This document shows positions 1 through 64,000 of a stretch of DNA of 64,000 bases, piece after piece. Source of the DNA: Serratia silvae. Its GTDB lineage: Bacteria; Pseudomonadota; Gammaproteobacteria; Enterobacterales; Enterobacteriaceae. The position numbers and the translations under genes are program-made. The notes under the pieces are model-generated. The model saw only the letters and a list, made by a program, of their open reading frames with translations, was not told the origin of the DNA and did no database searches. How positions within the stretch are numbered: the stretch's first letter is position 1; each line of letters starts with the position of its first letter. The DNA is taken from positions 186,001-250,000 of the forward strand of contig NZ_JAGQDC010000001.1 of the NCBI RefSeq assembly GCF_023282985.1, given 5' to 3'.

Positions 1-52
1 CAGTCAGCCATTATGCTTTCTGCGTCTTTCCTATTTCCTCTAACGGTATCTT

Positions 53-1345
53 ATGCATCACGATAATAATCGCCGGCTCAACCGGCAAGATTATAAGACT
101 CTGACGTTGGCTGCCTTGGGCGGTGCGTTGGAGTTTTATGACTTCATCATTTTTGTTTTCTTTGCTGCGGTAATGGGCGATCTGTTCTTCCCGGCGGATA
201 TGCCTGAATGGCTGCGCCAGGTGCAGACCTTCGGTATCTTTGCGGCGGGTTATCTGGCTCGGCCACTGGGCGGCATTATCATGGCGCATTTTGGCGATCT
301 GGTGGGGCGTAAAAAGATGTTCAGCCTGAGCATCCTGCTGATGGCGTTACCGACGCTGGCGATGGGGATGCTGCCCACCTATGCCAATATTGGCATTGCA
401 GCACCGCTGCTGCTGCTGTTGATGCGGGTACTGCAAGGCGCGGCTATCGGTGGTGAAGTCCCTGGAGCCTGGGTGTTTGTGGCGGAGCATGTGCCGCGCA
501 AACGCATTGGATTTGCCTGTGGCACGCTCACGGCTGGCCTGACGGCGGGTATCTTGCTCGGCTCGCTGGTGGCCACCATTATCAATACCACGCTCAGCCA
601 ACAGGCTATTCATGACGGTGGCTGGCGTATCCCGTTCTTCCTGGGCGGCATCTTTGGCCTGTTTGCCATGTATCTGCGCCGTTGGTTGCAGGAAACGCCA
701 ATATTTATCGAGATGCAGACACGTAAGGCGCTGGCGGAAGAGTTGCCGCTGAAATCGGTGGTGATGAATCACCGTAAAGAGATCGCGGTCTCGATGTTGC
801 TGACCTGGCTGTTGTCGGCAGGTATTGTGGTGGTGATCCTGATGACGCCAACCTATCTGCAAAAACAGTTTGGCATAGCCCCGGCGCTGTCACTGCAGGC
901 AAACAGCATCGCTATCATCATGTTGTTTGCTGGCTGTATTGTCTCTGGTTCGGCGGCGGACCGCTTTGGTGCCAGCAAAACCTTTATCGTCGGCAGTTTG
1001 CTGTTGGCGGGGTGCAGTTGGTTGTTCTATCAGTCGGTGGGAATACATCCAGAAATGCTGTTTGCCACCTACGCGCTGGTTGGCTTCAGCGTGGGGATCG
1101 TCGGCGCGGTGCCTTACGTGTTGGTGCGGGCTTTCCCGGCGGAAGTGCGATTTAGCGGGATTTCGTTCTCCTACAACGTGGCATACGCGATTTTTGGTGG
1201 TTTAACTCCGGTATTTGTCACGCTGATCATGAAGTTAACCCCGTTAGCGCCCGCTTACTATATGCTGGCGTTATCGACGCTCGGCCTGCTGCTGGGGATC
1301 TACCTGCGTCGCGACCTGAACAGTGAAAAACCGCTCTTGAACTAA
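53..1345 (+). CDS. MFS transporter, metabolite:H+ symporter type
   Basis: A 430-residue inner-membrane protein with about twelve hydrophobic segments. The loop after the second segment carries the major-facilitator signature GDLVGRKKMF, and RVLQGAAIGGEVPGAW follows in segment 4. This pattern is typical of the metabolite:H+ symporter branch (ProP, ShiA, KgtP, YhjE relatives), which import osmolytes or organic acids with protons. The substrate cannot be read from the sequence. The ATG start has only a weak ribosome site. A strong terminator follows, so it is probably a single-gene unit. It has no counterpart beside dnaK in E. coli, and the gene to its left is outside the window. Confidence 0.85.
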   Translation: MHHDNNRRLNRQDYKTLTLAALGGALEFYDFIIFVFFAAVMGDLFFPADMPEWLRQVQTFGIFAAGYLARPLGGIIMAHFGDLVGRKKMFSLSILLMALPTLAMGMLPTYANIGIAAPLLLLLMRVLQGAAIGGEVPGAWVFVAEHVPRKRIGFACGTLTAGLTAGILLGSLVATIINTTLSQQAIHDGGWRIPFFLGGIFGLFAMYLRRWLQETPIFIEMQTRKALAEELPLKSVVMNHRKEIAVSMLLTWLLSAGIVVVILMTPTYLQKQFGIAPALSLQANSIAIIMLFAGCIVSGSAADRFGASKTFIVGSLLLAGCSWLFYQSVGIHPEMLFATYALVGFSVGIVGAVPYVLVRAFPAEVRFSGISFSYNVAYAIFGGLTPVFVTLIMKLTPLAPAYYMLALSTLGLLLGIYLRRDLNSEKPLLN

Positions 1346-1361
1346 GCGATTTTCGCCCAAT

Positions 1362-1399
1362 AAAAAACCCTGCGATTAAACATCGCAGGGGTTTTTTAT
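1362..1399 (+). terminator. Terminator after the MFS gene (bidirectional)
   Basis: A nine-pair stem (CCCTGCGAT with ATCGCAGGG) is flanked by an A-run on the left and a T-run on the right. It could stop transcription from the MFS gene and from satP on the other strand. Confidence 0.8.
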
Positions 1400-1408
1400 T
1401 TTCATCAT

Positions 1409-1535
1409 ATACCCTATGGATTTCAAGCTGCGGCTAGGCGACAAGCTTACTCATCCCCAGGAGCTTACTTTTGGGTAAGTGACTGGGGTGAGTAAGTGCA
1501 GGTAACAACGCTGCAGTTTGAAAGACGACGGGTAT
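1409..1535 (-). repeat. ERIC repeat (127 bp)
   Basis: The ends are inverted (ATACCC at 1409, GGGTAT at 1530). The centre holds the two ERIC core segments, CCCCAGGAGCTTAC and AAGTGACTGGGGTGAG, around position 1460. Length and core match the enterobacterial repetitive intergenic consensus. Its right edge overlaps the first base of the satP stop codon (read on the minus strand), so it would be transcribed as part of the satP 3' end and could fold into a long hairpin. Confidence 0.93.
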
Positions 1536-2134
1536 CAGGCAGTGACAGCAGCTGGTTTGGTCTGCTGAGCTTCCACCGGGCCGATTGGCAGCACGGTGCG
1601 GCCCAACTGTTCGTTGATCACCTCAGCCATCGCCAGATAGATCGCGCTGGCGCCACAGATGATGCCTTCGTAACCGGCGAACGTCAGGATCGCGTGGTTA
1701 CCGGTGATGTTGCCGATGGCCAGCAGGGCGAACAGCACGGTCAGGCTGGCAAACACGAACTGCAACCCACGGTTGGTGCGCAGCGTGCCGAAGAACATGA
1801 ACAGGGTGAAGACGCCCCACAGTGCAAGGTAGATGCCAAGGACGTTCGCGTCGGTCGGCTCTGCCAGGCCCATACGCGGCAGCAGCAGGATGCCTCCCAG
1901 GCTCAGCCAGAAGCAGCCGTAAGAGGTGAAGGCGGTCAAGCCGAAGGTGTTGCCTTTCTTGAACTCAAGAATACCGGCAAAAATCTGAGCCATGCCACCG
2001 AAGAAAATCCCCATACTGATGATGACGGAAGTCAGTGGGAAAAAGCCTGCGTTGTGCAGGTTCAGCAAGACGGTAGTCATCCCGAAGCCCATCAGACCCA
2101 GGGGACCGGGATTTGCCAACTTGTTGGAGTGCAT
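1535..2134 (-). CDS. satP: Acetate/succinate:proton symporter SatP
   Basis: A 199-residue membrane protein of the AceTr (GPR1/FUN34/YaaH) family. It has six hydrophobic segments, and the family signature [14 protein letters not shown] is at residues 8-21. It closely resembles E. coli SatP (188 aa), which takes up acetate and succinate. The C-terminal tail after residue 185 ([13 protein letters not shown]) is longer than in E. coli, and its stop codon is overlapped by an ERIC element. The start is supported by a GAGGA ribosome site. The position just before dnaK is conserved with E. coli. It is transcribed divergently from dnaK. Confidence 0.93.
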
Positions 2135-2303
2135 ATGTCCTCTGCGATAACAGAATTGTAACGAAAATGGATAGGTAATTTAATAATTGGTCTGAATGGC
2201 CGAAAAACCCATAACTTCCATCAGAGCGCGCGGCATCATAATGATCCCCACGTCAGGAAACAATGATCTGGCTGCGGATAAAAACGAAATTTTTTTTGCC
2301 CTG

Positions 2304-2334
2304 CCCCTTGATGCTGGTGTGGATGGCCCCATCT
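2304..2334 (+). promoter_or_regulatory. dnaK P1 heat-shock (sigma-32) promoter
   Basis: CCCCTTGAT at 2304-2312 is the -35 element and CCCCATCT at 2327-2334 the -10 element, 14 bases apart. This fits the sigma-32 consensus (CTTGAA, then CCCCATNT) and the arrangement of E. coli dnaK P1. Transcription would start near 2341. The rest of the 323-base satP-dnaK gap shows nothing else that I recognise. Confidence 0.88.
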
Positions 2335-2383
2335 TATTGGCAACCGCAGTTGCTGACCGCGGGTAACACTGAGATGCCGGGCA

Positions 2384-2410
2384 GTTGAAAAGCAAAAAAA
2401 CGCCCGCATA
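2384..2410 (+). promoter_or_regulatory. dnaK P2 heat-shock (sigma-32) promoter
   Basis: GTTGAA at 2384-2389 and CCCGCATA at 2403-2410 are spaced by 13 bases. They match the second sigma-32 promoter of E. coli dnaK in position and sequence. The -10 element departs more from consensus than that of P1. Confidence 0.7.
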
Positions 2411-2457
2411 TAGTTAGCAACCTGACCGATTATGAATTTATTAGTGGAGATGTTTAG

Positions 2458-4371
2458 ATGGGCAAAATTATTGGTATCGACCTGGGTACAACCAACTCTT
2501 GTGTAGCAATTATGGATGGTGGCAAGGCGCGCGTGCTGGAGAATGCCGAAGGCGATCGCACCACTCCTTCAATCATCGCATATACCCAGGATGGTGAAAT
2601 TCTGGTTGGCCAGCCTGCTAAGCGTCAGGCTGTTACTAACCCACAAAATACCCTGTTTGCGATCAAGCGCCTGATTGGCCGTCGTTTCCAGGATGAAGAA
2701 GCACAGCGTGACAAGGCTATCATGCCTTACAGCATCGTCGCTGCCGATAACGGTGACGCCTGGTTGGAAGTGAAGGGCCAGAGAATGGCACCACCGCAGA
2801 TCTCTGCGGAAGTTCTGAAGAAAATGAAGAAAACGGCGGAAGATTACCTGGGTGAGCCGGTAACTGAAGCGGTTATCACCGTTCCTGCCTACTTCAACGA
2901 TGCTCAGCGTCAGGCAACCAAAGATGCTGGCCGTATCGCAGGTCTGGAAGTAAAACGTATCATTAACGAACCGACTGCTGCGGCCCTGGCTTATGGCCTG
3001 GACAAAGAAGTGGGCAACCGTACCATCGCGGTTTATGACCTGGGTGGCGGTACTTTCGATATCTCAATTATTGAGATCGACGAAGTTGATGGTGAAAAAA
3101 CCTTCGAAGTTCTGGCTACCAACGGTGATACCCACCTGGGTGGTGAAGACTTCGACAGCCGCCTGATCAACTATCTGGTGGAAGAGTTCAAAAAAGAGCA
3201 GGGCATGGATCTGCGCAATGATCCGTTGGCGATGCAGCGTCTGAAAGAAGCCGCTGAAAAAGCCAAGATCGAGCTGTCTTCTGCTCAGCAGACCGACGTC
3301 AACCTGCCGTACATCACTGCAGATGGCAGCGGTCCAAAGCACATGAACATCAAAGTGACCCGTGCAAAACTCGAGTCGCTGGTAGAAGATTTGGTTGCCC
3401 GCTCTATCGAGCCGTTGAAAGTGGCACTGAAAGATGCAGGCCTGTCGGTTTCTGATATTCAGGACGTGATCCTGGTCGGTGGCCAGACCCGTATGCCTAT
3501 GGTTCAGAAGAAAGTTGCTGACTTCTTCGGTAAAGAACCACGTAAAGACGTTAACCCGGACGAAGCGGTTGCTGTTGGTGCTGCGGTTCAGGGCGGTGTG
3601 TTGGCCGGTGATGTGAAAGACGTATTGCTGCTGGACGTTACCCCACTGTCACTGGGTATCGAAACCATGGGCAGCGTAATGACGCCGCTGATCACCAAAA
3701 ACACCACTATCCCGACCAAGCACAGCCAGGTGTTCTCTACTGCCGAAGACAACCAGGCAGCGGTAACCATCCATGTGCTGCAGGGTGAGCGTAAGCGTGC
3801 CAATGACAACAAGTCACTGGGCCAGTTCAACCTGGACGGCATTCAGCCGGCACCACGCGGTATGGCGCAGATCGAAGTCACCTTCGATATCGACGCCGAT
3901 GGTATTCTGCACGTGTCTGCGAAAGACAAGAACACCGGCCGTGAGCAGAAGATCACCATCAAGGCGTCTTCTGGTCTGAACGAAGAAGAAATCCAGAAAA
4001 TGGTACGCGATGCTGAAGTGAACGCTGAAGCTGACCGTAAGTTTGAAGAACTGGTGCAAACTCGTAACCAGGCGGATCACCTGATCCACGGTACCCGTAA
4101 GCAGTTGGAAGAAGCAGGCGAGCAATTGCCAGCCGAAGACAAAACGGCTATCGAAGCGGCGCTGAAAGATCTGGAAGCTGCGGTGAAAGGCGAAGATAAA
4201 GCTGAAATCGAAGCGAAAACCCAGGCTCTGGTGCAGGTTTCCGGCAAGCTGTTGGAAATGGCTCAGGCGCAAGCACAAGCACAGGGTGCTGATGCTGGTG
4301 CAGACAACGCGGCGCAGAAAGATGACGACGTAGTTGATGCCGAGTTTGAAGAAGTGAAAGACAAAAAATAA
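2458..4371 (+). CDS. dnaK: Chaperone DnaK (Hsp70)
   Basis: This is the 637-residue cytoplasmic Hsp70 that binds unfolded polypeptides in an ATP cycle with DnaJ and GrpE, and that also destabilises sigma-32. Visible features are the phosphate-1 loop [10 protein letters not shown] near the N-terminus, the phosphate-2 region [11 protein letters not shown] near residue 195 with the autophosphorylated threonine, the interdomain linker [12 protein letters not shown] near residue 390, and the acidic tail ending EFEEVKDKK. Length equals that of E. coli DnaK (638). It is the first gene of dnaK-dnaJ and follows two sigma-32 promoters. The start has a GGAG site 10 bases upstream. Confidence 0.99.
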
Positions 4372-4420
4372 TAGCCCTTAAGCGGGCACGGTGCGGCCAC
4401 AGGCCGTAACCGGAAACCAG

Positions 4421-4452
4421 CACGGGCGTCGAGGCAACTCTACGCCCGTGCA
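4421..4452 (+). other. dnaK-dnaJ intercistronic hairpin
   Basis: GCACGGGCGT pairs with ACGCCCGTGC across a 12-base loop, a ten-pair GC-rich stem inside the 105-base spacer. There is no T-run, so it is more likely to stabilise or partly attenuate the message than to end it. It would help explain why dnaJ is usually less abundant than dnaK (inference). Confidence 0.6.
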
Positions 4453-4476
4453 CGCATGTTAAGGGTAAGAGAAATA

Positions 4477-5607
4477 ATGGCGAAGAGAGATTATTACGAG
4501 GTGCTCGGCGTTGCCAAGACGGCAGACGAGCGCGAAATCAAAAAGGCGTATAAGCGCCTGGCGATGAAGTATCACCCTGATCGTAATCAGGAAAAAGACG
4601 CCGAAAGCCAGTTTAAAGAGGTCAAGGAAGCCTACGAGATCCTGACCGACGATCAAAAACGTGCCGCCTATGATCAATACGGTCATGCCGCTTTTGAGCA
4701 AGGTGGTATGGGCGGCGGTGGTGGTTTTGGCGGCGGCGGTGCCGACTTCAGCGACATCTTTGGCGACGTGTTTGGCGATATCTTTGGCGGCGGACGCCGT
4801 CAACGTGCCAGCCGTGGATCCGATTTGCGTTACAACATGGATCTGACGCTGGAAGAAGCCGTGCGTGGCGTGACCAAAGAGATCCGTATTCCAACGCTGG
4901 AAGAGTGTGATGTCTGCCATGGCAACGGTGCCAAGCCGGGCAGTTCGCCGGCAACCTGTCCAACCTGTCATGGTCAGGGTCAGGTGCAGATGCGGCAAGG
5001 GTTCTTCACCGTGCAGCAGGCTTGTCCGCACTGCCACGGACGTGGCCAGATCATCAAGGATCCTTGCAACAAATGTCACGGTCATGGCCGCGTAGAAAAA
5101 TCCAAAACCCTATCGGTGAAAATCCCGGCAGGTGTGGATACTGGCGACCGCATCCGCTTGGCGGGTGAAGGTGAAGCTGGTGAACACGGAGCACCGGCAG
5201 GCGATCTGTACGTTCAGGTTCAGGTGAGTGCTCACCCGATCTTCGAACGTGAAGGCAATAACCTGTACTGCGAAGTGCCGATCAACTTTGCTATGGCTGC
5301 CTTGGGTGGTGAGATTGAAGTGCCAACGCTGGATGGCCGCGTCAAGCTGAAAGTCCCGGCGGAAACCCAAACCGGTAAACTGTTCCGCATGCGTGGAAAA
5401 GGGGTGAAATCGGTACGGGGTGGCAGCCAGGGTGACCTGCTGTGCCGCGTGGTGGTAGAAACGCCGGTAAGCCTGAATGAGAAGCAGAAGCAGCTGCTCA
5501 AAGAGCTCGAAGAGAGCCTGGGTGGCCCTTCAGGTGATAAAAATAGCCCGCGTTCGAAAAGCTTCTTCGACGGCGTGAAAAAGTTTTTTGACGACCTGAC
5601 TCGTTAA
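4477..5607 (+). CDS. dnaJ: Chaperone DnaJ (Hsp40)
   Basis: A 376-residue co-chaperone that delivers substrates to DnaK and stimulates its ATPase. The J domain covers residues 1-70 with the HPD motif at 33-35. A Gly/Phe-rich linker follows at about 75-110. Four CxxCxGxG zinc motifs ([32 protein letters not shown]) come next, then the C-terminal substrate domain. Length is identical to E. coli DnaJ. The reading frame extends seven codons upstream, but [11 protein letters not shown] is the family start. It is co-transcribed with dnaK. Confidence 0.99.
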
Positions 5608-5634
5608 TCAACGCTTCCCTCGCGTTTATCCTCA

Positions 5635-5661
5635 AACCCCGGTCACCCAAGCCGGGGTTTT
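5635..5661 (+). terminator. dnaKJ operon terminator
   Basis: An AACCCCGG / CCGGGGTT stem is followed by a T-run, 28 bases after the dnaJ stop codon. Confidence 0.88.
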
Positions 5662-5829
5662 TCTTTGCTGCAAAACTCCTTGTCTATATCCATATAAAAA
5701 ATGTGACATAAGACCTTCATTGATCGGTTTTTTCGAGTTGTTTTGCATTTATAAACTGCTTTTTTCGATGTTACTCCTCACCTATACTCTGCGAATTATC
5801 TGGAAACCTATTACCGGGAGTGACGTACT

Positions 5830-6996
5830 GTGACTACTATTATTCGTCAATTTTTGCGTCAAGAAGCCGCTGGCGGCATTATTCTGATCGCTGCCGCCGT
5901 GGTGGCATTGATCATGGCTAATACCCCCGTACAGGGGCTGTATCAGGCCTTTCTAAACTTACCTGTGGCGGTCAGTATCGCCTCGCTGGAAATTGCCAAA
6001 CCGCTGCTGCTGTGGATTAACGATGGTTTAATGGCCATCTTCTTCCTGGTGGTCGGGCTTGAAGTCAAACGTGAGCTGATGCAAGGCTCGTTGGCCGGGC
6101 GTGACAAGGCCATCTTCCCGGCGATTGCTGCGTTGGGTGGCATGTTGGCGCCGGCGCTGATCTATCTGCTGTTCAACGGTGCCGATGAGGTGACTCGTCA
6201 GGGCTGGGCGATCCCGGCAGCAACGGATATTGCCTTTGCCTTGGGTGTGATGGCATTGCTAGGCAACCGTGTGCCGACCAGCCTGAAAGTTTTCCTGCTG
6301 GCCTTGGCAATTATTGATGACCTCGGGGTTATCATCATTATCGCGCTGTTCTACACCCATCAGGTCTCAATGGTGGCGCTGGGCGTTGCGGCTGCGGCGA
6401 TGGTGGTGTTGGCCGTGATGAACTGGCGGGGCGTAGGCAAGACCTCGCTGTATATGATGGTTGGATTGGTGCTGTGGGTGGCGATCCTCAAGTCAGGTGT
6501 TCACGCTACCCTGGCGGGGGTGATTGTCGGCTTTATGATCCCGCTGAACGCCAAGAGTGAGCCTTCACCCTCTGAAACCTTGGAGCATGAGCTGCACCCT
6601 TGGGTCGCCTTCCTGATCCTGCCGTTGTTTGCCTTTGCCAACGCGGGCGTGTCGTTGCAAGGGGTGTCTCTGAGTGGATTGACTTCACTGTTGCCGCTGG
6701 GGATTGCTGCCGGGCTGTTTATCGGCAAGCCGCTGGGGATTTTCGTCTTCTGCTGGTTGGCGGTAAAGCTGGGGATCGCCCGTTTGCCGCAGGATATCGG
6801 CTTTAAACAGGTGTTTGCCGTGGCCGTGCTCTGTGGTATTGGTTTCACCATGTCGATTTTTATTGCTTCATTGGCCTTTGCCGATGCGGATGTGGCTCTC
6901 AGTACCTATGCCAAATTAGGCATACTATTGGGATCGACGAGCGCTGCGGTAGTGGGTTACGGTCTGTTGCGTTTAACCTTGCCGCGCGGTCGATAA
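5830..6996 (+). CDS. nhaA: Na+/H+ antiporter NhaA
   Basis: A 388-residue inner-membrane antiporter that exchanges two protons for one sodium ion and protects against salt and alkaline pH. The ion-binding aspartates are conserved: D133 in ATDIAF and D163-D164 in AIIDDLG, at the same numbering as E. coli NhaA. About twelve hydrophobic segments are present. The start codon is GTG, as in E. coli, with CGGGAG upstream. The next gene, nhaR, encodes its activator, which is consistent with sodium-induced expression. I see no candidate NhaR box with certainty. Confidence 0.97.
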
Positions 6997-7183
6997 CCCT
7001 TATGGTTAATCCCTTGTCTGAGAAGGGGTATTATAGTGGTAAATGCAGCGCGGTGGTGTAAGCCGCGCTGATTGTTTGGTTTGGGATTAAAGATAGCGTT
7101 GTGTTATCCGAAATTAACGATAGGGAGTTTGTCGCTCATCACGGCAGACCGTTTGCCGATGAGAAACCTAAGGAGAGAACGTT

Positions 7184-8083
7184 TTGAGAATGTCACATAT
7201 CAACTTTAACCATTTGTATTACTTCTGGCAGGTCTGCAAGGAGGGGTCGGTCGTAGGTGCGGCAGAAGCTTTGTTCCTCACGCCGCAGACCATCACCGGC
7301 CAAATCAAGGCGCTGGAAGAACGGCTCAACGGTAAGCTGTTCAAACGCCAGGGGCGCGGTCTGGTGCCTTCCGAACTGGGTCAACTGGTGTTCCGCTATG
7401 CCGACAAGATGTTTATGCTCAGCCAGGAAATGCTGGATATCGTCAACTATCGCAAGGAGTCCAACCTGTTGTTTGACGTTGGCGTCGCGGATGCGCTATC
7501 TAAACGTCTGGTCAGCCAGGTATTGGAAACCGCGGTGGTGGTGGACAACGAGCAAATCCACCTGCGCTGCTTTGAATCAACCCATGAGATGCTGCTTGAG
7601 CAGCTGAGCCAGCATAAGCTGGATATGATCCTGTCGGATTGCCCGGTTGACTCCAGCCAGCAGGAAGGTTTGTTTTCGCTAAAGCTGGGCGAGTGTGGGG
7701 TCAGTTTCTTCTGTCGTCAGCCAATACCCGATTTGCCGTTCCCTGCCTGTCTGGAACAGCGCCGCTTGCTGATCCCGGGAAGACGTTCGATGCTGGGACG
7801 CAAATTGCTTAACTGGTTCAATACTCAGGGTATCAAGGTCGAGATACTGGGGGAGTTTGACGATGCGGCGCTGATGAAAGCTTTCGGCCTGTACCACAAT
7901 GCGATCTTCGTGGCACCAACGTTGTATGCGCTGGATACCTATAGCGATGATGACGTGGTAGAGATCGGACGTGTCGACAGTGTGCAGGAAGAGTATTACA
8001 TCATTTTTGCCGAGCGAATGATCCAGCACCCGGCGGTACAGCGGGTATGCAACAAGGACTTCTCGGCGCTGTTCGCGCTGTAG
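7184..8083 (+). CDS. nhaR: LysR-family activator NhaR
   Basis: A 299-residue LysR-type regulator. The N-terminal winged helix-turn-helix covers residues 3-62 (helix-turn-helix around [24 protein letters not shown]), followed by a co-inducer domain. It resembles E. coli NhaR, which activates nhaA in response to sodium. The start is probably TTG at 7184: AGGAG lies eight bases upstream, and this gives MRMSHIN, matching E. coli MSMSHIN. An ATG at 7190 is the alternative. It lies downstream of nhaA on the same strand and converges with rpsT at a shared terminator. Confidence 0.95.
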
Positions 8084-8100
8084 GCTTGAACGTCAGGCGT

Positions 8101-8128
8101 AAAAAAACCGGCCGAGGCCGGTTTTTTT
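8101..8128. terminator. Bidirectional terminator between nhaR and rpsT
   Basis: AACCGGCC / GGCCGGTT stem with an A-run on the left and a T-run on the right. It serves nhaR on the plus strand and rpsT on the minus strand. Confidence 0.92.
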
Positions 8129-8149
8129 AACAAGCACACAACGAAATGC

Positions 8150-8413
8150 TTATTGCATTGCGTTGATACGCGCCGCCAAGTTTGACTTATGACGCGCTGC
8201 TTTGTTTTTGTGGATCAGGCCTTTAGCAGCCTGGCGATCCACAAGTGGTTGCATTACGAGGAATGCGTTTTGTGCTGCGTCTTTGTCGCCAGCTGCGATA
8301 GCTGCGTCAACCTTCTTAATGAAGGTACGCACCATTGAGCGACGGCTAGCGTTATGCTTGCGACGTTTCTCAGACTGTATGGCGCGTTTCTTAGCTGATT
8401 TGATATTAGCCAA
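8150..8413 (-). CDS. rpsT: 30S ribosomal protein S20
   Basis: An 87-residue basic primary 16S-binding protein, beginning (M)[20 protein letters not shown] and near-identical to E. coli S20, also 87 residues. The start is a UUG codon at 8413, preceded by GGGAG. E. coli rpsT likewise uses UUG, which there takes part in translational autoregulation. The open frame continues upstream to 8446, but those codons lie in the leader. Two promoters lie upstream, and a bidirectional terminator lies 20 bases downstream. Confidence 0.98.
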
Positions 8414-8460
8414 GGTCCAACTCCCAAATATATATATTGAGGACAATTCAAAGGCCGAGG

Positions 8461-8489
8461 AATATGCCCTTTTAGCCTTCGTTTGTCAA
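8461..8489 (-). promoter_or_regulatory. rpsT proximal promoter (P2)
   Basis: On the minus strand TTGACA (8489-8484) and CATATT (8466-8461) are 17 bases apart. They are followed by a GC-rich discriminator (CCTCGGCC), the hallmark of stringently controlled ribosomal promoters. This stretch is strikingly conserved with E. coli rpsT P2 as I recall it. Confidence 0.88.
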
Positions 8490-8551
8490 TGGATTTGTGC
8501 AAATAAGCGCCGTTTGTACGGGCGGCACTTGCTACGTTGTGATGGCGCAGG

Positions 8552-8580
8552 ATTTTACCAGCTTCAGCCATGGGAATACA
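8552..8580 (-). promoter_or_regulatory. rpsT distal promoter (P1), extended -10
   Basis: On the minus strand TAAAAT (8557-8552) is preceded by TGG, giving an extended -10. A GC-rich discriminator (CCTGCGCC) follows. No good -35 element is visible. Confidence 0.55.
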
Positions 8581-8848
8581 GTGTTTCACGAGAAAAATCG
8601 CCATGTGATTTGCATCACAGTCTGCAAGCTGTTGGTCCTGGTGGGTTATCCCCCGTCTTTCAAGCGTCGGCCAGAAGCCACGCTCGCTATCAGCGGGCTA
8701 ATATACCACGCATTGGGCCAGATAAACGGTGGTTAAGGCGATTATCCTCCGGTATGGTATGACTATTACATCAAAGGAACCAATCGCGGGTTAACCTTGA
8801 CCGCTGTACAAGGTATAATCCGCCGATTTCCACTGTGTTGGGCCAGCT
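8581..8848. other. rest of the rpsT-ribF gap
   Basis: No credible gene. An open frame at 8202-8762 resembles part of E. coli YaaY, but only across the rpsT P1 promoter, so the match is better explained by promoter conservation. The ribF promoter should lie in the last 100 bases; I could not assign it firmly. Confidence 0.5.
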
Positions 8849-9787
8849 ATGCAGCTAATTCGCGGCATCCATAATATCCGGGCACGCCACCGTGGCTGCG
8901 TGCTCACCATCGGCAACTTTGACGGCGTTCATCGCGGTCATAAGGCGCTGTTGGGGCAGTTGAAGCAGGAAGGGCGACGCCTGGGGCTGCCGGTAATCGT
9001 TATGATCTTTGAGCCACAGCCGCTGGAACTGTTTGCCGCGGATAAGGCTCCGGCCCGCCTCACGCGTTTGCGTGACAAAGCCAAATATCTGGCGCAGGCC
9101 GGGGTTGATTACCTGTTGTGCGTCAAGTTTGATCCCCGCTTTGCCGCCCATACCGCTCAGGCATTCGTTGCCGAGTTGCTGGTCGAAAAGCTGGGGGTAA
9201 AATTCCTGATGGTGGGGGATGATTTCCGCTTTGGTGCTGGCCGTCAGGGGGATTTCCCGTTGTTACAGCTTGCCGGGCAAGAATTCGGCTTTGAGGTCGT
9301 CAGCACACCAAGCTTCCGTGAAGGCGACCTGCGCATCAGCAGCACCGCCATCCGCAATGCGCTGCGTGATGATGATTTGCCACTGGCAGAAACCCTGCTG
9401 GGGCATCCTTACAGTATTTCCGGGCGCGTAGTGCATGGCGATGAACTGGGGCGAACCATTGGTTTCCCAACCGCCAACCTGCCGCTCAAACGCCTGGTTG
9501 CCCCGGTGAAAGGGGTGTATGCCGTCGATGTGTATGGCCTGGGTCCCGAGCCTTTGCCGGGCGTGGCCAATATCGGCACCCGCCCTACGGTGGCAGGCGT
9601 ACGTCAGCAGTTGGAAGTGCATCTGCTGGATGTAACCATGGATCTTTACGGGCGCCACCTGGATGTGGTGCTACGCGCAAAATTGCGCAATGAACAGCGT
9701 TTTGCTTCGCTCGATGCGCTAAAGCAGCAAATCGCCAATGATGTGGTGACGGCCCGGACGTTCTTCGGGCTACAGACACCGGCTTAA
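8849..9787 (+). CDS. ribF: Bifunctional riboflavin kinase / FAD synthetase
   Basis: A 312-residue cytoplasmic enzyme that phosphorylates riboflavin to FMN and adenylylates FMN to FAD. The N-terminal nucleotidyltransferase domain shows TIGNFDGVHRGHKALL at residues 20-35 and the second motif ISSTAIR near residue 165. The C-terminal riboflavin-kinase domain carries GRTIGFPTANL near residue 207. Length matches E. coli RibF (313). It is the first gene of the ribF-ileS-lspA-fkpB-ispH cluster, 30 bases before ileS. Confidence 0.98.
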   Translation: MQLIRGIHNIRARHRGCVLTIGNFDGVHRGHKALLGQLKQEGRRLGLPVIVMIFEPQPLELFAADKAPARLTRLRDKAKYLAQAGVDYLLCVKFDPRFAAHTAQAFVAELLVEKLGVKFLMVGDDFRFGAGRQGDFPLLQLAGQEFGFEVVSTPSFREGDLRISSTAIRNALRDDDLPLAETLLGHPYSISGRVVHGDELGRTIGFPTANLPLKRLVAPVKGVYAVDVYGLGPEPLPGVANIGTRPTVAGVRQQLEVHLLDVTMDLYGRHLDVVLRAKLRNEQRFASLDALKQQIANDVVTARTFFGLQTPA

Positions 9788-9817
9788 TCTACGAACCGAA
9801 ACGAGATCGAGAATCTA

Positions 9818-12634
9818 ATGAGTGACTACAAGAATACCCTGAACTTGCCGGAAACAGGGTTCCCGATGCGTGGCGATCTCGCCAAGCGTGAACCTGGCAT
9901 GCTCGCACGTTGGTATGAACAGGATCTGTACGGGATCATTCGTGCCGCCAAAAAGGGCAAGAAATCCTTCATTCTGCATGACGGCCCTCCGTATGCGAAT
10001 GGCAGCATTCACATTGGTCACTCGGTAAACAAGATCCTCAAAGACATTATTATCAAGTCAAAAGGGATGGCTGGCTTTGATTCGCCTTATGTTCCAGGCT
10101 GGGACTGTCACGGTCTGCCTATCGAACTGAAGGTTGAGCAACTGTATGGCAAACCGGGTGAGAAACTGACACCGGCAGAGTTCCGCCAGAAATGCCGTGA
10201 ATATGCTGCCGAGCAGGTTGAAGGCCAGAAGAAAGACTTTATCCGTCTGGGGGTGCTGGGTGACTGGGATCGCCCATACCTGACCATGAATTTTAAAACC
10301 GAAGCCAACATCATCCGTGCGTTGGGCAAGATCATCAGCAATGGTCATCTGCTCAAAGGTGCCAAGCCGGTGCACTGGTGTACGGACTGTGGTTCTTCCC
10401 TGGCGGAAGCGGAAGTTGAATATTACGACAAAGCCTCGCCATCCATCGACGTCGCGTTCCACGCGGTTGATGCGGCGGCAGTGGCCAGCAAGTTTGGCGT
10501 AACTAGCGTGACTGGCCCGGTGTCACTGGTGATCTGGACGACCACACCGTGGACGCTGCCTGCCAACCGTGCGATCTCGCTGAACGCAGAATTCGCCTAT
10601 CAGTTAGTGCAGATCGACGGCCAGTGCGTGATCCTGGCAGCCGATCTGGTGGAAAGCGTGATGAAGCGCGCAGGCATCACTTCCTGGGCAGTGCTGGGCG
10701 ACTGTAAGGGCAGCGATCTGGAACTGATGCGCTTTACCCATCCGTTTATGGGCTTTGACGTGCCGGCGATCCTGGGCGATCACGTTACGCTGGATGCCGG
10801 TACCGGTGCCGTACATACCGCACCTGGCCACGGCCCGGATGACTTCGTGATCGGCCAGAAATACGGCCTGGAAGTCGCCAACCCGGTTGGCCCGAACGGC
10901 TGCTACCTGACCGGCACCTATCCAACGCTGGACGGCAAGTTCGTGTTCAAGGCCAACGATCTGATCGTTGAGCTGCTGCGTGAAAAGGGCGCTCTGCTAC
11001 ACGTGGAAAAACTGCAACACAGCTACCCGTGCTGCTGGCGTCACAAAACGCCGATCATCTTCCGTGCCACGCCGCAATGGTTTATCAGCATGGATCAAAA
11101 GGGCCTGCGCAAGCAGTCGCTGGAAGAGATCAAAGGCGTGCAGTGGATCCCGGATTGGGGCCAGGCGCGTATCGAAACCATGGTGGCTAACCGCCCAGAC
11201 TGGTGTATCTCACGTCAGCGTACTTGGGGTGTGCCTATGTCCCTGTTCGTGCACAAAGACACCGAGCAGCTTCATCCACGCAGCGTAGAGCTGATGGAAG
11301 AAGTGGCCAAGCGTGTTGAGCAAGACGGGATCCAGGCCTGGTGGGATCTGGACGCTGCCGATATCCTCGGTGCTGAAGCGGCCGATTATGTGAAAGTGCC
11401 AGACACGCTGGACGTGTGGTTCGACTCGGGTTCAACCCATTCTTCCGTGGTTGACGTGCGTCCAGAATTCAACGGCCACTCTGCCGACATGTATCTGGAA
11501 GGCTCCGACCAACATCGTGGTTGGTTCATGTCATCGCTGATGATTTCGACCGCCATGAAGGGCAAAGCGCCTTACAAAGAAGTGCTGACCCACGGCTTTA
11601 CCGTCGATGGTCAGGGCCGCAAAATGTCCAAGTCCATCGGCAACACCGTCAGCCCGCAGGACGTGATGAACAAGCTGGGTGGCGACATTCTGCGCCTGTG
11701 GGTCGCTTCTACCGACTACACCGGCGAGATTGCGGTTTCCGACGAAATCCTCAAGCGTGCTGCCGATTCTTATCGCCGTATCCGCAATACCGCGCGTTTC
11801 CTGTTGGCCAACTTGAACGGGTTTGATCCAAGCACCGACTGCGTAGCGCCGGAAGACATGGTGGTGCTGGATCGTTGGGCCGTGGGCCGTGCATTGGCCG
11901 CACAGCAGGATATCGAGCAGGCTTATGCCAACTACGATTTCCACGAAGTGGTGCAGCGCCTGATGCAGTTCTGCTCGGTGGAAATGGGGTCCTTCTATCT
12001 GGACATCATTAAAGACCGTCAGTACACCGCGAAAAGCGACAGCGTAGCTCGCCGCAGCTGCCAGACCGCCCTGTTCCACATTGCAGAAGCACTGGTTCGC
12101 TGGATGGCACCGATCATGTCGTTTACCGCTGATGAGATCTGGGCCTTCCTGCCAGGCAAGCGTGCGCAGTACGTCTTTACCGAAGAGTGGTACGACGGTC
12201 TGTTCGGGCTGGCGGCAGGCGAAGGCATGAACGATGAGTTCTGGGCCGATCTGCTGAAAGTGCGTGGCGAAGTGAACAAGGTGCTGGAGCAGGCACGTGC
12301 AGACAAGCACATTGGTGGTTCGTTGGAGGCGGCGGTTACACTGTACGCTGATAGCGATCTGGCTGCGCGCCTGAACAGCCTGCAGGACGAACTGCGATTT
12401 GTGTTGCTGACCTCATCGGCCAGCGTAGCACCGTTTGCGGATGCTCCGGCAGATGCGCAGCAAAGCGAACTGTTGAAAGGGCTGAAAATTGCGTTCAGCA
12501 AAGCGGATGGTGAGAAGTGCCCGCGCTGCTGGCATTACACCACCGATGTCGGCCAGGTGGCGGAGCACGCAGAACTTTGCGGCCGCTGTGTGACCAACGT
12601 AGCCGGTGACGGCGAAAAACGTAACTTTGCCTGA
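9818..12634 (+). CDS. ileS: Isoleucyl-tRNA synthetase
   Basis: A 938-residue class I synthetase that charges tRNA-Ile and edits valine in its CP1 domain. The signatures are HIGH at residues 65-68 and KMSKS near residue 604. A C-terminal zinc site is formed by CPRCWH and CGRC. Length equals E. coli IleS (938). It sits in the ribF-ileS-lspA operon, where lspA also depends on the upstream promoters. The sequence looks like the bacterial, mupirocin-sensitive type rather than the eukaryote-like resistant type (inference from motif spacing). Confidence 0.99.
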
Positions 12635-12647
12635 GAATAATCGCCTG

Positions 12648-13154
12648 ATGAGTAGACCGATAAGTTCGACCGGCTTGCGCTGGCTATGGTTGGTAGTGGT
12701 GGTGCTGGCGCTGGATTTTTTCAGCAAGCAGTGGATCCTGAGTAACTTCGTGCTGGGCCAGACCCAGCCGTTGTTCCCGTCAATCAACCTGTACTACGCC
12801 CGTAATTACGGTGCTGCGTTCAGTTTCCTGGCGGATCACGGTGGCTGGCAGCGCTGGTTCTTTGCCGGTATTGCGGTCGCTATTGTGGCCGTATTGCTGG
12901 TGATGATGTATCGCAGCAGCGCCCAGCAGAAGCTGAACAATATCGCCTATGCCTTTATCATCGGCGGTGCGATCGGCAACCTGTTTGATCGTCTGTGGCA
13001 TGGCTTTGTGGTCGATTTCATCGACTTTTATATCGGTAACTGGCATTACCCAACCTTCAATCTGGCGGACAGCTTTATCTGCGTTGGTGCCGCCATGATT
13101 GTGCTGGAAGGGTTCTTGCCGGCGAAGAAAAGCGTCAATAGCGAAGGTAAGTGA
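12648..13154 (+). CDS. lspA: Lipoprotein signal peptidase (signal peptidase II)
   Basis: A 168-residue inner-membrane aspartyl protease that cleaves prolipoprotein signal peptides after diacylglyceryl modification. Four membrane segments are visible. The two catalytic aspartates lie in [18 protein letters not shown] and [12 protein letters not shown], as in the A8 family. ATG at 12648 gives [18 protein letters not shown], which aligns with the E. coli start; the upstream in-frame codons overlap ileS. The gap to ileS is 13 bases and fkpB follows directly. Confidence 0.98.
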
Positions 13155-13155
13155 T

Positions 13156-13626
13156 ATGACGGCTCAGGTTAACGGCAACAGCGCAGTACTGGTGCATTTT
13201 ACGCTGAAACTGGCAGATGGAACGACCGCAGAATCAACCCAGGGCAACGGCAAACCCGCGCTGTTTCGCCTGGGCGATGGCAGTCTGTCGGCTCCTCTGG
13301 AACAGCAGCTGATCGGCCTGCGGGCGGGTGATAAATGTGCGTTTACCCTGCAACCGGAGGCCGCGTTCGGTGCGGAGAACCCAGATCTGATCCAGTTCTT
13401 CTCACGCCGCGATTTCAACGAAACCGGCGTGCCGGATGTCGGTACCATCATGCTGTTTACCGCTATCGACGGCAGCGAAATGCCTGGGGTGGTGCGTGAA
13501 GTTGCGGAAGATTCGATCACCGTTGATTTCAATCATCCGTTGGCGGGGCATCCGGTGACCTTCGATATCGAAGTGCTGGAGATTGACCCGCAGCAGGAGG
13601 AAGCGCATGCAAATATTGCTGGCTAA
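13156..13626 (+). CDS. fkpB: FKBP-type peptidyl-prolyl isomerase FkpB (SlpA)
   Basis: A 156-residue cytoplasmic prolyl isomerase and chaperone of the SlyD-like group. It has a split FKBP domain with an inserted IF flap (residues about 75-120) and the SlyD-like motif [19 protein letters not shown] near the C-terminus. ATG at 13156 begins one base after the lspA stop codon. The frame extends further upstream inside lspA, but that part is not family sequence. Its 3' end overlaps ispH by 20 bases, consistent with translational coupling. Confidence 0.96.
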
Positions 13627-14560
13627 CCCGCGTGGCTTCTGCGCCGGGGTTGATCGTGCGATCAGCATTGTGGAACGTGCGCTGGAGATTTATGGTGCGC
13701 CGATTTACGTGCGCCATGAAGTGGTGCATAACCGCTACGTGGTCGAAAGCCTGCGCGAGCGCGGGGCGGTATTTATTGAAGAGATTGCGGAAGTGCCGGA
13801 TGGCTCGATCCTGATCTTCTCTGCCCACGGTGTGTCACAGGCAGTGCGGGCCGAGGCCAAGGCCCGGGATCTGACCATGCTGTTTGATGCCACCTGTCCG
13901 TTGGTGACCAAGGTGCATATGGAAGTGGCCCGTGCCAGCCGTAAGGGCACCGAAGCGATCCTGATTGGCCACGCCGGGCATCCGGAAGTGGAAGGCACCA
14001 TGGGCCAGTACAGTAACCCTGAGGGGGGCATGTATCTGGTTGAGTCGCCAGAGGATGTTTGGCAATTACAGGTGAAGAACGAGCATAACCTGTGCTTTAT
14101 GACCCAGACTACTTTATCGGTAGACGATACTTCCGACGTGATTGATGCGTTGCGTAAGCGCTTCCCGGACATTATCGGGCCACGCAAGGACGATATCTGC
14201 TATGCCACCACCAACCGTCAGGAAGCGGTGCGCAGTTTGGCAGGTGATGCCGACGTGGTGCTGGTGGTGGGGTCGAAGAACTCCTCCAACTCCAACCGCC
14301 TGGCCGAGCTTGCCCAGCGTGTGGGTAAACCGGCCTATCTGATCGACTCTGCGGCGGACATTCAGGAGTCCTGGTTTAAAGACGCCAGCAACATTGGTGT
14401 TACCGCCGGAGCTTCTGCGCCGGACGTGCTGGTTCAGGACGTCATCAGCCGCTTGAAAGCCTTGGGCGGCAAAGATGTACATGAGCTCAGCGGCCGTGAA
14501 GAGAACATCGTGTTTGAAGTGCCGAAAGAGCTGCGCATGGATATCAAGCAGATCGATTGA
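13607..14560 (+). CDS. ispH: 4-hydroxy-3-methylbut-2-enyl diphosphate reductase
   Basis: A 317-residue 4Fe-4S enzyme that performs the last step of the MEP pathway, making IPP and DMAPP. The three cluster cysteines appear in GFCAGVDRA (C12), DATCPLVTK (about C96) and [14 protein letters not shown] (about C197). The start [14 protein letters not shown] at 13607 has a CAGGAGGA ribosome site inside fkpB. It is the last gene of its operon. The nucleoside hydrolase gene rihC, found between ispH and dapB in E. coli, is absent here. Confidence 0.98.
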
Positions 14561-14582
14561 TCGTTGCCAATATCATTAAGTA

Positions 14583-14607
14583 ACGGGGAGCCTTGGCTTC
14601 CCGTTTT
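14583..14607 (+). terminator. Terminator after ispH
   Basis: ACGGGGAGCC / GGCTTCCCGT stem with a four-base loop, followed by TTTT, 23 bases after the ispH stop. Confidence 0.75.
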
Positions 14608-15756
<1,149 letters not shown>

Positions 15757-15985
15757 TTTATTGAACACCATCGTGATGTGGTTGTGTTAGTCATAATGAT
15801 ATGATAATAGGGCAATAATTTTATTGTCCTTTTTTTTAACATTGAAAATGGTGGTTACATTTGATTTTAAGTTTGTAGCTGTTATTTTCATGTGTTATCT
15901 ATCCTGTTTTCTGTTTTTACTGTCATCTTTATTGCTTCCCACACCGATTTTAGCTGTTTTAAGCCATTTTTTCTGTCACTGTGTC
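15757..15985. other. dapB-carA gap, AT-rich upstream part
   Basis: A low-GC stretch, clearly different from the genes around it. In E. coli the equivalent region binds IHF, PepA and RutR to remodel the car P1 promoter. The base composition is compatible, but I do not identify exact sites. A 72-codon open frame at 15824-16042 overlaps the PurR site and looks spurious. Confidence 0.4.
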
Positions 15986-16001
15986 TCGCAACCGTTTACT
16001 T
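15986..16001 (+). promoter_or_regulatory. PurR operator upstream of car P1
   Basis: The 16-base site TCGCAACCGTTTACTT matches the PurR consensus ACGCAAACGTTTNCNT at all but two defined positions. It lies about 120-135 bases upstream of the inferred P1 start, the same relation as in E. coli carAB, which is repressed by purines. Confidence 0.78.
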
Positions 16002-16086
16002 GGTCAAGTTTGCTGGTGTTTTTGTGCCTGTGGCCCCCTTAAAACCCTGAGGTCAGCAAAAATAATGGAAAAAATAGCGCTTTGGC

Positions 16087-16115
16087 TAGACAAGTGGGAC
16101 GCTCATCATTAAAAT
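16087..16115 (+). promoter_or_regulatory. carAB P1 promoter (pyrimidine-controlled)
   Basis: TAGACA (16087-16092) and TAAAAT (16110-16115) are spaced by 17 bases, with one mismatch each to consensus. By analogy with E. coli this is the upstream, pyrimidine- and purine-regulated promoter. Confidence 0.7.
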
Positions 16116-16176
16116 GCGCCCAATTTGCCAAAAATTGGCCTTGAGGGCGGTTTTTGCATTGATTTAGGGCGTGAAA

Positions 16177-16215
16177 TCTGAATTAATATGCAAATATTGT
16201 GATTGATTATTCCTC
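16177..16215 (+). promoter_or_regulatory. Tandem ARG boxes over car P2
   Basis: Two adjacent imperfect 18-base ARG boxes (TGAATTAATATGCA near 16179 and TGATTGATTATTCC near 16200) match the ArgR consensus and the layout of E. coli car P2. They overlap the probable P2 -10 TAATAT at 16184, just before the carA start. Confidence 0.72.
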
Positions 16216-16225
16216 GGAGGGTGTT

Positions 16226-17374
16226 TTGATTAAGTCAGCGCTATTGGTTCTGGAAGACGGAACCCAATTCCACGGTCGGGCCATCGGGGCAGAAGGTACG
16301 GCAGTGGGGGAAGTGGTCTTCAATACCTCGATGACCGGCTATCAAGAAATCCTCACTGATCCTTCCTACTCCCGCCAGATCGTTACTCTTACTTATCCTC
16401 ATATCGGCAATGTCGGCACCAATGATTCCGACGCAGAATCCTCCGCTGTTCATGCTCAAGGCCTTGTCATCCGCGACCTGCCACTGATTGCCAGCAACTA
16501 CCGCAACGAAATGGGTCTGGCCGATTACCTCAAGCGTCACAATATCGTGGCGATTGCCGATATCGATACCCGCAAGCTGACCCGCCTGTTGCGTGAGAAA
16601 GGCGCACAGAACGGCTGCATCATTGCGGGCGATCTCACCGATGCGGAGCTGGCGCTGCAAAAAGCCAAGGCTTTCCCTGGCCTGAAAGGCATGGATCTGG
16701 CGAAAGAGGTCACTACCAAGGAAGCTTACGCCTGGCAACAGGGGAGCTGGACGCTGGAAGGCGATTTGCCGGAGGCTAAACCTGCGGGCGAACTGCCTTA
16801 CCATGTGGTGGCCTACGATTACGGCGCCAAGCGTAACATCCTGCGCATGCTGGTGGATCGCGGCTGCCGCCTCACCGTAGTGCCAGCGCAAACCTCTGCG
16901 GAAGACGTGCTGAAAATGAATCCTGACGGCATCTTCCTGTCCAACGGCCCCGGTGACCCAGAGCCATGTGATTACGCCATCACTGCCATCAAACGCTTCC
17001 TGGAAACCGATATCCCGGTATTTGGTATCTGCCTGGGCCACCAACTGTTGGCACTGGCCAGCGGTGCCAAAACCATGAAGATGAAGCTTGGCCACCACGG
17101 CGGTAACCACCCGGTGAAGGATCTGGATAACAACACCGTGATGATCACCGCGCAGAACCACGGCTTTGCCGTTGATGAAAATAATCTGCCGAGCGTGCTG
17201 CGGGTCACGCATAAATCTCTGTTCGACCACACGGTGCAGGGCATCCATCGTACCGATAGAGCCGCGTTCAGCTTCCAGGGCCACCCAGAAGCCAGCCCAG
17301 GCCCGCACGATGCCGCGCCGCTGTTCGATCACTTTATCGAACTGATTGAGACTTACCGTACCAACGCCAAATAA
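16226..17374 (+). CDS. carA: Carbamoyl-phosphate synthase small (glutaminase) subunit
   Basis: A 382-residue glutamine amidotransferase that passes ammonia to CarB for carbamoyl phosphate, the shared precursor of arginine and pyrimidines. The class I glutaminase motif [14 protein letters not shown] carries the catalytic cysteine near residue 269, and the histidine/glutamate partners are in [13 protein letters not shown]. The start is TTG at 16226 after CGGAGGG, as in E. coli, giving (M)[16 protein letters not shown] and the same length. It is controlled by P1/PurR and P2/ArgR upstream. Confidence 0.98.
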
Positions 17375-17392
17375 TCAGGAGCCAGAAAAGCC

Positions 17393-20300
17393 ATGCCAAA
17401 ACGTACAGATATAAAAAGCATCCTGATCCTCGGCGCTGGCCCGATCGTTATCGGCCAGGCGTGTGAATTTGACTACTCTGGTGCCCAGGCGTGTAAGGCG
17501 CTGCGTGAAGAAGGTTACCGCGTCGTGCTGGTCAACTCGAACCCGGCCACCATCATGACCGACCCGGAAATGGCCGATGCCACCTACATCGAGCCGATCC
17601 ACTGGGAAGTGGTGCGTAAAATCATCGAGAAAGAGCGCCCGGATGCGGTACTGCCAACCATGGGGGGGCAAACCGCGCTGAACTGTGCGTTGGAGCTGGA
17701 ACGTCAGGGCGTGCTGGCCGAGTTCGGTGTCACCATGATTGGCGCGACCGCCGATGCCATCGACAAAGCCGAAGATCGCCGCCGTTTCGATATCGCCATG
17801 AAAAAAATTGGCCTGGACACGGCGCGTTCCGGCATCGCCCATAATATGGAAGAAGCGTTGGCGGTAGCCGCCGATGTGGGCTTCCCATGCATTATCCGCC
17901 CATCATTCACCATGGGCGGTACCGGTGGCGGTATCGCTTATAACCGCGAAGAGTTCGAAGAAATCTGCGAACGCGGTCTGGATCTGTCCCCGACCAAAGA
18001 GCTGCTGATTGACGAATCGCTGATCGGCTGGAAAGAGTACGAGATGGAGGTGGTGCGCGATAAGAATGACAACTGCATCATCGTCTGCTCGATCGAAAAC
18101 ATCGATGCGATGGGTATCCATACCGGTGACTCCATCACGGTTGCTCCAGCGCAAACGCTGACCGACAAAGAATACCAAATCATGCGTAACGCCTCGATGG
18201 CGGTACTGCGTGAGATCGGCGTGGAAACAGGCGGCTCCAACGTGCAGTTCTCGGTCAACCCGAAAACTGGCCGCCTGATCGTGATTGAAATGAACCCACG
18301 TGTATCCCGTTCATCGGCGCTGGCCTCGAAAGCCACCGGCTTCCCGATTGCCAAGATCGCTGCCAAGCTGGCGGTGGGTTACACCCTTGATGAACTGATG
18401 AATGACATCACCGGTGGCCGTACTCCAGCCTCCTTTGAACCTTCCATTGACTACGTCGTCACCAAGATCCCGCGCTTCAACTTCGAGAAGTTTGCTGGTG
18501 CCAACGATCGCCTGACCACCCAGATGAAGTCGGTTGGCGAAGTGATGGCGATTGGCCGCACCCAGCAGGAATCGTTGCAGAAAGCGCTGCGCGGCCTGGA
18601 AGTGGGTGCGACCGGGTTCGATCCGAAAGTGAACCTGGACGATCCGGAAGCCTTGACCAAGATCCGCCGTGAGCTGAAGGATGCGGGTTCTGATCGTATC
18701 TGGTACATCGCCGATGCTTTCCGTGCCGGTCTGTCCGTCGATGGCGTGTTCAACCTGACCAACATCGACCGCTGGTTCCTGGTGCAGATTGAAGAGCTGG
18801 TGCGTCTGGAAGAGCAGGTTGCCGAAGCGGGCATCAACGGCCTGAACGCCGATTTCCTGCGCACGCTCAAGCGTAAGGGCTTTGCCGATGCGCGCCTGGC
18901 CAAGCTGGCTGGCGTGGCGGAAAGCGAAATCCGTAAGCTGCGCCACAGCTTCAACATGCACCCGGTCTACAAGCGTGTGGACACCTGTGCGGCAGAGTTT
19001 GCGACCGACACCGCCTACATGTATTCCACCTATGAAGATGAGTGCGAATCCAACCCGACCAATGACCGGCCGAAAATCATGATCCTGGGCGGTGGCCCGA
19101 ACCGTATCGGCCAGGGCATCGAGTTCGACTATTGCTGCGTACACGCCTCGCTGGCGCTGCGCGAAGACGGCTACGAGACCATCATGGTCAACTGTAACCC
19201 GGAAACCGTCTCTACCGACTACGACACCTCGGATCGCTTGTACTTCGAACCGGTAACGCTAGAAGACGTGCTGGAAATCGTCCGCATCGAGAAGCCAAAA
19301 GGCGTGATCGTGCAGTACGGTGGGCAAACCCCATTGAAACTGGCGCGTGAGCTGGAAGCGGCAGGCGTGCCAATTATCGGCACCAGCCCGGATGCGATTG
19401 ACCGTGCTGAAGACCGTGAACGTTTCCAGCAGGCGGTTAACCGCCTGGGCCTGAAGCAACCGGCCAACGCCACCGTGGCAACCATCGAACAGGCGGTTGA
19501 GAAAGCGGCCGGTATCGGTTATCCGCTGGTGGTACGTCCGTCCTACGTACTGGGTGGTCGTGCGATGGAGATCGTTTACGACGACGTCGATCTACGTCGT
19601 TACTTCCAGAACGCGGTCAGCGTGTCCAACGATGCACCAGTGCTGCTGGATCGTTTCTTGGACGACGCGGTAGAGGTGGATGTGGATGCAATTTGCGACG
19701 GCGAGCGCGTGCTGATCGGCGGCATCATGGAGCATATCGAACAGGCTGGCGTCCACTCCGGTGACTCCGCTTGTTCACTGCCTGCCTATACGCTGAGCAA
19801 AGATATCCAGGATGTGATGCGTCAGCAGGTAGAAAAACTGGCGTTTGAGCTGCAGGTTCGTGGTCTGATGAACGTGCAGTTTGCAGTGAAGAACAACGAA
19901 GTCTACCTGATCGAAGTGAACCCACGTGCCGCGCGTACCGTGCCGTTCGTTTCCAAGGCTACCGGGGTAGCGCTGGCGAAAGTGGCGGCGCGCGTGATGG
20001 CGGGTAAATCACTGGCCGAACAGGGCGTGACCGATGAGGTCATCCCGCCGTACTACTCGGTCAAGGAAGTGGTGCTGCCATTCAATAAATTCCCAGGCGT
20101 TGACCCAATCCTCGGGCCAGAAATGCGCTCGACCGGTGAAGTGATGGGCGTTGGCCGCACCTTCGCCGAAGCCTTCTCCAAGGCGATGTTGGGCAGTAAC
20201 TCCGGCATGAAGAAAGGCCGTGCGCTGCTGTCGGTACGCGGTGGGGACAAGGCTCGCGTAGTGGATTTGGCTGCCAGCCTGCTCAAGCAGGGCTTTGAAC

Positions 20301-20614
20301 TGGATGCCACCCACGGTACCGCAGTGGTGCTGGGCGAAGCGGGGATTAACCCACGCCTGGTCAACAAGGTGCATGAAGGGCGTCCGCACATTCAAGACCG
20401 TATCAAGAACGGCGAGTACACCTACATCGTTAATACCACGGCAGGGCGTCAGGCGATTGAAGACTCCAAGCTGATCCGCCGTAGTGCGCTGCAGTATAAA
20501 GTGCACTACGACACCACGATGAACGGCGGTTTTGCTACCTCGATGGCGATGAAGGCAGATCCAACCGAGCAGGTCACATCGGTGCAGGAACTACACGCAC
20601 GAATCACCAAGTAA
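17393..20614 (+). CDS. carB: Carbamoyl-phosphate synthase large subunit
   Basis: A 1073-residue synthetase built of two homologous ATP-grasp halves, which phosphorylate bicarbonate and then carbamate. A C-terminal MGS-like allosteric domain (from about residue 936) binds UMP and ornithine. Repeated motifs such as [19 protein letters not shown] (residue 12) and [17 protein letters not shown] (about 561) mark the halves. Length equals E. coli CarB. It begins 18 bases after carA with an AGGAG site. Confidence 0.99.
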
Positions 20615-20637
20615 GTTAGTAAGTTAGTTGCTTTGAG

Positions 20638-20662
20638 GCGCTGCTTTTGCAGCGCTTTTTTT
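20638..20662 (+). terminator. carAB terminator
   Basis: GGCGCTGC / GCAGCGCT stem with a TTTT loop, followed by a T-run, about 25 bases after carB. Confidence 0.88.
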
Positions 20663-20829
20663 GTTGCCGTAGCAACCCGGAAGTGGCGATTTACGACTTG
20701 TGCTGATTTTGTGGGGATGCGTCATATTTTTGGGATGGTAAATTTGATATCCCATTATCTTTATCTATTTTTAATGATGATTACTGTTATTTTCTGTTGT
20801 AAAACGGACCTGTTCAATAAGGTGTCATC

Positions 20830-21468
20830 ATGCTAAATAAACACGAGAATATCCTGCAGATCACCCATCTTAGCCGGGAGGGGATTGCTCAACTGGCTCC
20901 TTCATTCAACACACTTCCCCACACCCAGCATGCGGATGGCAAGTACCGTCTGCGGCGTTATTCCGTCGTGCGTTTTCAGGGTGGAAAGGTGGTAGAGACG
21001 GGCAAACATGAGTTTGTACAATCTGAGGATATCAACCATTTTCAGGGCAATATTGTTCGCCAATTCGAACCGCTCTTGAGCACGACCTGGCAAAATGAGG
21101 GGATGCGTGAAATGTGCGGGGTCTTTGTTGATAGCAATGATCTACCGGACAACCAGGAGATAGAGATCCACCAGATCCGCATTACCACCACCTATGATGA
21201 AACTCAGGTAGCGCCGGAAGGCATCCATCGCGATGGTTTTGATCATATCGCGATAGTCGGTATCGACAGGCATAACATTGTAGGGGGGGATATCCTGCTC
21301 TATAACAGTAATCGCGAAGAGCCATTTTTCCGTAAGGTGTTAGAAAATGGCGAAATTGCCATGATTGCTGATAGTAAGCTATGGCATAACGCCTGCCCAA
21401 TCCGTGCTGTCGTGACCGATAAAGAAGGGCATATGGATGTTTTTGTTCTGACGGCGAGGGTGGTATGA
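20830..21468 (+). CDS. Fe(II)/2-oxoglutarate dioxygenase, IDO-like (PF10014 type)
   Basis: A 212-residue protein that resembles the bacterial 2OG-Fe dioxygenases around L-isoleucine 4-hydroxylase (IDO). The iron triad is visible as H133-x-D135 (GIHRDGFDH) and H186 (DSKLWHNACP). The linking motif IVGGDILLYNS, which family members share, sits between them. Family members hydroxylate free amino acids, so an amino-acid hydroxylase is likely; the substrate is unknown. The start follows AAGGTG. The gene overlaps the next by four bases (ATGA). It is less GC-rich than its neighbours and absent from this site in E. coli, which suggests accessory DNA. Confidence 0.8.
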   Translation: MLNKHENILQITHLSREGIAQLAPSFNTLPHTQHADGKYRLRRYSVVRFQGGKVVETGKHEFVQSEDINHFQGNIVRQFEPLLSTTWQNEGMREMCGVFVDSNDLPDNQEIEIHQIRITTTYDETQVAPEGIHRDGFDHIAIVGIDRHNIVGGDILLYNSNREEPFFRKVLENGEIAMIADSKLWHNACPIRAVVTDKEGHMDVFVLTARVV

Positions 21469-22706
21469 CATTTACGCCTGAACAAAGCCGGGCGCAATTC
21501 AGTGCCCTGGCTCAGCTCTATCAAGGAAAAAGCGTGGTGTTCTTTGATGGCCCCGGTGGCTCACAGGTTCCGCGCACGGTGTTAGACAAGATGGTCGATT
21601 ATTTGGGCCAGCATAATGCCAACCTGGGGGGACACTATTTTTCCAGCAAAGCCACTGAGCAAGTGATGCTACAAGCCAGAGAGTCCGTTCGGGCGTTCTT
21701 GAATGCCAGCTCGGCCGACAATATTGTCTTTGGCGCCAACATGACCTCACTGACTTTTCAACTGAGCCGCGCTATCAGCCGGGATTGGCAAGCGGGGGAC
21801 GAGGTGATCGTCACCGCTCTGGATCACTATGCGAACGTTTCGAGTTGGCAACAGGCCGCTGATGATAAACAGGTTGTTGTCCATCAGGTGCCTGTTAATG
21901 CGCAGGATTGTACATTAGACGTCGATAAACTTTGTGCGCTCATTAACGCCAAAACTCGGTTGGTGGCTGTCACCTATGCGTCAAATACCACAGGCTCGAT
22001 CGTGGATATAAAGCGTATCGTCGACGCGGCACACCAGGTTGGCGCTTTGGTGTATGTAGATGCTGTGCACTATGCCCCACACCGCCTTATTGATGTTCAG
22101 GCGTTGGGTTGCGACATACTCCTGTGTTCCGCGTATAAATTTTTTGGCCCACACGTCGGGATTGCCTATCTGGCCGCGCCGTGGTTGCAAACGTTACGTC
22201 CTTACAAGGTCGAGCCGGCCACCGATCTTGGCCCTGGACGTTTTGAGACGGGGACTCAGAGTTTTGAGGGGCTCGCGGGGGTGACTGCTGCGATTGAATA
22301 CCTGGCTCAGTGGGGAGAACCCGGTGCGCCATTGCGGCAGCGCTTGCAAGACAGCTTTAGCCAACTCAGCCAGCATGAAGAAGCGCTCAGCGCTTATTTC
22401 CTGGATAAGCTACGGCAAGTCAAAGGTGCGCGTTTGTACGGTATCGATCGGCCAGATGCCAACTGCCGGACCCCGACTTTCGCCGTGACGTTTGCGCACG
22501 TGCTGCCTGAATTGGTTGCTAGAGCGCTGGGCGAGCACAATATTTGTGTCGGGAACGGGCATTTTTATGCGTTGGGGCTGATCCGCCAACTGGGTCTGGA
22601 GCAACGTGGCGGTGTCGTGCGGATCGGATTGATGCATTACAACACCCGCCAGGAAATTGACCGCTTGTTTGAGATTATCAATACGTTGAGTCAATCATTG
22701 CCATAA
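21465..22706 (+). CDS. Class-V aminotransferase fold PLP enzyme, cysteine desulfurase-like
   Basis: A 413-residue fold-type I PLP enzyme of the cysteine-desulfurase-like group. Visible elements are LDHYANVSSW (aromatic or His stacking on PLP), the aspartate in YVDAVHYAPH and the Schiff-base lysine in LLCSAYKFFGPHVG. I see no clear mobile catalytic cysteine loop as in IscS/SufS, so sulfur transfer is doubtful. Related enzymes include epimerases, lyases and kynureninase-like proteins. Four-base overlap with the dioxygenase gene implies one operon, and possibly sequential action on the same amino acid (inference). Confidence 0.8.
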   Translation: MTFTPEQSRAQFSALAQLYQGKSVVFFDGPGGSQVPRTVLDKMVDYLGQHNANLGGHYFSSKATEQVMLQARESVRAFLNASSADNIVFGANMTSLTFQLSRAISRDWQAGDEVIVTALDHYANVSSWQQAADDKQVVVHQVPVNAQDCTLDVDKLCALINAKTRLVAVTYASNTTGSIVDIKRIVDAAHQVGALVYVDAVHYAPHRLIDVQALGCDILLCSAYKFFGPHVGIAYLAAPWLQTLRPYKVEPATDLGPGRFETGTQSFEGLAGVTAAIEYLAQWGEPGAPLRQRLQDSFSQLSQHEEALSAYFLDKLRQVKGARLYGIDRPDANCRTPTFAVTFAHVLPELVARALGEHNICVGNGHFYALGLIRQLGLEQRGGVVRIGLMHYNTRQEIDRLFEIINTLSQSLP

Positions 22707-22722
22707 GCCGGTGATGCCATAT

Positions 22723-22757
22723 TGCCCCCATATCCTGATAATCAGGTGATGGGGGCA
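22723..22757 (+). other. Strong hairpin after the accessory operon
   Basis: Outer stem TGCCCCCAT / ATGGGGGCA, a two-by-two internal loop, and an inner stem CCTG / CAGG. No T-run follows, so it is a likely 3'-end stabiliser or weak terminator rather than a classic one. Confidence 0.5.
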
Positions 22758-22843
22758 TCGTGGGCCAGCAAGTTTTTATGTCAGTAATGGCGGCACGATG
22801 ACTGGTATATACTCGTTGTATGAAACGCAACAACGAGAAGCGC

Positions 22844-23404
22844 ATGATACTGATTATTTACGCTCATCCCTATCCCCGGCATTCTCATGCCAATCAACGG
22901 TTACTACAGGCGGTAAAAGACATTCCCGGCGTGGAGGTCCGTGAGCTATACGAACTGTATCCGGATTTTAATATCGATATCGATGCCGAGCAGCGGGCGC
23001 TGGAACGGGCCGATATGGTGGTTTTACAGCATCCGATGCAGTGGTACAGCCTGCCGCCGCTGCTGAAACTGTGGATCGACAAAGTGCTGGAGCATGGCTG
23101 GGCCTATGGCCACGAGGGTAACGCACTGGTAGGAAAAGACTGCCTGTGGGCGGTCACCAGCGGCGGAGATGAGCAGCATTTCGCGTTGGGCGATTACCCC
23201 AACTTTGCCGCGCTGGGCCAGCCGCTACAGGCCACGGCGATTTACTGCGGCATGAAGTGGCAGCCATATTTTGCCGTGCACAACACCTTCACCTGCAACG
23301 AACCGGCCTTGATCGCTGCCGGGGAAGCCTATCGCCAGCGGCTGGTGCAGTATCTGATGGAACACAGCGAGCAAGCAGTAGAGCAGGAGTCCGTGCATGG
23401 ATAA
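22844..23404 (+). CDS. kefF: KefC ancillary quinone oxidoreductase KefF
   Basis: A 186-residue flavodoxin-fold NQO1-like protein that binds FMN, reduces quinones and is needed for full KefC activity. The motif [21 protein letters not shown] opens the protein. The conserved [28 protein letters not shown] lies at about residues 65-90. The upstream in-frame ATG at 22820 adds eight residues not seen in E. coli, so I prefer 22844. The C-terminus is about ten residues longer than in E. coli and overlaps kefC by eight bases. Confidence 0.95.
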
Positions 23405-25250
23405 TCACTCGATGATGATTGAAGGGCTGATCTACCTGGGATCGGCCGGGCTGTTGGTGCCGATTGCCGTACGCCTGGGGTTGGGATCGGTACTCGGTTA
23501 TCTGATTGCGGGCTGTGTCATTGGCCCCTGGGGACTGAAACTGGTTTCGGATCCTGAATCGATACTGACCTTTGCCGAAATCGGCGTGGTATTGATGCTG
23601 TTTATCATCGGGCTGGAACTGGATCCCCGGCGGTTGTGGACGCTGCGGGCAGCGGTATTTGGCGGTGGGAGCATCCAGATGGTGGGAGGCGGCCTGGTGC
23701 TGAGCGCCTTCTGCTATTTCCTCGGCCTGAATTGGCAGGTCGCCTTGCTGATTGGCTTGACGTTGGCACTTTCCTCGACCGCAATAGCCATGCAGGCGAT
23801 GAGTGAGCGTAACCTGATGCCTTCGCCGATTGGTCGCAGCTCGTTTGCGGTGCTGTTGTTCCAGGATATTGCCGCTATTCCCTTGGTCGCGATGATCCCA
23901 CTGTTAGCCAGCAGCGGCGCAGCTACCACGCTGGGTGCCTTTGTATTTTCTGCCGCCAAGGTGGTAGGAGCGCTGGCTGTCGTGGTGCTTTTGGGGCGCT
24001 ATGTAACCCGGCCCTTGCTGCACTTTGTGGCGCGTTCCGGTATGCGTGAAGTCTTCAGCGCCGTGGCGCTGTTCCTGGTGTTTGGTTTTGGCATTCTGTT
24101 GGAAATGGCCGGGTTGTCGATGGCGATGGGAGCCTTTCTAGCTGGCGTGTTGCTGGCCAGTTCCGAATACCGCCATGCATTGGAAAGTGATATTCAGCCA
24201 TTTAAAGGTCTGCTGCTGGGGTTGTTCTTTATCGGCGTGGGGATGTCGATCGACTTTGGCACCCTGTTCCATCACCCGCTGCTGATTGCTTCGCTGCTGC
24301 TGGGCTTTATGCTGCTGAAGGCGGCGCTGTTGTGGTTGGTTGCGCCAATTCTTGGGGTACCCAAGCGCCAGCGCGGGCTGTTCGCCATTTTGCTGGGGCA
24401 GGGCAGTGAGTTTGCCTTTGTGATCTTTGGTGCGGCGCAGATGGCCGGAGTGTTACCGCTGGAGTGGGCTAAATCGCTGACGTTGGCCGTTGCACTTTCG
24501 ATGGCCGCCACGCCGCTGCTGCTGGTGGTTGCCGCTCGCCTGGCCAAGAATGCCCCGCAAGACGAACGCCCGGCAGACGTGATCGACGAAGAAAATGCCA
24601 GCGTGATCATCGCCGGTTTTGGCCGTTTTGGCCAGATCGCTGGCCGTATGCTGCTGGCTAACGGCGTGCATACCGTAGTACTGGATCACGATCCAGACCA
24701 TATCGAAACGCTACGCAAATTTGGCACCAAGGTGTTTTATGGCGATGCGACGCGGGCCGATCTGTTGGAAGCGGCAGGAGCGGAACATGCCAAAATCCTG
24801 ATTAACGCCATCGATGATGTGGAGGCCAACCTGCAACTGACGGCGCTGGTCAAACGCCATTTCCCACACCTGAAAGTGGTGGCGCGCGCCCGCGATGTGG
24901 ATCACTGGTATCAACTGCGTCAGTTGGGGGTGGAAAAACCTGCGCGGGAAACCTTTGAAAGCTCGTTACTGATCGGCAGAGAAACTCTCGAGCTGCTGGG
25001 GCTGGACGCCTACGAAGCCCGTGAGAAGGCGGATACCTTCCGGCGTTATAACCTGAAGATGCTGGAGGATACGCTGGAGAACTACGAAGATACCGAGTTC
25101 CGTGTCGCCAGCCTGCAACGGGCTAAAGAAATGTTGTCGTCGGCCATCGAGCAAGATCAGAAGCGCCTATCTCACGTGCAGCAAAACGGCTGGCGCGGCA
25201 GTATTGATGGCAAAGCGCCGGAGGAAGAGGTGGTGGAAGCGAAAGGGTAA
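23397..25250 (+). CDS. kefC: Glutathione-regulated K+/H+ antiporter KefC
   Basis: A 617-residue inner-membrane efflux system that opens when glutathione adducts form, acidifying the cell during electrophile attack. The N-terminal CPA2 membrane domain has about twelve segments ([39 protein letters not shown]). The RCK/TrkA-N nucleotide domain starts near residue 400 ([17 protein letters not shown]), followed by a charged tail. Length is close to E. coli KefC (620). It overlaps kefF and forms a two-gene operon. Confidence 0.98.
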
Positions 25251-25256
25251 TTGACT

Positions 25257-25283
25257 GGCGAGGGGTTGCCCCTCGCCGGTTTT
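25257..25283. terminator. Bidirectional terminator between kefC and the LysE-type gene
   Basis: Nine-pair GC-rich stem GGCGAGGGG / CCCCTCGCC with a three-base loop and a short T-run on the plus strand. Its right end touches the stop codon of the convergent gene. Confidence 0.8.
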
Positions 25284-25897
25284 CAGCTCAGCGCGACCTT
25301 GATGCCCAAGGCGATTAACATCCCACCCAGCAGTTTATCGACCACCTTCTGAGTTTTCTCCAGCCCACGACGCACTGGCCCGCTTTGGATCAAAAACACC
25401 AGCACCGGCCACCAAATGGCGGAAAGGCCGAAAATAATCCCGGCGTACCACAGCTTTTCACCCAGGCCGGAATTGATTTGCAATACCTGGGTAAACACCG
25501 CCAGGAAGAACAGCGTGGCTTTCGGGTTGAGTAGATTACACAGGTAACCTTGCACAAAGGCGCTTTTGAGGCTGACCTGCTGTTGAGGCAGGCTGCTGAC
25601 GTTCATCTTGCTGCCCCCGCGTGACAACAGGGCTTGAATGCCGACCCAAATCAGGTACACCGCACCGGCGTATTTCAGTACGTTGAACAACCACGGCGTG
25701 GTGGTGATCACCACCGCCAGGCCCGCGACACAGTAAGACATATGAGTTGCCACGCCGCAGATCACGCCGAACGCGGTCATCATTGCTGCCAGGCGCGGAT
25801 AGCGCGCCGCGTTTTTAATCACCAGAAAAAAGTCTGGCCCGGGGGAAAGCATGCCGAGCGTGGCAATACCGGCGACAAACAATGAGGTTTCAAGCAT
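25283..25897 (-). CDS. LysE/RhtB family amino-acid exporter
   Basis: A 204-residue inner-membrane protein with six hydrophobic segments. It has the family signature GMLSPGPDFFLVIKNA near residue 14 and NLLNPKATLFFLAVF near residue 135. It is closest in feel to RhtC (threonine export), but substrates in this family vary and cannot be read off. The start at 25897 gives MLETSLFVAG; an upstream ATG adds 18 residues that do not fit the family. It is not found between kefC and folA in E. coli, and it is divergent from the neighbouring yjjP-like gene. Confidence 0.85.
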   Translation of the reverse strand: MLETSLFVAGIATLGMLSPGPDFFLVIKNAARYPRLAAMMTAFGVICGVATHMSYCVAGLAVVITTTPWLFNVLKYAGAVYLIWVGIQALLSRGGSKMNVSSLPQQQVSLKSAFVQGYLCNLLNPKATLFFLAVFTQVLQINSGLGEKLWYAGIIFGLSAIWWPVLVFLIQSGPVRRGLEKTQKVVDKLLGGMLIALGIKVALS

Positions 25898-26026
25898 GGG
25901 CCAGTTCTCTGATAAAAAGACCGAATTATGCTGATAATAACGCCACTCCACCTGATGCGCATCAACCTATTGAGGTAACCTCTGGTTATATGATGAACAT
26001 TCATTCAGGGAGAGACTTTGGACAAT

Positions 26027-26827
26027 ATGAAGCAGGAATTGACCGCAGAGATACCCGGAGTAAATCAGCAACAGCGTGAAATCACCCGTCTGTGTATCCA
26101 ATGTGCACTGATGCTATTGCAGCACGGGGCGGAAAGCATGGTGGTGGAACAACTCTCGACCCGGCTGGGCCTGGCGCTCGGCATGGATAGCGTAGAAAGC
26201 TCCATCTCGGCCAACGCCGTGGTGCTCACCACCATCAGCAATGATGCCTGTCTGACCACCACGCGCAAAAACGTCGATCGCGGGATCAACATGCAAGTGG
26301 TGACCGAGGTGCAGCACATTGTGATCCTGGCTGAACACCATTTGGCCGACGCACATGACGTTGCCCGGCGTTTTGAAAAGATCCGCCCGCTGCGCTATCC
26401 GCGGTGGCTGGTGGTGCTGATGGTGGGGTTGTCCTGTGGCTGTTTCAGCATGCTCAACGGCGGCGGACCAGATGCCTTTGCGGTCACCTTTATGGCCAGC
26501 GGCCTGGCGATGTTTGTGCGCCAGATATTGACCGCCTACCATATGAACCCACTGATCAACTTTTCCCTGACGGCCTTTGTCGCCACGTCGGTCTCCGGCC
26601 TGCTGTTACGGTTGCCGTTTTTCCAGCAAACGTCCAGCGTGGCGATGGCGGCCAGCGTGCTGTTGCTGGTGCCTGGTTTCCCGCTGATCAACGCGGTGGC
26701 CGATATGTTTAAAGGCCACGTGAATACTGGCTTGGCCCGTTGGGCAATGGCCAGTTTGCTGACGCTGGCGACCTGTATCGGCGTGGTGATGGCGATGTCG
26801 CTGTGGGATTTACGGGGGTGGTCATGA
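26027..26827 (+). CDS. yjjP: Threonine/serine exporter-family subunit YjjP
   Basis: A 266-residue protein with a cytoplasmic N-terminal part ([31 protein letters not shown]) and about five membrane segments in the C-terminal half, ending [19 protein letters not shown]. It aligns throughout with E. coli YjjP. YjjP and YjjB together form a ThrE-like exporter, reported in E. coli to export succinate. A TTG at 26018 has better ribosome-site spacing and may be the true start. It overlaps yjjB by four bases. In E. coli this pair lies elsewhere, near dnaT. Confidence 0.92.
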
Positions 26828-27288
26828 GCCTGCTTTGGGCGCTGTTACAGGACATGCTGCTGGCGGCGGTACCCGCGCTTGGTTTTGCTATGGTGTTTAA
26901 CGTGCCGATGCGAGCGCTGCGCTATTGTGCTTTACTCGGGGCGCTGGGGCGCGGCTCACGGTTGTTGCTGATGCATTTTGGCATGAATATCGAGTGGGGT
27001 TCGTTTCTGGCTGCGATCCTGATCGGCATCATTGGCATTTACTGGTCACGTTGGCTGCTGGCACACCCTAAGGTATTTACCGTTGCCGCAGTGATCCCGA
27101 TGTTCCCAGGCATTTCAGCCTATACCGCGATGATCAGCGTGGTGGAGATTTCGCACCTGGGCTATAGCGAAGCCCTGATGTCGTTGATGATCTCCAACTT
27201 TCTCAAGGCCAGTTTTATCGTGGGAGCCTTGTCGATTGGCCTGTCAGTACCGGGCCTGTGGCTGTATCGCAAACGTCCCGGCGTTTAA
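26824..27288 (+). CDS. yjjB: Threonine/serine exporter-family subunit YjjB
   Basis: A 154-residue membrane protein with about four or five hydrophobic segments. It contains the conserved [23 protein letters not shown] and the ThrE_2 motif [17 protein letters not shown] near residue 100. It matches E. coli YjjB along its length. The ATG at 26824 overlaps the yjjP stop codon (ATGA), so the two are translationally coupled and almost certainly make one transporter. The longer upstream frame lies inside yjjP and is not real. Confidence 0.94.
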
Positions 27289-27428
27289 GGCTTTTGGCTA
27301 AGGATCTGGGATTATTACAGTTTATATTCAGAGCCGTCCGATATATTGATATCGCTCGATTCGTCTATCGACGGTTGCCGGGGCTTTACGTATAGTGTGA
27401 ACAATTTTGCTGTATACAGGGTTACACA

Positions 27429-27911
27429 ATGATTATCAGCCTGATTGCTGCTTTGGCGGCGGATCGCGTTATTGGTATGGAAAATGCCATGCCGTGGCAC
27501 CTGCCAGAGGATTTGGCGTGGTTTAAACGTAACACGTTAAATAAACCGGTGATTATGGGCCGTAAGACCTTTGAGTCGATTGGCCGCCCCTTGCCGGGCC
27601 GCCATAATATCGTGTTAAGCAGCCTGCCGGGTAAAGAACCTGGCGTGACCTGGGTGACTTCGCTGGAGGAGGCCTTGGCTGCGGCTGGCGAGGTGGAAGA
27701 AGTGATGGTGATGGGCGGTGGCAGCATTTATAGCCAGTTCCTGCCACGGGCTTCCCGGATGTATCTGACCCATATCGATGCTGAAGTGGGCGGAGATACC
27801 TACTTCCCGGATTACGAGCCAGACGAATGGGAAACCTCTTTCAGCGCCTTCCACGATGCGGACGCGCTGAACTCGCACGGCTACTGTTTTGAGATTTTGG
27901 AACGTCGCTAA
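27429..27911 (+). CDS. folA: Dihydrofolate reductase
   Basis: A 160-residue NADPH-dependent enzyme that reduces dihydrofolate to tetrahydrofolate and is the target of trimethoprim. The catalytic aspartate is D28 in [10 protein letters not shown] (D27 in E. coli). The NADPH motif [14 protein letters not shown] is near residue 52, with GGG at 96-98. Residue 95, equivalent to E. coli Ile94 in the trimethoprim contact region, is methionine. The promoter region includes TATAGT near 27392, about 35 bases before the ATG. It converges with apaH at a hairpin. Confidence 0.98.
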
Positions 27912-27928
27912 GGCGGGCTAGTTATCAA

Positions 27929-27957
27929 ATGGGTACCCTTGGGTGCCCATTGTCGTT
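27929..27957. terminator. Hairpin between folA and apaH
   Basis: ATGGGTACCC / GGGTGCCCAT stem (one G-U or mismatch pair) followed by GTCGTTTT. A plausible terminator for folA. Confidence 0.6.
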
Positions 27958-28809
27958 TTAAGAGGCGGCCAACGTATCCGCGCCGTCTATCGCATCACGG
28001 CGGTTGCTTGGCTGGGTAAAGTAGCGCCTGTCTTCCCAACGTAGCAGGGTCAAATCCCCGCCCCAACAGCAGCCGGTATCCAGACCGATGATCCCTTCCG
28101 GCGTGCCTCTGCCTTCCAGTGATGCCCAGTGGCCGAAGATGATGCTGTACTCGGGATCGACCAGGCGCGGCAGATCAAACCAGGGTTTCAGCGGAGCGGG
28201 AGCGGTGCCCGGCGCATCTTTGCAGATCATGTCCAACTGGCCGTTAGGGAAGCAATAGCGCATGCGGGTCAACGCATTGGTGCTAAAGCGCAGGCGTGCC
28301 AGCCCACTCAGTTCCGGGCTCCAGTTGTTGGGCATATCGCCGTACATCGCATCCAGGAACAAAGGATAGCTGTCGCTGCTGAGCACTGCTTCCACTTCAC
28401 GGGCACACATTTGTGCGGTCTCGATATCCCACTGTGGGGTAATGCCGGCGTGGCCCATGATCAGTTTGCGTTCATCATCCACTTGCAGCACCGGTTGGCG
28501 ACGCAGCCAGTTGATCAACTCGTCAGCATCAGGCGCTTCCAGTAAAGGGGTAATGCGATCTTTGGGTTTGTTACGGCTGATCCCGGCGTACACCGCCAGC
28601 AGGTGCAGGTCGTGGTTACCAAGAACCATGCGCAATGCCGGGCCGAGAGAGCGGAGGTAGCGCAGCACTTCGAGCGAGCCGGGGCCACGGGCGACCAGAT
28701 CGCCAGTCAGCCACAGTTGGTCTTGCAGGGGATCGAAATTAACCTGAGCTAATAGCGACTGAAGTTCATCGAAACAGCCATGAACGTCGCCGATAAGATA
28801 TGTCGACAT
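27958..28809 (-). CDS. apaH: Bis(5'-nucleosyl)-tetraphosphatase (symmetrical)
   Basis: A 283-residue cytoplasmic metallophosphatase that splits Ap4A into two ADP and can remove Np4 caps from RNA. Signature motifs are GDVHGCFDE at residue 7, [10 protein letters not shown] near residue 35 and LGNHDLH near residue 63. Length is close to E. coli ApaH (280). It is the last gene of lptD-surA-pdxA-rsmA-apaG-apaH, starting one base after the apaG stop codon. Confidence 0.98.
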
Positions 28810-28810
28810 A

Positions 28811-29188
28811 TTAGTGGATCAGCGTAGGGATGGCTAAACGGAACACCGGAATAGCGGTACGGAACGGCTGACCCTGTTGATCAACCATTTCATAATGGCC
28901 TTCCATGGTGCCCAGCGGCGTTTCGAGTATCGCACCACTGGTGTATTGGAACTCGCTGCCGGGCCGGATAATGGGCTGTTCACCGATCACTCCCTCGCCC
29001 TGAACCTCGGTTTGGCGACCGTTGCTGTTGGTGATCAGCCAGTAACGGCCCAGCAGTTGCACGTCAAAGCGCCCCAGATTACGGATGGTAACGGTATACG
29101 CGAAGACGTAACGTTCTTCCTCAGGTATCGATTGTGATTCCACATACACACTCTGTACCTGCACACATACACGGGGCGAATCAATCAT
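28811..29188 (-). CDS. apaG: Co2+/Mg2+ efflux-associated protein ApaG
   Basis: A 125-residue protein with a fibronectin-III-like beta fold (DUF525). The conserved glycine-rich stretch is [16 protein letters not shown], followed by [20 protein letters not shown]. Length equals E. coli ApaG. Its biochemical role is unclear; mutants in related bacteria are altered in cobalt and magnesium handling. It lies between rsmA and apaH in the conserved operon. Confidence 0.97.
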
Positions 29189-29201
29189 GACAACTGCTCC
29201 T

Positions 29202-30020
29202 TTATTGCTGTTGCGCCTGCTGTTGTGAAAGCCAGTTTGCCAGCTTACAGTACTGCGCCACAGAAATATTCTCTGCTCTGAGCGTCGGATCGACGCCGAG
29301 TTCCGTCAACTGTTCCGGGGTGAAAAGATCGCCCAGGCTGTTGCGGATGGTTTTTCTGCGTTGGTTAAACGCCTGTGTGGTCACGCGGCTGAGCATACGT
29401 ACATCGCCGACAATATTTGGCATCACCGTATGCGGTACCAGACGAACCACAGCAGAATCGACTTTAGGCGGCGGTGCGAACGAAGTCGGCGGCACTTCCA
29501 ACACGGGAATAACGTTGCAGTAATACTGTGCCATCACGGTCAAGCGTCCGTATGCCTTGCTGTTCGGGCCGGCAACCAGACGGTTGACCACCTCTTTTTG
29601 CAGCATAAAGTGCATGTCGCGGATAGCTGAAGTATAGCTGAAAAGGTGGAACATCAGCGGCGTCGAGATGTTATACGGCAGGTTGCCGAACACGCGCAAT
29701 GATTGGCCTTCCTCTGCTGCCAGCTCGGCGAAGTTTACCGTCATGGCATCTTGCTGATGAATGGTCAGCTTGTCTTTCAGCTGCGGGTGATTGGCCAGGC
29801 GGGCCGCCAGATCGCGGTCAAGTTCAATCACCGTCATGCGATCCATACGCGCGCCAACCGGCTCGGTCAAGGCTCCCAGGCCAGGGCCGATTTCGATCAC
29901 TGCTTCGCCCGGCAGTGGGTGAATGGCCGAGACAATGCTATCGATGACAAACTGATCGGTTAAAAAGTTCTGTCCAAAACGTTTGCGGGCAAAGTGCCCT
30001 TGGTGGACTCTATTATTCAT
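29202..30020 (-). CDS. rsmA: 16S rRNA dimethyladenosine transferase RsmA (KsgA)
   Basis: A 272-residue SAM-dependent enzyme that dimethylates A1518 and A1519 of 16S rRNA during late 30S assembly. Its loss gives kasugamycin resistance. Motifs are the SAM loop [13 protein letters not shown] near residue 43 and the catalytic [13 protein letters not shown] near residue 113. Length is close to E. coli (273). The start overlaps the end of pdxA by eight bases. Confidence 0.98.
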
Positions 30021-31014
30021 TGCTGTTAATTATCATTTTAATGGCGAGATTCAAGGCCGTTTTGAAGCTGCCTGCATCGGCAGTGCCGCTGCCAGCCAGT
30101 TCCAACGCGGTACCATGGTCGACCGAGGTACGGATAAAAGGCAAACCGAGGGTGATATTCACCGCTCGACCAAACCCCTGGTATTTAAGTACGGGCAAGC
30201 CCTGATCGTGATACATCGCCAGCACCGCATCTGCATGTTGCAGATATTTGGGTTGGAACAGCGTATCTGCCGGGAGCGGGCCAATCAGCTGGATACCGCG
30301 GCTACGCAGCACGTCCAAAGCCGGAATAATCACATCCAGCTCTTCACGTCCCATATGGCCGCCTTCTCCCGCGTGCGGGTTTAGCCCACAGACGTAAATC
30401 TGCGGCTGCGGGATGCCAAACTGGTTTTTCAGATCCCGATCGAGAATGGTGATCACTTCGAACAGGCTCTGTTGGGTGATGGCGCCCGGGACGGCCAGTA
30501 ACGGCAGATGAGTCGTTGCCAGAGCGACGCGTAGCTCCTCGGTAGCCAGCATCATCACCACGCGTTCACAATGGCTGCGATCAGCAAAGAACTCGGTGTG
30601 GCCGGTAAAGGCGACGCCAGCGTCGTTGATGATGCTTTTGTTGACCGGGCCAGTGACCAGCGCGGCGAACTCACCGTTTAGGCAACCGTCACAGGCACGT
30701 GCCAGAGTCTCTACCACATAGGCACTGTTAGCGACGTTAAGTTCACCCGGGACCACGGCCGCCGGGGCTGCAACGGGCAATACGGTTAATGTCCCAGCAC
30801 GCTGTGGCTGTGCAGGCTGGCCTGGTTGGTAGTCGCGCAGCGTGAGCGGTAACGCCAACTGGCGGGCGCGATCAAGCAACAAGGCCGGATCGGCGCATAC
30901 CACCAGCTCAACAGGCCAATCCTGTTGTGCCAGTACGGTGACCAAATCCGGCCCAACCCCGGCAGGCTCGCCGGGGGTGATGACGATACGGTTATTGCGG
31001 TGCATTGCTTCCAT
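30013..31014 (-). CDS. pdxA: 4-hydroxythreonine-4-phosphate dehydrogenase
   Basis: A 333-residue NAD-dependent enzyme of pyridoxal phosphate synthesis. It oxidises 4-phosphohydroxy-L-threonine to the unstable ketone used by PdxJ. Conserved parts are [13 protein letters not shown] near the N-terminus, [11 protein letters not shown] near residue 140, [14 protein letters not shown] near residue 210 and [23 protein letters not shown] with metal-binding histidines. The start overlaps surA by 23 bases; an internal ATG at 31005 is an alternative. It overlaps rsmA by eight bases. Confidence 0.97.
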
Positions 31015-32293
31015 CGAGGATCTTCACGTAAGCAGCGGCACGTTGTTCCTGCATCCAGGTTTGCGCTTCTTCGGCAAACTTGCGGTTAAACAGCATGCGG
31101 TAGGCACGATCTTTCTGCGCCGCATCGGTTTTATCCACCTGGCGGGTATCCAGCAACTGGATCAGGTGCCAGCCAAAGGAAGAGTGTACCGGCTCGCTGA
31201 TCTGGCCTTTTTGCAGCTTCAACAGCGCATCGCGGAAGGCAGGATCGTACATGTCTGGCGAAGCCCAACCCAGATCGCCACCCTGCAGAGCAGAGCCTGG
31301 ATCTTGTGACAGCTGTTTGGCCTCGTCTTCAAACTTCGCTTTGCCGCTCTTGACTGCAGCAGCCACTTCTTGCAGCTTGGCGCGTGCCTGATCGTCGGTC
31401 ATCACTACTGAAGGTTTCAGCAGGATATGACGGGCATGTACCTCGGTCACGGAGATCGACTGGGTGCCGCCACGGATATCGTTGACCTTCAGGATATGGA
31501 AGCCGACGCCGGAACGGATCGGGCCAACCACATCGCCTTTTTTAGCGCTGGACAGACGTTCTGCGAACAGCGTTGGCATTTCCTGCAGTTTACCCCAACC
31601 CATCTGGCCGCCTTTCAGCGCCTGTGAGTCGGCGGAGTAGGTGATCGCCAGCTTGCCGAAATCGGCACCGCCGGTCGCTTCACCCACCAGGCGTTTCGCC
31701 AGCGCTTCGGCTTCATCAACCTGCTTCTGCGATGGGTTTTCTGGCAGTGGGATCAGGATGTGGCTGATGTTGATATCGGTTTCACCGCCGTTCTGTGCGC
31801 CGACCTGTTTGGCTAACGCGTCAACTTCCTGTGGCAGGATGGTGACACGGCGACGCACTTCGTTGTTACGCACTTCTGAGGTCAGCATTTCCTTGCGGAT
31901 CTGCGTACGGTAAGTGTTGTAGTTCAGACCTTCATAGGCCAAGCGGCTACGCAGCTGATCCAGGCTCATCTTGTTCTGGGCGGCGATATTGCCGATTGCC
32001 TTGTCCAGATCGGCATCGCTGACGGTGATCCCCATTTTTTGCGCCATCTGCAGCAGGATGTTATCCATAATCAGACGTTCAATAATCTGGTGACGCAACG
32101 TATTGTCGTCTGGCAATTGTTGGCCAGCCTGCTGTGCGTTGAGTTTCACCGATTGCATCAGGCCGTTCACGTCGCTCTCGAGTACTACGCCGTTATCGAC
32201 GACGGCGGCGACTTTATCCATTTGTTGCGGTGCTGCGAACGCGGTATTGGCACAAACCACCAATCCGAGAAGAAGCGTTCTCCAGTTCTTCAT
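30992..32293 (-). CDS. surA: Periplasmic chaperone and prolyl isomerase SurA
   Basis: A 433-residue periplasmic chaperone that escorts outer-membrane beta-barrel proteins to the BAM complex. A signal peptide ([19 protein letters not shown]) is followed by a probable cut before APQQMDKV. The N-terminal chaperone domain comes next. Then two parvulin domains follow: one starts near [14 protein letters not shown] and one near [17 protein letters not shown]-terminal helix ends the protein. Length is near E. coli SurA (428). It sits downstream of lptD with a 67-base gap, a known envelope-stress locus. Confidence 0.98.
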
Positions 32294-32360
32294 ACATTTC
32301 CCGTTATCTGTTTCCGCAAATGCGGGTGAAAGTTGTTTTTTTTCAATTCGTTAATCAATA

Positions 32361-34727
32361 TCAGAATGCGCGTTGGTAAGGCAGAATACCCGAACGCAGC
32401 ATTTCATTGGTACCCAGGCTGTGATCGCTGCTCAAGCCACGCAGTTCGACGTTGAATGAAACTTTGTTATCGTACTTGCTGACCTGATTGCCGTAGTCCC
32501 AATCGGTGATCTTGCGCTCATAACCCACATTAACCGCCCAGCAGCAGGTGTTATAACGCAGGCCGACCAACTGGTTAGCGGTTTGTTTCGCACGAGTATC
32601 GTAGTAATACGCCCCGACCACTGCCCAACGATCGGCAATTGGCCAACTGGCCACCAGACCGACCTGTGAAATGCCGTCCTGATAGCCTGGGTTACTGATA
32701 TCCGGCAGGGTTGCCGAAATATACTCTGGGCTGGCATAACGGTAGTTCAACTGCACCATGCGGTTCTGATCCTGACGATATTCCACTACCGCATCACCTA
32801 ACGCGACGCTGTCAAGACGGGTGTCGTACTGAACACCACCACGCAGGCCCCAGCGATCATCAATCTTCCAATAGGTGTCACCGGCCCAGACTACGCTGCC
32901 GGTATCATCGCTATTATCAAAGTTGCTACTTTGATCCCCGGTCCGCGAGCGGCTGAGGTAGTAGATTTGACCTACGGACACGTTAAAACGTTCAACCAGC
33001 GCGTCATCATAAATACGCGAAGTCACACCAGCTGCCACACGGTTCTGCGAGGCGACGCGATCCAGGCCGCTGTAAGAGCGGTCGCGGAACAGGCCCGAGT
33101 AGTCGGTTTGCAGCAGGGTTGAGTCATAAGTATAGATATTGCTTTGATCGCGATAAGGCACGTACAGGTACTGCATACGTGGCTCAATGGTTTGAGTATA
33201 ACCTTCTGACCAATCCATTGGGCGATCGAATACCACTTTGCCGTCGGTCTTGAACTGCGGCAGTACGCGGTTGACCGAATCTTCCAGATCGGGAACCGGG
33301 CTCCCCGGGTTGCGGCTGGCATAGTCGGCGGCAAAACCGTTCGGGATGGTTTGCTGGAAATGCGTTGCCATCAGTTTAGCTTCGGTATTCAGGCTGCCCC
33401 AACTGTTGACAAGCGGTAGATTGATCGCCGGTTCAATGTGCCAACGGGTGGCTTCCGGATTATTCGGGTTGACGCTGGTAAAGTTGGCAACCTGGGCGTA
33501 GGTGTGGAAGTCAAACGGACCGATATCCGATTTATAGTAGTTGAGATCCAACTGCGGCTGCGCACGGTAGGCGTTTTGGTTGCCCGCCCCGCTGAAGATC
33601 TGGAACTGCTTGGAGGCCAGCGTGGCATCCCAGTTCTCATCGGCATAACCGACGCTGAATTTCTGCGTCGCGTAGCCATCGGTGGTGGAACCGTATTTGG
33701 AATCCAGATCGGTGAAGTAATAAGGATCGCTGACCTTGGTGTAATCGACGTTGAAACGCCACACCTGATTCATTACGCCGTTATGGCCCCAGTAGAACAG
33801 CCAACGCTTGCTGTCGTCGACATCCCCATGATCTTTTTCGTACTGCCTGTCGCTTGGCAGCCAGTCGAAGGCCATGGTGCCCAGACCCGGTTGCAATAGA
33901 TAACGGAATTCGTTCTGCCACTGCAGGCCACGATTCGTCATGTAGTGCGGGGTGATGGTGGCATCAAAGTTTGGCGCAATGTTCCAGTAATACGGCAGCA
34001 TGAACTCGAAGCCGTTATTACTGCCATATTTGGCATTGGGGATCAGGAAGCCGGAGCGGCGCTTATTGCCCACTGGCAGCTGCAAATAGGGGCTGTAGAA
34101 CACCGGCACCTTGCCAATCTTGAAGCGGGCGTTCCACACTTCGGCCACTTCTTCTTCGCGATCGTGGATCACTTCGGAGCCCACTACGCTCCAGCTATCA
34201 TCGCCAGGCAGGCAGGAGGTGAAGGTGCCGTTTTCCAAGATGGTGTAGCGGTTTTGACCGCGCATCTTCATCTTGTCAGCGTCACCGCGCCCTTGACGGC
34301 CCACCATCTGATAGTCGCCCTGATAGACGTCGGTATCTTTGGTGTTCAGGTTTGACCAGGCTTTAGGGCCTTTCAGTTTGATCTGATTATCCGCGTAGTT
34401 TACGTCACCGGTGGCGGTAACGGTGCGGATGGGATCGGGCTGCCCGTCTTTTTGCGTCTGGTTCAGCTCAACCTGTTTCGCCGTCAGGGTGCTGTTACCC
34501 TGTTCGATGTTGACGTTGCCAGTGAACAGCGCGCTGTTCGGATAGTTGGCTTGCGAATCATCGGAAATGATGGTGACCGGCAGGCTGTTGGGGTCGCCGG
34601 TTATCACAGGTTTATCGTAAACAGGCACGCCGAGCATACATTGCTCGGCCAGATCTGCCAGCGCGTGCTGACTATAAATTGCCGTCCAAATCAACGTGGC
34701 CAGCAGTGTTGGGAAACTTTTTTTCAT
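32361..34727 (-). CDS. lptD: LPS-assembly outer-membrane protein LptD
   Basis: A 788-residue outer-membrane protein that, with LptE, inserts lipopolysaccharide into the outer leaflet. The signal peptide [20 protein letters not shown] ends at HALA. The periplasmic OstA/beta-jellyroll domain follows, then a large beta barrel from about residue 230. The four cysteines that form the essential disulfides are present (EQCMLG, TSCLPGD and the adjacent pair NTCCWA). The start at 34727 fits the signal peptide; an upstream in-frame extension to 34796 is not family sequence. First gene of its operon. Confidence 0.98.
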
Positions 34728-34958
34728 ACGCGGTTTTTGGTGTTCCGTCATCAGAGGCGTCATGTCCGGCAAACGGTCAGAGACTATATCACTCATCAGC
34801 GTTGCGCTAGTGTTAAATCCTGCCGTTCGATTGCGTCGTCGTTAGGCGCAGACGTAAATGACAGGTATGATAATCGAATTCTTGGAAAAAATCGCCTTAA
34901 CCCTTGCGCGTACCGATAGGGATACACGGCTTATTACGGTTTGATAGTTGGGGAGTAT

Positions 34959-35792
34959 ATGCAGTATTGGGGAAAACTGCTCGGAGTGATTGTCGCTATT
35001 TGGGCTGGCGGCGGATTCTGGGGTGTCGTGCTGGGGCTGATTGTTGGCCATATGATTGATACCGCACGTAATAACAAGCGCAGCCGAGGGTTCTTTACCG
35101 ATCAGCAAACGCGGCAGACGTTATTTTTTCGCACCACCTTTCAGGTTATGGGGCATCTGACCAAATCGAAAGGGCGAGTGACCGAAGCCGATATTCAGAT
35201 AGCCAGCCTGTTTATGGACCGCTTACAACTGCATGGCGAGGCCCGTACCGCAGCACAGCAGGCGTTCCGCGAAGGCAAGCACAGTCAGTTCCCGCTGCGT
35301 GAAACCTTGCAGCAGTTACGCAGCATTTGCTTTGGTCGCTTTGACCTGATTCGGATGTTTCTGGAAATTCAGATCCAGGCGGCGTTTGCCGATGGCTCGC
35401 TGCACCCGAACGAACGACAGGTGCTGTATGTGATTGCCGAAGAGCTGGGAATTTCCCGCGCTCAGTTCGATCAGTTCCTCAGCATGATCGAGGGCGGGCG
35501 GCAGTTTGGTGGCGGCAGTTGGCAGGGGCAGCAAGGGGGGTATTCCCAGGGCGGCTACCAGCAGGCGCAACGAGGCCCAACGCTGGAGGATGCCTGCAAG
35601 GTGCTGGGCGTTAACAGCAGCGACGATGCCACTACCATCAAGCGTGCCTACCGTAAGCTGATGGGCGAACATCACCCGGACAAGCTGGTTGCCAAGGGGT
35701 TACCGCCGGAAATGATGGAGATGGCGAAACAGAAAGCGCAGGAGATCCAGGCGGCTTACGACCTGATCAAACGCGAGAAGGGCTTCAAGTAG
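34959..35792 (+). CDS. djlA: Co-chaperone DjlA
   Basis: A 277-residue membrane-anchored J-domain protein. One N-terminal transmembrane segment ([21 protein letters not shown], known in the family for dimerisation) is followed by a TerB-like helical domain. A Gly/Gln-rich linker ([14 protein letters not shown]) precedes a C-terminal J domain with HHPDKL. It stimulates DnaK and influences the Rcs envelope response in E. coli. The start MQYWGKLLG at 34959 has GGGAG upstream. It is transcribed divergently from lptD. Confidence 0.97.
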
Positions 35793-35825
35793 TTAAGGGC
35801 GCCGCGTGCGGCACCCCCTATAAAC

Positions 35826-36476
35826 TCAGAAATCTGGCTCTACGCGAAAATGCATCGGGGTCTGAAACGCGGGATGGGTGATACGCAACTCTTGTGCGTG
35901 CAACTGCAGGCGCGGTGCCATCACCTTGGCCTCTGGCGGGGCGTAGAAGCCATCGCCGAGAATAGGGTGTCCCAATGCCAGCATATGTACACGCAATTGG
36001 TGTGAGCGCCCGGTGATGGGCAGCAGCTTGACCCGCGTGCTGCCATCCGCATCCCGGGAAAGCACCACATATTCGGTCTGCGCGGCCTTGCCGGTTTCGA
36101 AACAGACTTTCTGCAATGGCCGGTTCGGCCAGTCGCAAATCAGCGGTAAATCCACCACCCCTTCATCCTGTGCCATATGCCCCCACACGCGGGCGATGTA
36201 GCATTTTTTCGGCTCGCGCTCGCGGAACTGGCGTTTTAGCTCACGCTCGGCGGCCTTGTTCAATGCCACAATGATCACCCCGCTGGTAGCCATATCCAGG
36301 CGATGTACGGACTCTGCCGCCGGAAAGTCTGCCTGGATGCGCGTCATCAGGCTGTCCTTGTTCTCGGGGGCACGGCCAGGCACGGAAAGCAGCCCGCTAG
36401 GTTTGTTGACCACGATGATGTGCTCATCCTGATACAGCACGTGCAGCGGATCTTGCGGGGGATTGTAAGGTTCCAT
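35826..36476 (-). CDS. rluA: Dual-specificity pseudouridine synthase RluA
   Basis: A 216-residue enzyme that makes pseudouridine 746 in 23S rRNA and 32 in several tRNAs. The catalytic aspartate is in VHRLDMATSGVIIVALN near residue 64. The conserved LLPITGRSHQLRVHMLALGHPILGD is near residue 150. It lacks an S4 domain, as usual for RluA. Length is near E. coli (219). It lies directly downstream of rapA on the same strand. Confidence 0.97.
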   Translation of the reverse strand: MEPYNPPQDPLHVLYQDEHIIVVNKPSGLLSVPGRAPENKDSLMTRIQADFPAAESVHRLDMATSGVIIVALNKAAERELKRQFREREPKKCYIARVWGHMAQDEGVVDLPLICDWPNRPLQKVCFETGKAAQTEYVVLSRDADGSTRVKLLPITGRSHQLRVHMLALGHPILGDGFYAPPEAKVMAPRLQLHAQELRITHPAFQTPMHFRVEPDF

Positions 36477-36502
36477 GTTAGCTCCGCTGAGAAGGGCAAA
36501 CC

Positions 36503-36525
36503 GGGGAGCCTTGGCTCCCCGTTGT
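36503..36525 (-). terminator. Hairpin between rapA and rluA
   Basis: GGGGAGCC / GGCTCCCC stem with a two-base gap between its arms, followed on the minus strand by GGTTTG. A weak or partial terminator for rapA, since rluA follows in the same direction. Confidence 0.5.
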
Positions 36526-36530
36526 GTGGA

Positions 36531-39437
36531 TCACTGGTGTGTCACTACTACCAGGCGAATAGCATCCAGCCGCCATCCTGCTTCGTTGAGGTTAATCAGC
36601 ACCTGCTTACGGTTGAACTCCAGCGCTTCGACTTCGTCATCACGGATATTCGGGTTAACCGCTTTCAGGGCTTCCAGACGTGCCAGCTCGGTGCTCAGCT
36701 TGTCATCGGCCTCTTGCTTGGCCTGTTCGATCAGGGCGCGTGCCTGTTCTTCCACCAGGCTTTCTGCCTGTTGCAGCATCACGTGCACTTCTTGCTGCAC
36801 CGCATTGACCAGCTTGCTGGACGTGTGGCGATTGACCGCGTTCAGTTGGCGGTTAAAGCTTTCAAACTCGACCTGTGCCGCCAGGTTGGTTCCTTTGCGA
36901 TCCATCAACATGCGGATCGGCGTTGGCGGCAGGAAGCGGGTCAGTTGCAGGTGTTTAGGTGCTTGCGCCTCAACCACATACACCAGTTCGACCAGCAGGG
37001 TTCCCACCGGCAGTGCCTTGTTTTTCAACAGGGAAACCGCACAGCTCCCGGTGTCGCCGGAGAGGATCAGATCCAGCCCGTTGCGGATAATCGGGTGTTC
37101 CCAACTGACAAACTGGGCATCTTCACGCGACAGCGCCTGCTCGCGATCAAACGTCACGGTGCAGCCATCCTGCGGTAGCCCCGGGAAGTCCGGTACCAGC
37201 ATATGGTCGGACGGGGTGAGGACGATCAGGTTGTCGCTGCGGTCTTCCTGGTTGATGCCGACGATATCGAACAGGTTGAGCGCAAAGCTCACCAGGTTAA
37301 CGTCGTTGTCCTGCGCCGCAATGGCTTCCGCCAGCGCTTGCGCTTTGTCACCGCCGTTGGAGTGCATTTCCAGCAGACGGTCACGGCCCTGTTCCAACTG
37401 CGTTTTCAACTGTTTGTGCTGCTGGTTACAGGCATGAATAAACTCGTCCAGTCCTTCCTGCTCGGTAGGAGCGGCCAGATAGCCAATCAGCTGTTCGTAG
37501 CTGCTGTCGTAAATTGGTCTGCCGGTTGGGCAGGTATGTTCGAAGGCATCCAGCCCTTCATGGAACCAGCGGCCCAGCACGGCCTGAGCGGTGTTTTCCA
37601 GGTAAGGCACCATGATCTGGATGTCGTGCATCTGGCCAATACGATCCAGACGGCCAATGCGCTGTTCCAGCAGATCCGGGTTAAACGGCAGATCGAACAT
37701 CACCATCTGGCTGGCAAACTGGAAGTTACGCCCTTCTGAACCGATTTCGGAGCACAGCAGCACCTGCGCACCTTCTTCCTGTGAAGCGAAGTAGGCGGCG
37801 GCGCGATCGCGTTCGATAATGCTCAGCCCTTCGTGGAATACGGCGGCTCGGATCGCTTCGCGTTCACGCAGCACCTGCTCCAGTTGCAGAGCGGTTGCGG
37901 CCTGGGCGCAAATCACCAGTACTTTCTCATGACGGTTGGCGACCAGATAATCCAGCAGCCACTCAACGCGCGGATCGAAGTTCCACCAGGTCGCATTCTC
38001 CCCTTCGAACTCCTGATAAATCTGTTCTGGGTACAACATGTCGCGGGCGCGGGCTTCGACGGTTTTCTTGGCGCTCATGATGCCGGACACTTTGATTGCC
38101 GTCTGATATTGCGTTGGCAACGGCAGTTTGATCTGGTGCAGGTGGCGGCGTGGGAAGCCTTTTACGCCGTTGCGGGTATTACGGAACAGCACGCGGCTGG
38201 TGCCGTGGCGATCCATCAGCATGGTGACCAGCTCCTGGCGCGCCTGCTCGCTGTTTTCGGTATCGCTGTTGGCCGCTTTCAGCAGGGGTTCAATGTCTTG
38301 CTCGTCGATCAGTTCACCCAGCAGGTTCAGTTTGTCATCCGCCAGGCGCTCGCCGCTCAGCAGCAGCGTCACCGCATCGGCTACCGGACGATATTTCTGC
38401 TGATCGGTGACAAACTCCTGGTAGTCATGGAAACGGCTGGGATCCAGCAGGCGCAAGCGGGCAAAGTGGCTCTGTTGGCCAAGTTGTTCCGGGGTTGCCG
38501 TCAGCAACAGTACGCCCGGGATGTGCTCCGCCAGCTGTTCAATCACCTGATATTCACGGCTCGGCGCTTCTTCGCTCCAGGCCAGGTGGTGAGCTTCGTC
38601 TACCACCAGCAGATCCCAGTGGGCATCAGCCAACTGCTCAAGGCGCTGCTTGTTGCGACGCACGAAATCCAGAGAGCAAATTACCAACTGTTCGGTTTCG
38701 AACGGGTTGCTGCTGTCGAGCATTGCTTCGGAGTAGCGGCTATCGTCAAACAGCGAGAAATAGAGGTTGAAGCGACGCATCATTTCAACCAGCCACTGGT
38801 GTTGCAGGGTTTCCGGCACCACGATCAGCACACGCTCGGCGCGGCCAGCCAGCAGTTGCTGATGAATAATCATCCCGGCTTCGATGGTTTTACCCAGGCC
38901 CACTTCATCGGCCAACAGAACGCGCGGCGCATGGCGCTGGCCGACTTCATAGGCGATATGCAATTGGTGCGGGATCAGGCTGGCACGCATACCACGCAGG
39001 CCAGCGAACGGCAGACGATATTGTTCGCTCTGGTATTTGCGGGCGCGGAAACGCAGCGCAAAGCGATCCATGCGGTCAATCTGACCAGCAAACAACCGGT
39101 CTTGCGGTTTACTGAAGGTCAGCTTGCTGTCCAGCAGCACTTCACGCATAGCGACGCCGCTTTCCTGGGTGTCCAGACGCGTGCCGATATAGGTCAACAG
39201 ACCGCTATCCTCTTTGACTTCCTCCACCTGTAACTGCCAGCCTTCGTGGTTGCTGATGGTATCGCCCGGGTTGAACATCACGCGGGTGATTGGCGAGTCG
39301 TTTCTGGCATAGAGGCGGTTTTCACCGGTGGCGGGGAAAAGCAGGGTGACCATGCGCACGTCCAGCGCTACCACGGTTCCCAGTCCCAATTCGCTTTCCG
39401 TATCGCTGATCCAGCGTTGACCAAGTGTAAAAGGCAT
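36531..39437 (-). CDS. rapA: RNA polymerase-associated SWI2/SNF2 ATPase RapA (HepA)
   Basis: A 968-residue ATPase that binds RNA polymerase and helps it recycle. N-terminal tandem Tudor-like domains precede a SNF2 core: Walker A in [15 protein letters not shown] near residue 175, the DEAH box in [12 protein letters not shown], and helicase motifs [13 protein letters not shown] and [12 protein letters not shown]. Length equals E. coli RapA (968). It lies downstream of polB on the same strand, but a terminator and a 360-base gap separate them. Confidence 0.98.
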
Positions 39438-39743
39438 AGTTTGTCGGCTCGATTCTTATTAAGTAAGTCTTGCTACCCGGCAGATAAGCCCAGGTAACCT
39501 GTTTCAACTGCTTGCTATTCCCGGCATTTTGCCTGCCACCGCGTTGTTACCGCCTGGCGAGCTTTATTTTCATTTAGCGGATAATAGCTTGTTACGCCGT
39601 GCTGACGTCTGGTGACGGCATGGCGACAACGATGTTGTGAATAGTGGTTCAGAATTTGGGAAGGGCGCTATGGTAATGGAAGGCGGCGCATTCGTCACCT
39701 GTAAAACCCGATGATTTTTTCTTCCCAAATGCCGACTAACATC
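39438..39743. other. polB-rapA gap
   Basis: Holds the rapA leader and promoter region. TATTAT around 39584 on the minus strand is a possible -10, but no convincing -35 is visible. Short open frames on both strands have no recognisable features. Confidence 0.35.
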
Positions 39744-39784
39744 AGTAAAAAGAGAGGGTTTCCCCATGGGGGGGCATTACCCTC
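39744..39784 (-). terminator. polB terminator
   Basis: Read on the minus strand, GAGGGT pairs with ACCCTC around an inner CCCC/GGGG stem. The sequence TCTTTTT follows directly. Confidence 0.8.
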
Positions 39785-39796
39785 TGCTTTGACCGC

Positions 39797-42163
39797 TCAG
39801 AACAGGCCAATCTGCCTGGTTACCAACGCCGAAAAATCGTCGTACAGGAAGGGAAGTATAGCGTCTGCCACCGGTTGCAGCTGGCGTTCGAGATAATGAT
39901 CGTAATCGATCGCGGATTGCCGGGTTTCCAGCGGCTCTGGCCCGGCTAGCGTCATTACATAGCTGATCCAGCCACCGTTCTGATATTGCAGTGGCCGCCC
40001 CTGTTGACGATTATAGTCATCGGCCAGCCGGGCTGCACGGGCGTGGGGGGGAACATTGCGTTGATAGTCGTCCAGCTTGCGACGTAGGCGTTTACGGTAC
40101 ACCAGCCGGTCGTCAAATTCGCCGCTCAGCGTTTTGGCCACGTAATCGCGCACAAAGTCCTGGTAGGGCTGGCGCTTGAAGATGCGTTGATAGAGTTGTT
40201 GCTGAAACTGCTGCGCTAACGGGGTCCAGTCGGTACGCACCGTTTCCAACCCTTTATATACCATCTCTTCACTGCCGTCCGGTTTGCTGATCAACCCGGC
40301 GTAGCGTTTTTTGCTGCCCTGTTCGGCACCGCGGATGGTGGGCATTAAAAAGCGGGAATAGTGGGTTTCAAACTCCAGCTCCAGCGCATTTTCCAGCCCA
40401 TATTGCTGTTGCAGGTGCTGCTGCCACCATTGATTGACGTGATCGAGCAGTTCGCGGCCAATCTCGGCGGCCTGCTGTTCACTGTGGGCCTTTTTCAGCC
40501 AGACAAAGGTCGAGTCCGTATCGCCGTAGATCACCTGGTAACCTTTAGCTTCGATCAACTCCCGCGTCTGGCGCATGATCTCGTGGCCGCGCAGGGTGAT
40601 CGACGAGGCCAGCCTGGGATCGAAGAAGCGACAGCCGCTCGATCCCAGCACGCCGTAGAACGCATTCATGATGATCTTGAGCGCCTGCGACAGCGGTTTA
40701 TTGTTGTGGCGTTTGGCTGCTTCGCGCCCCTGCCAGATCTGGCGAACGATCTCTGGAAGGCAGTGTTTGCTGCGGGAGAAGCGAGCCTGGCGAAAACCTG
40801 GCACCGAGTTTTCATCATCCGGGTGCTGCATGCCTTCTACCAGCCCGACGGGATCGATCAGGAAGGTGCGGATGATCGACGGATACAGGCTTTTGTAATC
40901 CAGTACCAGCACCGAATCATACAGACCAGGCTGTGAATCCATCACAAAGCCGCCGGGGCTGTGCTCTTCCGGCAACTCCCCAAGGTTAGGGGCCACATAG
41001 CCCTGACGATGCATGCGCGGGATATAAAGATGGTTGAAGGCCGCCACTGAACCGCCGCTGCGATCGGCCGCCAAGCCGGTCACGGTGGCGCGTTCGAGCA
41101 GGAAGGTCAACAGTTCGGTTTTGGCGAAAATGCGCGTCACCAGCTCGCAGTCTTTTAGGTTATAGCGGGCCAGAGCGGGTTTATCTTCGGCAAAACGGCG
41201 GTCTATTTCTGCCATCCGCTGGTAAGGGTTGTCGAGCGATTTCCCTTCCCCAAGCAGCGCTTGCGCCACATATTCCAGGCTGAAGGACGGGAAGTTCCAG
41301 GTGGCCGATTTCAGCGCCTCGATACCGTCGATAATCAATCGCCCGGAGGCCGAGGCGAAGAAGTGGTTTTGCTTAAAGCCGTGCTCGCGCCATTCCAACA
41401 GGTTACCGCCACGGCCAAAACGCAGGGGGATCTGATAACGTTCGGCGTGTTTCTGCAGCACCCGCAAATCGAACTGCACCAGGTTCCAGCCGATGATGGC
41501 ATCGGGATCGTGCTGCTCCAGCCATTGGTTAAGGCGTTCCAGCAATTGTGGGCGGCTGTTGCAGTACTCCAGATCGAAATCCAGCACTTTAGTGCCGCCG
41601 TTGGCCGGGCCGAGCATATACACTTGGCGCTGGCCGCAGCCTTCCAGCGCGATGGAGTAAAGCTCGCCATGGGCGGTGGTTTCGATATCCAGTGATACCA
41701 GCTTTAGAGTGGGGCGGTAGTCTGGGGCTGGCTTCATCTGGCCGTTGAGCCACAGGCCATGACCGTCGGGTTGGCCGTTGAACCACACCGGGGCGGTGAT
41801 AAAGCGCTCCATCAGATAGCGTTCCGGCGGGCGGATATCGGCCTCAAACACGTTGACGCCGCCCTCTTTGAGCAGCTTTTCCAGCTTGATCAACTGACGA
41901 TGCTGGCGGCAATAAAGGCCCATCACCGGACGGGAATGGAAATCCTGCAGCGGCAAGGGTTTCAGCTCGACATGACGCTCTTCACGCAGCAGCAACTCTG
42001 CCCGCTGACGCTGTTCGGCGGGAATGAATGCCACGGAGGTCTGTGGGGCCAGCCGTAGCCGCTGTGGCCCGCTATCGGTTGCCAGCCAGAACTCAACTTC
42101 GGTCCCGGCGGGTGTATCACGCCAATGGCGAGTGAGTAAGAAACCCTGCTGTAGAGATGTCAC
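39797..42163 (-). CDS. polB: DNA polymerase II
   Basis: A 788-residue family B polymerase used in lesion bypass and replication restart under SOS. The exonuclease motif [17 protein letters not shown] is near residue 158. Polymerase motif A is [17 protein letters not shown] and motif C is [12 protein letters not shown]. Length is near E. coli Pol II (783). The start is GTG at 42163 with AGGA upstream. A degenerate LexA-like box lies in the promoter, consistent with SOS control as for E. coli dinA/polB. Confidence 0.98.
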
Positions 42164-42201
42164 TAGTTCCTGAGCATCGATGATCTATAGATGTTTATAG
42201 T

Positions 42202-42217
42202 ATGGGTTTTTATACAG
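42202..42217 (-). promoter_or_regulatory. Possible LexA box of polB
   Basis: On the minus strand CTGTATAAAAACCCAT keeps the left LexA half-site (CTGT) and the AT-rich centre, but the right half is CCAT instead of ACAG. It lies between a TAGACA -35 and a CATACT -10, the same place as in E. coli. The site may be weak. Confidence 0.42.
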
Positions 42218-42333
42218 TGATTGTCTATTACTGGCCGGATTGGCTAAATCTACATACAATTCAACGATTGACTCCTCCTGGCCCGCGCCGGACAATCCTT
42301 CACCCATACGTTTAGCTTACCAACAGAGGTTTA

Positions 42334-43101
42334 ATGGAAGCCTATTTACAGCAGTTGATCACCCAGTCATTGGCTTTCACCCTGGTGGTGGTCATGTTGG
42401 TGGCGTTCCTGGAGTCGCTGGCGTTGGTCGGTTTGTTATTGCCGGGCACGGTGATGATGGCCAGCATTGGCGCACTGATCGGCAGCGGACAGGTGGACTT
42501 TTATATGGCCTGGGGGGCTGGCATTGTCGGCTGTCTGCTGGGAGATTGGATTTCCTACTTTATCGGCCGGGCTTTCAAGGGGCCGCTGCACCGTTGGTCG
42601 TTCCTGAAAAAGAACAAGGCGATGCTGGATAAAACCGAGCATGCGCTGCATCAGCACAGTATCGTTACGATTTTGATCGGCCGTTTTGTTGGCCCGACGC
42701 GCCCGCTGGTGCCGATGGTAGCTGGCATGCTCGATCTGCCTCCCTACAAATTTGCCCTGCCGAATATCATCGGTTGCCTGACCTGGCCACCGGTCTATTT
42801 CTTTCCCGGCATTCTGGCGGGAGTCGCCATCGATATTCCCGCCAGCGCCAACAGCGCGTTGTTCAAATGGCTGTTGTTTGGCGTGGTGGTACTGTTGTGG
42901 CTGGCAGCTTGGCTGAGTTGGCGCTGGTGGCGTGAAGGGAAGCGCAGTGCCGATAAGCTTACACGCTGGCTAACGCCGATGCGGCTGCGGTTGGCCTGTA
43001 TTGCCAGCTGGGTAGGGGCGCTGGTGTGTTTCTATTATATGCATCAGCAGGCGTTGATGCCGGTATATCGACACCTGCTGTGGAAAGTGCTGGCGGGCTG
43101 A
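42334..43101 (+). CDS. yabI: DedA-family membrane protein YabI
   Basis: A 255-residue inner-membrane protein of the DedA (SNARE-associated, VTT) superfamily. Members recycle undecaprenyl phosphate or other lipids and support membrane potential and drug resistance. The family motifs are GLLLPGTVMMASIGALIGSG, GDWISYFIGRAF and the arginine/proline-rich FVGPTRPLVPMVAGM. Length is near E. coli YabI (254). It is divergent from polB and precedes a bidirectional terminator shared with the antisense RNA of the dinQ-like locus. Confidence 0.94.
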   Translation: MEAYLQQLITQSLAFTLVVVMLVAFLESLALVGLLLPGTVMMASIGALIGSGQVDFYMAWGAGIVGCLLGDWISYFIGRAFKGPLHRWSFLKKNKAMLDKTEHALHQHSIVTILIGRFVGPTRPLVPMVAGMLDLPPYKFALPNIIGCLTWPPVYFFPGILAGVAIDIPASANSALFKWLLFGVVVLLWLAAWLSWRWWREGKRSADKLTRWLTPMRLRLACIASWVGALVCFYYMHQQALMPVYRHLLWKVLAG

Positions 43102-43117
43102 CGCTAAAATTTTGGCA

Positions 43118-43150
43118 CAAAAAAACCGACTGGTGAGGTCGGTTTTTTTT
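43118..43150. terminator. Bidirectional terminator of dedA and the antisense RNA
   Basis: AAACCGAC / GTCGGTTT stem with a seven-base loop, an A-run on the left and a nine-base T-run on the right. It ends dedA on the plus strand and the small RNA on the minus strand. Confidence 0.88.
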
Positions 43151-43205
43151 TATTTCCCGCTCTAGAGCTGGTAACTCTGACCGGTTGAAGCCGCATTCAT
43201 CTAAC
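43118..43205 (-). ncRNA. Predicted antisense RNA to the dinQ-like leader (AgrA/AgrB-like)
   Basis: A promoter on the minus strand (TTGACA at 43241-43236, 17-base spacer, TAAAAT at 43218-43213) points to a start at G43205. A terminator ends the RNA near 43118, giving about 88 bases with no open frame of note. Its first 20 or so bases are the complement of the repeat at 43186-43206, which occurs again, identical, at 43402-43422 inside the dinQ-like leader. The RNA can therefore pair perfectly with that mRNA over about 20 bases and imperfectly over about 30. E. coli dinQ is controlled by similar short antisense RNAs (AgrA, AgrB). Expression is not shown here. Confidence 0.8.
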
Positions 43206-43206
43206 A
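43175..43206 (+). repeat. Direct repeat, copy 1 (antisense RNA side)
   Basis: Bases 43186-43206 are identical to 43402-43422. The match continues imperfectly leftward (CTCTG, then CCGG) to 43175. Copy 1 lies at the 5' end of the minus-strand RNA. Confidence 0.93.
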
Positions 43207-43212
43207 GGATTA

Positions 43213-43241
43213 ATTTTATCTTTGATCCCCTCCAATGTCAA
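43213..43241 (-). promoter_or_regulatory. Promoter of the antisense RNA
   Basis: TTGACA, 17 bases, TAAAAT on the minus strand: a full-consensus -35 and a one-mismatch -10. It is much stronger than anything seen for the toxin, as expected for an antitoxin RNA. Confidence 0.85.
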
Positions 43242-43279
43242 AAGCTCAGAAATCGGATATCTAGTATGTCGTGCCTTGG

Positions 43280-43300
43280 GCTGATTAAGATATAATCAGC
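43280..43300 (+). promoter_or_regulatory. Probable dinQ-like -10 region within a perfect palindrome
   Basis: GCTGATTA and TAATCAGC form an inverted repeat with a five-base centre. It contains TATAAT (43291-43296), which would start transcription near 43303. The -35 is poor. The palindrome is 21 bases and does not fit LexA (CTGT-N8-ACAG). Confidence 0.5.
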
Positions 43301-43389
43301 GGTTTAGCTCTGTTGCTGTCTTTACTTCGGTGTGCGCATGTACATATTCAAGCCCTGGTCGGGTGTACGGGGGGTGCCGTTATCCGATG

Positions 43390-43422
43390 CTCTGGCCGGA
43401 GTGAAGCCGCATTCATCTAACA
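43390..43422 (+). repeat. Direct repeat, copy 2 (toxin leader side)
   Basis: Identical over 21 bases to copy 1 at 43186-43206, starting about 100 bases into the predicted toxin mRNA and ending 73 bases before its start codon. It also spans the end of a 29-codon upstream frame (43338-43427). Confidence 0.93.
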
Positions 43423-43473
43423 ACTGAGTGCTGCGCTGTGACAGGCAATGTAAGGGTAAGCGGCGGTGGCTCA

Positions 43474-43488
43474 CTCCATGTTATGGAG
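43474..43488 (+). promoter_or_regulatory. Hairpin hiding the dinQ-like ribosome binding site
   Basis: CTCCAT (43474-43479) pairs with ATGGAG (43483-43488) over a three-base loop. The GGAG within the second arm is the only ribosome site for the GTG start at 43496, so translation should need an upstream standby site or a structural change. Confidence 0.7.
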
Positions 43489-43495
43489 AAAACGG

Positions 43496-43585
43496 GTGAT
43501 TGATATCGATAAGGCAATCATCGTTCTTGGGGCGCTGGTCGCGTTACTGGAACTGATCCGTTATGTGCTTCAGTTACTGAACTGA
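43496..43585 (+). CDS. dinQ: DinQ-like type I toxin peptide
   Basis: A 29-residue peptide, one hydrophobic helix, whose core KAIIVLGALVALLELIRYV and tail LQLLN match E. coli DinQ (27 residues) nearly position for position. Two extra residues lie near the N-terminus. E. coli DinQ inserts into the inner membrane, lowers membrane potential and is held back by antisense RNA. The start is GTG at 43496, with GGAG eight bases upstream inside a hairpin. The leader of about 190 bases, the antisense repeat and the terminator all support a real gene. Its place between dedA and ilvN differs from E. coli, where dinQ is near gor. Confidence 0.86.
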   Translation: MIDIDKAIIVLGALVALLELIRYVLQLLN

Positions 43586-43601
43586 TAACGGAAACGTAGC
43601 T

Positions 43602-43631
43602 AAGGCCGGGGGCTAACCACTCCCGGCCTTT
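43602..43631. terminator. Terminator between the dinQ-like gene and ilvN
   Basis: AAGGCCGGG / CCCGGCCTT stem with an eleven-base loop. A-T flanks allow use in both directions by the convergent genes. Confidence 0.78.
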
Positions 43632-43650
43632 AACATTCAGCCGCGAAAGC

Positions 43651-43944
43651 TTACTGGAAGAATGCCTCCAACTGCTCAAACACCCGCATATCTTCGTTAT
43701 GGCGTTTCACCTGTAATACATCCTCCAGCTTTTCAACCTGGCTGATCATCTGCACCAGACGCTGATCGTCGGCCACCAATAGCCAAATGCGGCTCTGGGT
43801 CCCATCTTTCAGCGGCATACACAAAATACCTTCCACGTTAAAGGCACGGCGGGCAAACAGGCCGCAAACGTGGGTCATTACGCCCGGATGGTTCCGTACC
43901 GCCAACTCCAGGATCACCTGTGGATTCTTTTGTAGTGATTGCAT
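43651..43944 (-). CDS. ilvN: Acetolactate synthase I regulatory subunit
   Basis: A 97-residue ACT-domain subunit that activates IlvB and confers valine feedback inhibition. [27 protein letters not shown] at residues 10-36 matches E. coli IlvN (96 residues) closely. It lies three bases downstream of ilvB and ends at the convergent terminator shared with the dinQ-like gene. Confidence 0.97.
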
Positions 43945-43947
43945 GGC

Positions 43948-45642
43948 TTATTCTCCAATCATTTCGATGTTGGCGGCACCCGGTGGCACCATTGGGTAGA
44001 CTTTTTCGTTGATATCGATCAGCGCGTGGATCAGGCAAGGGCCAGGGCGTTGGATCGCGGCCAGCAACGCGGCCTGTGGATCTGCCTCAGCATTCAAATC
44101 GCAGGTGTCCAGGCCAAAACCGGCGGCAATCTTCAGGAAATCGGTACGCTTTGGATAGGTGGCGGCAAAGATATGCTGTTGATAGAACAGCGTCTGCTGC
44201 TGGTGTACCAACCCCAGGGCCTGGTTGTTCATCAGGATGATTTTCACATCCAGATTGTGCTCAACGGCGGTCGCCATCTCTTGAATATTCATCATCAGGC
44301 TGCCGTCGCCGGAGAAACACAGGACCTTACGCTGTGGCTCTGCCAAGGCAGCACCAATCGCAGCAGGCAAACCAAAGCCCATAGTGCCCAAACCGCCGGA
44401 AGTCAGCCACTGGCGCGGACGGCTCAGCGGATAAGCCTGGGCTACCCACATCTGATGCTGGCCTACATCGGTGGTGATAATGGCGCTTTCGTCCACGCAG
44501 CGTGCCGTGGCCTTAACCAACCCGTAATGACTTAATGGATCTGCCACGTTCGGCATGTTGATCGGGAATTCACGCTTCAGATCGTTAACGGTGTTCATCC
44601 ATTCGGTACGCGGTTGTGCCTCGATCATCGGTAACAGCTGTTGCAGCACCTGGCCGACGTCGGCATGGATGGCAATATTGGCCTGTTTAACCTTGCCCAG
44701 TTCGGCACGGTCGATGTCCACGTGGATTATTTTGGCATTCGGGCAGAATTGCTCAGTTTTACCAATTGCCCGGTCGTCGAAGCGGGCGCCCAGCACGATC
44801 AGCAGATCGGCTTCTTGCAGGATAAAGTTGGTGCTGCGTGCGGCGTGCATCCCCAACATGCCCAATGACAGCGGGTGTTCTACCGGCATCGCACCCAACG
44901 CCATCAGCGTCATGGTGGTTGGCAGGTTGGAGCGCTCGGCCATTTCCAGCGCGGGTTTATGGGCTTCTGCGCAGATAATGCCGCCGCCCAGATACAGAAT
45001 GGGACGCTTGGCCTGATTGATCATGGCCGCGGCCTGTTCGACCTGCTTGCTATCAAAGGCCGGTGGGGCGTCTGGTACGGCCATTGGCGGTAACGAATCC
45101 CACTCAATTTCGGCGGTTTGCACGTCTTTCGGAATGTCGATCCACACCGGGCCTGGGCGGCCGGATTCGGCAATGCGAAATGCGTCGCAGATCACCTGCG
45201 GCAGATCGCTGATATCGCGTACCAGATGGTTGTATTTGGTTATCGGGATGGAAATACCGTAGGTATCGACCTCCTGGAAGGCATCTGTGCCGATCATCGA
45301 AGAAGATACCTGGCCGGTGATGCACACCAGCGGGATCGAATCGAGTTTGGCATCGGCAATGGCGGTCACCAGATTGGTGGCTCCCGGGCCACTGGAAGCG
45401 ATGCAGACCGCGGCCTTGCCGTTGGTACGTGCCATGCCCTGCGCCATAAAACCGGCCCCTTGCTCGTGGCGGGCCAGCACGTGCTGGATGACGGTGCTTT
45501 GGCTCAGAGCATCGTACAGCGGCAGCGCTGCGCCACCGGGAATGCCTGCAATTGTGGTGATACCCTGGCGCTCCAGCAGATGAACGATCAGCTGTGCGCC
45601 GGTAATACGTTGGCCTTGGTGTGGCGTGCCCGAAGTTGCCAT
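43948..45642 (-). CDS. ilvB: Acetolactate synthase I catalytic subunit
   Basis: A 564-residue ThDP enzyme making 2-acetolactate or acetohydroxybutyrate for valine, leucine and isoleucine. Motifs are the activating glutamate in VLARHEQGAGFMAQGMAR, the GDGSLMMNIQEMATAVEHNLDVKIILMNN diphosphate-binding stretch and a FAD-site middle domain. The start MATSGTPHQGQ at 45642 has AAGGA upstream. The frame stays open to 45915 but overlaps the attenuator and ivbL, so that part is not coding for IlvB. ivbL and its terminator precede it, implying valine/leucine attenuation. Confidence 0.98.
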   Translation of the reverse strand: MATSGTPHQGQRITGAQLIVHLLERQGITTIAGIPGGAALPLYDALSQSTVIQHVLARHEQGAGFMAQGMARTNGKAAVCIASSGPGATNLVTAIADAKLDSIPLVCITGQVSSSMIGTDAFQEVDTYGISIPITKYNHLVRDISDLPQVICDAFRIAESGRPGPVWIDIPKDVQTAEIEWDSLPPMAVPDAPPAFDSKQVEQAAAMINQAKRPILYLGGGIICAEAHKPALEMAERSNLPTTMTLMALGAMPVEHPLSLGMLGMHAARSTNFILQEADLLIVLGARFDDRAIGKTEQFCPNAKIIHVDIDRAELGKVKQANIAIHADVGQVLQQLLPMIEAQPRTEWMNTVNDLKREFPINMPNVADPLSHYGLVKATARCVDESAIITTDVGQHQMWVAQAYPLSRPRQWLTSGGLGTMGFGLPAAIGAALAEPQRKVLCFSGDGSLMMNIQEMATAVEHNLDVKIILMNNQALGLVHQQQTLFYQQHIFAATYPKRTDFLKIAAGFGLDTCDLNAEADPQAALLAAIQRPGPCLIHALIDINEKVYPMVPPGAANIEMIGE

Positions 45643-45699
45643 GTGCCTATCCTTTTCTCTGGGCCGGTTAGCTTTTCTGGGCAGGGGGACTAAAACAAG

Positions 45700-45730
45700 A
45701 AACCCCGCCCGGTTTGCGCCGGCGGGGTTT
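45700..45730 (-). terminator. ilvBN attenuator
   Basis: AAACCCCGCC / GGCGGGGTTT stem followed on the minus strand by TCTTGTTTT. It lies between ivbL and ilvB, so translation of the valine-rich leader can decide whether it forms. Confidence 0.88.
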
Positions 45731-45752
45731 GGGAATCGCGTTGATTCGGACC

Positions 45753-45866
45753 CTACGGCGCGTTGCCGACGACCACCACCACACGCACGACGACCACCGC
45801 GGCTGGTAGCGCGGTTGTTAGTAGGGTCGAGGTCAGCGAGGATGCGATCACAGGGAGCCTTATCAT
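45753..45866 (-). CDS. ivbL: ilvBN operon leader peptide
   Basis: A 37-residue leader whose end, AAVVVVRVVVVVGNAP, is identical to the E. coli IvbL C-terminus. It carries nine valine codons in this run and leucine codons before it. Charged valyl- or leucyl-tRNA lets ribosomes pass and the attenuator form. The N-terminal part differs from E. coli. It was overlooked as an open frame because it lies inside a longer frame of ilvB. Confidence 0.95.
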   Translation of the reverse strand: MIRLPVIASSLTSTLLTTALPAAVVVVRVVVVVGNAP

Positions 45867-45885
45867 CAGTAGTAAAAAACAGAAT

Positions 45886-45914
45886 TTTATAAAACCACAG
45901 GTGCAAAATTCGCA
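45886..45914 (-). promoter_or_regulatory. Probable ilvBN promoter
   Basis: On the minus strand TTGTGC (45914-45909), 17 bases, TTTATA/TATAAA (45891-45885). This would start transcription close to 45879, about 13 bases before ivbL. I looked for the CRP site known in E. coli, but the candidate near 45950 has the wrong spacing. Confidence 0.5.
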
Positions 45915-45954
45915 CAACAGGTTTATTGGTTCAGCATAAAAAACGCGTGGTAGA

Positions 45955-46659
45955 TCACGGTTTAACCGGAATACCCAGCACCTTGGCCTCCGGTGCGCTG
46001 CCGCTCACCAATGCCTGCGTCGGGCCGTCGTAATAGATCCGGCCATCCACGACCAGCAAGGTACGCGGCGCGATGCGGGCGGCATCCTCAAGATTGTGTG
46101 AAACCATTAGCAGTGTGAGTTGGCGCTGGTCGCAGACGTTTTGCAGCAGTTGCAGCATCTCACTGCGCAGTGCCGGATCGAGCGCAGAGAAAGGCTCGTC
46201 GAGCAGCAGGATCGGCTGCTGGCGGATCAGGCAACGTGCCAATGCGGCCCGCTGCCGCTGCCCGCCGGAAAGCTGTGACGGCAAGCGCTGCAGATGTTCT
46301 TCCAACCCGACCTGCTGGGCAATCTGTGTCAACTGTTCCTGCTGTGCGGCGGTTAAACGCAGGCCAGGATCCAGCCCCAGGCCGATGTTTTGCCTGACTG
46401 TCAGGTGGGCAAACAGGTTGTTCTCCTGAAACAGCATCGACACCGGGCGTTTGGCTGGCGGTGAGGTGGTATGATCGTTTCCGTTCAGCCACAGTTTGCC
46501 GCTGGCCGCCGGCAGGAAACCGGCGATCAGGCTGAGCAGGGTACTTTTGCCTGCACCGCTAGGGCCCAGTACCGCGACGTGTTCTCCCGGCTGAATGCGC
46601 AGGTCAAAACGCATCGGCAGGTGTTCGTACAGATAGGTCAGTTTTTCAAGCGTCAGCAT
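45955..46659 (-). CDS. thiQ: Thiamine ABC transporter ATPase ThiQ
   Basis: A 234-residue ABC ATPase for import of thiamine and thiamine phosphates. It has Walker [10 protein letters not shown] near residue 32, the signature [15 protein letters not shown] near residue 128, Walker [14 protein letters not shown] and the switch histidine in MVSHN. Length matches E. coli ThiQ (232). The start [18 protein letters not shown] overlaps thiP by 14 bases. An upstream in-frame ATG at 46680 is inside thiP and less likely. Confidence 0.97.
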
Positions 46660-48253
46660 GGCGGCCCGGTAAACGTTCAATCAGGGTAAACAGCAGGAAA
46701 CAGAGCAGCAGCAGCAGTAGGGCAGTCACGGCCCCATCGTTGCTGCGATATGCGCCAATCTGCTGATAGAGATAAAAAGGCAGGGTACGGAACTGTTCAT
46801 TGCCGAACAGTGCCACCACGCCGAAATCGCCAATTGACAGCACGCAGGCAAAGGCCAGCGCTTGCGCCAGTGGGCGTTGCAGCGCTTTCAGTTCTATCCA
46901 GCGCAGCCGCTGCCAGCCGTGGATATCCAGCGATAAGCATAGCGGATTATAACGCTCGGCCAGATCGCGCATCGGGTTTTCCAGCACTTTCAGCGCGTAG
47001 GGCACCGCCATCAACGCATTGGTGAGGATCACCAGCGCATAAGGCGATTGCGGTAGCCCAGTGGTATCGCTCAGCAACAGAAAGAAACCGGTAGCCAGCA
47101 CAATACCCGGCATCGCCAGGATCACCATGCCGCTCAGTTCCAGCGTTTGGCCCCAGGCGGACTGTTGCCGTAGCCTCAGTTCACGGCTGCTCCACAACAG
47201 CATCATAGTCAAGATGAGGCACAATAAGCCTGCACCAACTGCGATACGCAGTGAGGTGAACAGGGCTTGCCACAGAATTGACTGTTGCAGCACGGTGAGC
47301 AGGGTTTGATTGGCACCGTCGACAACAACGGCTAACAGCGGAGGTAATAGCAATAGTAGAGCGGCAGCAATGATCAGCGTATCACTGAAGCGTCGCCCAA
47401 GGCTGTCTTGCGGATCGCGCCAACGTTGGGCGCGGGTATGGCCTACCGGCAGCGCTTGGCTCAAACGCTGGCTGAGCACCACCAGCCCCAGGCAGCAACC
47501 TAGTTGGATCAGTGCCAGCAGCGCAGCGCGGCCGAGATCGTAGTCGTAACTCAAGGCCTGATAGATCGCCAGCTCTATGGTGGTGGCCTGCGGCCCGCCG
47601 CCCAACGACAGCACGGTTGCAAAGCTGGCAAAGCACAGCATAAACACCAGGGCGCCGCTGGGGAGGATTTGGCGGCGTAACGCTGGCCATTCCACAAAGC
47701 GGAACTGCTGCCAACCGTTCATCCCCAACTGTGCAGCAAGTTGACGCTGTTCGGTGGGGATGTTCTCCAGCGCCTGTAGCAGCAGGCGGGTGGCCAGCGG
47801 CATATTAAAGAACAGATGCGCCAGCAAAATGCCTTGCAGGCCATAAGGCGAGAAGCTGTAATTCACGCCCAACCAACCACAGAGCGTTGCCAGCCAGCCT
47901 TGCCTGCCGTAGACGCTCAGTATGCCAAACACCGCCACCAGCACCGGCAGCACCAGCGTCATGGCGCACAGGCGCAGCAACAGGTTGCGGCCAGGGAAGC
48001 GTCGCCGGTACAACGCCCTGGCCAACCAAATGGCAGGCACCACCGAGATCACGGCGGAGAGTAGCGCCTGCCAAAAGGTAAAGCGCACCACGTGCCACAG
48101 GTAGCTATCTTGCCACAGGCCATGCCAATCGCTTTCAGGCGCATGGCGCCACAGCGAACCCATGGCTGCCAACGCGATCAGCAGGATCAGCCCGGCGGCC
48201 ATCAGCCCCGGCCATAACCAGTAGGGGATCAGTGGCTGACGGCGGTTTGCCAT
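46646..48253 (-). CDS. thiP: Thiamine ABC transporter permease ThiP
   Basis: A 535-residue inner-membrane permease with two fused BPD-type halves, about twelve membrane segments in total. The EAA-like loops are around [24 protein letters not shown] and [23 protein letters not shown]. Length equals E. coli ThiP (536). It overlaps thiB upstream by 25 bases and thiQ downstream, consistent with tight coupling. Confidence 0.97.
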
Positions 48254-49215
48254 GCTTTGATCCAGTTACCACGCTGTTGTGCCACTTCCTCGGCACTGAA
48301 TTGCAATGCCGTTTGCGGTACGGTTATCTGTTCGAAACCAGCGGGCAGCTGCGTTTTGATCACCGGGTACATCCAGTTGCCGGTTGGAATGGTGTTCTGG
48401 AACGCCGGGGAGACCATAAACTGCATGAAGCGCTCAGCCAGTTCTGGCTGTTTGCTGGCCTTTAGCTTGCCAGCAACTTCGATTTGCAGGTAGTGGCCTT
48501 CACTGAAGTTAGTCGCCGCATAGAGGTCTTTTTTCTCTTCGATCAGATGGTAGGCGGGGGAGGTGGTGTAGCTCAGTACCATGTCGCCTTCCCCTTTCAG
48601 GAACAGGCCGTAGGCTTCACTCCAGCCTTTGGTAACGGTGACGGTTTTCTTCGCCAACTGTTGCCAGGCAAGCGGTGCCTCGTCGCCATATACTTTCTGC
48701 ATCCAAAGCAGCAGGCCAAGGCCAGGAGTGCTGGTGCGTGGATCCTGATAGATGATCTTCAGGGGGCGCTCGCTGCTCACCAACTCTTTCAGGCTGGTCG
48801 GCGGGTTCTTCAGTTTGTCTTTGTTGTAGACGAAAGCAAAGTAGCCATAGTCGTAGGGAACGAAGGTCTGGTTGTGCCAACCACCGGGAACCGTGAGCTT
48901 GCTAGTATCGACTTGGCTGGCGGAGAACAGATCGGTTTGCTGCGCGGCTTGCAGCAGGTTGTTGTCCAGGCCCAAAACCACGTCGGCGGCGCTGTTCTTG
49001 CCTTCCATTCTCAGGCGGTTGAGTAACGAAACACCGTCTTCCAGCGCCACGAATTTCAATTCGCAGTCACAATCGGCCTCAAAGGCTTTTTTTACCGCCG
49101 GGCCTGGGCCCCAGTCGGCAGCGAAAGAGTCGTAGGTGTAGACCGTCAGCGTTGGCTTGGCCAGGGCCGGCATCGCCGCTAGCAGTAATAAACAGGGCAG
49201 GTATTTTTTGACCAC
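48229..49215 (-). CDS. thiB: Thiamine-binding periplasmic protein ThiB
   Basis: A 328-residue periplasmic receptor (TbpA). A signal peptide (KKYLPCLLLLAAMPALA) is followed by KPTLTVYTYDSFAADWGPGPAVKKAFE, near-identical to E. coli ThiB (327). The start is GTG with GGAG seven bases upstream. It is the first gene of thiBPQ. A TPP riboswitch lies upstream in the leader, with an ERIC element in between, so expression should fall when thiamine diphosphate is plentiful. Confidence 0.97.
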   Translation of the reverse strand: MVKKYLPCLLLLAAMPALAKPTLTVYTYDSFAADWGPGPAVKKAFEADCDCELKFVALEDGVSLLNRLRMEGKNSAADVVLGLDNNLLQAAQQTDLFSASQVDTSKLTVPGGWHNQTFVPYDYGYFAFVYNKDKLKNPPTSLKELVSSERPLKIIYQDPRTSTPGLGLLLWMQKVYGDEAPLAWQQLAKKTVTVTKGWSEAYGLFLKGEGDMVLSYTTSPAYHLIEEKKDLYAATNFSEGHYLQIEVAGKLKASKQPELAERFMQFMVSPAFQNTIPTGNWMYPVIKTQLPAGFEQITVPQTALQFSAEEVAQQRGNWIKAWQTAVSH

Positions 49216-49257
49216 TTTGCACTCCTAATAATTAAGGGGCAAAGGTATCTGAGGGCG

Positions 49258-49382
49258 TTCCCCATCATCTTTCAAGCCGCAGCGTTGTTGACTGCACGCC
49301 CTTACTTCAGTCACTTATCAATATAAGCTCCTGGGGATAAGGGCGCTTGCCGCCTAGCTGCGACTTGAAATCTATTGGGGAT
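49258..49382 (-). repeat. ERIC repeat inside the thiBPQ leader
   Basis: About 125 bases. The core AAGCTCCTGGGGATAA (49324) and both ends (CCCCATCATCTTTCAAGC and CTTGAAATCTATTGGGG) match the element at 1409. The partner core GTGACTGAAGTAAG is diverged. It lies wholly between the riboswitch and the thiB ribosome site. Confidence 0.92.
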
Positions 49383-49403
49383 AAGCAACAAAGCAGCGCC
49401 ATG

Positions 49404-49504
49404 CTCAAATCCCTCCGCCGGTATTGACCGGATCAGGTTCGACGGGTGTGCTCTCAGCGGAAAACCGTTGGCCAAAATTGGTTCGTTCTCCGCACCCCGT
49501 TGAG
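49404..49504 (-). promoter_or_regulatory. TPP riboswitch (THI element) of thiBPQ
   Basis: On the minus strand the two hallmark segments appear: CTGAGAGCACACCC and GAACCTGATCCGGTCAATAC followed by GGCGGAGGGA. The closing stem pairs CTCAA (49504-49500) with TTGAG (49408-49404). This is the thi-box aptamer that binds thiamine diphosphate. Confidence 0.97.
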
Positions 49505-49512
49505 TCGGCGCT

Positions 49513-49541
49513 ATTGTAGAGGCTTAGCGGCGCGGGTGAAA
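49513..49541 (-). promoter_or_regulatory. thiBPQ promoter
   Basis: TACAAT (49518-49513) is a good -10, about eight bases before the aptamer begins. TTTCAC (49541-49536) is a weak -35 at 17 bases. It sits against the end of sgrR. Confidence 0.6.
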
Positions 49542-49546
49542 GGCGA

Positions 49547-51208
49547 TTATGCTTCCGGCGGCGCAAACCAGGCAGATTTAAAATCGAACCAGCCGAGGGT
49601 ATTCATCCGCACCCCACGCATGCTGCGTTGACCATGCAGTTGCAGCCAGTGGTGGAATAACGGATGCAACTGATGGCTGCTGACCAGACGTTGGCAAAAC
49701 TCGGCCATTGGCAGGCGATTTTCCCGCCACAGAGCCGCATCCTGCGCGATATCCTCCGTCAGGCAGTGTTGGATCAACGGCAGTTCATACAGCGTGGCAA
49801 ACAGCGAAAACTCCAGCGGCAGGGTGAAGTTGGCGCTGCCTAACCACAGATCGCTTTGTGCCTTGCCCTTATGCCAGGCTTCATAATCAACCACCTGCAC
49901 ATTGAGTTTGATGCCCTGCTCGGCCAGCAAAGAGGCGATGGCCTGTTTGATCGCGTTGAACTCGGAGTGTTCGCTGTAGAAGGTCAGGGTCAATTCGGTT
50001 AAGTTCGCAGGCTTGGGTTGCTGCCCCAGTACACGGTTGTGCAACCAACGCGGGAGAATGCCATAGGCCGGAGCCCAGTAACGCTGGTAGAGCGGCCCGG
50101 CGTGGCTCAGCAGCGCGATTGGGTTGATCAGTTCGCTTAGCCAACTGCGGATTTCCGGATCGGCCGCCAGTGCCGAACGCTGGTCGAACAGCAGAAAATA
50201 ACAGCCTTCTTCGAGGCGGCTTTCCAGCTCGTTCCTACCGGTATCATCCCCCTGCAACTGGACGCCGGAGTGCGCCAGCTCTTCGGTGATTTCCGGTAAT
50301 ACCCAAATGTTGACCTCATCGATCAGGGCGCGATAGCCAAAGTAGTCGTCAAAGGCATGAATTTTCATCTGGCTTTGGTTGTTGTGTATCACGCGATAGG
50401 GGCCGGTGCCGATTGGATGGCGAGCAAAGTCCGGCAGGCTCTGCCATTCGCGCGGCAGGATCATGGCATGTACGCTGCTCAGCAGCCAAGGTAGCCAGTA
50501 GTCTGGCGTGTGTAGATGCACATCGATGACATAGGGCGTAGGCGAGTCGATCCTGTCGATATGTGAAAATAGCGGCTGTGGGATCAGGCGGTTGAGCGAA
50601 TGGATCACATCTTCCATTTCCAGCTCGCGGCCATGGTGAAAATGGATCGCGGGGCGTAGATAAAAGCGCCAGTGTAAAGGGGTGATTGCTTGCCAATGAT
50701 GCGAAAGATCGGGATCAAGTTCCCCATTTTCCTCGTTTACCCGCGTCAGCCCGTTGAAAATCTGTCGTGCCAGGTGGGTTTCTGAGCGGCGCAGTGCCGA
50801 GCCGGGCAACAGGTTGTAAAGCTGACGATAGTAAAGTACGCGCAGGATATGTTTCCCCTGGCGGAAGCTGCGCCCCAGCTGGGAAAGCAGCATTTGGCGT
50901 ACCACGTCTTTATCGCCGACCAACTGGACCAATTGGTCGATGCGATCCTGTTCCAGCAGCTCCTCGGCGCGTTGTTGTTGCAGTGCCAATCCGGTGTAGT
51001 GAAAGCTGAGCTGCGAACGTTTACCCCGGCCGGATTCAGCCTGCCAGGTCAGCCAGCCCTCGTGCTGCATGGCACCCAGTAACGAACGAACATGGCGACG
51101 GGAACAGCTGAGTACCTCTGCCAACTCTTGCAGCGTGGTTTCGGTGGTTTGGCCGTGGCAGCGTTGCCACAGGCGTATGAACTGTTGTTGCAGGCGTGAG
51201 GTGGACAT
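49547..51208 (-). CDS. sgrR: Transcriptional regulator SgrR
   Basis: A 553-residue activator of SgrS under glucose-phosphate stress. An N-terminal winged helix ([22 protein letters not shown]) is followed by a large SBP_bac_5-like ligand domain. The sequence ends [25 protein letters not shown], as in E. coli SgrR (551). The start [14 protein letters not shown] at 51208 aligns with E. coli; ATG at 51232 would add eight residues. It is divergent from SgrS with a shared control region. Confidence 0.97.
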
Positions 51209-51269
51209 AAAAGAGGAACTCTCCGGCATCAAGTCGTCAATTTATCTTTCCTCATATTACGCTGATAAT

Positions 51270-51548
51270 GATTGCAGTTGAATTAGCTGAGGGATAACAA
51301 ATGACGGTTCTGTTGGCTAAACAGTTTTATCAGCGTTATTTCACCGAGATCCACCGCCAGCAGGCCGATTGGCTGAAGGTGGTTCCTGAACAGGCGCGGC
51401 TGGAGATGCTGTCCCACTTGACCCAGTGGGACATCGCAACGCTGAGCGACAAGCAATACTGTGAGCGTATCTGACGCTCACCGCAAAAGTGTTTCTGAGT
51501 AATGGTGCTTTTCACCAGCCAGTGGGGTAACCCACTGGCATTTTTATC
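51270..51548 (+). ncRNA. sgrS: Small RNA SgrS
   Basis: A dual-function RNA induced by sugar-phosphate stress that pairs with ptsG and other mRNAs through Hfq. A promoter with -10 GATAAT (51264-51269) faces away from sgrR. The sgrT frame is followed by the pairing region GTGTTTCTGAGTAATGGTG (51490-51508), which keeps most of the E. coli ptsG-pairing core. Then comes a terminator stem GCCAGTGGG / CCCACTGGC (51518-51539) with a T-run. At about 275 bases it is longer than E. coli SgrS (227). The 5' end is estimated. Confidence 0.9.
51301..51474 (+). CDS. sgrT: Small protein SgrT
   Basis: A 57-residue protein inside SgrS that blocks glucose transport by binding EIICB-Glc. The segment KQFYQRYFT at residues 7-15 and the LTQWD near residue 44 match E. 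coli SgrT (43 residues). It is 14 residues longer, mostly by a six-residue N-terminal extension (MTVLLA) and a longer tail. GAGG eight bases before the ATG is a ribosome site. Confidence 0.92.
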   Translation: MTVLLAKQFYQRYFTEIHRQQADWLKVVPEQARLEMLSHLTQWDIATLSDKQYCERI

Positions 51549-51621
51549 TACTGCCTTTGCTTCCTTCGGCAATTTTCCTTCTGTAGCATAGCCTCCTTTA
51601 ATTCTGGTCAGGGATATAGGT

Positions 51622-52809
51622 ATGAGTTTCAGACGCTGGTTGCCGCGCCGTTTTAATCCCGTTTTTGCCGCTTTCCTGCTGATTGCCTTCCTGACCGGCA
51701 TTGCCGGGGCACTGCAAGCCCCCACGCTGAGCCTGTTCCTAACCACTGAAGTGAAGGTGCGCCCGCTGTGGGTGGGTATGTTCTATACCGTGAATGCCAT
51801 CGCCGGGATTATCGTCAGCTTCCTGTTGGCCAAGCGCTCGGATACTCGTGGCGATCGGCGCAAGCTGATCCTGGTGTGCTGTATCATGGCGGTGGGTAAT
51901 AGCCTGCTGTTTGCGTTCAACCGTGAATACCTGACGTTGATCACCGCAGGCGTACTGCTGGCCGCAGTTGCCAATACCGCCATGCCGCAGATTTTTGCTC
52001 TGGCGCGTGAATATGCGGACAGCTCGGCACGCGAAGTAGTGATGTTCAGTTCGGTGATGCGTGCCCAGCTTTCATTGGCCTGGGTGATCGGCCCGCCGCT
52101 GTCGTTTATGTTGGCGCTGAACTACGGTTTTACCGTGATGTTTATGATTGCGGCGGTGATTTTTGCCGTCAGCGTGCTGCTGGTGTGGCTTATATTGCCT
52201 TCGGTGCCCCGTGCCAACGTTGAGATTAGCGTAGATTCTCCGCCTATTGCGCCAATCAGCGCCTGGCGCGATCCCGATGTGCGCCTGTTGTTTGTGGCTT
52301 CGATGCTGATGTGGACCTGCAACACCATGTATATCATCGATATGCCGCTCTACATCACCGCCGATCTGGACTTGCCGGAACGGCTGGCCGGTTGGCTGAT
52401 GGGCACCGCCGCCGGGTTGGAAATCCCGGCGATGCTGCTGGCGGGCTATTACGTCAAACGCTTTGGTAAACGTAATATGATGCTGTTTGCAGTGGCGGCA
52501 GGCGTGCTGTTTTATGCCGGACTGGTGCTGTTCAAGTTCCAGTCGGCCCTGATGGTATTGCAGCTGTTCAATGCGGTGTTTATCGGCATTATTGCCGGGA
52601 TCGGCATGTTGTATTTTCAGGATCTGATGCCGGGGCGGCCCGGTGCCGCGACCACCATGTTTACCAACAGCATTTCGACCGGGGTGATCCTGGCCGGTGT
52701 ACTGCAAGGTGCGCTGGTGGAAAACTTCGGGCACTATGCGGTTTACTACCTGATTACTCTGCTTGCCATCCTGGCACTGTGGATGTGCGCCAAAGTTCGC
52801 GAAGTGTGA
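51622..52809 (+). CDS. setA: Sugar efflux transporter SetA
   Basis: A 395-residue major-facilitator protein of the SET family, with about twelve membrane segments, exporting lactose, glucose analogues and other sugars. The motif FLLAKRSDTRGDRRKLIL lies between segments 2 and 3. Sequence resembles SetA and SetB about equally. Position right after SgrS, where E. coli co-transcribes setA, favours SetA. Length is near E. coli SetA (392). The start has GGGATATAGGT upstream. Confidence 0.93.
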   Translation: MSFRRWLPRRFNPVFAAFLLIAFLTGIAGALQAPTLSLFLTTEVKVRPLWVGMFYTVNAIAGIIVSFLLAKRSDTRGDRRKLILVCCIMAVGNSLLFAFNREYLTLITAGVLLAAVANTAMPQIFALAREYADSSAREVVMFSSVMRAQLSLAWVIGPPLSFMLALNYGFTVMFMIAAVIFAVSVLLVWLILPSVPRANVEISVDSPPIAPISAWRDPDVRLLFVASMLMWTCNTMYIIDMPLYITADLDLPERLAGWLMGTAAGLEIPAMLLAGYYVKRFGKRNMMLFAVAAGVLFYAGLVLFKFQSALMVLQLFNAVFIGIIAGIGMLYFQDLMPGRPGAATTMFTNSISTGVILAGVLQGALVENFGHYAVYYLITLLAILALWMCAKVREV

Positions 52810-52880
52810 GCTGTAACACCCTGTTAGTTGATACACATCATTGAGAAAACCGCTCCAGTCTCACTAAGATAAACGGACTC

Positions 52881-52903
52881 AGAGCGTGAGCTTCGCGCTC
52901 TTA
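52881..52903 (+). terminator. Hairpin after setA
   Basis: AGAGCG / CGCTCT stem with a ten-base loop followed by TTAT. A weak terminator candidate located 72 bases after setA and 50 before the next gene. Confidence 0.45.
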
Positions 52904-52952
52904 TCCATCTTGCTATTAAGATGCCGATCCCGTTGATGAATGTGGGTATGTT

Positions 52953-54425
52953 ATGGATAAACTAACGCCGCTCAAACCTGTTCCCTCCCTCTGTGCCGTT
53001 ATCGCCGCTTTGCTGATCTGGTTTGTGATCCCTGTTCCCGAAGGCGTGGCTCCGAATGCCTGGCATTTGCTGGCGCTGTTTATTGGGACCATCGTTGCCA
53101 TCATTGGTAAGGCTATGCCAATTGGTGCCGTTTCTATCATCGCTATTGCGCTGGTGGCCGTGACCGGCGTGACCAACCCAGGCAAGCCTGGGGCGGCATT
53201 GGACGATGCGCTGAGTGGTTTCTCCAACCAGCTTATCTGGCTGATCGGCTTTTCGATCATGATCTCCCTAAGCCTGAATAAAACCGGTCTGGGATCGCGC
53301 ATTGGCTACTACTTTATCTCGCTGTTTGGCAAAAAGACGCTGGGGATCGCCTATGCGTTAACCTTGGCGGAAACCGTGTTGGCCCCGGTTACGCCGAGCA
53401 ATACCGCCCGTGGCGGCGGCATCATCCACCCGATAATGAAATCAATAGCGGACAGCTTTGGCTCCAAGCCCGAGCTGAATACCTCCGGTAAGATTGGCCG
53501 CTATCTCTCGCTGGTTAACTACAATATCAACCCGATCACCTCGGCGATGTTTATCACCGCTACTGCGCCTAACCCACTGATTGTCAATCTGATCGCCAAA
53601 GGTGCCGGTTCCGAGTTTGAACTGACTTGGGGAATGTGGGCAATAGCGGCGCTGGTACCAGCGGTCTGTTCGCTGATCGTCATGCCGCTGGTGGTTTATT
53701 GGCTGTATCCGCCGGAAATTAAAAGCACCCCGGATGCGCCACTGTTTGCACAGGATAAACTGCAAGCGCTGGGGCGGACAACCCTGCCAGAGAAAATCAC
53801 GCTGGGCGTATTTGCCCTGTTGCTGGTGCTGTGGGCCGGGGTTCCGGCGATGATTTTTGGCCCTGCGCTCGCGGTTAACCCGACGACCGCTGCGGTGATC
53901 GGCCTGGCGATCCTGCTGGCAACTGGCGTACTGAGTTGGGACGACGTGCTGAAACACAAAGGCGCCTGGGATACCGTGGTCTGGTTTGCCGCCTTGGTGA
54001 TGATGGCGACCTACCTAGGCAAACTGGGTCTGATTGGCTGGCTGTCACAAACGGTAGGTTCGGGTATCGATCATATGGGGATGAGCTGGGTCGGGGGAAC
54101 CATTCTGTTAACGCTTGTCTATCTCTATTCGCATTACTTCTTTGCCAGTACCACCGCGCACGTGACCGCCATGTTCGCTGCGTTCTTTGCCGCAGGTATT
54201 GCCCTTGGTGCGCCACCGGCACTGCTTGGCCTGATCCTGGCCTTCTCGTCTTCCCTGATGATGTCATTAACCCATTATGGCACCGGCACCGCCCCGATTA
54301 TCTTTGGATCGGGCTATGCCACCTTGGGGGAATGGTGGAAAACCGGCTTTATCATGAGCGTGGTCAACCTGCTGATTTGGGCGTTGATCGGGGGAGTGTG
54401 GTGGAAGTGGTTGGGCTATTGGTGA
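52953..54425 (+). CDS. DASS-family di/tricarboxylate transporter
   Basis: A 490-residue inner-membrane carrier with about twelve segments, of the divalent anion:Na+ symporter family (CitT/TtdT/YflS group). Typical motifs are APVTPSNTARGGGIIHPIM near residue 148 and the C-terminal SSLMMSLTHYGTGTAPIIFGSGY. CitT and TtdT exchange citrate or tartrate for succinate; the substrate here is unknown. It lies between setA and leuD, where E. coli has nothing. It converges with the leucine operon. Confidence 0.9.
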   Translation: MDKLTPLKPVPSLCAVIAALLIWFVIPVPEGVAPNAWHLLALFIGTIVAIIGKAMPIGAVSIIAIALVAVTGVTNPGKPGAALDDALSGFSNQLIWLIGFSIMISLSLNKTGLGSRIGYYFISLFGKKTLGIAYALTLAETVLAPVTPSNTARGGGIIHPIMKSIADSFGSKPELNTSGKIGRYLSLVNYNINPITSAMFITATAPNPLIVNLIAKGAGSEFELTWGMWAIAALVPAVCSLIVMPLVVYWLYPPEIKSTPDAPLFAQDKLQALGRTTLPEKITLGVFALLLVLWAGVPAMIFGPALAVNPTTAAVIGLAILLATGVLSWDDVLKHKGAWDTVVWFAALVMMATYLGKLGLIGWLSQTVGSGIDHMGMSWVGGTILLTLVYLYSHYFFASTTAHVTAMFAAFFAAGIALGAPPALLGLILAFSSSLMMSLTHYGTGTAPIIFGSGYATLGEWWKTGFIMSVVNLLIWALIGGVWWKWLGYW

Positions 54426-54434
54426 TTTATGAAA

Positions 54435-54462
54435 GCCTCACCTGCCGGGCGGCGGGTGAGGC
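54435..54462. terminator. leuABCD terminator hairpin
   Basis: GCCTCACC / GGTGAGGC stem. On the minus strand it is followed by TTTCAT, seven bases after the leuD stop region; it could also serve the convergent transporter gene. Confidence 0.6.
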
Positions 54463-54468
54463 TGAAGC

Positions 54469-55071
54469 TTAGTTCAGAAACGCCGGTTGCTGTGCCTCGT
54501 AGCGGGAAATCTCCGCTTCGTGCTGTAACGTCAGGCCGATGCTGTCCAAACCGTTAATCATGCAGTGGCGGCGGAAGCTGTCGATCTCAAACGGGTAGCT
54601 GTTGCCCCCGGCATTCACCGTCTGGTTTTCCAGATCGACCACAAACTCCGTGCCTTCGTGCTCTGCCACCAACTTAAACAGCGTATCCACATCCTGCTCG
54701 CTCAGCGCGACCGGCAGCAGCTGGTTGTTGAACGAGTTACCATAGAAGATATCCGCAAAGCTTGGTGCAATCACCACCTTGAAGCCGTAATCAGTTAATG
54801 CCCATGGTGCGTGTTCACGGGATGAACCACAGCCAAAGTTTTCCCGGGCTAACAGGATGCTCGCCCCTTTATAGCGCGGAAGGTTCAGCACAAACTCAGG
54901 ATTGGGCTGTTGACCCGCATCGTCTAGGAAGCGCCAGTCGTTGAACAGGTGCTGGCCGAAACCGGTGCGGGTCACTTTCTGCAAAAACTGCTTTGGGATA
55001 ATGGCATCGGTATCGACGTTGGCCGCGTCCAGAGGCACCACTAAGCCGGTATGTTGAGTAAATTTAGCCAC
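54469..55071 (-). CDS. leuD: 3-isopropylmalate dehydratase small subunit
   Basis: A 200-residue partner of LeuC that carries the substrate swivel domain. [27 protein letters not shown] is at the N-terminus and the conserved [14 protein letters not shown] lies near residue 82. Length equals E. coli LeuD (201). It is the last gene of leuABCD, 11 bases after leuC. Confidence 0.98.
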
Positions 55072-55082
55072 GCTGGTGCTCC

Positions 55083-59155
<4,073 letters not shown>

Positions 59156-59195
59156 CGTGTTGTTCCTTGTCGTGTTTGTTTCACGCTAAGCGGGT

Positions 59196-59226
59196 AAAAA
59201 AAAACCCGCGCAGTAGCGCGGGTTTT
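59196..59226 (-). terminator. leu operon attenuator
   Basis: AAACCCGCGC / GCGCGGGTTT stem followed by nine T on the minus strand, between leuL and leuA. Confidence 0.9.
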
Positions 59227-59243
59227 GCAGATGATGGGCTGAA

Positions 59244-59327
59244 TCAGCTTTGAACCCCGTCCACCAGCGTACCGCGCACATAAGATGCGATTAGTAGTAG
59301 GCCTAGTAGACGGTGGGTACGGATCAT
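59244..59327 (-). CDS. leuL: leu operon leader peptide
   Basis: A 27-residue leader, MIRTHRLLGLLLIASYVRGT then LVDGVQS. Five leucine codons fall within residues 7-12, all of them the rare CTA, which makes it a sensitive sensor of leucyl-tRNA. It resembles E. coli LeuL (28 residues). The attenuator follows 18 bases later. Confidence 0.94.
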   Translation of the reverse strand: MIRTHRLLGLLLIASYVRGTLVDGVQS

Positions 59328-59364
59328 AGCGGTCAGCTTCTCTAAAATTGTTTCGTTGTCTAAT

Positions 59365-59393
59365 TTGATACTTTATTGGCCGGGGCATGTCAA
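59365..59393 (-). promoter_or_regulatory. leuLABCD promoter
   Basis: TTGACA (59393-59388), 17 bases, TATCAA (59370-59365) on the minus strand; start expected near 59358, 30 bases before leuL. Confidence 0.8.
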
Positions 59394-60046
59394 CACCTGA
59401 TTAAAACAGGGGGATTGAAAAGGGTGGCACCAGTGGCGGTGGCGCTAGTTGGAAACTCGGCAAAACCCCGGGGAGACCGCGTTAAATCTGCCGTTGTTCG
59501 GGATTTTATTAGCATAAATGGTCTGAAATCGGCGCTGTTGCAATGATTAACAAGACAGCTCGGTTAAAACTTATCGTTGGCGCAAAAAAACGGCAGGTGC
59601 GGCTTGATGGGATGTTGATGTGGCTCGTTTTGCATTCACGGTGTCAATCTATTGTTGTTTATTTATTTGAGATTTGTATTTTTTGTGCTGAACTGAGCGG
59701 CTACAATCAATTAAGTGATGCTAAAGATACCTATTTTGCTCTGGTATGATTGTCCATTAACGCATTTTATGGTCTGATCCAGAGGTTGATGAGTACCAAA
59801 CGGGTATCCATAACTTAGGTGTTTTGCCTGCCAATTTTGTTTGTATGAAGGCTGCCTACCGACGAACAATGCCAAATAGGCACCACCGTGTCATATTTTT
59901 ATAGGATGATGCCCGATTGCTATCTTGCCAAGCTAGTCAAAAGGGATAACTAATTTCGCTGTGTGGGAATAACGTAGCCTGCCTTTTCCTGTTATTCCCC
60001 TGTGCGCTAGCGGGATTATCTACATGGGACTTAGTGGAGTTTGGAT
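59394..60046. other. leu-leuO intergenic region
   Basis: About 650 AT-rich bases between divergent leuLABCD and leuO. In E. coli the matching region is an H-NS/LeuO switching region. A 68-codon open frame at 59543-59749 has no recognisable features and no good ribosome site. No repeat or RNA gene is clear. Confidence 0.45.
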
Positions 60047-60994
60047 ATGTCCGAATATAATTCAGGAACTGTCTTGAGGAAAGAAAATGGTGATATTCAT
60101 TTGCGCAGTGTGGATCTTAATTTGCTCACTGTTTTTGATGCGGTTATGCAGATGCAGAATATTACCAAGGCGGCCAATTCCTTAGGGATGTCTCAGCCAG
60201 CGGTCAGCAATGCCGTGTCACGTTTGAAGATCATGTTCAACGATGAACTGTTTGTCCGCTTCGGCCGTGGCATTCAACCTACTATGCGCGCGCGCCAACT
60301 TTTTGGCCCGGTGCGCCAGGCACTGCAGCTGGTACAAAATGAGCTGCCGGGCGCTGGCTTTGATGCTCTGAGCAGCGAACGTCTCTTTGTTCTTTCTATC
60401 TGCAGCCCGTTAGATATTCGTCTGACGGCCAAAATAATTAACAACGTCAAGAGCATGGCACCCAATGTGCAGATACAGACCCATTCCTACATGAGCAATA
60501 ACATCGAGCATCAGTTACGTTATCAGGAAACCGAGTTTGTTATTGGCTATAGTCGCCTTGAACATCCCGAGTTTCAGGATATTGCCTTATTCGATGATGA
60601 ATTGACCCTGGTCGCTGCGCAGTCTCACCCACGGTTGGTGGGTACCATTAGCCAGAAACAGATGCTGGCGGAGCACCATGCCGTCATCTCGTTAGAGCGT
60701 TTTTGTTCCTTTAGCAAACCCTACTATCTTGACGAAGCCATGCAACGAAGTGTCACCCAGCAATGTACCGACCTGTTCAGCGCATTGAATATAGTCGCCA
60801 TGACCGAGATGGTGGCAATCGCTCCTCGTTGGTTTGCCCAGCAGCATGTACAAGCCTTGCAGCTAAAATTAATTCCGCTGCCTTGGGAGAGGAAAACCGC
60901 CACCTGTTATCTCTCCTGGCATGAGTCTGCCGAGCGCGATGAAGGCCATCAGTGGATGAAGTCCGTACTTAGCCAAGCTGGCATATTGCGCTAA
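60047..60994 (+). CDS. leuO: LysR-family global regulator LeuO
   Basis: A 315-residue LysR-type regulator that opposes H-NS silencing. The helix-turn-helix is within VDLNLLTVFDAVMQMQNITKAANSLGMSQPAVSNAVSRLK (about residues 25-64). The end, TCYLSWHESAERDEGHQWM, is characteristic of LeuO. ATG at 60047 has GGAG seven bases upstream and is preferred over the TTG at 60041. Length matches E. coli LeuO (314). Confidence 0.97.
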   Translation: MSEYNSGTVLRKENGDIHLRSVDLNLLTVFDAVMQMQNITKAANSLGMSQPAVSNAVSRLKIMFNDELFVRFGRGIQPTMRARQLFGPVRQALQLVQNELPGAGFDALSSERLFVLSICSPLDIRLTAKIINNVKSMAPNVQIQTHSYMSNNIEHQLRYQETEFVIGYSRLEHPEFQDIALFDDELTLVAAQSHPRLVGTISQKQMLAEHHAVISLERFCSFSKPYYLDEAMQRSVTQQCTDLFSALNIVAMTEMVAIAPRWFAQQHVQALQLKLIPLPWERKTATCYLSWHESAERDEGHQWMKSVLSQAGILR

Positions 60995-61448
60995 TGAGTG
61001 ATTTATTGGCCCAGCGCGCTTTCGAGTGCGTCGGGTTGATAATGGATAGCGCGAAGAATTAATAAGAATACGCTCAGCCAAACTAAGATAATTCCGCATT
61101 ATGGTGTCGGGGAAATATCATATACCTGTGACGGTTAATTAATTTAATCGACTGAAACTCTCTTCTGCCCCTGACGATACTGTTACTCTTTTAACCTGTT
61201 ACCTCTCCCTCCTTGTCGTAGATCCCACTTTGTCTGTTAAGCGTAAACCTTTTGCTTTCCCTTTTGTCCAAGATCAAGAGAAATGAGAACAAGCGCGTTT
61301 TGGCTCACACTTCGACGCTGAAATCCCTTTTCCCACAGCCGGAGACTAGGTAGACTGCGCAAAAAAAGTAAACACGTGTAAGCTGAGATGTGAGAGCTTC
61401 CGCTCCGATCACGGTTAACTGGTTGATTAATTTTAGGCTTGGAGCGCT
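60995..61448. other. leuO to acyl-CoA synthetase gap
   Basis: AT-rich, 454 bases, with no gene I can support. No clear terminator follows leuO. I find no convincing FadR, CRP or LexA site, nor a promoter that I trust. Confidence 0.35.
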
Positions 61449-63254
61449 ATGACCAATACTTTGCAACATTACCATCAGGTCGAACGTATACAGCATCAAA
61501 TTGCTAACCGTGCCGAACATACGGCTTTCCGTCAGTGGTCCCCGCAGGGAGAAACACGGCTGACTTGGTCACAGGTTGGGGCGCACACGCAACATATTGC
61601 CTGCGCCTTGCTGGCACTGGGCGTCGAAGTACAGGAACGTGTAGCGATTTTTGCCAACAACAGCATGGCCTGGTCGCTGGCCGATCTGGCGATCCTTCAA
61701 CTCCGGGCGGTCAGCGTGCCGCTTTATGCCACCAACACCCCGGCTCAGGCGGCATTTATCGTGAATGATGCCGATATCCGCGTTCTGTTTGTCGGTGAGC
61801 AAGATCAACTGGATGCCGCGATTGCGCTGCGTGGCGTATGCCCGCAACTGACCCACATTATTGTCTTTGATGCTTCAGCCGATTTGCGCGGCTGCGAGAT
61901 TGCTCAACACCTGCATCATTTCGAACGTCTTGCGGATATCGAGCGTTTCGATACCCAGCGTCAGCAAAGAATCGCCGAGCGCGATTTGCAGGATTTGTTC
62001 ACCCTGATCTACACCTCAGGTACCACCGGGGAGCCGAAAGGCGTGATGCTTGACTACCGCAATATGGCTGCTCAGCTGCAGTTGCATGACGATCGCCTGA
62101 CGGTGACGGCGGATGACGTTTCCCTCAGTTTCCTGCCGTTGTCACACGTTTTTGAACGTGCCTGGAGCTTCTTTATCATGCATTCGGGCGCGCAGAACGT
62201 TTATCTGCCCAATACCGACTGGGTGAGAGAAGCGATGGCCGATGTCAAACCGACCCTGATGTGTGCAGTACCGCGCTTTTATGAAAAAATCTTCAGCGCG
62301 GTGCATGAAAAGGTCGCACGTGCGCCTTGGTTGCGACGTGCCTTATTCCACTGGGCCATCGTCTGCGGTGAACGCAAGTTCCTTCAGGAAAGGGCAGGGA
62401 AACCGTTAGGTAAGTTGTTCGATCTCTCTTACCGCTGGGCTGACAAGTTGGTGTTAAGTAAGCTGCGAGGGATCCTGGGAGGGAGGGTGCGCTTCTTGCC
62501 TGCGGCCGGTGCCAAGCTTGATGACAATGTCATTCTGTTCTTCCAGGCGATGGGCATTAACATCAAATACGGCTACGGCATGACGGAAACCTGCGCCACG
62601 GTCTCCTGTTGGGAAGAGAACAACTTCCGTTTTGGCTCGATCGGCAAGCCGTTACCCGGCGTGGAAGTGCGCATCGGCGATGAAAATGAGATCCAGGTGC
62701 GTGGGCCAATCGTGATGCGTGGCTATTTCAATAAACCGCTGGAAACGGCCGATAGCTTTACCGCAGACGGCTGGCTGAAAACCGGCGATGCCGGCATGAT
62801 CGACGAAGGCGGCAACCTGTTTATTACCGAGCGGCTGAAGGATCTGATGAAGACCTCCGGTGGTAAATACATTGCGCCACAGATGCTGGAAGGTACCCTG
62901 GCGCAGGATCGCTTTATTGAACAGGTCGCGATCGTTGCCGATGCACGCAAGTTTGTCTCCGCGTTAATCGTTCCGAGCTTCGAGTCGCTGGAAGAGTACG
63001 CCAAATCGGTCAATCTGAAGTATCAGGATCGGCTCGAACTGCTGCGCAACAGCCATATCATCGAAATGTTCGAAAAGCGTCTGCGGGAGATGCAAAAAGA
63101 GTTGGCCCTGTTTGAGCAGGTGAAGAAATTTACCCTGTTGCCAGCGGCCTTCTCGATGGAATTGGGGGAACTGACTCCGACGCTGAAGCTGCGTCGCAAG
63201 GTGATCCTCCAGCGTTACCAGCATGAAATTGAGTCCATGTATCAGGAAAAATGA
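61449..63254 (+). CDS. AMP-forming long-chain acyl-CoA synthetase
   Basis: A 601-residue adenylate-forming enzyme of the FadD15/FAA1-like group that activates fatty acids with ATP and CoA. Motifs are the P-loop YTSGTTGEPKGVML near residue 190, the A5 motif YGYGMTETCATVS near residue 378, DGWLKTGDAG near residue 438 and the hinge ERLKDLMKTSGGKYIAP. It is shorter than FAA1 and has no membrane segment. Substrate chain length cannot be read. It lies between leuO and ilvI, not a site used for such a gene in E. coli. Confidence 0.9.
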   Translation: MTNTLQHYHQVERIQHQIANRAEHTAFRQWSPQGETRLTWSQVGAHTQHIACALLALGVEVQERVAIFANNSMAWSLADLAILQLRAVSVPLYATNTPAQAAFIVNDADIRVLFVGEQDQLDAAIALRGVCPQLTHIIVFDASADLRGCEIAQHLHHFERLADIERFDTQRQQRIAERDLQDLFTLIYTSGTTGEPKGVMLDYRNMAAQLQLHDDRLTVTADDVSLSFLPLSHVFERAWSFFIMHSGAQNVYLPNTDWVREAMADVKPTLMCAVPRFYEKIFSAVHEKVARAPWLRRALFHWAIVCGERKFLQERAGKPLGKLFDLSYRWADKLVLSKLRGILGGRVRFLPAAGAKLDDNVILFFQAMGINIKYGYGMTETCATVSCWEENNFRFGSIGKPLPGVEVRIGDENEIQVRGPIVMRGYFNKPLETADSFTADGWLKTGDAGMIDEGGNLFITERLKDLMKTSGGKYIAPQMLEGTLAQDRFIEQVAIVADARKFVSALIVPSFESLEEYAKSVNLKYQDRLELLRNSHIIEMFEKRLREMQKELALFEQVKKFTLLPAAFSMELGELTPTLKLRRKVILQRYQHEIESMYQEK

Positions 63255-63255
63255 T

Positions 63256-63375
63256 ATACCCGTCGTCTTTCAAGCTACAGCGTTGTTACCTGCGCTTGCT
63301 GTGCTGTACAGGGATGTACGAATGCCACGAGCGCAGGGATGCGCAAGAGCGGCCAACTTGAAATCCATAGGGTAT
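63256..63375 (+). repeat. ERIC-like repeat with a replaced core
   Basis: The ends (ATACCCGTCGTCTTTCAAGC and CTTGAAATCCATAGGGTAT) match the element at 1409, but the middle lacks the CCCCAGGAGCTTAC core. It starts two bases after the stop codon of the acyl-CoA synthetase gene. Length is 120 bases. Confidence 0.85.
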
Positions 63376-63689
63376 AGAAAGTGGATATGGGCGAAAAAAC
63401 CACAGTCGCCATTGCCTGATATAGTTCTGTAATTATCCCACTATGCAAAACAATGCCTAGCTGAATAACCTCTCGGCTAGTGCATAGTTTTGCCAAGCCG
63501 CGCATCTCCAGCCTGATGGCAATACCCTTGCCCACGATAAGCCATTTTGCCGTTTGCCTGCCTCATATTCTGACGCTATGTTAAGAGTCCAAAACGTCCA
63601 TAAGATTTTTGGGGCCATGCCCCAGACAGGACAGGCGCTACGTTCCGGCGTCAGACAAGAACAAGCTATGTAAGCCTGGAGGCAAACCC
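63376..63689. other. ilvI upstream region
   Basis: A 314-base leader and control region. In E. coli this part binds Lrp at several sites to activate ilvIH. I see AT-rich stretches but cannot assign individual boxes. Confidence 0.4.
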
Positions 63690-64000
63690 ATGGAAATATT
63701 GTCAGGAGCCGAGATGGTCGTCCGATCGCTGATCGATCAGGGCGTTAAGCATGTATTCGGCTATCCGGGCGGGGCGGTACTCGATATCTATGATGCCCTG
63801 CACACGGTCGGGGGCATCGATCATATTCTGGTGCGCCATGAGCAAGGGGCGGTGCATATGGCCGATGGCTATGCACGAGCAACCGGCGAGGTGGGCGTAG
63901 TGTTGGTCACTTCTGGCCCAGGAGCCACCAACGCCATTACCGGCATCGCCACCGCCTATATGGATTCCATCCCGATGGTGGTGCTCTCTGGCCAGGTGCC
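63690..64000 (+). CDS. ilvI: Acetolactate synthase III large subunit (5' part)
   Basis: The first 103 codons of IlvI, cut off by the window edge. [20 protein letters not shown] is almost identical to E. coli IlvI. The activating glutamate lies in [20 protein letters not shown] near residue 49. The start has GGAGG eight bases upstream. The partner subunit gene ilvH should follow outside the window. It is the second acetolactate synthase of this window, alongside ilvBN. Confidence 0.97.

Follow-up and report, generated by a model that had tools for sequence, protein, structure and literature searches.

Characterized enzymes of the PF10014 family are known to attack C4 of the free L-amino acids Ile, Leu, and Thr (PMC3684760, PMC8948231). 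BelL and HrmJ attack the same carbon of 6-nitronorleucine, BelL taking the C4 pro-S hydrogen (PMC10764440). In IDO, the iron is bound through the motif H159-x-D161-x50-H212, and R227, at the place of the arginine of the family's 'RD' element, was modeled to hold the substrate carboxylate (PMC10180240). In Fusarium, the fusaoctaxin B system contains the P450 Fgm1, which hydroxylates C4 of arginine, and the PLP lyase Fgm3, which then cleaves the Cβ-Cγ bond of 4-hydroxy-arginine to give alanine and an aldehyde (PMC10967133), a reaction described as retro-aldol, with the tyrosine Y225 proposed as general base (PMC10367076).

The locus analyzed here lies in a window of 64,000 nucleotides from Serratia silvae, in which a PF10014 dioxygenase gene and a class-V PLP enzyme gene stand between carB and kefF. 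The pair would follow the same hydroxylate-then-PLP logic as Fgm1-Fgm3, but its hydroxylase belongs to PF10014 and not to the P450s, and no amidohydrolase stands beside it, whereas the fungal system has the amidohydrolase Fgm2, which acts on a cyclic product. The Hil operon of Pantoea ananatis (hilA-hilB-hilC) is likewise centered on a PF10014 enzyme that hydroxylates a free amino acid (PMC3684760). However, the five-gene Hil core hilR-hilP-hilA-hilB-hilC is not matched by the two genes of the window, which have carB and kefF as neighbors, lack a PF13640 partner, a reductase, a transporter, and a regulator, and combine the hydroxylase with a class-V PLP enzyme instead.

Gene layout and insertion site

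The dioxygenase gene (positions 20830 to 21468, forward strand, 212 amino acids) and the PLP gene (21465 to 22706, forward strand, 413 amino acids) share the ATGA at 21465 to 21468, where the stop of the former overlaps the start of the latter in an arrangement of translational coupling. This four-base overlap had been reported in a preliminary description of the locus, and both reading frames run exactly as described there. Upstream, carB ends at 20614 and is followed by an intrinsic terminator-like hairpin (20635 to 20658, forward strand). The terminator scan returned one hairpin where 3.0 were expected by chance, and this one is credible only through its position after carB; because it comes directly after that gene, the pair is probably a transcription unit of its own. 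Just 3' of the PLP gene, a self-inverted match revealed an imperfect 35-bp palindrome (22723 to 22757, forward strand) that has no T run and gave no score in the terminator scan, and which is a possible end of the unit. The promoter scan at the pair gave matches near chance level.

The GC content is 48.8% in the dioxygenase gene and 54.0% in the PLP gene, against 55.1% in the whole window, and GC3 amounts to 53.5% and 58.7%, respectively, against 68 to 70% in carB, kefF, and kefC. The distinct base composition claimed earlier is thus real, but the difference is only moderate in size.

Within the genus, three of seven species carry the pair. Three other congeners show the empty site, with a carB-kefF gap of 166 to 176 bp compared with about 2.2 kb in the window, and in the seventh species no kefF match was found. 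The earlier reading of the pair as inserted between carB and kefF agrees with this comparison, and so does its absence from this site in E. coli, since 5,426 E. coli genomes gave no match. In related genera the pair has neighbors other than carB and kefF. Horizontal movement and repeated loss both fit such a patchy occurrence, and the deviating base composition of the pair favors gain. In one genome (G516), the region downstream of the pair contains a second copy of a carB 3' fragment (127 bp, 92%; L141:3484-3540, L154:1-127), adjoining a frame on the reverse strand that encodes about 390 amino acids; this repeat may record how the insertion arose.

Co-occurrence of hydroxylase and lyase

A search of 84,980 species genomes yielded 72 hydroxylase loci, from Vibrio, Serratia, Photobacterium, and Agarivorans, and at 70 of them the lyase lies directly downstream; the other two have a hydroxylase with no lyase beside it. 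The two frames overlap or abut at every locus measured (75 of 75, close relatives included). In a survey that started from the lyase (E<=1e-85) and made no reference to the hydroxylase, the lyase was present in 55 of the 346 genomes of the order. PF10014 stands directly upstream of it in 48 of these 55, and in genus g421 the adjoining hydroxylase is only 28 to 31% identical. The remaining seven genomes, from two genera, have PF10014 elsewhere, within about 4 to 5 kb of the lyase in g433 but on separate contigs in g450. PF10014 occurs in 69 of the 346 genomes, namely in all 55 with the lyase versus 14 of the 291 without it (Fisher p=4e-51 by genome and 6e-13 by genus, the genus figure being the fairer one because related genomes are not independent). 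Among the 346 genomes every one with the lyase has a hydroxylase, but not every one with a hydroxylase has the lyase, an asymmetry to be expected if the lyase acts on what the hydroxylase makes. Over 73 loci, the correlation between hydroxylase distances and lyase distances is 0.88 (Mantel p 0.001), which partly reflects shared species history.

Because the two genes travel together so strictly, we may conclude from their genomic distribution that they almost certainly form one pathway, and the 55/55 co-occurrence makes this functional link about as secure as genomics allows. Chance neighborhood was rejected on the same co-occurrence. A lack of joint conservation, which the preliminary description had named as evidence against its reading, is not what these surveys returned. 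As separate observations, the lyase frames of some Vibrio and Serratia genomes (L084, L085, L086, L199) are short or contain a stop, and at L106 no lyase stands between the flanking genes usual in Vibrio; either decay or sequencing error may account for these cases.

The pair extends beyond these lineages. In the cyanobacterium Gloeothece verrucosa, a PF10014 gene (34% identity) and a lyase gene (48%) are neighbors 2 bp apart, while Piscirickettsia has both genes unlinked. In the PF10014 tree, the proteins of lyase-bearing lineages make up one side of a single 100%-supported branch, which takes in the unlinked copies of Piscirickettsia and of genus g450; here the paired group was taken to include the rows L106 and L108, which have no lyase beside them. 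The other side holds proteins of genomes without a lyase of the pair clade, together with the second copies in Vibrio-type genomes. Alphaproteobacterial lyases of about 40 to 44% identity mostly occur without PF10014 (3 of 9 genomes checked have it), so that the pair has a boundary. In the Piscirickettsia type (L143, L146, L161), genes for a DUF4286 protein and an MFS transporter flank the unlinked lyase in each case.

No third gene recurs generally within several kilobases of the pair at 33 loci of about 20 genera, the next neighbor clusters being antisense artefacts or shared synteny, and no transport or aldehyde-handling gene is conserved beside the pair at these loci. Since only the two genes recur there, the two enzymes make up the whole module, which includes no transporter, regulator, or downstream enzyme of its own. 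In three separate lineages (L240:4080-5282, L252:12-1898, L166:391-3129), the pair has an aconitase gene within about 1.5 kb, AcnB- or AcnA-like by sequence reading and annotated as acnA in L166, which may be a coincidence.

Residues and affinities of the two enzymes

The dioxygenase matches PF10014 with 194.9 bits (1.4e-57, cutoff 23.1) over positions 2 to 192 of 192. Its iron triad H133-x-D135-x50-H186 (codons 21226 to 21228, 21232 to 21234, and 21385 to 21387) is invariant in 78 of 78 homologues, and the spacing is identical to that of the IDO motif. The AF2 model (pLDDT 90.7) is closest to HrmJ, BelL, 8w8h, MpDO, and IDO, with TM values of 0.69 to 0.84, while structural alignment gives only 16 to 19% identity to IDO and 16 to 24% to the solved structures overall. 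Hence, of the 'IDO-like' Fe/2OG dioxygenase proposed earlier, the family, the fold, and the triad residues hold good, but no closer kinship with IDO does. The Pfam match, the model, and the triad make the protein a predicted C4 hydroxylase of a free amino acid. It has family, fold, and iron ligands in common with IDO, MFL/AVI/BPE/GOX, HilB, and BelL/HrmJ, the characterized ones of which perform C4 chemistry on free amino acids; however, it belongs to a distinct subfamily by its co-occurrence with the lyase, and it lacks the family's 'RD' arginine.

This arginine, which follows the distal His in PF10014, corresponds to Met202 of the window dioxygenase (21433 to 21435). The position is Met, Leu, Trp, or Val in all 78 close homologues, versus Arg in 21 of 21 other aligned PF10014 proteins. 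Because the replaced residue matches R227 of IDO, it seems that substrate binding is changed in the lineage of the close homologues, in a manner unreadable from sequence. The arginine is retained in the paired proteins of Gloeothece and g421 and in Piscirickettsia, and its loss as a mark of pairing was therefore rejected. Nor was the loss taken to exclude membership in PF10014, because the profile match and the triad are both in place and no source makes this arginine defining. Three of the four IDO residues modeled to hold the amino acid are changed in the alignment (Y143, S153, and R227 to Ile118, Val127, and Met202), so naming the substrate from the IDO pocket failed. Elsewhere (L260, L261), PF10014 lies inside an open frame of 665 codons whose N-terminal part resembles a PP-loop ATPase (SGGLDS), a possible fusion.

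The PLP enzyme scores 529.7 bits (5.7e-159) against TIGR01976 'am_tr_V_VC1184', above the NCBI cutoff of 352.35, while its 230 bits against the SufS model remain below the cutoff of 475. The fold, the PLP lysine (K225, 22137 to 22139), and Arg386 are common to this enzyme and SufS/CsdA. However, Tyr368 (22566 to 22568) sits at the place of the catalytic Cys of SufS (C364 in E. coli), and this Tyr is kept in 74 of 76 homologues, the other two showing one gap and one Ser but never Cys. Neither scores nor folds separate Fgm3 from SufS: the best PDB match by score is FGM3 9x4u with 180.2 bits, level with SufS at 179.6, and a Foldseek search with the AF2 model (pLDDT 94) gave SufS-type desulfurases as the best 50 matches, with TM values of about 0.9, the folds being too alike for this search to be informative. 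The affinity to Fgm3 therefore rests on the trees and the signature residues.

In trees that took in gammaproteobacterial SufS proteins and the B. subtilis SufS, the PLP enzyme, TIGR01976, and Fgm3 (flagged as a long branch in one tree) are split from SufS by a 100%-supported branch with a length of 1.5 to 1.8. The non-SufS side carries Tyr-Lys, almost always GPH, and mostly HYN, all three of which the window enzyme and Fgm3 have in common, versus His-Lys, GPT or GPS, and FYN, IYN, or LYN on the SufS side. Judged by sequence and phylogeny, the PLP enzyme is no SufS-type desulfurase. It does not group with SufS; a grouping with Cys-bearing SufS/IscS enzymes was the outcome that the preliminary description had set against its own proposal. 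The Tyr before the PLP Lys is conserved and a Phe follows two residues after the Lys, the Y225 numbering of Fgm3 being not securely tied to the chain.

Together, the NCBIfam match, the trees, and the signature residues mark the PLP enzyme as a predicted Fgm3-like C-C (retro-aldol) lyase. Fgm3 itself falls in the sister clade and not in the clade of the window enzyme. In the numbering of the PLP enzyme, the window pocket has His202 and 'YKVE' at 247 to 250, where Fgm3 has Ala at 202 and 'LGHF'; across the pair clade, His202, Lys248, and Tyr122 stand against Ala or Ser, mostly Gly/Asn, and Glu in the Fgm3 clade. Because of this different signature, arginine is not to be assumed as the substrate, and the pocket residues suggest that the substrate, and possibly the reaction too, may differ from those of Fgm3.

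Proposed side chain cleavage and its alternatives

In the pathway that we propose, the PF10014 dioxygenase would use Fe(II), O2, and 2-oxoglutarate to hydroxylate a free L-amino acid, most likely at C4. The resulting 4-hydroxy amino acid would form an external aldimine with the PLP enzyme, and retro-aldol cleavage of its Cβ-Cγ bond would set free an aldehyde or ketone; L-alanine would remain, or 2-aminobutyrate where Cβ carries a methyl group. A hydroxyl at C4 is precisely the requirement of a PLP retro-aldol, so the two families would supply the two halves of the Fgm1-Fgm3 logic. In the best reading by analogy, PF10014 stands in for the fungal P450, to which it is unrelated, and the pair would be the bacterial equivalent of Fgm1-Fgm3. 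That the module strips the side chain of a free amino acid in these two reactions has, in our estimation, an even chance of being right. The observed ground is formed by the families, the intact iron and PLP ligands, the missing desulfurase Cys, the overlapping frames, the co-occurrence, and the ancestry shared with Fgm3, while the free amino acid as substrate, C4 as site, and the retro-aldol reaction are all read across from relatives. The earlier suggestion that a free amino acid is hydroxylated and then enters a PLP reaction is borne out as far as the pairing and the lack of a desulfurase signature go, with the chemistry as a prediction; the second step, left unnamed there, is likely of the Fgm3-type Cβ-Cγ retro-aldol kind by analogy. 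Substrates could be weakly ranked as Leu/Ile/Met type, then Arg/Lys, then Glu/Gln, and the purpose may be either catabolic or biosynthetic.

Hydroxylation might also be followed by transamination, decarboxylation, epimerization, or dehydration, which would yield a building block or a signal. Class-V PLP enzymes are chemically diverse, and the pocket signature unlike that of Fgm3 leaves room for another PLP step. The HilAB operon offers a precedent, in which PF10014 hydroxylation serves a product of unknown role (PMC3684760). Yet lineage and general signature are common to the PLP enzyme and Fgm3, and the pair lacks any recurrent tailoring, ligase, or export gene, so we consider such a step unlikely, though worth keeping in mind. 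We regard as improbable a scheme in which a thioether amino acid is S-oxygenated by the dioxygenase and then cleaved by the PLP enzyme in the manner of a cysteine-sulfoxide (alliinase/EgtE-like) C-S lyase: C-S lyases such as EgtE do occur in class V, but the sole characterized enzyme on the branch of the PLP enzyme is a C-C lyase. IDO does accept L-Met (PMC13336071), while the characterized PF10014 reactions are mostly at C4.

The changed pocket residues Ile118, Val127, and Met202 would also agree with a dioxygenase that acts on a peptidyl, lipid, or nucleotide substrate, with the lyase working on the released product. This is very improbable, because free amino acids are the substrates of all characterized PF10014 enzymes that were found, a PLP partner points to an amino acid, and other paired lineages keep the 'RD' arginine. 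Scarcely credible is a cysteine desulfurase or selenocysteine lyase next to an unrelated dioxygenase. The database annotation 'cysteine desulfurase-like' and the SufS-like fold speak for it; against it stand the Tyr at the catalytic position, the branch separate from SufS, the strict co-occurrence with PF10014, and two further matches to the family model in the same genome, at least one of them at a SufS-like score. The desulfurase reading was rejected on the missing Cys and the tree, and is refuted at the level of the catalytic residue.

For the side chain cleavage pathway, the open-access literature searched yielded no biochemistry on members of either subfamily, nothing relevant on VC1183/VC1184, and no description of the pair. 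To our knowledge, such an amino-acid converting route is on no pathway map. With a confidence slightly short of even, we suggest that a 2-oxoglutarate hydroxylase and a PLP lyase form a hitherto undescribed pathway, widespread among bacteria, that strips a common free amino acid of its side chain and gives alanine and a small aldehyde or ketone. It would be a convergent counterpart of fungal Fgm1-Fgm3, occurring in Vibrio, Photobacterium, Salinivibrio, Serratia, and at least one cyanobacterium. If this is true, many gammaproteobacteria and at least one cyanobacterium hold a route hidden behind the label 'cysteine desulfurase-like protein', a misleading annotation would be corrected, and the TIGR01976 pair clade would gain its first function. 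The two proteins would also be a matched enzyme pair for biocatalysis, for hydroxylation and, in reverse, for aldol synthesis of γ-hydroxy amino acids.

Bacterial lyases of the Fgm3 clade were seen beside hydA (dihydropyrimidinase) and amino-acid ABC transporter genes. They belong to the same wider non-SufS family as the window enzyme, but group with Fgm3 and have no PF10014 beside them. On plasmids of Polaromonas, Rhodobacter, and Rhizobium tumorigenes (L172, L175, L176), amino-acid ABC transporter genes, an Fgm3-grouping lyase, and hydA make up one unit, and the Rhodobacter unit has ArgP and a LysE/ArgO-type exporter close by. The hydA-type amidohydrolases recall Fgm2, and these plasmid units are possibly a bacterial 4-hydroxy-arginine route. 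On other Rhizobium plasmids (L162, L168, L169), genes for an aldehyde dehydrogenase and an M20 hydrolase adjoin lyases of about 41 to 43% identity, and amino-acid ABC transporters are close to the lyase in L162 and L168.

What the first reader, a model, noticed from the sequence alone, without database searches (positions are those of the whole stretch)
43118..43631. Complete dinQ-like toxin locus with antisense RNA between dedA and ilvN
The gap between two ordinary genes encodes a 29-residue hydrophobic peptide matching E. coli DinQ nearly residue for residue, a leader of about 190 bases, a terminator, and an oppositely directed small RNA. Peptide, leader, promoter, repeat and terminators are all seen in the sequence. 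DinQ toxicity and antisense control are recalled from E. coli. The locus is easily missed by gene callers and lies at a different chromosomal place from E. coli.
Basis: partly seen in the sequence, partly recalled or inferred. Interest (0 to 1): 0.88.

Follow-up and report, generated by a model that had tools for sequence, protein, structure and literature searches.

The report
DinQ–AgrB toxin–antisense RNA locus
A Serratia-related bacterium carries, between two ordinary genes, a small membrane-toxin gene with its matching antisense-RNA antitoxin; the pair belongs to a family already known from E. coli and plasmids, but here it lacks the DNA-damage switch that gave the E. coli gene its name, and the part where antitoxin and toxin mRNA recognise each other appears to have been swapped as one block between species.

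Summary
Window 43117-43206 (minus) is an Rfam-recognised AgrB antisense RNA, and 43496-43585 (plus, GTG start) encodes a 29-aa DinQ peptide that passes NCBI's DinQ model (88% identical to E. coli DinQ over 26 aa). The AgrB 5' end is complementary to the dinQ leader (21-nt exact repeat; -61.5 kcal/mol against -26 for shuffles). It is a member of the described dinQ/dqlB-agrB type I toxin-antitoxin family, not a new kind. (1) No LexA operator, although the organism has a normal LexA regulon; SOS control was seen only in Escherichia/Citrobacter loci. (2) The ~0.5-kb module sits at a site that is empty in three congeners and one further genus. (3) Its recognition block (AgrB 5' half, both promoters, leader, target) matches a more distant species (95%) rather than the closest (83%), while the flanks show the reverse: exchange as one unit. 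(4) The genome has three further AgrB-like RNAs but no second toxin; two of those sites carry dinQ in sister species. Toxicity, transcription and RNA ends were not tested. Overall: ordinary family membership with an interesting evolutionary twist.

The parts
43117..43206 (-). AgrB-type antisense RNA (antitoxin), predicted 5' end ~43206, 3' end at terminator ~43118
   Evidence: Rfam RF02891 45.6 bits > gathering 40; folds better than shuffles, z -3.9
43213..43241 (-). AgrB promoter TTGACA-17-TAAAAT
   Evidence: 11 of 12 consensus bases
43119..43149 (-). AgrB rho-independent terminator; T runs on both sides, so may also end the yabI-like gene transcript
   Evidence: terminator scan
43175..43206 (-). 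AgrB antisense (recognition) segment; 43186-43206 identical to 43402-43422
   Evidence: 21-nt exact repeat, longest in 500 shuffles 14; duplex -61.5 kcal/mol with dinQ leader
43291..43296 (+). dinQ promoter -10 TATAAT (weak -35); no LexA operator; predicted start ~43303
   Evidence: TATAATCAG then GGTTAGCTCTG motif shared with relatives; LexA best score 0.3 against 21.8-23.3 in Escherichia/Citrobacter
43303..43495 (+). dinQ leader (~193 nt); homologue of the E. coli +44 processing point near 43347
   Evidence: alignment to E. coli and sister loci; fold z -3.1
43390..43422 (+). AgrB target in the dinQ leader; its GGAGTGA can also pair with TCACTCC at 43471-43477
43471..43488 (+). anti-SD (43471-43477) and SD GGAG (43485-43488), predicted hairpin that closes the start site
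   Evidence: elements present in all 12 loci examined
43496..43585 (+). dinQ ORF, GTG start, 29-aa hydrophobic single-helix peptide
   Evidence: NCBIfam NF041472 52.1 bits; 88% identity to E. coli DinQ over 26 aa; a 35-aa upstream-extended form models as one helix, pLDDT 95
43600..43634 (+). dinQ terminator (GGCCGGGGG...CCCGGCC TTTAA)
   Evidence: fold; empty-site comparison
43155..43424 (.). exchanged recognition block (AgrB 5' half, both promoters, dinQ leader, target)
   Evidence: 95.2% to G001, 83.0% to G004, while flanks are 97.9-98.6% to G004; informative sites 19:0

Best explanation
This is a chromosomal dinQ-agrB type I toxin-antitoxin module. AgrB is made from a strong promoter and base-pairs with ~31 nt of the dinQ leader. 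The dinQ mRNA is probably made in an inactive form: its 5' end pairs with the target segment and the Shine-Dalgarno sequence is shut in a hairpin. After removal of ~44 nt the target can pair with the anti-SD sequence, which opens the start site; AgrB prevents this by occupying the target. [quoted passage not shown] Unlike E. coli dinQ it is not under LexA control, so it should respond to the AgrB/dinQ RNA balance rather than to DNA damage. The module was most likely inserted once into the yabI-like/ilvN gap in the ancestor of four species of the genus, and its recognition block was later exchanged as a unit with a related allele. Shown here: sequence anatomy, complementarity, synteny, mosaic, absence of a LexA box. 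Inferred from E. coli and plasmid experiments: toxicity, AgrB repression, processing, membrane action.
For: AgrB Rfam match; DinQ NCBIfam match; E. coli orthologue with GTG start and same order; cognate pairing -61.5 kcal/mol against shuffled -25.8 +/- 3.9, own AgrB best or near best for most targets; each site-A allele keeps complementarity although alleles differ; occupied in G000, G001, G003, G004 and empty in G002, G005, G006, G022; recombination pattern; no LexA box while lexA itself carries canonical ones. Experiments on relatives: DinQ toxic and membrane-depolarising, AgrB represses (PMC3567139); plasmid DqlB toxic, agrB rescues, compensatory mutations prove pairing (PMC12365149); IncX3 copy stabilises a plasmid (PMC12317039).
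Against: No transcript or toxicity data for this organism. The folding model gives the predicted switch for the window (lock-target 0.99, then target-antiSD 0.61, then closed with AgrB) but not for E. coli, the experimentally studied case, nor for most sister loci, so the structural step is weakly supported. The dinQ -35 box is poor. Selection on the peptide cannot be separated from short-time conservation (1-4 synonymous, 0-3 non-synonymous codon differences).
Confidence: 0.87

Rival explanations
1. The locus is a decaying remnant: the toxin frame persists by recent descent only and the AgrB segment is kept because its hairpin now terminates the yabI-like gene.
For: Related sites in the same genome have lost dinQ but kept AgrB; one locus in G033 has collapsed, AgrB repeat joined to the dinQ 3' part without promoters; the module replaces the sequence found in the empty gap.
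Against: Toxin frame, SD, both promoters, target and terminators are intact in all four species at this site; leader 3' part plus ORF are 92-99% identical, more conserved than the neighbouring CDS for distant pairs; complementarity is kept in each allele.
Confidence: 0.1
2. It is an SOS-controlled dinQ like that of E. coli, giving DNA-damage-induced membrane effects.
For: Peptide and leader closely resemble E. coli dinQ.
Against: Best LexA-matrix score 0.3 near the promoter, against 21.8-23.3 in Escherichia/Citrobacter loci and at least 15 for the reference boxes; the genome's own lexA has two canonical operators.
Confidence: 0.04
3. The mosaic block reflects functional constraint or parallel change of the repeats instead of recombination.
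For: The repeats must stay complementary, so they change together.
Against: The pattern covers promoters and spacer as well as repeats; the block is less conserved than the flanks for the other pairs, so constraint cannot make G000-G001 alone 95% identical; Fisher p 2e-21 (G000-G004) and 7e-4 (G000-G001).
Confidence: 0.07

Closest known systems
E. coli K-12 dinQ-agrAB (gor-arsR), PMC3567139
   Same: Peptide 88% identical over 26 aa, GTG start, SD hairpin, leader length, +44 region, AgrB antisense of ~31 nt, order and orientation
   Different: No LexA operator; one antisense RNA instead of two; two extra residues near the start (VIDID for VID); other chromosomal site
Plasmid dqlB-agrB (pOXA-48, IncX3), PMC12365149, PMC12317039
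   Same: Same layout: agrB terminator, opposed promoters, leader target, small toxin; single agrB; DNA about 67-70% identical
   Different: Window peptide fails NCBI's DqlB model (12.1 bits, cut-off 35); chromosomal, so plasmid addiction does not apply; antisense specificity differs
dinQ-like family of Kristiansen et al. 2016 (RNA 22:1739; paper not held, known from memory and from its citation in PMC12365149)
   Same: Recalled to describe dinQ-like genes with similar leaders throughout Enterobacteriaceae
   Different: Could not check whether this species or this site is listed
zor-orz type I systems
   Same: OrzO-P model matches the AgrB terminator hairpin; a dinQ/zor leader resemblance is reported in PMC11264685
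   Different: OrzO-P score 32 is below gathering 60 and covers the terminator only; the toxin is DinQ

Membership tests
dinQ/dqlB-agrB type I toxin-antitoxin | Small hydrophobic DinQ peptide | tested here: met
   NCBIfam NF041472 52.1 bits, cut-off 30
dinQ/dqlB-agrB type I toxin-antitoxin | AgrB antisense RNA on the opposite strand with own promoter and terminator | tested here: met
   Rfam RF02891 45.6 bits, gathering 40; promoter 11/12
dinQ/dqlB-agrB type I toxin-antitoxin | ~31 nt complementarity between AgrB 5' end and dinQ leader | tested here: met
   21 nt exact plus a shorter block; -61.5 kcal/mol
dinQ/dqlB-agrB type I toxin-antitoxin | Leader with SD-closing hairpin and target/anti-SD/SD switch | tested here: inconclusive
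   Elements present in all 12 loci; folding supports the switch in the window but not in E. coli
dinQ/dqlB-agrB type I toxin-antitoxin | Peptide toxic, AgrB neutralises | not testable with these tools
   Known for E. coli and plasmid relatives
SOS-regulated dinQ (E. coli type) | LexA operator over the dinQ promoter | tested here: not met
   Score 0.3; E. coli 23.3
SOS-regulated dinQ (E. coli type) | Second antisense RNA AgrA between agrB and dinQ | tested here: not met
   One AgrB hit in 42000-45000
plasmid DqlB | Matches NCBIfam NF041473 | tested here: not met
   12.1 bits, cut-off 35

The most novel reading that the evidence does not exclude
dinQ-agrB modules form an allelic recognition system: the AgrB 5' end, the mRNA lock and the target are inherited and exchanged as one specificity block while the toxin stays, and chromosomal AgrB RNAs that lost their own toxin persist as immunity in trans against incoming dinQ/dqlB elements that carry the matching allele. 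In favour: the block exchange, and the orphan AgrB at site C pairing at -55 to -58 kcal/mol with a dinQ leader from a Citrobacter-labelled contig. Against: no strong match to the sampled plasmid dqlB targets, and the orphan RNAs may simply be remnants or terminators.
Probability: 0.15. Interest if true: 0.65.

Novelty: new member of a known kind. Interest (0 to 1): 0.4.

Why it matters
DinQ is named and discussed as a DNA-damage-induced peptide. Here the same peptide sits behind a promoter with no LexA site, as in nearly all dinQ loci outside Escherichia/Citrobacter examined, so SOS control looks like a local addition and not the family's general property; names such as 'damage-inducible toxin DinQ' in automatic annotation mislead. 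The block exchange and the orphan AgrB RNAs give a natural test of how antisense toxin-antitoxin pairs change specificity without killing their host.

Tried and rejected
Anti-addiction by the orphan AgrB RNAs against plasmid dqlB: eight plasmid dqlB/dinQ leaders give only -25 to -42 kcal/mol with the orphans, in the same range as the unrelated window AgrB (-27 to -43), against about -57 to -63 for cognate plasmid pairs; not supported for these plasmids. A hidden second toxin at the orphan sites: no DinQ-like peptide and no dinQ leader elsewhere in the genome, and no second copy of the orphan-D target. Co-variation of the mRNA 5' lock with the target: cognate usually 3-9 kcal/mol better than the non-cognate mean, but not in E. 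coli and often matched by the best non-cognate; too weak to claim. Folding as proof of the switch: the benchmark failed for E. coli. The palindrome CTGATTA-N5-TAATCAG over the dinQ -10 was considered as an operator; its left half changes in G003 and G004 and other loci lack it, so not claimed. Phage origin: no match in phage records. Short-peptide tblastn on plasmids returned nothing at E 1, a sensitivity limit, as the DNA search found thousands. One four-sequence alignment used wrong coordinates and was discarded; one script failed and was rerun; one call had a wrong argument.

Full report
Where it is. The feature lies between a DedA/VTT-domain gene (42334-43101, yabI-like, Pfam 73.8 bits) and ilvN (43651-43944 minus, acetolactate synthase small subunit, 173 bits).

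Observation. Rfam's AgrB model matches 43117-43204 on the minus strand at 45.6 bits, above its gathering score of 40. The promoter in front is TTGACA-17-TAAAAT. On the plus strand a GTG at 43496 begins a 29-codon frame with GGAG seven bases upstream; the peptide passes NCBI's DinQ equivalog model (52.1 bits, cut-off 30) and is 88% identical over 26 residues to E. coli MG1655 DinQ, which also uses GTG. It is very hydrophobic (mean hydropathy 1.56, best 19-residue stretch 2.35) and is modelled as one helix (pLDDT 95). A 21-nt segment occurs exactly at 43186-43206 and 43402-43422; the longest repeat in 500 shuffles was 14. Because AgrB is read in the other direction, the repeat makes the AgrB 5' end antisense to the dinQ leader; the duplex is -61.5 kcal/mol against -25.8 (sd 3.9) for shuffles.

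Regulation. E. coli dinQ is repressed by LexA (PMC3567139). A matrix built from LexA boxes that I recalled from E. coli scores the E. coli dinQ operator 23.3 and gives 21.8-23.3 at the same distance from the ORF in the Escherichia and Citrobacter orthologues with an 88-92% identical peptide, but 0.3 at best in the window and at most 9.7 within 420 bases upstream of the core in every other dinQ-like locus collected. The organism has a normal LexA system: 29 matches to CTGTAT-N6-ACAG (palindromes counted on both strands) against 5 for the reversed control pattern, and two canonical sites just upstream of its lexA gene. In place of the operator the window and many relatives have TATAATCAG followed by GGTTAGCTCTG. 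A weak LexA site has been predicted for one plasmid dqlB (PMC12211044), so absence is not universal on plasmids.

Mechanism. By analogy with experiments on E. coli dinQ and plasmid dqlB (PMC3567139, PMC12365149, PMC12317039), AgrB blocks dinQ translation by pairing with the leader, and DinQ acts on the inner membrane. The leader has the elements needed for a switch: target GGAGTGA, anti-SD TCACTCC and SD GGAG, found in all 12 loci examined with at most small changes. In the window the folding model gives a closed full-length form (5' end on target 0.99, anti-SD on SD 0.99), a partly opened +44 form (target on anti-SD 0.61), and closure again when AgrB covers the target (0.99). The same calculation fails to show the opening in E. 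coli and most sisters, so it is suggestive only.

History of the site. In G001, G003 and G004 the same gap holds the same module; in G002, G005, G006 and in G022, a different genus, the two genes are about 65 bases or less apart. One insertion in the ancestor of the four is the simplest reading; loss in the others is possible but needs more events. DinQ-type peptides are patchy: 16 of 392 genomes of the family, 7 of 154 genera, with relatives in Kosakonia, Citrobacter, Pantoea, Leminorella, Photorhabdus and Xenorhabdus and similar DNA in at least 5000 plasmid records (some of these match the terminator part only).

Exchange of the recognition block. Flanking DNA says G000 is closest to G004 (97.9-98.6%) and further from G001 (85% in the yabI-like gene, 91% in ilvN and beyond, 95% in the ORF side). 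Between 43155 and 43424 it is the reverse: 95.2% to G001, 83.0% to G004. Informative sites support G000+G004 27 to 2 left of the block, G000+G001 19 to 0 inside it, and G000+G004 6 to 2 to the right of 43601; Fisher tests 2e-21 (G000-G004) and 7e-4 (G000-G001). All three RNA segments that interact lie inside the block; the toxin frame, SD hairpin and terminators lie outside. Direction of transfer is not resolved.

Paralogues. The genome holds four AgrB-like RNAs but one dinQ. Site B has dinQ in G004, site C in G003, while site D lacks it in all three species compared. The orphan at site C keeps a good promoter, those at B and D are poor. The window AgrB binds the window target far better (-61.5) than the orphans do (-34 to -47), so cross-repression is expected to be weak. 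The site-C orphan pairs at -55 to -58 kcal/mol with a dinQ leader from a Citrobacter-labelled contig, so it keeps a recognisable specificity; the site-D orphan also pairs well there (-57.8), so this is not exclusive.

Verdict. A real, intact-looking locus, correctly identified, of a described family. The new points are the missing SOS control, the placed insertion, and the block exchange; none has been tested at the bench, and I did not find them stated in the papers available here, though the 2016 family paper could not be read.

Noticed in passing
L032 3287-3372 (-), L033 3121-3208 (-), L031 2730-2810 (+): Three AgrB-like RNAs in the window's genome without a dinQ toxin; two of these sites carry dinQ in sister species.
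   Followed up: partly
L006 1480-1800 (G033): Collapsed locus: AgrB terminator and repeat joined directly to the dinQ 3' half, both promoters gone, as expected from recombination between the direct repeats.
   Followed up: partly
L037 2641-2924 (-), L038 2618-2918 (-): Full RyfA RNA matches lie opposite weak AgrB-like matches in G033; a relation between RyfA and AgrB-type antisense RNA is possible.
   Followed up: no
L076-L098: Several Photorhabdus genomes carry more than one dinQ-like locus (Xenorhabdus has them too), with no LexA box near the region scanned.
   Followed up: no
L128 (NZ_CP030222.1 35200-35700): Salmonella plasmid match covering 96% of the window module at 70% identity, with no toxin gene annotated there.
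   Followed up: no
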